Shown: piece after piece, positions 1-43,247 of the stretch
How positions within the stretch are numbered: the stretch's first letter is position 1
Layout: every line of letters begins with the position of its first letter
Source of the DNA: Candidatus Omnitrophota bacterium
GTDB taxonomy: Bacteria; Omnitrophota; Gorgyraeia; Zapsychrales; Fredricksoniimonadaceae
DNA length: 43,247 nucleotides
Direction: 5' to 3'
Assembly (NCBI GenBank): GCA_903861305.1
Contig: CAIOTT010000036.1
Coordinates: 1-43,247 of the forward strand
Program-made: the position numbers and the translations under genes
Notes under the pieces: model-generated
Told to the model about the DNA's origin: nothing
Databases searched by the model: none
What the model saw: the letters and a program-made list of their open reading frames with translations, nothing else

Positions 1-1
1 C

Positions 2-619
2 GTGGGGGCGTGGAAAGGTTCTATCGCGGGCATGAAGGCCTGCCTGGATGAAGGGCTTGATTTCCAGATCCATACGACCGTCACCAAGTATAATTACAAG
101 AATGTCGAGAAGATCACGGACCTTGCCGTCACGCTAGGCGCGAAGGCCCATCATATTTTCTTTCTCGTTCCGACGGGACGCGGCAAGAATATTTCCGCGG
201 TCATCCCATCCGATGATTACGAAGCATTGTTGAAAAAGATCCTGAAGAAACAAGGTGAGGTGCCGATCGAGCTTAAGCCCGTGTGCGCGCCCCAGTTCGT
301 GCCATTGGCGCATGAGATGCAGGTGCCGACCCGGTTCCAGCGCGGCTGCCTGGCGGGACATAGTTATTGCTGTATCCTTCCCAACGGCGATGTGCATCCG
401 TGCCCGTATTTTCCGGTGAAGGCGGGCAATGTGCGTTTGCAGCCTTTCGACGTCATGTGGAAGAGTAATCCTCTGTTTATTGAACTTCGCGATGCGAATT
501 ACACGGGCCAATGTGGTGCGTGCGAACACAAGATCTCCTGCGGCGGGTGCCGCGCCCGGGCTTACGCGGAATCAGGGGATTATATGGCATTTGACCCTGA
601 GTGTGTTTTTCACCATTGA
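2..619 (+). CDS. Radical SAM/SPASM protein, AhbC/AhbD (NirJ)-like heme biosynthesis enzyme, 5' truncated by window edge
   Basis: C-terminal SPASM-type cysteines CLAGHSYCCILPNGDVHPCPYFP...CGACEHKISCGGCRARAYAESGDYMAFDPEC; followed directly by ahbA/ahbB-like genes. N-terminal radical SAM CxxxCxxC lies outside the window. Confidence 0.8.
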   Translation: MGAWKGSIAGMKACLDEGLDFQIHTTVTKYNYKNVEKITDLAVTLGAKAHHIFFLVPTGRGKNISAVIPSDDYEALLKKILKKQGEVPIELKPVCAPQFVPLAHEMQVPTRFQRGCLAGHSYCCILPNGDVHPCPYFPVKAGNVRLQPFDVMWKSNPLFIELRDANYTGQCGACEHKISCGGCRARAYAESGDYMAFDPECVFHH

Positions 620-631
620 GGATATGTTCAG

Positions 632-1081
632 ATGCTTTCAGTTCATGACAAGGACCTCATCAAGAAGCTTCAGCCGGAGTTCCCTCTGACGGAGCGGCCT
701 TTTGCCGTCCTGGCAGCCCAGGCCGGGATATCCGAAGAGGCCATGATAAAATTCTTTAAGAAATTGCAGCGTGACAAAGTCCTGCGGTATATCGCGCCCA
801 TGTTCGATCTCAGGCAGATCGGCGTTGTGTCCAGCCTTGTGGCCATGAAGGTGCCTGTCAAGAAATTGAAAGCGACCATCAAGATCATCAATGCGTTCCC
901 GAACATCAGCCACAATTACCTGCGTGAAGATGCGTACAACGTTTGGTTCACGGTGAGCGCTGCGTCGGAAAAGCGCCGCGCGGCGATCCTGGCCGAGATC
1001 CGTAAGAGATCCGGCATCAACGACCTGTTGGACCTTAAGACCCGTAAGGTTTTTAAAAGTCGGGCGGTGTTCGATCTATGA
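632..1081 (+). CDS. ahbA: Siroheme decarboxylase subunit, AhbA-like (Lrp/AsnC-type)
   Basis: HTH-type N-terminus and ISHNYLREDAYNVWFTVSA motif; paired and overlapping (ATGA) with the next ORF. Confidence 0.78.
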   Translation: MLSVHDKDLIKKLQPEFPLTERPFAVLAAQAGISEEAMIKFFKKLQRDKVLRYIAPMFDLRQIGVVSSLVAMKVPVKKLKATIKIINAFPNISHNYLREDAYNVWFTVSAASEKRRAAILAEIRKRSGINDLLDLKTRKVFKSRAVFDL

Positions 1082-1557
1082 AAAAGTTGTCCAAAGTCTC
1101 GAAGAAGGTCCTTTTCGCGTTGACCGAACCGCTGGCGCTTGTGCCGGAACCCTATGCGGAGCCCGCCCGGCGCATTGGTGTCAGCCAGAAGAAACTTATC
1201 GCGATGATCAAGGATTATCAGCAGCAGGGCATCATCCGCCGCATGGGCATCGTTTACGGGCATTTCAAGGTGGGGTATGCCAGCAATGCCCTTGTGGTCT
1301 GGAAGGTGGCTGAGGCGCGGATCGCAAGGACGGGTAAGATATTTTTCAATGTTCCGGCGGTCACGCATTGTTATGCCCGTAATGCCTATCCGCAGTGGCC
1401 CTATAATCTTTACACGATGATCCATGCGAAAACCAAAGAAGAGTGCCTCGCTATTATCCAGGGGATGGCCCTGAGCTCAGGCATTAAGGAATACAAGGCT
1501 TTGTATACTGTTAAAGAATTCAAGAAGATCAAGAGCGACCTGCGGGAGATACTCTGA
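1078..1557 (+). CDS. ahbB: Siroheme decarboxylase subunit, AhbB-like
   Basis: VTHCYARNAYPQWPYNLYTMIHAKTKEEC motif typical of AhbB/NirDLGH family; starts inside the ahbA stop. Confidence 0.78.
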   Translation: MKKLSKVSKKVLFALTEPLALVPEPYAEPARRIGVSQKKLIAMIKDYQQQGIIRRMGIVYGHFKVGYASNALVVWKVAEARIARTGKIFFNVPAVTHCYARNAYPQWPYNLYTMIHAKTKEECLAIIQGMALSSGIKEYKALYTVKEFKKIKSDLREIL

Positions 1558-2825
1558 TGCGAACGACTCGGTCAAAGGCGTTGTACCAGCAAGCGTTGAG
1601 GTATTTTCCCGGCGGTGTCAACAGCCCTGTCCGCGCGTTCGGCTCCGTGGGGGGCAGCCCTTTATTTATCAGTAAAGGCAAGGGGGCCAGGATCTATGAT
1701 GAGGACGGGAATTCCTACATTGACCTTGTGATGAGCTGGGGTGCTTTGTTGCTCGGCCATGCTCCGGTTGAAGTGACGCGCGCGGTGGCAAAGGCGGCCA
1801 GCCTCGGGGCCAGCTTTGGTGCGCCGACAAGTGCGGAAACAGAACTCGCTGCGATCATTGCGCGGGCGGTCCCTTCCATGCAGAAGATGCGTTTTGTCAG
1901 CTCCGGCACGGAAGCCACGATGAGCGCGATCCGTTTGAGCCGTGGGTTCACGGGGCGTGACAAGGTCATCAAATTCGACGGATGTTATCATGGCCATGCG
2001 GACAGCCTTTTGGTCAAGGCCGGTTCCGGTGCGGCCACCCAGGGTATCCCCGGGAGTGCGGGCGTGAGCGCGGCCATCAGCCGTGACACCATCGTTTGTC
2101 CGTACAATGACATTGAATTTTTTCGTAACGTGATCGCTCAACAAGGTTCCAAGATCGCCTGTGTCATCATTGAACCGGTGGCGGCCAACATGGGGGTTGT
2201 TCTTCCGCGTGAGGGTTTTCTTTCTGAGGTGCGCCGGCTTACGGCCAAGAACGGGATCGTTCTGATTTTTGATGAAGTGATCACGGGGTTCCGTCTGCGC
2301 TTCGGCGGCGCGCAGGACCTTTTCAAGGTCAAGCCGGACCTGACGTGCCTGGGCAAGATCATCGGCGGCGGGTTGCCGATCGGCGCTTACGGCGGCAGGA
2401 AAGATATCATGGACCATGTCGCGCCGCTGGGTACGGTCTACCAGGCCGGGACATTGTCCGGAAATCCTGTGGCCGTAGCCGCGGGGATCGCGAATTTGAA
2501 AGCTTTGAGCCAAAAGGATTACGCGGCGCTGGATAAGAAAGCGGATACCATCTGCCGCGACCTTCAGGACGTGTTCAAGCGCAAGCGTACGGATGTTGTC
2601 ATCAACCGTTGCGGTTCTTTGTTCACGGTATTCTTCACATCCTCACCGGTAAATGATTTCACAACGGCCAAAGAAGCTGACTCAAAGCGGTACGCCGGAT
2701 ATTTCTGGGCCATGCTTGGGCGTGGCGTCTATTTGCCGCCATCGCAGTTCGAGGCGCAGTTCCTTTCTTTCAGCCATACGGACCGTGACGTTGCGGCGGT
2801 GGTGGCCGCGGCGGGCGCGGCATAG
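1557..2825 (+). CDS. hemL: Glutamate-1-semialdehyde 2,1-aminomutase
   Basis: YFPGGVNSPVRAF N-terminus, FVSSGTEATMSAIRLSRGFTGRDKVIKFDGCYHGHADSLL, DEVITGFR, LGKIIGGGLPIGAYGG motifs; TAG stop. Confidence 0.95.
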   Translation: MRTTRSKALYQQALRYFPGGVNSPVRAFGSVGGSPLFISKGKGARIYDEDGNSYIDLVMSWGALLLGHAPVEVTRAVAKAASLGASFGAPTSAETELAAIIARAVPSMQKMRFVSSGTEATMSAIRLSRGFTGRDKVIKFDGCYHGHADSLLVKAGSGAATQGIPGSAGVSAAISRDTIVCPYNDIEFFRNVIAQQGSKIACVIIEPVAANMGVVLPREGFLSEVRRLTAKNGIVLIFDEVITGFRLRFGGAQDLFKVKPDLTCLGKIIGGGLPIGAYGGRKDIMDHVAPLGTVYQAGTLSGNPVAVAAGIANLKALSQKDYAALDKKADTICRDLQDVFKRKRTDVVINRCGSLFTVFFTSSPVNDFTTAKEADSKRYAGYFWAMLGRGVYLPPSQFEAQFLSFSHTDRDVAAVVAAAGAA

Positions 2826-2829
2826 GGCC

Positions 2830-3231
2830 ATGATGGATAACAGCGGCAAAAGTCATCCTGCGGGGTTTTATAGGACTGCCCCGCGGGATATTTTTTTTAT
2901 GGCGCTGGTCCTGGCAGCCAGTGTTTTTTTTATTGTCCGTGACAGCGGACGCCAGGCAGGACCGGGCATGGTCCTGGTTTATCACGGCAGCCAGTTGCTG
3001 AAAGAAGTCCCGCTGGAGAAAGATGATGTTTTTCCTGTCCTTGAGGGGAGGATGCATATCCAGGTGAGTCATGGGAAGGTCAGGGTCCTTGATTCAGATT
3101 GCCTGCAGCATATTTGTACCCACACGGGATGGATACAGCGCGCGGGCCAGAGCATTGTATGCGTGCCCAACCGCGTCCTGATCGAGATAAGATCCAAGTC
3201 GCCGCAGCTCATTGACGCCGTGGCGTTCTGA
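2830..3231 (+). CDS. NusG domain II-containing membrane-anchored protein
   Basis: Single N-terminal TM segment then DSDCLQHICTHTGWIQRAGQSIVCVPNRVLIEI, the typical NusG_II signature; ATG at 2830 in frame with the listed ORF 2653..3231. Confidence 0.75.
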   Translation: MMDNSGKSHPAGFYRTAPRDIFFMALVLAASVFFIVRDSGRQAGPGMVLVYHGSQLLKEVPLEKDDVFPVLEGRMHIQVSHGKVRVLDSDCLQHICTHTGWIQRAGQSIVCVPNRVLIEIRSKSPQLIDAVAF

Positions 3232-3239
3232 AGAGGCCT

Positions 3240-4439
3240 ATGACAGCAGAACAAGACCATCTTCATCAAACAGCGCTCCTGGTCGCCATGGCCTGCGTCC
3301 TGCAGATCGCGGAATCCCTTATCCCGCACCCTGTGCCAGGGTTACGCCTGGGGCTGGCCAATGTGATCACGCTGATCACGCTTGTGACCATGGGCTTTTC
3401 CAGTGCCATGGAAATAACCGTGCTGCGGACCATTTTGGGGTCATTCTTGACGGGGACGTTCATGGGGCCGGGGTTTGTGTTGAGTTTCGCGGGCGGGGTG
3501 GCCAGCACCTGTGCCATGGGGCTATTGTATTATGTGCCGGGGCTTGGCATGAGCATCGTGGGGATCAGTATCGCTGGGGCTCTTGTCCATAATTTCGTGC
3601 AGATCTGTGCGGCGTATCTGATCCTGGTAAGGCATCCGGGGGTCTTTGTGTTCGTTCCGTGGCTGTGCATCGGCGCGGTTATCATGGGATGGCTGACCGG
3701 CGTCGTGGCCGGTAACGTTTGTTATGCGTTGCAAGAGGGAAGCATCAGCCCTGACCTGCGGCAGGATCCGGTAGCGTCGCAGAGTTCATTCCAGGGGCGT
3801 GGATGTTATGTCCCGGGAGGGTCGTTCGTTCACGGATTGAGCGCCGGGATGAAGATCATTTCTCTGATCATTATTTCCCTTGCCGTGCTGCTGCTCAGTG
3901 ATATGGTCGCCTACGCCTGGATACTGTTGTTGATGCTTGGCATTGCCGCCGCGGCGCAAACGCCTTTGAGCTTCCTTGTGCTGACCGTGAGAAGATATAT
4001 CTTTCTGGCGGTCATGGCGGGGTTCCTGCCGGTCTTCGTCAATGCCACAGGGCATGATATTTTCCATATCGGGTTCCTGAACTTCACGCGGGAAGGCCTG
4101 GTTGCCGGCGGTGTTTTATTTTCAAGGATCATGCTGCTGGCGTTATTTAGTGCGTTGCTGGCGCGTACCACGGCACCCTGGGACCTGGGAAAAGCGCTGG
4201 GTGAAGGTTTAAAACCTTTTAAAGCGGTGGGCATTTCAGGGGAACGGGTGGCCAGTGTTTTTTCTGTGTCATGGATGGCCATTCCTGTGTTTTGGGATAT
4301 ATCCCGCAACATTATCCGTAGCCTTGGCTGGGGCAGGTTTAAAGACATTCGCGCTATTCCTGAGGTATTGAGCGAGTTCATGACAAAATTTTATATGGAA
4401 GCGTCAGCCGTTGTTATCCCTGGAAAAGAAGCGCCATGA
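3240..4439 (+). CDS. Fusion: Gx transporter family (heptaprenyl diphosphate synthase component I-like) N-terminus + EcfT/CbiQ-type ECF transmembrane component C-terminus
   Basis: N-term LLVAMACVLQIAESLIPHPVPGLRLGLANVITLITL...GTFMGPGFVLSFAGG (Gx family); C-term FVHGLSAGMKIISLIIISLAVLLLSD...ERVASVFSVSWMAIPVFWD (EcfT-like). Confidence 0.72.
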   Translation: MTAEQDHLHQTALLVAMACVLQIAESLIPHPVPGLRLGLANVITLITLVTMGFSSAMEITVLRTILGSFLTGTFMGPGFVLSFAGGVASTCAMGLLYYVPGLGMSIVGISIAGALVHNFVQICAAYLILVRHPGVFVFVPWLCIGAVIMGWLTGVVAGNVCYALQEGSISPDLRQDPVASQSSFQGRGCYVPGGSFVHGLSAGMKIISLIIISLAVLLLSDMVAYAWILLLMLGIAAAAQTPLSFLVLTVRRYIFLAVMAGFLPVFVNATGHDIFHIGFLNFTREGLVAGGVLFSRIMLLALFSALLARTTAPWDLGKALGEGLKPFKAVGISGERVASVFSVSWMAIPVFWDISRNIIRSLGWGRFKDIRAIPEVLSEFMTKFYMEASAVVIPGKEAP

Positions 4440-5449
4440 GTACACTGCCGGTTCGCCCCAGAGCGGTGTTGTTGCTTGTGGCTGTCATAGTTTTAGCCGT
4501 GCTGGCTAAAACTTATGCGGCCTTTAATTACTATACCGAGCAGCAGACCCGGTTCATGATGGATACGTATGTGAGCATTTCTGCGACGGGACGGCACGAT
4601 GTGGTGCCTGCGGCTGTGATCGCAGCGCTGGACCGCGTGCAGCAGATCGCGGTCAAATTCTCTGCGCAGGATCCCGGAAGCCCGGTCTATGCCTTCAATC
4701 ATGAGGGCCGGCCGCTGGCGGACCCGGAGATCGTGGCGCTTGTAAGCCGGGGCCTGCAGATCAGCCAGGCATCGGGCGGTGCGTTTGACATGACTGTTGA
4801 GCCGTTGGCTGAATTGTGGGGGTTTTATACCAAAGAGCCTCATCTTCCACTGGAGAAGGATATTCACTCAGCCCTCCAGCCGGTCGGGTTCCGGCATTTA
4901 GGACTAAAGAACGGGATATTGACCAGGGACAGGCCTGATGTGCGCATTGACCTGGGGGGGATCGCCAAGGGCTACGCGCTGGTTGAAGCGGTGAAAGTTC
5001 TCAGGACGTTCGGTGTGACGTCCGCGATGGTCGATGCCGGCGGTGATGTTTATGTGATGGGCAGGAAAGGCCTTCGGTTGTGGAACATCGGAATCCGCCA
5101 GCCGCGGACCGAGGGGATCGTCGGCTATGTTTCTGTCGGGGATACCGCGGTCATGGGCGCAGGGGATTATGAAAGGTTTTTTATCAAGGACGGCCGCAGG
5201 TATCATCACATTTTTAACCCATCGACCGGTTATCCGACCGAAGGTGTCGCCTCCGTCACCTTGATCTGCGATGACCCTGTTGCCGGCCAGGCCTGGGGCA
5301 AGATACCCTTCGTCCTTGGCCCCCAAAAAGGCCTTGAAATGCTTTCCAGGATACCAGGCATGGACGTTATCATAATCCTTTCATCGGGAGAAAGGCTGTA
5401 TTCCAAAATGATGCGCCATCCCTTGAAGGTTGAACCGTCGCAACGCTGA
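4436..5449 (+). CDS. apbE: FAD:protein FMN transferase (ApbE)
   Basis: RFMMDTYVSISATG, RIDLGGIAKGYALVEAVKVL, DAGGDVYVMG, HHIFNPSTGYPTEGVASVTLI motifs. Confidence 0.93.
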   Translation: MSTLPVRPRAVLLLVAVIVLAVLAKTYAAFNYYTEQQTRFMMDTYVSISATGRHDVVPAAVIAALDRVQQIAVKFSAQDPGSPVYAFNHEGRPLADPEIVALVSRGLQISQASGGAFDMTVEPLAELWGFYTKEPHLPLEKDIHSALQPVGFRHLGLKNGILTRDRPDVRIDLGGIAKGYALVEAVKVLRTFGVTSAMVDAGGDVYVMGRKGLRLWNIGIRQPRTEGIVGYVSVGDTAVMGAGDYERFFIKDGRRYHHIFNPSTGYPTEGVASVTLICDDPVAGQAWGKIPFVLGPQKGLEMLSRIPGMDVIIILSSGERLYSKMMRHPLKVEPSQR

Positions 5450-5494
5450 CGAGAAATACTTAAGCAAACGTTTTCTTTAAATTCCCGCCAGAAC

Positions 5495-5524
5495 TTGTTT
5501 TAACCCCCTTTTTCAGTATATATT
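5495..5524 (+). promoter_or_regulatory. Candidate promoter upstream of the 5601 gene (TTGTTT-N16-TATATA or N18-TATATT)
   Basis: Hexamers at 5495-5500 and 5517-5522/5519-5524 with sigma70-like spacing in an AT-rich intergenic gap. Confidence 0.4.
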
Positions 5525-5600
5525 TATAGATGGTGGAGGTCGTCACATACAGTTTAGAGGGTGTGTCTTTTGTATATTGGAGATCCACAAGGAGCTGGAT

Positions 5601-8600
5601 ATGAAGAAATTAATATCATTGATCGTTTTGTTCAGTTTTGTGTTGAGCAGTATTGTTCCGCCGCGCGCTTATGCCCAAGCCCTGAATTTGCCTGCACCCG
5701 GCACGATGGTCGCCATGTCGCCGGATTACATGCCGGTCATGATGAAAGGCGTGAAGGTACATCCTGAGAATCCGCTTTTATTGGATTTCATTCTTGACAC
5801 CGGAAAGTCCGGGCTCGCGATCGATGGGTCTGAGTTTAGATCCGAGTCGCAAAAGCTCATCAAGTATTTTTTGGCCTCACTGACGATCAAGGAAGACGAC
5901 CTTTGGGTCAACCTCTCGCCATACGAGAAGGACCGGATGATCCCTGAAGAGTTGGGCAAGACAGAACTTGGGCGTGACATGCTGGTGCAGGACTACGTCC
6001 TTAAGCAGCTCACCGCATCCATGATCTATCCGGAGAAAGAATTAGGTAAAGCTTTCTGGAACAGGGTTTATACCAGGGCGCAAGAAAAGTTTGGCACCTC
6101 GGATATCCCGGTCGACACGTTCAACAAGGTGTGGATCGTGGCGGACAAGGCCAAGGTCTTCGAGCAGAACAATGGGGCTTATGTCGTAGGATCGCATTTG
6201 AAGGTCATGCTGGAATCGGATTACGAAGCCATGTCCCATCAGAAGGGTATGGCGGCGATGGAACCCTCCCCCTCGTGGGGAGGGAATGGGAGGGGGGAGC
6301 AAGAACTCACCAAATAGGTCATCCGCGAGGTCGTTATCCCCGAGATCGAGAAAGAGGTCAATCAAGGCCAGAACTTCGCGCCCTTGCGCCAGATGTTCTA
6401 TACCATGATCCTTGCGTCCTGGTACAAGCTCGCGCTCAAGGACGCGCTTCTCAACCAGGTCTACAGCAATAAAGGGAAGACATCCGGGGTGTTGTCCGAC
6501 GACCCGGCTGTCAAAGAAAAGATCTATGACCAGTATTTGCAGGCGTACAAGAAGGGCGTGTTCAATTATATCAAGGACGATATTGATCTGGTGAGCCAGG
6601 AACCCTTGCCCCGCAAGTATTTCTCAGGTGGAGAAGAGTTCCATATGCTGCCTGGCATCCTTGATCGCTCCCAGAAGACCACCCCCGATGAACGTGCCGC
6701 GATGAAGACAGGCGACCTGGCCATGATAACGATTAATACTGTCAAGAAGGCGGTGGTCGCGGGTCTTATTATTCTTGGGATCGGTGCTTTTACACAGACG
6801 CCGTTCGCGCAGCATTTCTTTGACGTTGGCAGAGATGTAACGCCAATGGAAACTGTGAGCACGGCGAAAGGCGTTGTTTTGCCGTTAGACACCGGGGATA
6901 TTATAGGGAAGGATGCCATCGCAGGGTTTAAAAGTGTGGCGTCCTCTTCTAATGGGTATACGAATTTGGATGGGAGTATTTCCGTAGAATATGACGCCTA
7001 TTATTCGAACAGCACAGGAGATATCGGGATCAGGCTCAAAGGGGATCAGTTTCAGATGGTCAAGCGTTCGGTGAGAACATCTGACGATTTTTCCGGTGAG
7101 TATCGTATTTATAGAAATGCCAAGAGAAAAGAGTTTGTGCTTTTCCTCAAAATGAAAAAGGATGGCGTTTTGATCATTGAACCTGGCAGCCTTAAGGATC
7201 CGTATATACAACAAATGATGAGCAAGACAGACGTGGAACCAATATTGTCTTTAGATACGGGTGACGTTGTCGGAGCCGAGGACATATCAAAATTTAAATA
7301 CATGCCCGCCGGGAACGGGTATCAGAATCCAACAGAGGGTGTTTCTGTAGGATATGATGTTTATTTATCCAAGGATACGAAAGAGGCCGGGATTTTATTC
7401 CATCCTATTGTTAGTGGGAATCAGCCAGGCCAGCCGTAGTTGGTCAAGCGTTCGAGGAAGACGTTTGATGACTATATTCTGGAGTATCGTATCTACAGGA
7501 ATGCTCAAGGGAAAGAGTTTGTGCTGGTGCTCACGCTTAAGAATGATGGCTCTCTGTTCGTGATACCGGGAATGCTCCATGATGAGATAATTCAAAGGAG
7601 GATGGCTCAGGTAGATGCGACCGTGCAATTGTCTTTAGACATCGGGGATGTGGTTGGGACGGATGCCGTCTCGAAATTCAAATACATGCCCGCTGGCAAT
7701 GGATATCAGAATTCAACAGAGGGTGTTTCTGTAGGATATGATGCTTATTTATCCACGGATACGAAAGAGGCCGGGATCTTATTTCATCCTGTTTTCAAAG
7801 GAGATCAGTCAGGCCAGCCGCAGATGATCAAGCGTTCGAGGAAGACGTTCGATGGCTATACCCTGGAGTATCGTATCTATAGAAATGCCCAAGGGAAAGA
7901 GTTTGTGCTGGTATTCACGCTTAAGAATGACGGCTCTCTGTTTATTATACCGGGAATGCTCCATGATGAGGTGATTCAAAAGAGGATCGGTCAGGTAGAC
8001 GCCCCCGCGCAATTGTCTTTAGACACCCGGAACGTGGTCGGAACGGAAGGCGTTTCAAGCTATAAAAAACTGCCGTCCCTTCTTGATGGGTATACAAGTT
8101 CAGATGGGAGTATTTCCGTAAAATACGATGCTTATTATTCCCAGAGCAAGCGAGAGGTCGGTATCCAGTTTAAAGGCGATGAGTGGCAGATGGTCGAGCG
8201 CTCTAGGAAGTCGTTCTTTGGCGGATCGATCCGGGAATATCGTGTTTATAAAAACGCCCGAACAGGGAAAGAGTTTGTTCTTTATATAATGAATATGCAG
8301 GATGGCTACGTTGGTACACTTCCTGATAAGCGTAATGATGTAAAGATGCGCAGGTGGATGGAGGTTGCTATCCCGTTGTCCGACAACATTCTTCAGGACG
8401 CGGGGAAAGGATTAATGGCCGCGCTAGATATGTCTATGACGCAAAAGAATGAGCCCGGCGTGTCACAGGAGTCTCAGGAAGCCGGGAGAGCCCTCTTTAC
8501 CGCATTGCAAGGAAGCGTAACCTATGAACCTAAACAGGATGGCAAGGCCACCGAGGTCACTGTTCACTTCACTGATAGAGTACGAAAGGCTATCAGCGGT

Positions 8601-9443
8601 CTGTGGGCTGTCGCGTATCCAGAACAGTCATTGTCTGATGGTGAGCCCAGCGCAGAAGAGCTCGTCAAGATCAAGGAGATAGCCCAGTCGTTCTTTGCCC
8701 CTCATGAAGTTGAGGTCGCTAAAGACCGGATAAAGGTCGTCTTTCCAGTATCAATACCAGATGTAAAGGAAGGGCTTGATCTGGCGATGAGCAGCGGTGA
8801 TGCGATCAACTTGATGAGTGCGGCGCTGACGATGTATGCCGGCGTTACATCCTTCCAAGCGAAGAACTACAATATGGGTGCGATATTGATCACTTCTTCG
8901 TTGGCGGTCCTTTTGGGTGTCTTTTTGAACACGAAAAGCAAATCAAACCGCAGGTACATAAAGGAGAATCGAGTTATTACTGAGGATGTCCGAGGGACAA
9001 CTATTACTTTACCCCGACCCAAAGTGCCGCCAATAACTGACAGTGAGTGGACCACAATAGAAGCTGATCTTGTGAAAGCCTTGAAGTTGACAGAAGTTCA
9101 TTCAATAATTTATGGTGAGAATGAAACAAGTGTTGTGACGAGAGAACTGTCTAAAGCTGACGCAGAGAAGAAAATCGAGGATATGGCCAGCACGACAGGT
9201 GAGAAAAGGTCACCCCAGGACCTTGGTGGTATCGACCTGAATGCCAGGAACATGGGGCTGGAGGTTGCCAGGGACGGGAAGGGCGTTGACATGAAATTCG
9301 ACCCGGCCATGGTCGCGGAATTCCAGAAAGGTGATTTTACGGGCGTTGAGGGGATCATCCTCAGGATCGTCCCGCTTCAAAGTCCTTTCCAGGCCCTGGG
9401 CATGGAGGCAAGCCCAGCGGGCGATGAGTTGGCAAAAGGCTAG
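5601..9443 (+). CDS. Large secreted repeat protein of an Omnitrophota-type family; single frame interrupted by in-frame TAG at 6315-6317 and 7437-7439 (possible pseudogene or stop readthrough)
   Basis: SD AAGGAG at 5589-5594, ATG 5601, signal peptide MKKLISLIVLFSFVLSSIVPPRAYAQALNLPAPGTMV. ORFs 5577..6317, 6384..7439 and 7440..9443 are all in the same frame; sequence between the first two translates as VIREVVIPEIEKEVNQGQNFAPLRQMF with no frameshift. C-term GGIDLNARNMGLEVARDGKGVDMKFDPAMVAEFQKGDFTGVEGIILRIVPLQSPF. Confidence 0.7.
6264..6299 (+). repeat. GC-rich palindromic element inserted in frame in the 5601 gene (encodes PSPSWGGNGRGE)
   Basis: CCCTCCCC-ctcgt-GGGGAGGG perfect 8-bp stem at 6264-6284 followed by aatgggaggggggag; composition differs sharply from flanking coding DNA. 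Confidence 0.6.
6885..8376 (+). repeat. Four tandem protein repeats of about 120-128 aa (units 6885-7250, 7251-7634, 7635-8018, 8019-~8376)
   Basis: Each unit opens with LDTGD/LDIGD/LDTRN and contains a (Q/W)(Q or TAG)(M/L)(V/I)(K/E)RS ... EYRIYRNA(Q)GKEFVL core; units 2 and 3 are both 384 nt and very similar at nucleotide level. Confidence 0.85.
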
Positions 9444-9476
9444 GATCAGCAGAACTTAAGATCGCTTGAATATAGG

Positions 9477-9520
9477 AACCTCCGTTTGGCCTTGATCGGC
9501 CGAGCGGAGGTTTTGTATTT
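9477..9520 (+). terminator. Rho-independent terminator candidate after the 5601 gene
   Basis: AACCTCCG (9477-9484) pairs with CGGAGGTT (9505-9512), inner GGCC/GGCC pairing, T-rich tail ttttgtattt. Confidence 0.75.
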
Positions 9521-9598
9521 GTTCATCAAGAAAAAATATTTTCTATATACAAAGGGTTGTCATATAGGGTAAAATCGGTAACTCGAAAGCGATATCTA

Positions 9599-10948
9599 AT
9601 GCCAACTGTTATAATTCAAAAAGGCCGCGATATACCGCTCAAAGGGCGTGCCAGCGCTGAACTTAAGGCGTTGCCGTTGCCTTCAGAGTGTATTTTCCCC
9701 TTCCTTGACTTCGCTCCCAGACAATTCCGCCTGCTCATCAAGGAAGGCGACAAGGTCCTTGTCGGTTCGCCTATCGCGGAAGACCGTGAACATCCGGGAC
9801 TGGTCCTGGTATCTCCGGTCAGCGGAGCGGTCAAGCATGTCAACCGCGGCGACAAACGGGCCTTATTGTCCATTACGTTGTCGACGGACGGTCAGCAAAC
9901 GCCCGTCCAGCACCAGAAATTTTCTCCGGAGTCGTTGATCGCCCTCTCCCGCGAAGCGGTCATGGAACAGCTTCTCAAGGGCGGTGTCTGGCCTTTCCTG
10001 CGCCAGCGCCCGTTTTCCAGGACAGCAAATCCTTTGAACACCCCCAAGTCCATTTTTGTCAGGGCCATGAATACGGACCCTCTGGCGCCTGATCTTGATG
10101 TTATCCTCAACGGGGTTGAGCGTGAATTCCAGGCCGGGCTTGATGTCCTCAAGCGCCTTACCCCGGGGAATGTCTATCTGTGTTTTGACGCCAAGGCAAA
10201 AGCCAGGGCCCTGACCGGGGCTTCCCATGTTGAGTCTGTAGCTTTTTCAGGCCCTCATCCCGCCGGCAATGTGGGGACGCATATCCATCATTGCGATCCT
10301 GTTGGCAAGGGTGATGTGGTGTGGTTCATGGAAGCCCAGGATGTGGTGCGCGCGGGTCGGCTTTTTCTTGACGGTGTGTTTTATCCCTCCAGGATCATCG
10401 CCGTTACTGGTGAAGGCGCTTCACTCCGTTCGCATGTCAAAACGGTCCTGGGGGCCTCGGTGGCGTATGTTCTTGGTGACAAAAAGGATGATGCCTTGCG
10501 CTATATTTCAGGCAGCGTCCTTAGCGGCAGCGATGTGGGTTATGACGGCGGTGTCGGCCTTTTCGATGCGCAGGTGACGGTCATACCGGCCGGCGGCGCG
10601 CGAAAGTTCTTCGGTTGGCTCATGCCCATGTTCAAGGATTACAGCTTTTCACGGACCGTCGCGTCGGCCCTGGCGCCGCAGCGGGACGTGTCTTTGGATA
10701 CGGAGGTCCATGGCGGTTTGCGTGCCGTGGTCGTCAATGACCTCTATGATGAACTTAACGCCATTGATGTGATGACATATTTTTTGATCAAGGCGATCTA
10801 TGGCCACCAGATCGAGGAAATGATCCGCCTTGGCATCCTTGAATGCGCGCCTGAAGATTTCGCGCTGGCGACGTTCGCGTGCCCGTCCAAGGTCGACGTG
10901 GGCGCGGTCATCCAGCGCGGGCTCGACATGATAGAGAAGGAAGGCTGA
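9599..10948 (+). CDS. nqrA: Na+-translocating NADH:quinone reductase subunit A
   Basis: KGRDIPLKGR, PFLDFAPRQFRLLIKEGDKVLVGSPIAEDREHPGLVLVSPVSG; operon position; ATG at 9599 inside ORF 9557..10948. Confidence 0.88.
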   Translation: MPTVIIQKGRDIPLKGRASAELKALPLPSECIFPFLDFAPRQFRLLIKEGDKVLVGSPIAEDREHPGLVLVSPVSGAVKHVNRGDKRALLSITLSTDGQQTPVQHQKFSPESLIALSREAVMEQLLKGGVWPFLRQRPFSRTANPLNTPKSIFVRAMNTDPLAPDLDVILNGVEREFQAGLDVLKRLTPGNVYLCFDAKAKARALTGASHVESVAFSGPHPAGNVGTHIHHCDPVGKGDVVWFMEAQDVVRAGRLFLDGVFYPSRIIAVTGEGASLRSHVKTVLGASVAYVLGDKKDDALRYISGSVLSGSDVGYDGGVGLFDAQVTVIPAGGARKFFGWLMPMFKDYSFSRTVASALAPQRDVSLDTEVHGGLRAVVVNDLYDELNAIDVMTYFLIKAIYGHQIEEMIRLGILECAPEDFALATFACPSKVDVGAVIQRGLDMIEKEG

Positions 10949-10954
10949 ACGCTC

Positions 10955-12124
10955 ATGGGAAACGATCTGATCCGTAAAGCCATGGATGATCTTGGAAAGA
11001 ATTTTTCCAAGGGGAAACCTCTGGAAAAATTGCATCCGCTTTACGAAGCCATTGACGGATTTCTTTTTACATCCGGGGCGATCGCCAGGAAAGCGCCGTT
11101 CGTCAGGGATGCCTGGGACCTCAAGCGCGTTATGGTCATCGTTGTTCTCGCCCTTATCCCTTCCACGCTGTTTGGGATCTTCAACGCGGGCTATCAGGCG
11201 CAGAACGCTTTGGGCCTTGCGCATGCATGGCCGGATGCGGTTCTCAGAGGGTTGCAGATCGTCCTGCCTGTTATTTTTGTCAGCTACGCCGTGGGCGGGT
11301 TCTGGGAGGTCCTTTTTGCCTGTGTCCGCAAGCATGAGATCAATGAAGGTTTTTTTGTCACGGGACTCCTGTTCGCGTTGACTTTGCCGCCGCATATCCC
11401 GTTATGGCAGGTTGCGGCGGGCGTATCCTTTGGCGTGGTCGTTGGCAAGGAAATATTCGGCGGGACGGGGATGAACATTGTCAATCCGGCGCTCGCGGGC
11501 CGGGCGTTCCTGTTCTTCGCGTACCCCGCCCAGATGTCCGGGGAAGCGGTTTGGTACGGGGTTGATGGCGTGACACGGGCGACACCCCTGGCGACCATGG
11601 CGTCGGTGCCGGCGGGTACTACCGGCGTTGCGGCCTTGCACCAGGCCGGCTATACCTGGTCCCAGCTTTTTTACGGTTTTATTCCCGGCTCCATCGGCGA
11701 GACCTCCAAGCTGGCCTGTTTGATCGGCCTGGCTTTCCTTCTTATTACGGGCGTTGCGAGTTGGCGGATCATTGCGGGATGCGTGGCGGGGCTCGTGAGT
11801 GTTGCGAGCCTGATAGGCTTCCTTCATGTCAAGACAGTCCATCCGGTGCTTCCGTTCGAATGGCACCTTGTCCTGGGCGGGTTTGCATTCGGCGCCATTT
11901 TTATGGCCACGGACCCTGTGTCCGCGTCGGCCACAAGGCTGGGCCGGTGGATCTATGGCTTCTTGATCGGTGCGCTGGTTGTTTTTATCAGGACGTTCAA
12001 TCCCGCGTATCCGGAAGCCGTGATGCTGTCGATTCTTCTGATGAATATTTTTGCGCCCATGATCGACCATTATGTGGTTGAAGGCCATATTAACAGGAGA
12101 ACGCCGCGTGCCCAAGCGAAGTGA
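10955..12124 (+). CDS. nqrB: Na+-NQR subunit B
   Basis: KGKPLEKLHPLYEAIDGFLFTSG, KEIFGGTGMNIVNPALAGRAFLFFAYPAQMSGEAVW, MATDPVSASAT, NIFAPMIDHYVV. Confidence 0.93.
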   Translation: MGNDLIRKAMDDLGKNFSKGKPLEKLHPLYEAIDGFLFTSGAIARKAPFVRDAWDLKRVMVIVVLALIPSTLFGIFNAGYQAQNALGLAHAWPDAVLRGLQIVLPVIFVSYAVGGFWEVLFACVRKHEINEGFFVTGLLFALTLPPHIPLWQVAAGVSFGVVVGKEIFGGTGMNIVNPALAGRAFLFFAYPAQMSGEAVWYGVDGVTRATPLATMASVPAGTTGVAALHQAGYTWSQLFYGFIPGSIGETSKLACLIGLAFLLITGVASWRIIAGCVAGLVSVASLIGFLHVKTVHPVLPFEWHLVLGGFAFGAIFMATDPVSASATRLGRWIYGFLIGALVVFIRTFNPAYPEAVMLSILLMNIFAPMIDHYVVEGHINRRTPRAQAK

Positions 12125-12824
12125 ATTCTATCCTGTCGGTTTTGCTTTTGTCATCTGCGCTGTGGCCAGCCTTTTGCTGGCGTCCGTGTCGCAGGGGCTC
12201 AAGCCCATGCAGGAACTTAACATGGGCCTGGACCTGAAAAAGAACATCCTCCGGTCGGTCAAGCTTACCCCGCCGGTTCCACCACATGCCAGTCCCAGGG
12301 AAGTGACGCAGATCTATACGGACGCGATCCAACTGGCTGTCATTGACGATCAGGGCAATATTGTTCCCGGCAAGAAACCCGATGATATCAAGGGACGGCA
12401 AGGCCTTTATCCTTTGTTCATTTATCAGAAGGGCGGTATCGTTCAGGGGTATTGTTTCCCGATCGAAGGCAAAGGGCTGTGGTCCATGCTTTACGGTTAT
12501 ATGTCGATCGAGCCTGACGGAAAAACGGTGCGCGGGATCACCTTTTACAAGGAAGGCGAAACCCCGGGGCTTGGTGGCGAGATCGAGGCTTTGTGGTTCC
12601 AGAAAAATTTCGAAGGCAAGAAAATATGGGATGATGTCCGTCAACAGACGGTCCCGCTGGCCGTGGCCAAGGGCAAGGTCCAGGACCGGATGCCCAAGGA
12701 AAAGTGGCCTTATTATGTCGATGGTATCAGCGGCGCCACATTGACGGGCAAGGGTGTGAGCGCGCTGTTGGAGAGCTGGATCAGGACTTACGAGCCGTTC
12801 TTCATGAAACTCCACAGGAATTAG
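12108..12824 (+). CDS. nqrC: Na+-NQR subunit C (FMN-binding)
   Basis: GTG at 12108 preceded by AGGAG, overlapping nqrB end; GETPGLGGEIEALWFQKNF and canonical flavinylation motif DGISGATLTGKGV. Confidence 0.92.
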   Translation: MPKRSEFYPVGFAFVICAVASLLLASVSQGLKPMQELNMGLDLKKNILRSVKLTPPVPPHASPREVTQIYTDAIQLAVIDDQGNIVPGKKPDDIKGRQGLYPLFIYQKGGIVQGYCFPIEGKGLWSMLYGYMSIEPDGKTVRGITFYKEGETPGLGGEIEALWFQKNFEGKKIWDDVRQQTVPLAVAKGKVQDRMPKEKWPYYVDGISGATLTGKGVSALLESWIRTYEPFFMKLHRN

Positions 12825-12836
12825 AGGAAGGTCCTT

Positions 12837-13469
12837 ATGGCCATATTCGGAAAAAAAGAACAACAGATCGTGATGGACGGGATATGGAACAAGAATCCGA
12901 TCGCGTACCTTGTCATGGGCATCTGTTCTGCGCTGGCAGTCACGGTTAAGGTTGAGACCGCGCTGCTCATGGCCATCGGCACCTCGTTCGTGCTTTCTTT
13001 CGCCTGCATGGTGATCTCTTTCCTGCGCAATTACATTCCAAGCAATGTCCGTATCATCATCCAGCTGACGGTCATCGCGTCGCTGGTCATCATTGTCGAC
13101 CAGGTCATGAAAGCGTACGCGTATGAGATCAGCAAGCAGATGAGCGTTTTTGTCGGTTTGATCATCACCAATACCCTTGTCATGGGGCGGACGGAAGGGT
13201 ATGCCATGAACAATCCCCCCTGGCCGTCATTCCTCGACGGCCTTGGGAATGCCATCGGCTACAGCGGGATGATCCTGACCGTGGCCGCGATGCGGGAGAT
13301 CTTCGGCAGCGGGACATTCCTGGGCCATCAGGTCATCCCCCAGGCTTTTTACCAGGCCGGTTATATCAACAACAGCATGCTGCTGCTGGCGCCTGGGGCG
13401 TTCTTTTTGCTGGCAGCGATCGTTTGTCTCCAGCGTTCGATATCGGGTTACAAGGAAGAACAACAGTAA
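12837..13469 (+). CDS. nqrD: Na+-NQR subunit D
   Basis: GIWNKNPIAYLVMGICSALAVT, LIITNTLVMGRTEGYAMNNPPWPSFLDGLGNAIGY, MREIFGSGTFLG. Confidence 0.92.
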   Translation: MAIFGKKEQQIVMDGIWNKNPIAYLVMGICSALAVTVKVETALLMAIGTSFVLSFACMVISFLRNYIPSNVRIIIQLTVIASLVIIVDQVMKAYAYEISKQMSVFVGLIITNTLVMGRTEGYAMNNPPWPSFLDGLGNAIGYSGMILTVAAMREIFGSGTFLGHQVIPQAFYQAGYINNSMLLLAPGAFFLLAAIVCLQRSISGYKEEQQ

Positions 13470-13478
13470 GGCGGTATT

Positions 13479-14087
13479 ATGGGCCATTATCTGACATTAG
13501 CCATCAAGACCATCTTTATCGAGAATATCCTTCTGGCATATTTTCTGGGGATGTGTTCTTTTTTGGCCTGTTCGAAACAGATCAAGACCTCCACCGGTCT
13601 TGCTTTGGCCACGACCTTTATCGCCGGCGTGACCTGCCCTTTGAACTGGGTGCTGAGGGAATATGTCCTGAGGAAAGGATCGCTGGCGTGGGCGGGACTT
13701 CCCAACCTTGATCTTAATTACCTGAGTTTTATTGTTTTTATTGCCACCATTGCGGCGCTGACCCAGATCACGGAAATGGTCGTTGACCGTTACAGCCCCG
13801 CGCTGTACGCGGCTGTCGGCATTTTTCTGCCGCTCATCGCAGTTAATTGCGCGGTGCTGGGGGCGACGTTCTTCATGGACCAGCGGGATTATACGTTCAA
13901 GGAGTCGCTCGTGTACGGCGTGAGCGCCGGTGCCGGGTGGGGGTTGGCGATCATCACGCTTTCCGCTCTTCGCAAAAAACTCTGGTATTCCAATCCGCCG
14001 GATCCCTTGAAGGGATTGGGCATGGCCATGGTCACGACCGGTTTTATGGCCATGGCGTTCATGGCGTTCGCCGGCATTAGTTTCTAA
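13479..14087 (+). CDS. nqrE: Na+-NQR subunit E
   Basis: FIENILLAYFLGMCSFLACSKQIKTSTGLA, VTCPLNWVLREYVL, FLPLIAVNCAVLGATFFM. Confidence 0.93.
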   Translation: MGHYLTLAIKTIFIENILLAYFLGMCSFLACSKQIKTSTGLALATTFIAGVTCPLNWVLREYVLRKGSLAWAGLPNLDLNYLSFIVFIATIAALTQITEMVVDRYSPALYAAVGIFLPLIAVNCAVLGATFFMDQRDYTFKESLVYGVSAGAGWGLAIITLSALRKKLWYSNPPDPLKGLGMAMVTTGFMAMAFMAFAGISF

Positions 14088-14105
14088 ATAATAAGGATCT
14101 GCTTG

Positions 14106-15335
14106 ATGTCATTTGTAAGTTTTGTCCTGTTGAGCGCCTTGTTCTTTTCCATCATCATCATTGTGCTGGTGCTTTTGCTGATCTTTATCGAAAGCCTTGT
14201 GGTGAAGAAAGGCGATTGCCATTTGAAGATCAATGACCAGTGCATGCCCTTTGTCGTCCAGTCCGGGAAAAGCCTTTTGACCGTCCTTTCCGAGAACAAG
14301 ATATTTCTCCCATCAGCGTGCGGCGGCAGGGGCGAGTGCGGCGTGTGCACCTGCCGGGTCACCAAAGGCGGCGGCGAAATACTTCCGACGGAAACAGCCC
14401 AGATTCCGTGGCGCCTGCAGAAAGAGCATTACCGCCTGGCGTGCCAGGTCAAGGTCCGCGAAGACCTTGATATCCTTATCCCGGCCGAGGCGTTCAACGT
14501 CAAGAAGTTCGAATGCGAGGTCATTTCCAACCTCAATGTTGCGACCTTCATCAAGGAACTTGTCCTGCGTTTGCCCCCGAGCGAACCGTTCGATTTCAAG
14601 GCGGGCGGTTATATCCAGATCGATATCCCGGCGTACACGATGAGTTTTCGTGACATTGATGTTGCTCCCGAATACCGTCCCGACTGGGACAAATTCAAGT
14701 TATGGGACCTGAAGGCGCAGAACACAGAGCTTATTTTCCGCGCCTATTCCATGGCCAATTATCCGGGTGAGAAGGGGCTGGTGAAGCTCAATGTCCGCAT
14801 TGCCACCCCGCCCCCGAAGGACATGTCCCTGCCCCCGGGCATCGCGTCATCCTACATTTATCGTCTGAAGCCGGGTGACAAGGTGATGGTCAGCGGGCCA
14901 TACGGGGAATTTTTTATCAAGGATACGCAGAAAGAAATGATCTATATTGGTGGAGGGGCCGGCATGGCGCCTTTACGCAGCCATCTTTTCGAGCTTTTCA
15001 AGAGCCGCCGGACGACGCGCAAGGTCAGTTTCTGGTATGGCGCGCGCTCCCGCCGCGAGATATTTTACGAGGAAGATTTCAGCGCGCTTGAGAAAGAGTT
15101 CCCGAATTTCCAGCATCGTGTGGCGCTTTCGGCGCCGTTGCCGGAGGATAAGTGGCAGGGTGATGTCGGGTTCATCCACCAGGTCCTTTATGAAAAGTAT
15201 TTAAAGAACCATCCTGATCCTGAGGGTTGCGAATATTATTTGTGCGGTCCGGGGCCCATGATCGATGCGGTCAACAAGATGCTGGATTCTTTAGGTGTCC
15301 CGCCGGAGATGATCGCTTACGATAATTTCGGTTGA
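14106..15335 (+). CDS. nqrF: Na+-NQR subunit F (2Fe-2S/FAD NADH dehydrogenase subunit)
   Basis: [2Fe-2S] ligands ACGGRGECGVCTC...LACQ, FAD motif RAYSMANYP, NADH motif GGGAGMAPLRSH, C-terminal YLCGPGPMIDAV. Confidence 0.95.
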   Translation: MSFVSFVLLSALFFSIIIIVLVLLLIFIESLVVKKGDCHLKINDQCMPFVVQSGKSLLTVLSENKIFLPSACGGRGECGVCTCRVTKGGGEILPTETAQIPWRLQKEHYRLACQVKVREDLDILIPAEAFNVKKFECEVISNLNVATFIKELVLRLPPSEPFDFKAGGYIQIDIPAYTMSFRDIDVAPEYRPDWDKFKLWDLKAQNTELIFRAYSMANYPGEKGLVKLNVRIATPPPKDMSLPPGIASSYIYRLKPGDKVMVSGPYGEFFIKDTQKEMIYIGGGAGMAPLRSHLFELFKSRRTTRKVSFWYGARSRREIFYEEDFSALEKEFPNFQHRVALSAPLPEDKWQGDVGFIHQVLYEKYLKNHPDPEGCEYYLCGPGPMIDAVNKMLDSLGVPPEMIAYDNFG

Positions 15336-15403
15336 TCCCGGACTTTTTTACGCATTTTCTTGCGCGCAATATTTTCGATGCTATTCTAGGGAGGCGTGAA
15401 AGA

Positions 15404-15586
15404 TCAGGGTCGATCTTCGGCAGGTTTGGATTTATTCTCACAAGGGTTTTCTTCGTCATCACAGGTGCAGTCTTTGCTGGGTTCAAGGCTGCACTGTTTT
15501 TTGAGTGGTTTCTTGGCGACGATGAGGCCCAGGCCCAGTCCGGCGGCGCACAGAAGAAGGATGATGAGGGTGGCAAGGTAATACAT
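15404..15586 (-). CDS. nqrM: Probable NqrM-like (DUF539) Na+-NQR maturation factor
   Basis: Minus-strand ORF MYYLATLIILLLCAAGLGLGLIVAKKPLKKQCSLEPSKDCTCDDEENPCENK: one TM helix followed by KKPLKKxC and a short Cys-rich tail, resembling NqrM; located between nqrF and nuoA. Confidence 0.6.
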   Translation of the reverse strand: MYYLATLIILLLCAAGLGLGLIVAKKPLKKQCSLEPSKDCTCDDEENPCENKSKPAEDRP

Positions 15587-15636
15587 GGTTGTTATTATAA
15601 GGATTAACACAACCAGCGCAACAGGCAAATTTTATA

Positions 15637-16002
15637 ATGCAGACATTGCTTCCTGATTATATCCCGATCTTTTTCTTTTTCCTGCTGGGCGTTGCTTTTG
15701 TCGGCGCGGCGTTCGTCGTTTCCTGGCTTTTGCGGCCCAAGGCCCCATCGATCGAGAAATGCGCTCCTTATGAGTGCGGCGAGATCGTCAGGGGAACCTC
15801 ACGGATCCAGTTCAATATCCGCTTTTATCTTGTCGCCCTTATTTTCGTAATTTTTGATGTGGAGATACTCTTTACGGTCCCATGGGCCGTTGTGTTCCAG
15901 AAGATGGGCATGCAGGCGTATCTGGAGATGGTCGCTTTCATTGTTGTCCTGGCGCTGGGCCTTGTGTATGCCTGGAAGAAAGGGGCCCTGGAATGGCAGT
16001 GA
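15637..16002 (+). CDS. nuoA: NADH-quinone oxidoreductase subunit A
   Basis: [45 protein letters not shown]. Confidence 0.94.
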
Positions 16003-16508
16003 ACGAAAGCCTCCCGTTCGCTTCTTATATTGAAAAGATGCCCGGCGGCCAGGTCATCCTTGCCACGAGTGAAGATCTTTTTAACTGGGCGAAAGCCGCA
16101 TCCTTGTGGCCTCTCACCTTCGGGCTAGCCTGCTGCGCGATCGAGATGATGGCGGCGGGTTCATCCGATTATGACATCGACCGTTTCGGGTCAGGTGTTT
16201 TTCGCGCCAGTCCCCGCCAGTGTGACGTGATGATCATTTCAGGGACGATCTGCATCAAGATGGGGGAGAGCCTGAAAAAACTTTACGCCCAGATGCCTGA
16301 GCCCAAATACGTCATTGCCATGGGAAATTGTTCGATCAGCGGCGGCATTTTTTATCATGACAGTTATTCCGTGGTCAAGGGTGCTGACGCGCTCGGTATC
16401 CCGATCGATGTTTATGTCACCGGTTGCCCGCCGCGTCCCGAGAACCTGCTGCACGGACTGATCAAGCTCCAGGAAAAGATCACGGCCAGGAAAGCAGAGG
16501 CGGTTTGA
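15993..16508 (+). CDS. nuoB: NADH-quinone oxidoreductase subunit B
   Basis: [40 protein letters not shown] (N2 cluster ligands); ATG at 15993 overlapping nuoA. Confidence 0.94.
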
Positions 16509-16957
16509 TGGATATCGCCGCGCTTGTTCAGGAACTTCAGAAAAAAGCACCTGCTGCGGGTGTGGAGCTGACGCCCACCGGCGTTGTCATCCGAAGGGAC
16601 GATGTGCCCCTGGTGTTCGGTTTATTGAAGGGCGAGTTTTCTTTCGAGAGTTTACAGTGCCTTACGGCCGTGGACCGCAAGGGGACGATCGAGGTCGTTT
16701 ACCATGTTTACAGTTTCACGCACCGGTTGATGGCCGTGCTGAAGGTGGTCCTGGCGATGGACGACCTTAACGTGGCATCGGTCAACGGCCTGTGGAGTTC
16801 AGCCAACTGGTTTGAACGGGAGGTCTATGACCTTTTCGGCGTAAAGTTTACGGGGCATCCTGACCTGCGCAGGATACTGAACCCCGAAGGCTGGACGGAA
16901 CATCCCTTGCGCAAGGACTTTAAAGGGGCGGGCGTAGTGCTCAAGCCCGTGAAATGA
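16508..16957 (+). CDS. nuoC: NADH-quinone oxidoreductase subunit C (30 kDa)
   Basis: [52 protein letters not shown] at 16508 overlaps nuoB TGA. Confidence 0.93.
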
Positions 16958-16964
16958 AGACACT

Positions 16965-18059
16965 ATGGTGACAGAAGAACTCATTGTCAATATGGGGCCG
17001 CAGCATCCGTCGACGCACGGGGTACTTTACCTCGAGCTGAAGCTTGACGGCGAGATCATCGTGGAGTGCCGCCCTAATATCGGGTACCTTCACCGCTCGA
17101 TCGAGAAGATCGCGGAGAACCGCACGCTGGTCCAGTTTGTCCCCTTCACGGACCGGCTTGACTATCTGGCGTCGATGAATGATAACCTGGGGTTTTGCCT
17201 TGCCGCTGAGAAACTGCTGCAGATAGAGGCGCCGGCGCGCGCCCAATACCTCCGCGTCATTGTGGCGGAGCTTAACCGTATTGCCAGCCATCTTCTGGCG
17301 ATCTCGACCTTTGCCCAGGACCTGGGGGCGTACGCGACCCCGCTTTTTTTCGCCATGCGCGACCGGCAAAAGGTGGTGCAGATATTCGATGAGCTTTGCG
17401 GCCAGCGCCTGACGTACAACTACATCCGCATTGGAGGCGTTGCGGGAGACATGACACCCGAGATCGCCCGGATGATCGGAGAGTTCGTGCTGTATTTCAG
17501 GAAGATGGTCAATGACTATGACGAGCTTCTTACCCATAACATCATTTTCAAGGTGCGTTCCAAGGGCATCGGCATCATCTCTAAAGAGTTTGCGCTTGAT
17601 TATGCCGTGACCGGGCCAAGCCTTCGGGCGTCCGGCTTCAAATGGGATGTGCGCAAGGACGAGCCGTATCTGGTGTATGACAAGTTCGATTTTGATGTTC
17701 CGGTGGGGGCTAACGGTGACGCGTGGGACCGGTATTATGTCAGGATCCAGGAAATGCGCGAAAGCCTCAGGATCATTGAACAGGCGATGGGCGCCATTCC
17801 CGAAGGTGACCCTGTGGCCAAGGTCAACAAGGTCTTCCGTCCGTCGGGAGAAGTTTACATGAGGACCGAGAGCCCGCGCGGCGACCTGGGTTTCTATATC
17901 GTTGGCACGGGTGAGACTTTTCCATACAGGCTTAAGATCCGCGCGCCGTCTTTCTCCAATATCGCGGCGCTGGCGCCGCTGATCAAGGGGCTTAATGTGT
18001 CGGACGCGGTGTGCGCGCTGGGCAGCCTTGACATTGTCATGGGGGAGATCGACCGATGA
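16965..18059 (+). CDS. nuoD: NADH-quinone oxidoreductase subunit D (49 kDa)
   Basis: MGPQHPSTHGVLYLELKLDGE, NIGYLHRSIEKIAE, RTESPRGDLGFYIVG. Confidence 0.95.
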   Translation: MVTEELIVNMGPQHPSTHGVLYLELKLDGEIIVECRPNIGYLHRSIEKIAENRTLVQFVPFTDRLDYLASMNDNLGFCLAAEKLLQIEAPARAQYLRVIVAELNRIASHLLAISTFAQDLGAYATPLFFAMRDRQKVVQIFDELCGQRLTYNYIRIGGVAGDMTPEIARMIGEFVLYFRKMVNDYDELLTHNIIFKVRSKGIGIISKEFALDYAVTGPSLRASGFKWDVRKDEPYLVYDKFDFDVPVGANGDAWDRYYVRIQEMRESLRIIEQAMGAIPEGDPVAKVNKVFRPSGEVYMRTESPRGDLGFYIVGTGETFPYRLKIRAPSFSNIAALAPLIKGLNVSDAVCALGSLDIVMGEIDR

Positions 18060-19027
18060 AGCCCTTTTTGATGGAGATCATCTGGCTTGTCCTCAAGGGT
18101 ATCATGGCGCTTACCTTTGTGGCTGTTTCCGCGATGTTCCTCATCTGGTTTGAACGCAAGGTTTCGGCCCGGGTGCAGAACCGCATGGGCCCGATGATAA
18201 CAGGGTTTCACGGTGCGTTACAGTCGGTCGCGGATACGGTGAAGCTCCTGTTGAAGGAGAATATCGTCCCCACGGGGGCGGATTTCGTGGTCTGGTGGCT
18301 GGCCCCGTTCTTTGTGGCGGTCCCGGCGATCATGGTCTTTGTATGCATGCCTTTCGGGCCGAATGCCATAGTTTGCGATCTTAATGTCGGCATCCTGTTC
18401 ATGTGTTCGGTGACCTCTGTGAGCGTCCTGGGGATATTCATGGCGGGGTGGGGGTCGAGCAATAAATATTCCCTTTTGGGCGGGATGCGCTCCGCGGCCC
18501 AGATCATCAGTTATGAGGTACCGCTGCTCCTTTCCGTCCTCGTTGTCGTTATGCAAGCGGGGACGCTTTCCATGCAGGGGATCGTTCACGCCCAGGAAAC
18601 AGGGTGGTTCTTCCTGAAGCCGAACCTGCTGCTCGCGTTCATCATCTATATCATTGCCGCGACGGCTGAGGTCAATCGCGTGCCGTTCGATATCCCGGAA
18701 GCCGAATCTGAGCTTGTGGCCGGTTACCATACGGAATATTCCGGGATGAAATTCGCGATGTTCTTTGTGGCGGAGTATACGAATTTTTTCATTATTGCCG
18801 CCATTGCCTCGACGCTGTTCCTGGGCGGATGGCTGGGGCCCGTGGCGCCGTCCCCGGTGTGGTTCCTTCTCAAAGCGTACGGTATTATTTTCATTTTGAT
18901 GTGGGTCCGCTGGACTTTGCCCCGCCTGAGGATGGACCAGATGATGTCCTTTGCCTGGAAGGCGCTGACGCCACTGGCGTTGCTCAATGTACTTGTTACG
19001 GGCTGGCTGCTCGTTATAAAAGGTTGA
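18056..19027 (+). CDS. nuoH: NADH-quinone oxidoreductase subunit H
   Basis: FERKVSARVQNRMGP, AAQIISYEVPLLLS, TAEVNRVPFDIPEAESELVAGYHTEYSGMKFAMFF. Confidence 0.95.
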   Translation: MKPFLMEIIWLVLKGIMALTFVAVSAMFLIWFERKVSARVQNRMGPMITGFHGALQSVADTVKLLLKENIVPTGADFVVWWLAPFFVAVPAIMVFVCMPFGPNAIVCDLNVGILFMCSVTSVSVLGIFMAGWGSSNKYSLLGGMRSAAQIISYEVPLLLSVLVVVMQAGTLSMQGIVHAQETGWFFLKPNLLLAFIIYIIAATAEVNRVPFDIPEAESELVAGYHTEYSGMKFAMFFVAEYTNFFIIAAIASTLFLGGWLGPVAPSPVWFLLKAYGIIFILMWVRWTLPRLRMDQMMSFAWKALTPLALLNVLVTGWLLVIKG

Positions 19028-19028
19028 T

Positions 19029-19487
19029 ATGTTCAAGATCCCGCTAGACTTTTTCCAGGGCGTCCTCAGCATCCTCAAGGGCTTTGTTGTCACGGGCCGG
19101 AGCATGTTCAGGAAACCCGTAACGATCGAGTATCCCCTGAAAAAGGCGGTCATGACCGAACGTTTTCGCGGGATGGCGGACCTTCGCCCGGAAAAGTGCA
19201 TTTCCTGCATGCAGTGCGTCCGGATATGCCCTACGGCGGCGCTTGATCTTGTTTCTGTAATGAACCCCGAGACAAAGAAAAAAGTCCTGCAGTCGTTTTG
19301 TTTTAACGCGGAACTTTGCTGTTTCTGCGGCCTTTGCCAGGAGGTCTGCCCGACCAAGGCTATCTTCCTGAACGCGGTTTATGAGGTTGCTTACTATAAA
19401 CGCAGCGACGTGACATCGATCGACCTGATGAAGCCGGACAAGTACGCCCATGTCGGCGAGTTGGCATCCGGGAAGGGGAAGAAATGA
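19029..19487 (+). CDS. nuoI: NADH-quinone oxidoreductase subunit I (2x[4Fe-4S])
   Basis: KCISCMQCVRICPTAALDL and LCCFCGLCQEVCPTKAIF. Confidence 0.93.
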   Translation: MFKIPLDFFQGVLSILKGFVVTGRSMFRKPVTIEYPLKKAVMTERFRGMADLRPEKCISCMQCVRICPTAALDLVSVMNPETKKKVLQSFCFNAELCCFCGLCQEVCPTKAIFLNAVYEVAYYKRSDVTSIDLMKPDKYAHVGELASGKGKK

Positions 19488-19975
19488 CAGAACTGGTTTT
19501 TTATATCATCGCTGTCAGCCTTTGTGCGTTCGCTTTTCTGAGCGTGACCGTGGGGGATGTGTTCCATAGCGCGGTATGTCTTACATTCACGCTGCTGAGC
19601 GTGGCGGGAGTTTATTTTTTTCTTGGAGCGCCGTTCATCGGTGTTATCCAGATCCTCGTCTATGTCGGCGGGATCATGACACTTTTCATTTTTGCCATTA
19701 AACTGACGGCCAAAATTGGTGATGCCAGCATACGGCAGTTCACGCGCCAGCTGTGGCCCGGCGCCGCTCTTGCGGGCGCTATCCTTGCCCTTTTATTGGC
19801 GGTGATCAGGGCTAACGCCTGGAGCCTCCGGCTGCTGCCGCCGGTGCAGGGGCCAGATCTCAAGCAACTTGGGGTAGAGCTGTTGACACGCTATTTGCTG
19901 CCGTTCGAGTTCATTTCGCTGCTTTTACTGGCGGCGCTGGTCGGCGCCATTGTTATTGGAAAGGTAAAGAAATGA
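19484..19975 (+). CDS. nuoJ: NADH-quinone oxidoreductase subunit J
   Basis: FHSAVCLTFTLLSVAGVYFFLGAPFIGVIQILVYVGGIMTLFIFAIKLT. Confidence 0.93.
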   Translation: MTELVFYIIAVSLCAFAFLSVTVGDVFHSAVCLTFTLLSVAGVYFFLGAPFIGVIQILVYVGGIMTLFIFAIKLTAKIGDASIRQFTRQLWPGAALAGAILALLLAVIRANAWSLRLLPPVQGPDLKQLGVELLTRYLLPFEFISLLLLAALVGAIVIGKVKK

Positions 19976-20280
19976 TCCCCCTCGGGCATTTTGTGATCTT
20001 GAGCGCGGTCCTTTTCTGTATCGGGTTGTTCGGGGTCCTGACCCAGCGCAATGCGATACGGTTCCTGATCTCCGTTGAGATCATCCTCAATGCGGCGAAC
20101 ATCAACCTTGTGGCATGCAACAGGTACCTCGCCCCGGCCAATGCCGAGGGGCAGGTCGTTTCGCTGTTCGTGATCGGGGTGGCGGCCGCGGCCAGCGTGG
20201 TGGGCCTTATCCTTATTATTTCCGTGTACAGGCAAAGAAAATCAGTATTCCTGGATGACTTCAATCTATTAAAATGGTAA
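19972..20280 (+). CDS. nuoK: NADH-quinone oxidoreductase subunit K
   Basis: GLFGVLTQRNAIRFLISVEIILNAANINLVA. Confidence 0.95.
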   Translation: MIPLGHFVILSAVLFCIGLFGVLTQRNAIRFLISVEIILNAANINLVACNRYLAPANAEGQVVSLFVIGVAAAASVVGLILIISVYRQRKSVFLDDFNLLKW

Positions 20281-22097
20281 ACATCGCCCACTTTATCCCG
20301 GTATTTCCTTTTGTCGCTTTCTGGCTGAATATCATTTTCGGCTGCAGGCTTGGTGTTGCTTGCGCGTATGTTTCTGTCGGCGCCTCTGCGATCTCTGCCG
20401 TGCTGGCTGTGCTTGTTTTCATGGGGTTGCAGGCGGGTGGCGGTTCGTATGTGCTCACCCCATGGCTTTCGGTGAACGGCCATCCCATTTCGCTTGGGAT
20501 CATTGTTGACAGCCTTACGGTCATGATGCTCCTGGTCGTGACCATCGTTGGCACGCTCATCCAGATCTATTCGATCGGCTATATGGGGGGAGACCCGCGT
20601 TTTACCAGGTATTTCGCCTATATCTCGCTTTTCATGTCGTCCATGCTGGGGCTTGTTTTGGTCGACAATCTTTTCCTTTTGTATATTTTCTGGGAGGGTG
20701 TCGGGTTGTGCTCATGCCTGCTGGTCGCTTTTTGGTATGAGAAACCCGCGGCCGCGGCAGCGGGTATCAAGGCTTTTATCACCACGCGTGTCGGCGATAC
20801 CGGGTTGCTGCTGGGGATCCTTTTATTAATGTCCGTCGGGCATTCACTGCGTTTTGCCGATATGAGCGTTATCAGCGCGCCGGAACCTTTGATGGTGCTG
20901 GCGGCGCTGCTTATTTTTATGGGAGCCGTGGGTAAATCCGCCCAGTTCCCGCTGCACGTGTGGCTGCCCGACGCCATGGAAGGCCCTACGGCGGTGTCGG
21001 CGCTGATCCACGCCGCGACCATGGTCGCCGCGGGTGTTTATCTTGTGGCGCGTTGCTATCCTCTTTTTACGGCGCATCCGCTGGCGCTGCAGACTGTCGC
21101 GGTCATCGGCGCTATCTCGGCGGTCATGGCCGCGTCCATTGCCTGCTTTGCCAATGATATCAAGAAAGTCCTGGCCTATTCGACCATCAGCCAGCTTGGC
21201 CTTATGATGCTTGGCCTTGGCGCGGGCGGGTACACGGGCGGAACGTTCCATCTTATGACGCATGCGTTCTTCAAGGCGCTGTTGTTCCTGGGCGCCGGAT
21301 CGGTCATCCACGCGGTCCATACGCAGGATATCCGCGCCATGGGCGGGTTATTCAACAAAATGAAGGTCACGTCGGTCACCTTCATCATTGGCGCGCTGGC
21401 GCTGGCGGGGGTGGCGCCCTTGTCCGGGTTCTGGTCCAAGGACGAAATATTAACGGCCGTGTGGCAACATGGCAATCTTGGCCTGTTTATCGCTGCGGTG
21501 ACGACGAGTTTCCTGACGGCTTTTTATATGACACGGCTCATCCTCCTTGCATTTTTTGGTGAATCCCGCGGTGCGCATAAAGCTCACGAATCTCCCGCGG
21601 TCATGACCATGCCGCTGGTGATCCTGGCATTCTTCGCCCTTTTTCTGGGATTCGCCGGGTCACCCTGGGCGCATCATGCGTTCCAGCGGTTCATCGCCCC
21701 TGAAGAGGGAGAGGTAGCCCTTGATCTTGGCATGGCCGTAGCGTCGACCGTTATCGCGTGCGCGGGCATTCTCACGGCATTCCTGCTGCGCGGGAAATTC
21801 CTGGGATACAAGGAGGGTACCTGCGCGCTCATCGAGAACAAGTACTACTTTGACGAGATCTATGATGCTCTTTTCGTAAAGCCGTTCCATCGCCTGGCCG
21901 CGGCGGTGGCGCGCTTCGATCAGGTGCGCGTTGACGGGGTGGTCAACGGGGTCAGCCGTTGCGTTCAAGAGCTCGCCCAGGCATCACGGTCTTTGCAGAC
22001 GGGGCTTGTTGAAAATTACCTTCTGGCGCAGGCCGGGGGCGTTTTTGTTCTTATCGTTGTCGTGACCCTGGTGGGAAAATTATGCCATATTTTTTGA
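20274..22097 (+). CDS. nuoL: NADH-quinone oxidoreductase subunit L
   Basis: LFLLYIFWEGVGLCSCLLVAFWYEKP, KSAQFPLHVWLPDAMEGPTAVSALIHAATMVAAGVYL; ~607 aa. Confidence 0.96.
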   Translation: MVNIAHFIPVFPFVAFWLNIIFGCRLGVACAYVSVGASAISAVLAVLVFMGLQAGGGSYVLTPWLSVNGHPISLGIIVDSLTVMMLLVVTIVGTLIQIYSIGYMGGDPRFTRYFAYISLFMSSMLGLVLVDNLFLLYIFWEGVGLCSCLLVAFWYEKPAAAAAGIKAFITTRVGDTGLLLGILLLMSVGHSLRFADMSVISAPEPLMVLAALLIFMGAVGKSAQFPLHVWLPDAMEGPTAVSALIHAATMVAAGVYLVARCYPLFTAHPLALQTVAVIGAISAVMAASIACFANDIKKVLAYSTISQLGLMMLGLGAGGYTGGTFHLMTHAFFKALLFLGAGSVIHAVHTQDIRAMGGLFNKMKVTSVTFIIGALALAGVAPLSGFWSKDEILTAVWQHGNLGLFIAAVTTSFLTAFYMTRLILLAFFGESRGAHKAHESPAVMTMPLVILAFFALFLGFAGSPWAHHAFQRFIAPEEGEVALDLGMAVASTVIACAGILTAFLLRGKFLGYKEGTCALIENKYYFDEIYDALFVKPFHRLAAAVARFDQVRVDGVVNGVSRCVQELAQASRSLQTGLVENYLLAQAGGVFVLIVVVTLVGKLCHIF

Positions 22098-23539
22098 CAG
22101 CCATTATTTTTATGCCGTTGCTTGGCGCTGCCCTTATCGCGCTGATCCCCGCGGCACAGGTCAGGTCCATCCGTTTGACGGCGGTGGCGTTCAATACGGC
22201 GGTCCTTGCGGCTGTGGTCGTGCTGGGCCTTAATTTTAACCGGCACACGGGGCTGATGCAATGCCTTGAGGACCGCGTTTGGATACCCCAGGCCGGCATT
22301 CACTACACCCTTGGTGTTGACGGGATCAGCCTGGCCCTTGTTTTTCTTACTGCCCTGATCGGCTTGCTGGCGGCGCTGGCTTCCGGCGGTATCGTAAAAA
22401 GGGTGAAAGAATATTTTCTTGTTTATCAGGTCCTCATGACCGGTTTGCTCGGGACTTTTCTCGCGTTGGACCTTGTCCTTTTTTATATTTTTTGGGAGGC
22501 TGTCCTTATCCCGATGTTCTTTTTGATCGGCATCTGGGGAGGGCCCCGCAGGGAGTATGCCGCCTGGAAATTCTTTTTTTATACGCTGGCCGGTTCTGTG
22601 GTCATGCTCGTTGGCATTCTGGCTGTGTATTTCTCTGTTACGCCTCATTCGTTCAACATGATCGAGATAGCCAGGTCTTCTTCCATGATCCCTGGCGGGG
22701 TGCAGGCTGTTCTTTTCCTGATGTTCTTTTTCGCGTTTGCGATCAAGGTTCCCGTGTTCCCGTTCCATACGTGGCTTCCCGACGCCCATGTTGAGGCGCC
22801 GACGCCTGTCAGCGTTATCCTGGCCGGAGTCCTTCTGAAGATGGGGACCTACGGGCTCATGCGCATCTGTGTACCGTTCTTTCCCGCAGGGGCGGTTCTT
22901 TTCGCCTTTCCTTTGGCTATCCTGGGCGCGGTGAACCTGATCTACGGCGCGTTCGCGGCGTTTGCTCAATCTGATTTTAAGAAAATGATCGCGTATTCCT
23001 CTGTCAGCCACATGGGGTTTGTCCTTTTGGGTGTCGCGGCCCTGAATGTCACCGGCTTCAATGGCGCTCTTTTGGAGATGTTCAATCACGGCGTGATCAC
23101 GGGCGCGATGTTCCTGCTGGTGGGTGTCATCTATGACAGGGCGCATACCCGCGAGATGTCCGCTTTTGGCGGATTGGCATCGGTGATGCCGCGTTACGCC
23201 TTCTTTTTAACCTTTATGTCCCTCGCGTCATTGGGGCTTCCCGGACTGAGCGGATTTATCGGTGAATTCCTTGCCCTGGCCGGGACGTTCTTCAGGTTCC
23301 CGTCCATTGCGGCGGTATCTGCCATAGGCCTTATCGCGCTGGTGGCCTTGTTCCTCGTTATTATCAAAAAAGTTCTATGGGGCAAACCCGCAGGGCATGC
23401 CAGTTATCCGGATATGAATGCTGTTGAAATATCCGTCATGCTTCCTTTGGTCGCGTTGACGCTGTGCGTCGGTTTCTATCCGCAAATGATCCTGCAGTTC
23501 CAAACATATGCTGTCAATGCGCTGGTGGGTTTATTATGA
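22082..23539 (+). CDS. nuoM: NADH-quinone oxidoreductase subunit M
   Basis: FYIFWEAVLIPMFFLIGIWGG, FPFHTWLPDAHVEAPTPVSVILAGVLLKMGTYGLMR; overlaps nuoL end. Confidence 0.96.
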   Translation: MPYFLTAIIFMPLLGAALIALIPAAQVRSIRLTAVAFNTAVLAAVVVLGLNFNRHTGLMQCLEDRVWIPQAGIHYTLGVDGISLALVFLTALIGLLAALASGGIVKRVKEYFLVYQVLMTGLLGTFLALDLVLFYIFWEAVLIPMFFLIGIWGGPRREYAAWKFFFYTLAGSVVMLVGILAVYFSVTPHSFNMIEIARSSSMIPGGVQAVLFLMFFFAFAIKVPVFPFHTWLPDAHVEAPTPVSVILAGVLLKMGTYGLMRICVPFFPAGAVLFAFPLAILGAVNLIYGAFAAFAQSDFKKMIAYSSVSHMGFVLLGVAALNVTGFNGALLEMFNHGVITGAMFLLVGVIYDRAHTREMSAFGGLASVMPRYAFFLTFMSLASLGLPGLSGFIGEFLALAGTFFRFPSIAAVSAIGLIALVALFLVIIKKVLWGKPAGHASYPDMNAVEISVMLPLVALTLCVGFYPQMILQFQTYAVNALVGLL

Positions 23540-24942
23540 CCAATTCATTTCATTTTGTTTCCGCTGAACTCGTTCTCGCGCTGGGAGCTTTTGTGATCCT
23601 TATGGCGGCAGTTTTCGGGATGGAGCGCAGGACGCTTGCGTTCGTGGCGTTGAGCGCGCTCATACTTGCGATCTTTCGCCTGCCTTCCACCTTGCCGTTG
23701 GGACAGTCTGTGTTGGGCGGCATGGTGGTCAATGACATCTTTGGGTACGGGATGAGGCTGTTCATTCTCCTTACGGTTGTCATGGTGGTCCTTATGTCGA
23801 TGGCATACGCCTGGCCCCAGGATGAGGACATGGGCGAGTTCTATTTTTTCATTCTGATCGCAACTGTCGCCCTGGATCTTGCCGCCTGCGCGGGCAATCT
23901 CGCCATGGTCTATCTCGCGGTTGAAACGCTGTCGATCATTTCCTATGTCCTTGCGGGATATTTCAAGAAAGACCTTTACTCAACGGAAGCTGGTGTCAAA
24001 TATTTCCTTTTTGGCGCTTTGGCGACAGCGCTCATGCTTTACGGGATAACCCTTGTCTATGGCCTTTACGGGACCCTGGATATGGCCCATATCGGGGCAA
24101 GGATCGCGGGAGGGGATGTTCAAGGACCCGCGCTTGTCGTGGCTGCTGTGTTGATCATGGCCGGTCTGGCGTTCAAGGCGTCGCTGGTGCCGTTCCATAT
24201 GTGGGTGGCGGATGTTTATGAAGGCGCCCCGTGGCCCGTGGCGGCGTTCCTTTCCGTGACTTCCAAGGCGTTGGGCTTTATCCTGCTGGTCAGGATATTT
24301 TTCAGCAATGCTGTTGTCATGGCACCGTTCTGGGGTTGCGTGGCACCGGTCATCGCGATCCTGACCATGACGATCGGGAATATGGCCGCGTTCCATCAGA
24401 ATAGCGTCAAACGCATGCTGGCTTTTTCTTCCGTGGCCCAGGCAGGATATATTTTCGCGGCCATGGCGTTGGGGCAGGTTGGATTGACCGCCGCGTTCTT
24501 TTATATCGCCGTTTACGCTTTCATGAATATGGGGGCTTTCGCCGCCGCGGCCTTCTTGTCTCCGGTTAACGCGCAGCTTGAGGCGTATCGCGGGCTTGGC
24601 CGCAGGGCGCCCGTCATGGCGTTCCTGTTCTCTGTTTTTCTTTTGTCGCTGGCGGGCCTTCCTCCTTTGGCCGGTTTCCTTGCGAAGTTCTTTGTTATCT
24701 GGACGGCCGTTGAGGCCAGGGATTACATCCTGGCGGGGGCTGTTGTTCTCAACAGTGTGATCGGGTTCTTTTATTATTTGAAGGTCATCAAGGCGATGTA
24801 TTTCGATGAACAGGCTGCGGTCCATGATCCGCGGATATCTTGGCAAGGGTATTTACTGGTGGGCGGCTGTGTGTGGGGTGTTGTTTTCCTGGCGATCCAC
24901 CCCCAGGCCGTGCTGGATATCCTTGCGTTGATGTTTGTTTGA
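23536..24942 (+). CDS. nuoN: NADH-quinone oxidoreductase subunit N
   Basis: YLAVETLSIISYVLAGYFKKD, FKASLVPFHMWVADVYEGAPWPVAAFLS; ATG at 23536 overlaps nuoM TGA. Confidence 0.95.
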   Translation: MTNSFHFVSAELVLALGAFVILMAAVFGMERRTLAFVALSALILAIFRLPSTLPLGQSVLGGMVVNDIFGYGMRLFILLTVVMVVLMSMAYAWPQDEDMGEFYFFILIATVALDLAACAGNLAMVYLAVETLSIISYVLAGYFKKDLYSTEAGVKYFLFGALATALMLYGITLVYGLYGTLDMAHIGARIAGGDVQGPALVVAAVLIMAGLAFKASLVPFHMWVADVYEGAPWPVAAFLSVTSKALGFILLVRIFFSNAVVMAPFWGCVAPVIAILTMTIGNMAAFHQNSVKRMLAFSSVAQAGYIFAAMALGQVGLTAAFFYIAVYAFMNMGAFAAAAFLSPVNAQLEAYRGLGRRAPVMAFLFSVFLLSLAGLPPLAGFLAKFFVIWTAVEARDYILAGAVVLNSVIGFFYYLKVIKAMYFDEQAAVHDPRISWQGYLLVGGCVWGVVFLAIHPQAVLDILALMFV

Positions 24943-24992
24943 GGTTGTTGTCCCGTCAAGTATTCCGTCCGTTCCTCCAACAGGAAGATGTC

Positions 24993-25781
24993 ATGATCAA
25001 GGTTTCAGGGTTGATAAAAGATTACGGAACGATCCGTGCCGTCGATAACGTTTCCTTTGATGTTGCCAAAGGGTCTGTATTCGCGTTCCTCGGGCCGAAC
25101 GGGGCGGGGAAGACCACCTTGATCAAAATGCTAACGACCATCCTTCGTCCGACGGGCGGCACAATGCGCGTCAATGGCCATGACCCTGTCGACGATCCTG
25201 ATGAGGTGCGGCGGACATTCGGGATCGTGTTCCAGGACCCGAGCCATGATGAACAATTGACCGCGTATGAGAACATGGACCTTCACGGGGTCCTTTATGC
25301 TGTCCCTTCAGTGGAACGCAAGAGGAAGATCCGGGAGTTATTGGAGTTCGTCGATCTGTGGGGGCGCCAGGGGGATATCGTGAAGAACTTTTCGGGAGGC
25401 ATGAAACGCCGCCTTGAGATCGCCCGCGCTTTGCTCCACGAACCCCGTGTTCTTTTTCTGGATGAGCCCACGCTCGGGCTTGATCCCCAGACCCGTCATC
25501 ACATGTGGGCTTATATCAAGGGGTTGAACAAGGACAAGGGGGTCACTATTTTTTTTACGACCCATTACATGGATGAGGCGGAGCGTATCGCCCACGATGT
25601 CGCGGTCATTGACCACGGGAAGATCGTCGCCCGCGGTGCGCCGGTGGATATCATTAAACAAACAGGGTCCTCGTCATTGGAAGATGCTTTTATCGCACTG
25701 ACCGGCCATGACATCAGGGAAGAGGAAGGGACGACTTCCGATCGCGTCCGCCTCAAGCGTGCGTTCTGGAGGCGAAGATGA
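24993..25781 (+). CDS. ABC transporter ATP-binding protein (DrrA/NodI-like)
   Basis: Walker A GPNGAGKTT, signature NFSGGMKRRLEIARALLHEPRVLFLDEPTLGLDPQTR. Confidence 0.93.
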   Translation: MIKVSGLIKDYGTIRAVDNVSFDVAKGSVFAFLGPNGAGKTTLIKMLTTILRPTGGTMRVNGHDPVDDPDEVRRTFGIVFQDPSHDEQLTAYENMDLHGVLYAVPSVERKRKIRELLEFVDLWGRQGDIVKNFSGGMKRRLEIARALLHEPRVLFLDEPTLGLDPQTRHHMWAYIKGLNKDKGVTIFFTTHYMDEAERIAHDVAVIDHGKIVARGAPVDIIKQTGSSSLEDAFIALTGHDIREEEGTTSDRVRLKRAFWRRR

Positions 25782-26524
25782 GCGTGGTATTCGCCCTTTG
25801 GCTGAGGCAGATCAAACGGCATTTTCGTTCACGCACGCGCCTGATCGGTTCGCTCGGGCAGCCAGTCCTGTTTTTGCTGGCGCTGGGGTTTGGGCTTGGC
25901 CCCATGTTCCGCAAGGCGGGTGAAGGGGATTACCTTCAGTTCCTTGCGCCGGGCGTGATCGCGATGCCGATCCTTTTTGTGGCGGTGTTCTCGGGGATGG
26001 AGATCATATGGGACCGCCAGTTCGGGTTCCTGAAAGAAACTTTGGTCGCTCCCGTGTCCCGTATCCAGATCGTGCTCGGGCGTGTTCTTGGCGGGGCGAC
26101 CGTAGCCTGGTTCCAGGGATGCCTGGTGTTCCTCATTTGCGTTATTTTCGGCTTCAGGATCAATAACATCCTCTTTTTGCCCCTGGCTTTAGGGGTGATG
26201 TTCCTTCTGGCGATATTTTGTTCTGCCATGGGCACCGCGGTCGCCTCGCTTTTGGAGGACATCCAGGGATTTCAGATGATGATGAATTTCCTGGTGATGC
26301 CGCTGTTCTTCCTGTCCAATGCGTTGTTCCCTCTCAAAGGCGTCCCTCCTGTCCTGCGCGTGGTCATCCAACTGAACCCTCTCAGTTACGGCATTGACGG
26401 GTTGCGCTGCTGTTTGACAGGTGGGATGCTGCACGGACTTGGCGTGGACATGGGCGTGCTGCTTGTCCTTATAACGGCCATGCTGGCGCTGTGCACCTGG
26501 CTTTTTTCTCTCATCCAGCTTTGA
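25778..26524 (+). CDS. ABC-2 type transporter permease
   Basis: Hydrophobic, LWLRQIKRHFRSRTRLIGSLGQPVLFLLALGFGLG...MNFLVMPLFFLSNALFPLKGVP; ATGA coupling with the ATPase. Confidence 0.88.
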   Translation: MSVVFALWLRQIKRHFRSRTRLIGSLGQPVLFLLALGFGLGPMFRKAGEGDYLQFLAPGVIAMPILFVAVFSGMEIIWDRQFGFLKETLVAPVSRIQIVLGRVLGGATVAWFQGCLVFLICVIFGFRINNILFLPLALGVMFLLAIFCSAMGTAVASLLEDIQGFQMMMNFLVMPLFFLSNALFPLKGVPPVLRVVIQLNPLSYGIDGLRCCLTGGMLHGLGVDMGVLLVLITAMLALCTWLFSLIQL

Positions 26525-26636
26525 CTTTGCGGCCACTTTCCGTCAAGAAATTAACTTTTTTTATCGCTGATCTTTTTATTATTATGGTATATTAGGCGCG
26601 ATCAGACCAGATGCTGATAACATGGGTTTTTTCCTT

Positions 26637-27494
26637 ATGAAAAAGAAAGATATTCACAGGATCGTTCACGCAGCTCTCAAAGAAGATGTCGGCCGTGGGG
26701 ATATCACGACGAACATCCTGGTCCCTTCGTCCCATAAAAGCCGTGCTGTTATTTTTATCAAGGAAGAGGCAGTTGTTTGCGGCGCCATTTTTGCATCCGA
26801 GGTTTTTCGCCAGCTAGACAGCGACCTTCAGGTCGTTCTGGAGCGCAAGGATGGCGATCGGGTCAGCAAAGGGGACGTGGTGATGCGCTTGTCCGGGCGG
26901 ACCCGCGCGATCCTTACCGGGGAACGCGTGGCGTTGAATTTCTTCAGTTATCTTACCGCCATTGCGACCCATACCCGCAAGTTCTGTGACGCTGTAAAAC
27001 CTTACCATGCCGAGATCCTTGATACGCGCAAAACAACACCCGGGCAGCGCGCCATGGAGCGTTACGCCGTCACGTGCGGCGGCGGTGTCAATCACCGGTT
27101 CAATCTCGACGCCATGGTCCTGATGAAGGATAACCATCGCGTGATCTCGCAAAAGAAGGAAAGGCTGGCCGATACGGTCCGCCGCCTGCATGCCAGGACC
27201 CACAAGAAGGTCGAGATCGAGGTTGATTATTTATGGGAACTGAAGGACATCCTTGAGGCTCATCCGGAGATGGTCCTTCTGGATAATATGAGCGTCGCGG
27301 ACCTCAAGAAAGCTGTCGCTTTGACCAGGAAATTCTGTTCCGAAGGAAAACGCCCGATCCTTGAGGCGTCGGGTGGCGTGACCCTTGATAATGTTCATAC
27401 GATCGCTTCGACCGGTGTGGACAGGATATCCGTAGGATCTTTGACGAATTCCCGTAAAGCGATCGACATGTCCCTGGAGTTGCTGGATGAATAG
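26637..27494 (+). CDS. nadC: Nicotinate-nucleotide (quinolinate) pyrophosphorylase, carboxylating
   Basis: ALKEDVGRGDITTN, DTRKTTPGQRAMERYAVTCGGGVNHRFNLDAMVLMKDNH, LEASGGVTLDNVHTIASTGVDRISVGSLT. Confidence 0.95.
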   Translation: MKKKDIHRIVHAALKEDVGRGDITTNILVPSSHKSRAVIFIKEEAVVCGAIFASEVFRQLDSDLQVVLERKDGDRVSKGDVVMRLSGRTRAILTGERVALNFFSYLTAIATHTRKFCDAVKPYHAEILDTRKTTPGQRAMERYAVTCGGGVNHRFNLDAMVLMKDNHRVISQKKERLADTVRRLHARTHKKVEIEVDYLWELKDILEAHPEMVLLDNMSVADLKKAVALTRKFCSEGKRPILEASGGVTLDNVHTIASTGVDRISVGSLTNSRKAIDMSLELLDE

Positions 27495-28176
27495 GTTTTT
27501 GGCTTTTTTGCTTGTATTTTTCACTGTCACAGGGGCCCTGCCCGCGTCGGGTGCTGAAGAAGCGCAGGTCCTGCAGGCGCCGCCTTCCGCCATCGCGGAT
27601 ATCTTTGACGATAAAGCCTTGATCGCCGGGTACGCCGCCAAGCTTGTGAACGCCTCCAAAGACCTCCTTTTGGCGATGATCAACGATGAAGCCCTTTCGG
27701 CTTATAAAAAGGCTGCGGCGGTGAGGGTTTTTCGTGACAAGTTCGCGCTTCAGATCGTTTCTCACGAGCGGATCATCGTGGAAAGGGTCCTTTTGAGGCA
27801 GATGCAGCGCCTTAATTCCATTTACCAGCAGATCGAGATCATGCACACACTCGTCATGATGGACAGGTCCCGCTATTTCGATTCCATGGCACCGCTTTTG
27901 CTGCAAAAAATGGACCATTACGATGTGTTTGTGAATGAACTTGCTTTTGCCGCGCTTGAAGATATCAATGCGGCTGTTGCGCCGCGGACGCGGGAGGCCC
28001 GTATCGAGTTGAATACGCTGCGCAAGGTGTTCTTTCTTTCCCGCAAGAAGCTGCAGAACGCGGATCCCCTGGAACCTAAACTCCGCAACAAATTGCAGGT
28101 CCTGCGCTGGGCCATCAAGGTCCTGGGGACTGAAGAGCTTAAGACTTTACCGTCGGAAGTTATTGCTCTCATGTAA
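27487..28176 (+). CDS. Predicted secreted/periplasmic protein of unknown function, helical
   Basis: Signal peptide MNRFLAFLLVFFTVTGALPASGAEE; translationally overlapping nadC. Confidence 0.65.
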   Translation: MNRFLAFLLVFFTVTGALPASGAEEAQVLQAPPSAIADIFDDKALIAGYAAKLVNASKDLLLAMINDEALSAYKKAAAVRVFRDKFALQIVSHERIIVERVLLRQMQRLNSIYQQIEIMHTLVMMDRSRYFDSMAPLLLQKMDHYDVFVNELAFAALEDINAAVAPRTREARIELNTLRKVFFLSRKKLQNADPLEPKLRNKLQVLRWAIKVLGTEELKTLPSEVIALM

Positions 28177-28186
28177 GGAGGGGCGT

Positions 28187-28735
28187 TTGATCATTTTATT
28201 CTTTTTTATCCTGTTGATAGGCCTTGGCGCTTTTGTTTTTGTCTTCATGAAAGGTCTCAAAGGGGTCGCCTCCGCAAAAGTTTCATTCAAGGAACCTCTG
28301 CCGTCCGAGCCTCTTCCCGTGCTTTCTGTCGATATTCCGGCGACTGTTTCGGAGATCAACCTCCTGAAAGATTTGCATCAGCAGACATTGCAGAAGGTGG
28401 TCAAACAGGAAGAGATGCTTGAAGAAAAGAACAAGATCATCACGGCTTTGCAGGAAGGGGCGCATACCAGCCATGAGCAGCAGGGGCAGATCGAAAGCAT
28501 TACGCAGATCTTTCAATCCCAGATCGAAGAACTGAAGGGCCAGAACAAGAAACTCAAAGACGAGCTTTCGCGTCTTATTGACGAAAATATGGACCTTCAG
28601 ACGAGGGTCTATGCTGCGCAGCCGGCGAAAGTTCTTGCTGAACCGCAACCGCCCACGGTCCAAGAGATCGTTCCCAAGCCCGCGAGTTCGCAGTCCGGCT
28701 TGTCCCTTCATGATGTCTTCGGTGACGAAGGCTGA
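28187..28735 (+). CDS. Membrane-anchored coiled-coil protein of unknown function
   Basis: TTG at 28187 behind AAGGAGGGG SD; single TM LIILFFFILLIGLGAFVFVFMKG then QQTLQKVVKQEEMLEEKNKIITALQ coiled coil. Confidence 0.6.
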   Translation: MIILFFFILLIGLGAFVFVFMKGLKGVASAKVSFKEPLPSEPLPVLSVDIPATVSEINLLKDLHQQTLQKVVKQEEMLEEKNKIITALQEGAHTSHEQQGQIESITQIFQSQIEELKGQNKKLKDELSRLIDENMDLQTRVYAAQPAKVLAEPQPPTVQEIVPKPASSQSGLSLHDVFGDEG

Positions 28736-28766
28736 GATACGGCATCAACGTGTTAAAGGAGGTCCT

Positions 28767-29342
28767 ATGGTTTCAGTCAGCAGGTTCTTATTGATTATTT
28801 CCCTTGCAGGAACATGTTTCTTAACAAGCAGTGTCCAAGCCCAGAAAGAGGAGTCATCCATGGAGAAGAAGTCAACCGTGATCGTTCTTGAGACCACACA
28901 GGGTAATGTCGAGGTCAGGTTATTTGATGATGTCGCCCCTAAAACGTGCGAGAATTTTGCCGGACTCGCGGCCAAGGGTTATTATGATGGCGTGATCTTT
29001 CATCGCGTGATCAAGGGTTTCATGATCCAGGGTGGTGATCCGACGGGGACGGGCCGCGGCGGCGAGAGCCTCTGGGGCGCGGATTTTGATGATGAGATCT
29101 CTCCCTCGGCTACATTCAACAAACCGGGCATCCTGGCCATGGCCAATCGCGGGCCGGGGACCAACGGAAGCCAGTTCTTTATTACGGTCGCCGCCACACC
29201 GTGGCTGAACAACCACCACACGATCTTCGGCGAGGTTGTTGCCGGTTACGATGTTGTCGCGAAGATAGAGAACGTTAAGGTTGGGCCCGGTGACCGTCCG
29301 GTCGAGGAGCAGAAGATCATCAAAGCGTATGTGAAGAAGTAA
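28767..29342 (+). CDS. Secreted peptidyl-prolyl cis-trans isomerase (cyclophilin type)
   Basis: VIVLETTQGNVEVRLFDDVAPKTCENFAGLAAKGYYDGVIFHRVIKGFMIQGGDPTGTGRGG; AAAGGAGG SD. Confidence 0.95.
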   Translation: MVSVSRFLLIISLAGTCFLTSSVQAQKEESSMEKKSTVIVLETTQGNVEVRLFDDVAPKTCENFAGLAAKGYYDGVIFHRVIKGFMIQGGDPTGTGRGGESLWGADFDDEISPSATFNKPGILAMANRGPGTNGSQFFITVAATPWLNNHHTIFGEVVAGYDVVAKIENVKVGPGDRPVEEQKIIKAYVKK

Positions 29343-30288
29343 CGTAAGCGTTCAAACGCGTCACAACGGCGTCGAGCGTATCCAGCTGCATGAGTTCGGT
29401 CCGAAGTTTTGATACGCCGGGAAGGCCTTTTAAATAGCCCACGTAATGCTTACGGAAGGCAAGAACAGGATTACGGCAGCTCTTGTTCCGGCAGGCATCT
29501 TCCAGGTGGCAGATGCACAGCTTGATCCGGTCCTCGATCGAAGCGTCCGGAAGGGTTTCTCCGGTCTTCAGGTAGTGTTTGGCTTGCTGGAAGATCCAGG
29601 GGTTGGCGACGGCGCCGCGGCCGATCATTACGCCGTCGCAGCCAGTGGCGAACATCGCCTTAACGTCCATCGGCGAGATGATGTCGCCGTTGCCGATGAG
29701 AGGGATCGAGATACATTTCTTTATGCGTTCCAGCCACGCCCAGTCCGCGAAGCCCCGATGGGCCTGGGCGCGTGTGCGGCAATGAAGCGTCAGCATTTTG
29801 GCGCCCGCCGCTTCCACCATCCTGGCCACATCCTCAATAACGATGGAATCATGGTCCCAGCCGAGCCTGGTCTTTACGGTCACCGGCAACTTCGTTCCCG
29901 CGACGGTTGCCTTGACGACTTTTTCAAACAGTCCAAGGTCGCGCAAAAGGCCGGCCCCTTCCGTGCGGGCCACATGGTTCTTGACCCAGCAGCCGCAATT
30001 GATGTCGATGAAATCAGGGTTGAACTGTTCCGCGATCGCGGCGGCTTCTTTAAGGGCTTCTGGCCGTGAACCGAACAGCTGGATGCCGACAGGACGTTCT
30101 TCGTCCAGGATCTCAATTTTCTTGATGGCCCGGGGTACGTTCCTGATCAAAGCTTCTGCCGCGGTGAATTCCGTGACCGTGATATCCGCGCCCAGTTTCT
30201 TGCAGATCAACCGGAAGGAAAGGTCGGTCACATCTTCCATGGGCGCGAGCACGAGAGGCTGGTAAAGGTCATAATTACCTAATTTCAT
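29320..30288 (-). CDS. dus: tRNA-dihydrouridine synthase
   Basis: LVLAPMEDVTDLSFRLICKKLGAD, FIDINCGCWVKNHVARTEGAGLLRD, LTLHCRTRAQAHRGFADWAW; tail-to-tail overlap with the cyclophilin gene. Confidence 0.92.
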   Translation of the reverse strand: MKLGNYDLYQPLVLAPMEDVTDLSFRLICKKLGADITVTEFTAAEALIRNVPRAIKKIEILDEERPVGIQLFGSRPEALKEAAAIAEQFNPDFIDINCGCWVKNHVARTEGAGLLRDLGLFEKVVKATVAGTKLPVTVKTRLGWDHDSIVIEDVARMVEAAGAKMLTLHCRTRAQAHRGFADWAWLERIKKCISIPLIGNGDIISPMDVKAMFATGCDGVMIGRGAVANPWIFQQAKHYLKTGETLPDASIEDRIKLCICHLEDACRNKSCRNPVLAFRKHYVGYLKGLPGVSKLRTELMQLDTLDAVVTRLNAYVTSSHTL

Positions 30289-30317
30289 GAATGGGATTAT
30301 ATGCTACAATTGCCGCC

Positions 30318-31619
30318 ATGACAAAAGTTTCCTTTATTACATTAGGTTGCCGTGCGAACCAGGCGGAGACCGCTGTGCTTGAAGATCTTTTCCGCGATAA
30401 AGGTTTTGTCCTTGCTGATCAAGATGCGCCCAGCGATATTGCGGTCATTAATTCATGCACTGTTACCGGCGAGGCTGACCGGGCAACACTCAAGATCATG
30501 GACCGTGCCCGCCGGTTGAATCCAGCTGTGCGCATCGCCCTTATCGGATGCCTGGCGCAGGTGCAGAAGGAAAAGCTCCTCGCGCTGGAGAATGTCCGTT
30601 GGGTCGTAGGTACGGCGCGCAAAATGTCTTTGGCGGATATCATCCGTGAGGATGCCGCTGATGAGGATGGGTCCGATGCCGGAAGGTTGATCGTTGCTCC
30701 TATCCGGCGCGGGCCTTTTTCGATGCCGCTGACATCTTCCTTTGGCCGCCGCACGAGGGCCAATCTCAAGATCCAGGACGGGTGTGATAATGCCTGCGCT
30801 TACTGCGAGGTCCCTTTTGCCAGGGGGGGTGGGCGTTCAAGGGTCTTTTCTGATGTCCTTGCTGAAGCGCGGGCACTCGTTGATGCCGGTTATCAGGAGA
30901 TCGTTCTGACAGGGATCAACCTGGGGGCCTATGCCTATGAAAGCAGGACCATTGTGCATATTATCAGGCAGATGGAGAAGATCAAAGGTCTTGCCAGGAT
31001 AAGGATATCTTCCCTTGAGTATGCGCCGTGGATCGGCGCTCTGGCTGGCCTGATGCAGCCGTCGCATAAGTTATGCCGCTTTCTGCATATCCCTGTTCAG
31101 AGCGGGTGTGACCGCATCCTGGCGCACATGGGGCGGGCGTACACGTCGAGTGATGTAAGGGTTTTGCTGGAACGCATCGTCCGCAAGGTACCAGGCGTTA
31201 TGCTGGGCACGGATGTTATTGTGGGCTTTCCAGGTGAATCCGACAGTGATTTTGAGCAGACGTGTGATTTTCTGGAAAGTTCCCCTTTTCATTATTTTCA
31301 TGTGTTCAGTTATTCCCACAGGCAGCGGGCGCGCAGCCGGTCGTTCAAAGGCGCCGTTCCGGCTGAGGTCATTCATGCCCGTTCCCTGCGATTGCGGGCG
31401 CTCAGCCAGAAGAAACGGCAGGCCTTTCTTAACAGCAGCATTGGGTCGGTGGGAAACGCGCTTTTTGAGCAGAAAAAAGGAAGGTATTGGGTCGGTCATC
31501 TGGACAATTATGTTACAATAAAATTGTTGTCCGAGCAGAGTATCCGTAACAGGATCATCCGTGTGAAGCTGCAGGAGCTTGACGACGGATGTGTCATAGC
31601 ACAAGAGGATGGAGGATGA
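30318..31619 (+). CDS. mtaB: tRNA t6A37 methylthiotransferase, MtaB-like
   Basis: FITLGCRANQAETAVLEDLF, INSCTVTGEADRATLKIMDRARR, KIQDGCDNACAYCEVPFARGGGRSR, DVIVGFPGESDSDFEQT. Confidence 0.92.
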   Translation: MTKVSFITLGCRANQAETAVLEDLFRDKGFVLADQDAPSDIAVINSCTVTGEADRATLKIMDRARRLNPAVRIALIGCLAQVQKEKLLALENVRWVVGTARKMSLADIIREDAADEDGSDAGRLIVAPIRRGPFSMPLTSSFGRRTRANLKIQDGCDNACAYCEVPFARGGGRSRVFSDVLAEARALVDAGYQEIVLTGINLGAYAYESRTIVHIIRQMEKIKGLARIRISSLEYAPWIGALAGLMQPSHKLCRFLHIPVQSGCDRILAHMGRAYTSSDVRVLLERIVRKVPGVMLGTDVIVGFPGESDSDFEQTCDFLESSPFHYFHVFSYSHRQRARSRSFKGAVPAEVIHARSLRLRALSQKKRQAFLNSSIGSVGNALFEQKKGRYWVGHLDNYVTIKLLSEQSIRNRIIRVKLQELDDGCVIAQEDGG

Positions 31620-33010
31620 ACGTTTTCATGAGGACGTTGATGATCGCCGTGTTGTTCAGTCTGTTTTCTTTGTGCCCTTTGGCCGAGGCTCAGGAGAAGA
31701 TCGACCTGAAAAAACCGATCACATTCACCGACCAGGACCGTGTTCTGGTCTTCGCGCCGCATCCCGATGATGAGAGCATTGCCGCGGGGGGAGTGATCCA
31801 GCAGGCTCTAAAAGCCGGCGCGAAGGTCAAGGTCTGTCTGGTCACTTACGGGGAGAATAATGAATTCTCCTTCATTGTCTACGAACGGCGGATCGTGCTC
31901 AAGCCGAAGGAATTCCTGCGTCTGGGAGAAGTGCGCCATCAGGAGAGCCTTGACGCATTGGCTTTATTGGGGGTCCCTCTTGAAAATGTTGTTTCCCTCG
32001 GATATCCGGATTACGGGACCATGGAGATATTCTTGAAGTATTGGGGTGAAACGAAGCCTTTCCGGAGCATGCTATCACGCAAGCGCGTTGTGCCGTTCAG
32101 TGACGCGCTTTCGCCGGGATCACCTTATGTCGGTGAAAGCATGCTGAGGGACTTCAAGCGTGTGATCGAGGATTATAGACCGACGAAGATATTCATGCCC
32201 AATCCGGGCGATGTCAACAGGGACCATCGGGCGACCCCTCTTTTTACCCAGGTCGCTTTGTGGGAATTGGAAGACCGCGGTCAGATCACGCCTCCTGAAA
32301 TATTCAGTTACATTGTTCATGTTGCCGGATGGCCTGTCCCCAGGGGATATTTCCCCCAGCAGCAGCTGCTTTTGCCGCCGTCCCTTGAGAAGAGCGGGAT
32401 GTCCTGGATCGAGCAGCCGCTTGATCCAGATGAAATATCAAAGAAATACGACGCTGTCATGAAATATCCGACCCAGGTCAAGTATGCGCCGCACTACCTG
32501 GTCACCTTTGTCCGGCGTGACGAGCTGTTCGAGAAATTTTCTTCTTTGTCCATTCACCGGCAGCTGGCCTCGGACAGTGAGCTTGTCTGGGCGTACGTGG
32601 GTGTTAATGAGCCGCCCAAAGGCCGTTTTAAAAGCGATGCCACGGACCATTTTGCCCAACTTGCGTACGCGCGTCAGGGGAATTATCTCGTGGTGAAGGT
32701 TGTCCTTAAGCGGGTCCTTGACAAGGAATTCGGCTTGTCCGTGTTCCTGATCGGTTACAACGCGAGGGTCCCGTTCTCGACGATGCCAAAGATAAGCCTG
32801 CTTGTCGGCTTGAACGGTTTTCATATCAAGGATAAGAAAAAGACCATCGTTCCCAAGGATGTTATTTTTATCGAGAATGAGAAAGAATTGTTGTTCAAGG
32901 TCCCGTTATCCCTGCTGGGAAACCCTGACCGCGTCTTAACTTCCGCGAAAACCATGCTCTACGACCTCACGCTGGACGAACTTGCCTGGCGGATCCTGGA
33001 GCTCCCGTGA
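31616..33010 (+). CDS. Secreted PIG-L family deacetylase
   Basis: Signal peptide; VLVFAPHPDDESIAAGGVIQQALKAGAKVKVCLVTYGE; NPGDVNRDHRATPLF. Confidence 0.85.
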   Translation: MNVFMRTLMIAVLFSLFSLCPLAEAQEKIDLKKPITFTDQDRVLVFAPHPDDESIAAGGVIQQALKAGAKVKVCLVTYGENNEFSFIVYERRIVLKPKEFLRLGEVRHQESLDALALLGVPLENVVSLGYPDYGTMEIFLKYWGETKPFRSMLSRKRVVPFSDALSPGSPYVGESMLRDFKRVIEDYRPTKIFMPNPGDVNRDHRATPLFTQVALWELEDRGQITPPEIFSYIVHVAGWPVPRGYFPQQQLLLPPSLEKSGMSWIEQPLDPDEISKKYDAVMKYPTQVKYAPHYLVTFVRRDELFEKFSSLSIHRQLASDSELVWAYVGVNEPPKGRFKSDATDHFAQLAYARQGNYLVVKVVLKRVLDKEFGLSVFLIGYNARVPFSTMPKISLLVGLNGFHIKDKKKTIVPKDVIFIENEKELLFKVPLSLLGNPDRVLTSAKTMLYDLTLDELAWRILELP

Positions 33011-33654
33011 AGGCGGTCATTCGTCCTTATCAGGCTTCGGACCGTGATGCGTTGCGCCAGATCGCTTATGATACAGCTTTGATGGGTCGCAGCGCGGATG
33101 CTTTCTTCGAGGGGGAAGAATTCCTTAAAGATGCTTTGACGGCGTATTTTACAGATCATGAGCCAGAGAGTTCCTGGATCGCGGAAGTGGATGGCGCCAT
33201 CGCCGGGTATGTTATCGCCGCGAGGGATGAGTCCAGGATGTGGAAATGTTTTCTGTTAAGGATACTGCCTGAACTCCTGGTCGAGTTCCTCCGTTCGGGC
33301 ATGATCTTCAAGGTGACCAATCTCAGGCTTGTCAAGGGGGTTATCGCGGGGTGGTTCAGCGGTGAACTTAAAGCTCCCGATCTTTCCAAGGAATATCCGG
33401 CCGTTCTTCATATTAATATCAAGGATGGCCTGCGTGGTGCCGGCGCAGGCACGGCGCTCTTGAACGTCCTGCTGGATTCTTTTCGCCGTGACGGGGTGAA
33501 GGGGATCCGCCTGGCCACCATGTCTGACAAGGGCGCGTCCTTTTTCAAAAAGAACGGTTTTACGCAGCTTTTTGAAGGCAAACGTTCATATTTCAATGAA
33601 GCGGCAGGTTTTGAGGTCCCTCTGTATATTTTCGGCATGAAATTGACCCCTTAA
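33007..33654 (+). CDS. GNAT family N-acetyltransferase
   Basis: LHINIKDGLRGAGAGTALLNVLLDSFRRDGVKGIRLATMSDKGASFFKKNGFTQLFEGKRSYF. Confidence 0.82.
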   Translation: MKAVIRPYQASDRDALRQIAYDTALMGRSADAFFEGEEFLKDALTAYFTDHEPESSWIAEVDGAIAGYVIAARDESRMWKCFLLRILPELLVEFLRSGMIFKVTNLRLVKGVIAGWFSGELKAPDLSKEYPAVLHINIKDGLRGAGAGTALLNVLLDSFRRDGVKGIRLATMSDKGASFFKKNGFTQLFEGKRSYFNEAAGFEVPLYIFGMKLTP

Positions 33655-33710
33655 GGACAAGCGTTGTTGAGCCCCGTCGTGTGAGGGCTGGCACAGGAGA
33701 AAGGAACATC

Positions 33711-35339
33711 TTGAAGAACATCATTATCCTTACGCTTTTTAGTTGTTTTATTTTTTTCTGTGGCAACAATATTGTCAGCCTGACGAGTCCCGACGAGGTC
33801 TTTTATGTCCAGACAGCCAAGGAAATGGCGCGGCAGGGGACATGGGTGACGCCATATATTTTTGGCCAGCCGCAGTTTGAAAAACCGGTCCTGACGTATG
33901 ATCTGATTCGCGCCGGTTTTCTTTTGTTCAAGGAAACGCCGTTCGCGGCGAGGTTTTTTCCCGCCCTTTTTGCCCTGATCGGCATATTGGCTGTTTATTT
34001 CATGGCCGCTATGGCCTGGCAGGATGAAAGCAAGGCGTTCATGGCTGCGCTGGTGCTCATGACCTCCGGCCTTTACATCGGCCTGGCGCGCACGGTCTTT
34101 ACGGACATGATCTTTTCTGTTTTCATCCTCCTGAGCCTGACGTCATTTTACGCCGCGTTCAGTCGTCCGGCGTGGAAAACATCAGGGCTTCTTCTGTTCC
34201 ATGTCTTTGCCGCGCTGGCGGTACTGACCAAGGGCCCTTTGGGATTCGCCATACCTTTGCTGATCGTGGTGATATTTCTTTTGTTGCGCAAGGATATCTC
34301 CTTTATCAATGCCGCCGGGTTTTGGTGGGGCCTGCTGCTTTTCTTGTTGTTATCGCTGCCCTGGTATATCGTTATCCTGCGGCTTTACGACGGGACATTT
34401 ATCCGCGAGTTCTTCTATAACGACCATTGGCGCCGGCTTATCGAAGCCGAGCATCTCAAGAATGACCGCTGGTATTTTTATCCCGCCTCTATGGCCCTCT
34501 GCATGTTCCCGTGGGTCTTGTTCGTGGTGGCAGCCTGCGTGACAGCGTTCAAAGCGTTCTTTAAGCGTGAGGGACCGCTTTTTCAGACTTTTCTGATCGT
34601 CTGGATCATGGTTGTGTTCGTGATCTTCCAGACAGCGCATTCCAAGCTGGTGAGTTATATCTTCCCTTTATTTCCTGCGCTGGCCCTATTGGCCGGGGAA
34701 TGCCTCTTTGAACGTACGCAGCGTAAAGACGCGCCTTTGTCGAGGTTGTTCATCGGAACATGCGGACTGCTGGCCCTTATTCCTGTCGCGTTCCTTGTGG
34801 CGGCTGTGAAATATCCCGCGTATCTTCCTCCAAAACCTCTTTTTTTGACAGGGATGGTCGTGGAATTGTTGTTCATCGCCGTTGCCGGCGTCGCCGTATA
34901 CTTGAAGAATGCCCGTTTGTCCGCGGGCATCTTTAGTTTGCAAATGCCGCTGCTTGTTTTTTTATTGTTCGCTGTCCACCAGAACATTGAACCATATGTT
35001 TCAACCCAGGACGCGGCCTCCTGGTTAATGAACGGGCGGACTGTCAACGGCAAGATCCTGACCTCTAAATTCTTTGCCAGGGCGGTGCTTTTTTATACGG
35101 GGAAAGATGTGGTCCTGATGAATGTGAACAGCACGAATTTCTTCAGTCCTCATCCAGTCCCTGATCTGAATACGGAAGCCAAGGTCCTGGATTTCTTGAA
35201 AAGTCAGCCGGAAACTTACGGGATACTGAAGAAGGATTCCTGGAAACAGCTCAAAGGTATTTGTGAGGGTCATGGGTTCCTTGCCGAGTTGCTTAATGTG
35301 ATCGGTGATGAGTATGTCGTCAGGGTCGCGGCGCACTAA
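33711..35339 (+). CDS. ArnT/PMT-type (GT39/GT83-like) membrane glycosyltransferase
   Basis: VSLTSPDEVFYVQTAKEMARQGTWVTPYIFGQPQFEKPVLTYDLIRAGFLLF; multiple TM helices; TTG start with AGGAGAAAGG SD. Confidence 0.82.
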   Translation: MKNIIILTLFSCFIFFCGNNIVSLTSPDEVFYVQTAKEMARQGTWVTPYIFGQPQFEKPVLTYDLIRAGFLLFKETPFAARFFPALFALIGILAVYFMAAMAWQDESKAFMAALVLMTSGLYIGLARTVFTDMIFSVFILLSLTSFYAAFSRPAWKTSGLLLFHVFAALAVLTKGPLGFAIPLLIVVIFLLLRKDISFINAAGFWWGLLLFLLLSLPWYIVILRLYDGTFIREFFYNDHWRRLIEAEHLKNDRWYFYPASMALCMFPWVLFVVAACVTAFKAFFKREGPLFQTFLIVWIMVVFVIFQTAHSKLVSYIFPLFPALALLAGECLFERTQRKDAPLSRLFIGTCGLLALIPVAFLVAAVKYPAYLPPKPLFLTGMVVELLFIAVAGVAVYLKNARLSAGIFSLQMPLLVFLLFAVHQNIEPYVSTQDAASWLMNGRTVNGKILTSKFFARAVLFYTGKDVVLMNVNSTNFFSPHPVPDLNTEAKVLDFLKSQPETYGILKKDSWKQLKGICEGHGFLAELLNVIGDEYVVRVAAH

Positions 35340-35634
35340 GGAACGATCAGGCAAGAGCCGTCCGCGCAGGAAAAAGATCGTTCGCTGTGCGGGCTTTGTT
35401 GTTTATATTCTCTGTTGCTCTGATGGGACGTTCTATACCGGTTATACCAAAGACCTGAAGGCACGCCTTAAGCTTCATAATTCCGGGCGCGGGGCCAAAT
35501 ATGTCCGGGGAAGAACGCCTGTCCGGCTTGTTTATTTCAAGCCGTATCGCTACTACAAGTCTGCTGTTAAGGAAGAAGCCCGGATCAAGGCGCTCACGCG
35601 TCAGGACAAAGAGAGATTGATCATACAATGCTGA
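35305..35634 (+). CDS. GIY-YIG nuclease superfamily protein
   Basis: FVVYILCCSDGTFYTGYTKDLKARLKLHNSGRGAKYVRGRTPVRLVYFK. Confidence 0.92.
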   Translation: MMSMSSGSRRTKERSGKSRPRRKKIVRCAGFVVYILCCSDGTFYTGYTKDLKARLKLHNSGRGAKYVRGRTPVRLVYFKPYRYYKSAVKEEARIKALTRQDKERLIIQC

Positions 35635-37046
35635 TACTGCGCAGGATCGTCTTTTACACATTTCTATTGTTGTACCTTATCCTTTGTCCGGGATTGTTGC
35701 TCTACGCCTCCGGGTATATTTTTGATCCTTTGACCCGCGAAGTGGCGCGCACAGGATTGATCCACTTGAATTCCATCCCTCCGGGAGCGAACGTTTATCT
35801 GGAGCGCAGCCGTTTTATTCAGAGGACCCCCGCGACCCTCGAAAAGCTTTACCCGGGTGATTACAGGGTCACCATTGAACTTCCCGGATACAGGATGTGG
35901 ACGCAGAAAGTCGCTGTCAAGCCAGGCAAGGCGACAGCTTTTGACAAGGTCCTTCTTCTTCCCAGGGACCTATCGTCGAAGGAGGTCCTTGAGGGGGTCT
36001 ATAAGCAGATCTATATATTACCGGGGACAGATCTTCTTCTTGCCGCCAGGTCCACGGAGCTTGAAAGCTTCCAGCTGTATAATATCAAGGATAACAAGGC
36101 GGTGCCTCTGGTCGGGGCAGGGTCTTCATGGCGTTCTTTTTCCGTTATATCCCTTTTTCATGAGGACGAAAGCCGGTCGTTCATCCTTTACGGCGGGGGC
36201 TTATGGGAAAGGAAATATCTTCTGGTCAATGTGAAAGGTGACGCGCCTGTTATCACGGATATTACAAAACTCCTGGCCCGTGATCCTTTGCTCATCGAAT
36301 GGGATCCGCTGGAACCTGATCAGATCTTTGCGATCTATTCCGATGCCATTGACCGTATCAATACCGCCACCGCTGCCGTCTATCCCAGGGATATCGAGAA
36401 CGTGAAAGGCTGCGGTTTTCAGAACAACCGTGTTTATCTGATGACCGCCGATGATCACTTTATCAAGTATGCCCACGACAAGGCCAGGGTGGAACCTTTT
36501 CTCCTGGCCGAACGTTTTGATCCCCGCATCCTTTCAAGAAAAGTATTTTACCGTATTTTCGCGCCTGAGGATAACAGGGTATTCCTTCTCGGGGAGAACG
36601 GCAGCCTCTTGTCCAATCATCCCCCGTACGGCATCATCGATAAGGGTGTGCTGGGGGTGAAGTTCAATGACCATGGAAGAACATTCATGAGCTGGACATC
36701 GTCGACGATCGCCGTGTTTGACCAGGGCGATGAAAAAAAAGAGGCTCATGGAGGGAACGCTATCAAGACTGTCTTTCGGACAGGGCAGGATATCCGCCAA
36801 TGCTTCTGGGCACTCGATGCGTCCCATATCGTCTGCAATGATAACGACAGGATACTTCTGATCGAGGTTGAACCTCAGGGCGAAGAACACAGTGAGTTCA
36901 TCGCGGCTGTCAAGAAGGGGACGTCGATCTTCTTCAGCAATGCCACGGGGTGTGTTTATTTCCTGGATGAGGGGAGCCGTTTTCAGCGCATCCAGCTTGT
37001 GCCGCCGGAAAATCTTGTCCAGAAATTCCTAAATGAAAGGGATTGA
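35628..37046 (+). CDS. PEGA domain-containing membrane-anchored protein
   Basis: N-terminal TM; LIHLNSIPPGANVYLERSRFIQRTPATLEKLYPGDYRVTIELPGYRMWTQKVAVKPGKA. Confidence 0.8.
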   Translation: MLILRRIVFYTFLLLYLILCPGLLLYASGYIFDPLTREVARTGLIHLNSIPPGANVYLERSRFIQRTPATLEKLYPGDYRVTIELPGYRMWTQKVAVKPGKATAFDKVLLLPRDLSSKEVLEGVYKQIYILPGTDLLLAARSTELESFQLYNIKDNKAVPLVGAGSSWRSFSVISLFHEDESRSFILYGGGLWERKYLLVNVKGDAPVITDITKLLARDPLLIEWDPLEPDQIFAIYSDAIDRINTATAAVYPRDIENVKGCGFQNNRVYLMTADDHFIKYAHDKARVEPFLLAERFDPRILSRKVFYRIFAPEDNRVFLLGENGSLLSNHPPYGIIDKGVLGVKFNDHGRTFMSWTSSTIAVFDQGDEKKEAHGGNAIKTVFRTGQDIRQCFWALDASHIVCNDNDRILLIEVEPQGEEHSEFIAAVKKGTSIFFSNATGCVYFLDEGSRFQRIQLVPPENLVQKFLNERD

Positions 37047-38650
37047 ACGTGCAGTTCGTTTATTCGCGTCATCAACTTGACCCTAAAGAGCGCCGTATCG
37101 AGAGGTTCTTTGAGACCCTTCCCGGCGCCTTGTCCTGGTCGATCATTGTGGGGATGACGGTCCTTTCTGTCACGAACCATTTGCTCGCTTCCGCGATCAT
37201 GGTGGCCTTTGTCTTGTTTTGGGTCTTTCGCCTGCTTTATATGAACATTTTTCTTGTGATCTCCTATATGAGGCTTCACATTGAAAAGGGGACTGACTGG
37301 ATGGGGTTGATCGGGAAGATCGGGCTTCCTCCGGAGTCGCTGGCAGGGGTAGATCCATTCCGGCGCAGGCAGATCGAATCTTTATGGAGGGCCGATCAGC
37401 ATCCCCCGAAGCCGGAGGACTTATATCATCTTGTGATCTTGCCGGTGGTGCGGGAAGGTCGCAATATCCTGGAGCCGGGAGTGAAAAGCCTGGTCGATGG
37501 CGCTTATCCTTCGCAACAGGTCCTTGTTGTCATTGCGCTTGAGGCCAGGGCTGCCGCGCCTGTTAAACAGGATGTCTATGCCATCCAAAAGCATTACGCG
37601 GCTTCTTTTCTTGATTTTCTGGTCGTCGAGCACCCCGGGGATATCCCAGGTGAAGCCATGGTCAAGGGAGCGAATGCCACGTGGGCGGCAAAACACGCGG
37701 CGAAGTATCTGCAGGACAAGGGCATTGCCGAAGAACGCGTTATTGTTTCCTGTTTTGACGCGGATACGGTGGCCCACAAGGAATATCTGGGGTGCCTGAC
37801 GTACTACTTTATGATAACGCCTTCACGGTTGCGTGTGAGCTATCAGCCGATACCGGTCTATTATAATAATCTATGGGATGTCCCAAGTTTTGCCAGGATA
37901 CTTGATATCGGGGCATCTTTCTTCCAGCTTGTTGAGGCCACCAATACCGAAAAGCTTGTTACTTTCTCAAGCCACAGCATGAGCTTCAAGGCCCTTGTGG
38001 AGGTGGGATACTGGCCGGTCGATATGATCTCGGATGATTCCGCGATCTTCTGGAAATCCTTCATTCATTACGATGGTGATTACAAGGTTGTTCCAATTTA
38101 CACGACCGTGTCCATGGATATCGCTTCAGGCAGGAGTTTTGGCAACACTTTCGTTAATATTTACAAACAAAAACGCCGCTGGGCCTGGGGGGTTGAGAAC
38201 CTGCCGGTCGTCCTGCGTGCGTTCCTGAGGTCAAAGAAGATCTCAGTTTACAAGAAGTTGATGTTTGCCAGCAGGTTGTTCGATCTGTTCGTTTCCTGGG
38301 CCACCTGGTCCTATCTTTTGACCGTTATCACATGGCTGCCCATGCTTTTTGCGGGGCGTGAGTTCTCGTCAACGACCATGTATTACATGGCGCCCAGGAT
38401 CAAGGATGTTATTTTCGGGCTTTCTCTAATAGGTCTTGTTATTTGCATTGCCATAAGTTTTGCGCTTTTATCGACCAGCACGATCCGTCAGCGGCGGTCA
38501 CATATGGTCCTTCACGTATTTGACTGGCTGGCGATCCCTTTTGTGGTGCTGTTGCTCAGTTCGGTTCCGGCGCTTGACGCTCAAACGCGCCTTATGCTGG
38601 GAAAAGACATCCAGTTCAGGGTAACTGAGAAACATCGGAATAAAGCCTAG
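37043..38650 (+). CDS. Membrane GT2-family glycosyltransferase
   Basis: ILPVVREGRNILEPGVKSLVDGAYP, CFDADTVAHKEYLGCLTYYF, MISDDSAIFWKS, KQKRRWAWGVENLP (DxD / ED / QxxRW-like), C-terminal TM helices; GTG start. Confidence 0.78.
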   Translation: MNVQFVYSRHQLDPKERRIERFFETLPGALSWSIIVGMTVLSVTNHLLASAIMVAFVLFWVFRLLYMNIFLVISYMRLHIEKGTDWMGLIGKIGLPPESLAGVDPFRRRQIESLWRADQHPPKPEDLYHLVILPVVREGRNILEPGVKSLVDGAYPSQQVLVVIALEARAAAPVKQDVYAIQKHYAASFLDFLVVEHPGDIPGEAMVKGANATWAAKHAAKYLQDKGIAEERVIVSCFDADTVAHKEYLGCLTYYFMITPSRLRVSYQPIPVYYNNLWDVPSFARILDIGASFFQLVEATNTEKLVTFSSHSMSFKALVEVGYWPVDMISDDSAIFWKSFIHYDGDYKVVPIYTTVSMDIASGRSFGNTFVNIYKQKRRWAWGVENLPVVLRAFLRSKKISVYKKLMFASRLFDLFVSWATWSYLLTVITWLPMLFAGREFSSTTMYYMAPRIKDVIFGLSLIGLVICIAISFALLSTSTIRQRRSHMVLHVFDWLAIPFVVLLLSSVPALDAQTRLMLGKDIQFRVTEKHRNKA

Positions 38651-38653
38651 TGC

Positions 38654-38690
38654 AGCCCGCCCGAAGTGGCGAAAAACGGGCTTGTTCACG
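38654..38690 (+). terminator. Weak hairpin after the GT2 gene
   Basis: AGCCCG (38654-38659) pairs with CGGGCT (38677-38682), followed by tgttcacgtatttg. Confidence 0.35.
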
Positions 38691-38789
38691 TATTTGATTA
38701 TATTAAAAAAATATTTTTTATTTCAAAGGGCATGTGATATTATTGGTGGAATTTAGAATCCTTGAAATAGTCAATCGAGTGGAGGATCA

Positions 38790-39944
38790 ATGATAGATTA
38801 TTTACTTACCGAAGAGCAGCAGATGATACGTGATCTGGCTCGCCAGATAACTGATGAAAAGATCAGGCCTGTGGCGGCGGAGCATGATAAAAGCGAGAAA
38901 TTCCCCTGGGAGATCATGAAGGTCATGGCCCAGTCGGACCTCTTCGGTGTTTATATCGAGCAAAAGTATGGCGGGTTAGGCGGCGGGGTGTTCGAACTTT
39001 GCCTTGCGACTGAAGAATTTTCCAAAGGTTGCGCGGGGATCGCTATTTGTTACTCGGCATCGGCGCTTGGAGCCTATCCGATCATCCTGTTCGGTACAGA
39101 GGAACAGAAACAGAAATATTTGCCATCGATCGCCAAGGGTGAAAGACTGGCGGCGTTCGGTTTGACGGAACCTGCCGCGGGGTCGGATGCCAGCGCGCTT
39201 CAGACTACAGCCGTGAAACAGGGCGATCATTACGTCCTGAACGGGGTCAAGCATTTCATCACCAACGGCGGTGACGCCGAGATCTACACGATCATTGCCA
39301 TGACCGACAAGACCAAGGGTGCCAGGGGTGCCAGCCTGTTTGTCGTTGAAAAAGGCACGCCCGGTTTCAGCTTTGGCAAGAAAGAAGACAAGCTGGGTAT
39401 CCGTGCATCTTCGACACGCGAGCTTATTTTTGATAATTGCAAGGTCCCGAAAGAAAATCTCCTTGGCAAAGAGGGGATGGGCTTTATTGCGGCCATGAAG
39501 ACGTTTGATATGTCCCGTCCCGGGATCGGTGCGCAGGCGGTCGGCATCGCCCAGGGGGCGCTGGATGAGGCGGTCAAATATTCCAAGCAGAGAAAGCAGT
39601 TCGATAGATCTATCTCTACGTTCCAGGGCATCCAGTGGATGCTGGCCGATATGGCTACGGAAGTGGAAGCTTCACGCGCTCTGGTGTATGCTTCAGCAAG
39701 GGAAGTCGATGCTGGGAAAAAGAACGTTGGCGTTCATTCCGCGATGGCCAAGTTGTATGCGTCAGACGTGGCGATGAAGGTTACGACCGATGCGGTCCAG
39801 ATCTTCGGCGGTTATGGCTATATGAAGGAGTATCCTGCCGAGAAATATATGCGTGACGCTAAGATCACACAAATTTATGAAGGGACGAATCAGATCCAGC
39901 GCAATATCATTGGCCTGGGCCTGATCAAAGAATCCGCCCGATGA
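38790..39944 (+). CDS. Acyl-CoA dehydrogenase (Bcd/CarC-like)
   Basis: FGLTEPAAGSDASALQTTA, KHFITNGGDAEIYTIIAMTDK, QIFGGYGYMKEYPAEKYMRDAKITQIYEGTNQIQRNII. Confidence 0.95.
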   Translation: MIDYLLTEEQQMIRDLARQITDEKIRPVAAEHDKSEKFPWEIMKVMAQSDLFGVYIEQKYGGLGGGVFELCLATEEFSKGCAGIAICYSASALGAYPIILFGTEEQKQKYLPSIAKGERLAAFGLTEPAAGSDASALQTTAVKQGDHYVLNGVKHFITNGGDAEIYTIIAMTDKTKGARGASLFVVEKGTPGFSFGKKEDKLGIRASSTRELIFDNCKVPKENLLGKEGMGFIAAMKTFDMSRPGIGAQAVGIAQGALDEAVKYSKQRKQFDRSISTFQGIQWMLADMATEVEASRALVYASAREVDAGKKNVGVHSAMAKLYASDVAMKVTTDAVQIFGGYGYMKEYPAEKYMRDAKITQIYEGTNQIQRNIIGLGLIKESAR

Positions 39945-40723
39945 ACGTTATTGTCTGCATCAAACAGGTTCCTGACACCACAGAGGTCAGGATCGATCCG
40001 GTCACCAAGAACCTTGTCAGGGAAGGCGTCAAGTCGATCATCAACCCTTTTGATGCTTACGCCATCGAAGAAGGCGTGCGCCTGAAAGAAAAATTCGGCG
40101 GCAAGGTTACGGCTGTCACGATGGGGCCTCCGCAGGCCGAGATGGTGCTCCGGGAGGCTATTTCTCTGGGGTGCGATGACGCGATCCTTGTCAGTGACCG
40201 TGCTTTTGCGGGTTCAGATACACTGGCCACAGGGTATACGCTTTCCAAAGCTGTTGCCAAGATCAAAGATTATGACCTTATTATTTGCGGGAAGCAGGCC
40301 ATTGACGGTGATACCGCCCAGGTCGGGCCTGGTGTTGCCGCCATGCTGGACATCCCCCAGATCACGTATGTCCGCAAGATCAACGATGTCAAGGACGGCG
40401 AGATCACGGCCGAACGTTCGACCGAAGAAGGGTATGAGGTCGTTCAGACCAAATTGCCATGCCTTATCACGGTCGTGAAAGAGATCAATACCCCGCGCCT
40501 GCCTTCCTTAAAGGGGAAGATGAAAGCCAAAAGCGCGGTGATCCAGGCGTGGAAGGCCGTTGATATCGAGGCCGAACCTGACCGCATCGGGCTTAAAGGG
40601 TCCCCGACCGAGGTCTGGAAGATCTTCACGCCGCCGGCCAGGGCTCAGGGGCAAATATTTCAAGGTGAAGCGCAGGCATCCGTTGATCAGCTTGTCGATT
40701 CTTTAAAGGGCCTTCTTTATTGA
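39941..40723 (+). CDS. etfB: Electron transfer flavoprotein beta subunit
   Basis: VCIKQVPDTTEVRIDPVTKNLVREGV, LIICGKQAIDGDTAQVGPGVAAMLDIPQITYV. Confidence 0.95.
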   Translation: MNVIVCIKQVPDTTEVRIDPVTKNLVREGVKSIINPFDAYAIEEGVRLKEKFGGKVTAVTMGPPQAEMVLREAISLGCDDAILVSDRAFAGSDTLATGYTLSKAVAKIKDYDLIICGKQAIDGDTAQVGPGVAAMLDIPQITYVRKINDVKDGEITAERSTEEGYEVVQTKLPCLITVVKEINTPRLPSLKGKMKAKSAVIQAWKAVDIEAEPDRIGLKGSPTEVWKIFTPPARAQGQIFQGEAQASVDQLVDSLKGLLY

Positions 40724-40766
40724 GAGTCCTTCGGGAAGAAGTTCCACAACAAAATCCGGGATCATT

Positions 40767-41963
40767 ATGAGCGGTATCACAGTTTATAAAGATAAATGCA
40801 TTGGCTGCTCACTGTGCGTCAAGACGTGTCCATTTGATGCCATTACCCTGGTGGATAAAAAGGCTGTCATTGACCTCGACAAGTGTACCCTGTGCAGCTC
40901 TTGCGTTGAGGCTTGCCGCAAGACCAATGCCATTGAGATCATCCGTGAAACGACACGCACACCCGATATCGAGAAATACAAAGGCGTCTGGGTCTTTGTC
41001 GAACAGAAAAGAGGCGTTGTCCAGCCCGTTGCCTTTGAACTGCTAGGCAAGGCCAGGGAACTGGCTGACAAGCTCGACGTCGAAGTAGCCGCGGTCCTTC
41101 TGGGGCATAATGTGAAGGAAAAGGCCCAGGAACTGATCGAGCGCGGGGCTGATACGGTGTACGTGGCCGATGATCCCAAGCTCGAGCATTTTCTGGATGA
41201 ACCCTATGCCCGCATCCTTGCGAACCTTATCAGGAAGCACAGGCCTGAGATCCTCCTGTCGCCGGCGACTTCCATTGGACGTTCCGTTGTTTCCAGGGTC
41301 GCTGTGCAGTTGCGCGTCGGATTGACCGCTGATTGCACGGCGCTGGATGTGAATCTTGACGAGCGTTTCCTGTTGCAGACGCGTCCCGCGTTCGGCGGCA
41401 ATATCATGGCCACCATTTTGTCACGTCATCACCGGCCCCAGTTGGCGACCGTTCGCCACAAGGTCATGAAAGAATTGCCGCCTGACCTTTCCAGGAAAGG
41501 TCGTATCGATGCGCTGACGTTCGACAGGTCATTCTTTACGTCCAGGACAAAGGTTTTGGAAGTGGTTGATTCTGTCATGGCCACGGTCAATATCACCGAG
41601 GCGAATGTGATCGTTTCCGGCGGCCGCGCCATGGGGGGTGCCGCGAATTTTAAAATGCTGGAAGACCTCGCCGGTGTGTTGAACGGCGCGGTCGGCGCTT
41701 CACGCGCCGCCATCGATGAAGGGTGGCTTCCGTATGCCCACCAGGTCGGCCAGACAGGGAAGACTGTTTGCCCCAAGGTCTATATCGCCTGCGGCATATC
41801 CGGACAGATCCAGCATCTGGTCGGCATGCAATCCTCTGACATCATCATCGCGATCAACCGCGACGCCTCAGCTCCGATCTTCAGTGTCGCCAACTACGGC
41901 ATTGTCGGCGACATTTTTGAAGTCGTTCCCCTTCTTACCAAGAAATTCAAGCAAGTCGTTTGA
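40767..41963 (+). CDS. etfA: Electron transfer flavoprotein alpha subunit with N-terminal ferredoxin domain (CarE-like)
   Basis: N-term CIGCSLCVKTCPFDAITL and CTLCSSCVEACRKTNAIEI; C-term ETF-alpha FAD domain VSGGRAMGG...GASRAAIDEGWLPYAHQVGQTGKTVCPKVYIACGISGQIQHLVGMQSSDIIIAINRDASAPIF. Confidence 0.95.
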   Translation: MSGITVYKDKCIGCSLCVKTCPFDAITLVDKKAVIDLDKCTLCSSCVEACRKTNAIEIIRETTRTPDIEKYKGVWVFVEQKRGVVQPVAFELLGKARELADKLDVEVAAVLLGHNVKEKAQELIERGADTVYVADDPKLEHFLDEPYARILANLIRKHRPEILLSPATSIGRSVVSRVAVQLRVGLTADCTALDVNLDERFLLQTRPAFGGNIMATILSRHHRPQLATVRHKVMKELPPDLSRKGRIDALTFDRSFFTSRTKVLEVVDSVMATVNITEANVIVSGGRAMGGAANFKMLEDLAGVLNGAVGASRAAIDEGWLPYAHQVGQTGKTVCPKVYIACGISGQIQHLVGMQSSDIIIAINRDASAPIFSVANYGIVGDIFEVVPLLTKKFKQVV

Positions 41964-41987
41964 CACAGCCGCGTCACCTCATGGAAT

Positions 41988-43061
41988 ATGAGCCATACAC
42001 AGAAAAACAGTGCTGATCTGTTCTGGGTCCATTACATACGCGCGATAGCAGCCTTTGGTGTGGTTTTTGTTCATGTGGCAGCTGATGTCATTACCGAATG
42101 GGGATCTATACCGGTCAGCCACTGGTGGTTCGCCAATATCTTTGATTCCCTGACGCGCGGCTGTGTCTCTCTATTTATCATGGTCAGCGGGGCCTTGCTG
42201 TTGCCTGTCCAGGAAGGGGTCAGGGATTTCTTCCGCAAACGATTCAATCGCATCCTTATCCCTTTTTTGGCATGGACTGTCCTGTATCTTTTCTGGAAAA
42301 AGGCGTTCTACAGGCCGGATCTGGGATTGTCGCAATCTGTCAGCATGGTGCTTGATGGCGGCGTCTGGTTCCATATGTGGTTCTTTTACATTTTGGCAGG
42401 AATGTACCTGATGGCGCCTGTTTTGCGGATATTCATGGCGCATGCAACCCGCGCGCACGTCGGGTATTTCTTGTGGCTGTGGTTCCTGTGCGGTTCATGC
42501 GTGCCTTTTTCGGAAAAGTTCGCGAGGTTGCTGGGGTATCCCGGTTTTCACGTCGGACTTCCAGTAGCCATGGCGGAAGGGTTTATCGGGTATTTCATTC
42601 TGGGAGCGTTCCTTGTGACATATGCCGTTCAAGCATGGACAGCCCTTGCGCGTGTGGTATGGGCTTCCTGTTTTCTGTTCTGTTGTCTTGGAACAGGCTG
42701 GATGACCACCCGCACGGGAACTTTCCAGGATGTGTTTTATGATAACCTGGCACCGAACATTGTCCTGTATTGCGCATCATTTTTCGTTCTTGTAAAATTT
42801 ATTGTATCTTCGTCAGAAGACAAGCTGCCGGTGTTCTTGAAAGGCTTTGTTATTGATCTGTCGAAGGCAAGTCTTGGTGTTTATTTAATTCATCCCATGA
42901 TCATCGATGTGCTGGATAAGGGAAGGTTGGGGGTCGCGATCAAGCCTTCCGGTGGACATCCTTTGATCATGATACCCGCGATCTCTGTCGGGATATATTT
43001 TGTTTCATTCTTTTTCGTGCGCTTCATTTCGAAAATCCCTTATTTGAAACGTATTGTGTGA
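41988..43061 (+). CDS. Acyltransferase family 3 membrane protein
   Basis: DLFWVHYIRAIAAFGVVFVHVAADVITEWG...FDSLTRGCVSLFIMVSGALLL, ~10 TM helices. Confidence 0.85.
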   Translation: MSHTQKNSADLFWVHYIRAIAAFGVVFVHVAADVITEWGSIPVSHWWFANIFDSLTRGCVSLFIMVSGALLLPVQEGVRDFFRKRFNRILIPFLAWTVLYLFWKKAFYRPDLGLSQSVSMVLDGGVWFHMWFFYILAGMYLMAPVLRIFMAHATRAHVGYFLWLWFLCGSCVPFSEKFARLLGYPGFHVGLPVAMAEGFIGYFILGAFLVTYAVQAWTALARVVWASCFLFCCLGTGWMTTRTGTFQDVFYDNLAPNIVLYCASFFVLVKFIVSSSEDKLPVFLKGFVIDLSKASLGVYLIHPMIIDVLDKGRLGVAIKPSGGHPLIMIPAISVGIYFVSFFFVRFISKIPYLKRIV

Positions 43062-43089
43062 TCTGTAAGTTCATGGCTGGTTGTATGGG

Positions 43090-43112
43090 GAGACTTGGAT
43101 AAGATCCGTCTC
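43090..43112. other. Stem-loop downstream of the acyltransferase gene
   Basis: GAGAC-tt-GGAT-aag-ATCC-GTCTC, 9 paired bases with a 2-nt bulge; no U-tract so not a standard terminator. Confidence 0.4.
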
Positions 43113-43247
43113 TGCTAAACATGTCAAGAACGACCCCATTGTTAACACAACATCACTAATACTAATAACTTGTAACATTTCGTCCCTTGCACGATCAGAA
43201 GGGTATTTTTATCCCGGATTTTGCACGCTTCTCAAAACAGCGTCGAG

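Follow-up and report, generated by a model that had tools for sequence, protein, structure and literature searches.

Lone in-frame TAG codons in a redundant family of long secreted-protein genes from an Omnitrophota bacterium: a probable case of very young pseudogenes

In-frame stop codons under purifying selection have been described in bacteria, including sites where TAG and CAG alternate among orthologues, and a published survey argues that a lone in-frame stop with no further sign of decay is a poor marker of a bacterial pseudogene (Belinky et al. 2021; PMC7918605). The locus described here is like those cases in having lone stops, including TAG for CAG, within an otherwise intact gene of low dN/dS; it differs from them in that its stops are not common to the orthologues of other species and belong to one redundant family in one species. 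TAG is likewise found inside reading frames in amber-recoded and pyrrolysine TAG-decoding organisms, as here; unlike those organisms, the species studied yielded no CUA tRNA or PylS in its 68%-complete genome, employs TAG as a working terminator, and shows no constant residue at the replaced positions. Within the same phylum, long and poorly annotated ORFs, probably for surface or secreted proteins as in the present case, were described by Seymour et al. 2023 (PMC10066038), the searched text of which makes no mention of in-frame stops; the ORFs treated in that text exceed 20 kb, whereas the family considered here is set by a conserved N-domain and C-terminal motif and its members are mostly 0.6–4.3 thousand codons long.

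We examined a window of 43,247 nucleotides (contig CAIOTT010000036.1) from a metagenome-assembled genome (MAG) of Candidatus Omnitrophota (G000; 1.74 Mb, 74 contigs, 68% complete). An initial annotation of this stretch had joined three ORFs on the forward strand into a single frame of 1280 codons (5601–9443) broken by two TAG codons only, and translation bore this out: the interval 5577–9443 contains exactly two internal stops, TAG at 6315–6317 and TAG at 7437–7439, and there is no frameshift anywhere within 5601–9443. The frame starts with ATG at 5601, preceded by a Shine-Dalgarno-like AAGGAG (5589–5594), and opens with a signal-peptide-like segment. There follow a conserved family N-domain (5676–6632), which is cut by the first TAG and whose linker carries a G+C-rich palindrome translated in frame as PSPSWGGNGRG (6264–6296); four divergent tandem repeats of ~372–384 nt each (6879–8300), with the second TAG inside repeat 2; and a conserved family C-terminal motif (GGIDLNARNMGLEV...; 9219–9440) located by motif search. 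The frame is closed by a terminal TAG (9441–9443), which is kept in the orthologue of a congener, and a little 3' of it lies a terminator-like hairpin (ACCTCCG...CGGAGGTTTT; 9479–9519), recognized from its sequence. Pfam searches with the three pieces gave no convincing domain, and Rfam gave no match around the gene.

The N-domain, to which the first 318 codons of the window gene match, occurs in ~57 copies in its genome and was found in 34 genomes of 37 searched; matches to the C-terminal motif were found in 29 of the 37. In the window gene the N-domain stands after the signal peptide, and the C-motif HMM matched residues 596–654 of the third piece, at the end of the frame, where the same motif closes most other copies; in the common layout, a middle part that varies lies between the conserved N-domain and the conserved C-terminal motif. 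The window gene is a member of a large, redundant family of long secreted Omnitrophota proteins, a family with dozens of copies per genome and without Pfam annotation. Homology to ~95 family ORFs continues straight over the first TAG. Taken with the repeat match at the second TAG and the low dN/dS (both described below), this makes the continuity of the frame across the stops more than chance.

Another reading is that of a split gene, in which translation would restart on each piece and two or three working proteins would result. The second piece does have a TTG at 6384 (the initial annotation had an ATG there, incorrectly; past the first stop, no ATG occurs before 6393), and the third opens on a TTG immediately 3' of the second TAG. 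Such a split gene is nevertheless hardly credible: the first stop falls in the middle of a conserved domain, the downstream pieces would be without a signal peptide, intact members of the family are single frames, and no Shine-Dalgarno sequence is evident ahead of the internal starts, as had been noted earlier for the region right after the first TAG.

The codons that stood at the two sites were sought in homologues. The nearest named genome, Candidatus Omnitrophica MAG MJ-2014-D6_bin-075 (G004), has a syntenic orthologue, likewise directly upstream of nqrA, which reads ELSKQVIREVV where the window gene reads ELTK*VIREVV, with CAG in place of the first TAG. Gln is also the commonest residue in the family column at this position (40 of 102 rows, 27 of these being CAG). 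At the second site, repeat 3, which is 85% identical to repeat 2, carries CAG (Gln) at the same place (7821–7823). The window gene is thus disrupted relative to intact homologues at both sites; with CAG in the orthologue and CAG in the adjoining repeat, both stops would most simply be CAG to TAG changes. The earlier suggestion to see which residue aligns with each TAG, and whether TAG recurs there, thus gave Gln at both sites and a congener free of TAG at the first.

We then asked how often such stops occur in the family, counting genes bracketed within a single frame by the N-domain on one side and the C-terminal motif on the other. A homology scan of all read-through frames gave many antisense-shadow matches, and only sense-frame cases so bracketed were counted; apparent stops inside the C-motif matches of relatives were set aside, as the natural stop is where this motif ends. 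Seven of 47 assessable family genes in the window's genome (46, plus the C44 gene, whose short first piece had been listed separately) had lone in-frame stops, eight stops in total, of which seven are TAG and one is TGA; no TAA and no frameshift was found among the 47. Besides the window gene with its two TAG codons, a lone TAG in an otherwise intact frame is present in L051 (C51:11460), L118 (C44:2079), L040 (C53:36307), L116 (C64:22215) and L122 (C7:54164), and a lone TGA in L047 (C49:115661). None of 85 bracketed family genes (~109,000 codons) from four congeners had a convincing lone stop, a sample made up of stretches around known copies from which copies cut by stretch or contig ends were left out; the difference in genes with stops (7/47 versus 0/85) gives Fisher p = 5e-4. 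A TAA and a TGA 12 bases apart in one congener (G002) were tried as lone stops and rejected, since they look like a two-gene junction. Disruptions of other kinds were seen among the congeners' family genes: one or more clear frameshifts, a further probable one, a large internal deletion, and an IS110 insertion considered below.

The residues replaced at the stops vary (Q, Q, Q, E, W). Five sites have an inferable ancestor, and four of these fit a C:G to T:A change (the two in C36, the window contig, with C44, and C53 from TGG), the fifth having been GAG; the ancestors for C44 and C53 rest on paralogues or on a relative of 48% identity.

A fragmented MAG of 68% completeness could carry assembly, consensus or strain-mixture errors, and lone substitutions without frameshifts would fit errors of the substitution type. 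Such errors would ignore gene function. Genes outside the family were scanned over 761 kb of the 1,736 kb genome, a sample with 544 called ORFs and 247,000 codons (~72,000 of them in bracketed family genes). The coding-potential scan, which detects only stops flanked on either side by 90 codons or more, found no convincing internal stop in the ~175,000 non-family codons, its candidates being junctions and shadows only; where ORFs outside the family adjoin in the same frame, the arrangement resembles a usual junction between genes, with a start codon close by. At the family rate ~8 detectable non-family stops are expected (with detectability set at 40%, our own estimate) versus the 0 seen, P ~4e-4. 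Clean non-family genes argue against random assembly error, and also against TAG being read as sense throughout the genome; confinement of the stops to one family points to tolerance within that family rather than to errors of sequencing or an altered code. Error in the assembly is accordingly very improbable.

TAG is in fact a normal terminator in this genome, ending 10 of 46 family genes and ~14% of called ORFs, the window gene included, and a further in-frame stop follows at the same distance whether a gene ends in TAG, TAA or TGA, backup stops being not enriched. None of the 27 tRNAs in this 68%-complete genome (25 typed by ARAGORN; two truncated ones read by eye as Lys and Leu) has a CUA anticodon, and neither do those typed in G004. 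The view that genome-wide reassignment of TAG is unlikely stands, and the search for a suppressor tRNA that had been proposed alongside it was negative within that incomplete set. PylS gave no match above the curated cut-off in G000–G004, of which G000 is incomplete. RF1 and RF2 are both absent from the incomplete G000 assembly and both present in G001, G003 and G004; nothing follows from their absence, the assembly being incomplete.

Tolerance of amber codons could take a milder form, in which the species reads some TAG through by means of a weak RF1, a suppressor tRNA or a near-cognate one, nonsense in long dispensable genes is cheap and accumulates, and most genes are still TAG-ended. In its favour are the pattern's absence from the four congeners, the low dN/dS past the first TAG, the precedent of in-frame stops under purifying selection (PMC7918605), and the kinds of disruption seen. 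The TAG share expected of random nonsense, calculated from the codon usage of long frames in the sample, is 0.50–0.57, and seven TAG of eight lone stops is borderline against it (p = 0.03–0.08). Zero frameshifts among the 47 genes has P ~0.004 if half of disruptions were frameshifts, the proportion assumed for bacterial pseudogenes. Against such tolerance are the tRNA and PylS results, the use of TAG to end the window gene and other family genes without enriched backup stops, the differing replaced residues, the one TGA, and the lack of stops in non-family genes. The sequence context is of no help to it: no convincing readthrough-stimulating structure was found past either TAG (RNA folding was not unusual after the first and modest after the second, z = -1.9), the TAGs have no following base in common, and no conserved stop or stimulatory context is seen across orthologues, the congener having CAG at the first site. 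We regard this limited readthrough as unlikely. A bolder form of it, in which weak, general TAG readthrough lets amber codons build up earliest in the giant secreted-protein genes, at an early, ambiguous stage of stop-codon reassignment, is quite doubtful; were it true, that stage would be visible only in the longest, most dispensable genes. Both the surplus of TAG and the missing frameshifts would follow, without readthrough, from a bias in base substitution, above all C:G to T:A; as things stand, these two features are an unexplained residue and are unexpected for ordinary pseudogenes.

Selection past the stops was measured, as had been suggested at the outset. Between G000 and G004, dN/dS was 0.07 ahead of the first TAG and 0.06 past it (nqrA, 0.16), and changes on the G000 lineage gave non-synonymous:synonymous ratios of 22:38 before the first TAG and 7:7 after, with no clear difference. 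Past the second TAG, two stretches gave higher dN/dS, 0.40 and 0.23, but owing to domain shuffling their alignment is less certain. The first stop is thus followed by no clear relaxation, and the answer for the second is blurred by its alignment. From this it would seem that either the stops arose recently compared with the divergence of the two species, or the part downstream remains in use; the low dN/dS past the first TAG may only reflect very recent stops.

In G004 the orthologous frame ends in the same N-domain linker and is followed by ~1.2 kb with a transposase gene on the opposite strand (L086:14665–15708), which has both Pfam domains of the IS110/IS1111 transposases (PF01548 and PF02371); past the insert, the orthologue stays open for 1204 codons. 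This IS110 element is present in the congener's orthologue only, and the window is without it. With TAG stops in the window species and an IS110 insertion in G004, the locus has been disrupted independently in two species. In a separate observation, window positions 8486–8730, in the C-terminal half of the gene, are nearly identical in DNA between the two genomes, where the flanking parts of the gene are far more diverged or unalignable; this stretch suggests exchange between, or mosaic assembly of, family genes.

The palindromic G+C-rich element (33 bp) is present in eight copies in the genome with 0–3 mismatches, and a reversed-pattern control gave none. Copies are at window 6264–6296, C53:34510, C41:18174, C49:91924, C56:42433, C55:1025, C67:351 and C65:38203; seven are in the N-domain linker of family genes (the window gene and six others) and one is directly past a family gene. 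Rickettsia palindromic elements are likewise in-frame palindromes inside protein-coding genes; unlike those, the element here is nearly confined to the linker of a single family, and for this reason copying among paralogues may explain its spread. The IS110 insertion in G004 sits in the linker that holds this element in the window.

The best-supported reading, which we consider probable, is that recent nonsense mutations, mostly C:G to T:A, have struck redundant copies of the family, and that the window gene is a very young pseudogene or loss-of-function allele. Two independent recent substitutions, CAG to TAG at each site, would have left a product that is now most likely only a truncated N-terminal fragment of 238 residues; the same kind of event would have occurred in at least six other family copies of the species, and the sister species would have lost the same locus through the IS110 insertion. 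Such losses would be tolerated because dozens of paralogues remain. TAG may prevail in part because CAG, GAG, AAG and TGG, each one step from TAG, are common in family genes. Absence of readthrough and fixation of the stops in the population are presumed in this account, and loss of function is something we infer, since lone stops are poor pseudogene markers by the argument of PMC7918605. Local suppression, a very recent double nonsense event and assembly error had all been put forward to account for the two TAG codons; the double nonsense event now has the best support and assembly error has lost ground, and local suppression is disfavoured by the varied residues, by TAG being a normal terminator, and by a CUA tRNA and PylS not having been found in the incomplete genome, with the surplus of TAG and the missing frameshifts speaking for it.

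For annotation of the window, the three ORFs become one broken family gene, and not three genes or a recoded gene. For the family, stops in 7 of 47 genes that are mostly TAG, with zero frameshifts, versus none in four congeners, provide a clear test case for distinguishing decay from tolerated readthrough.
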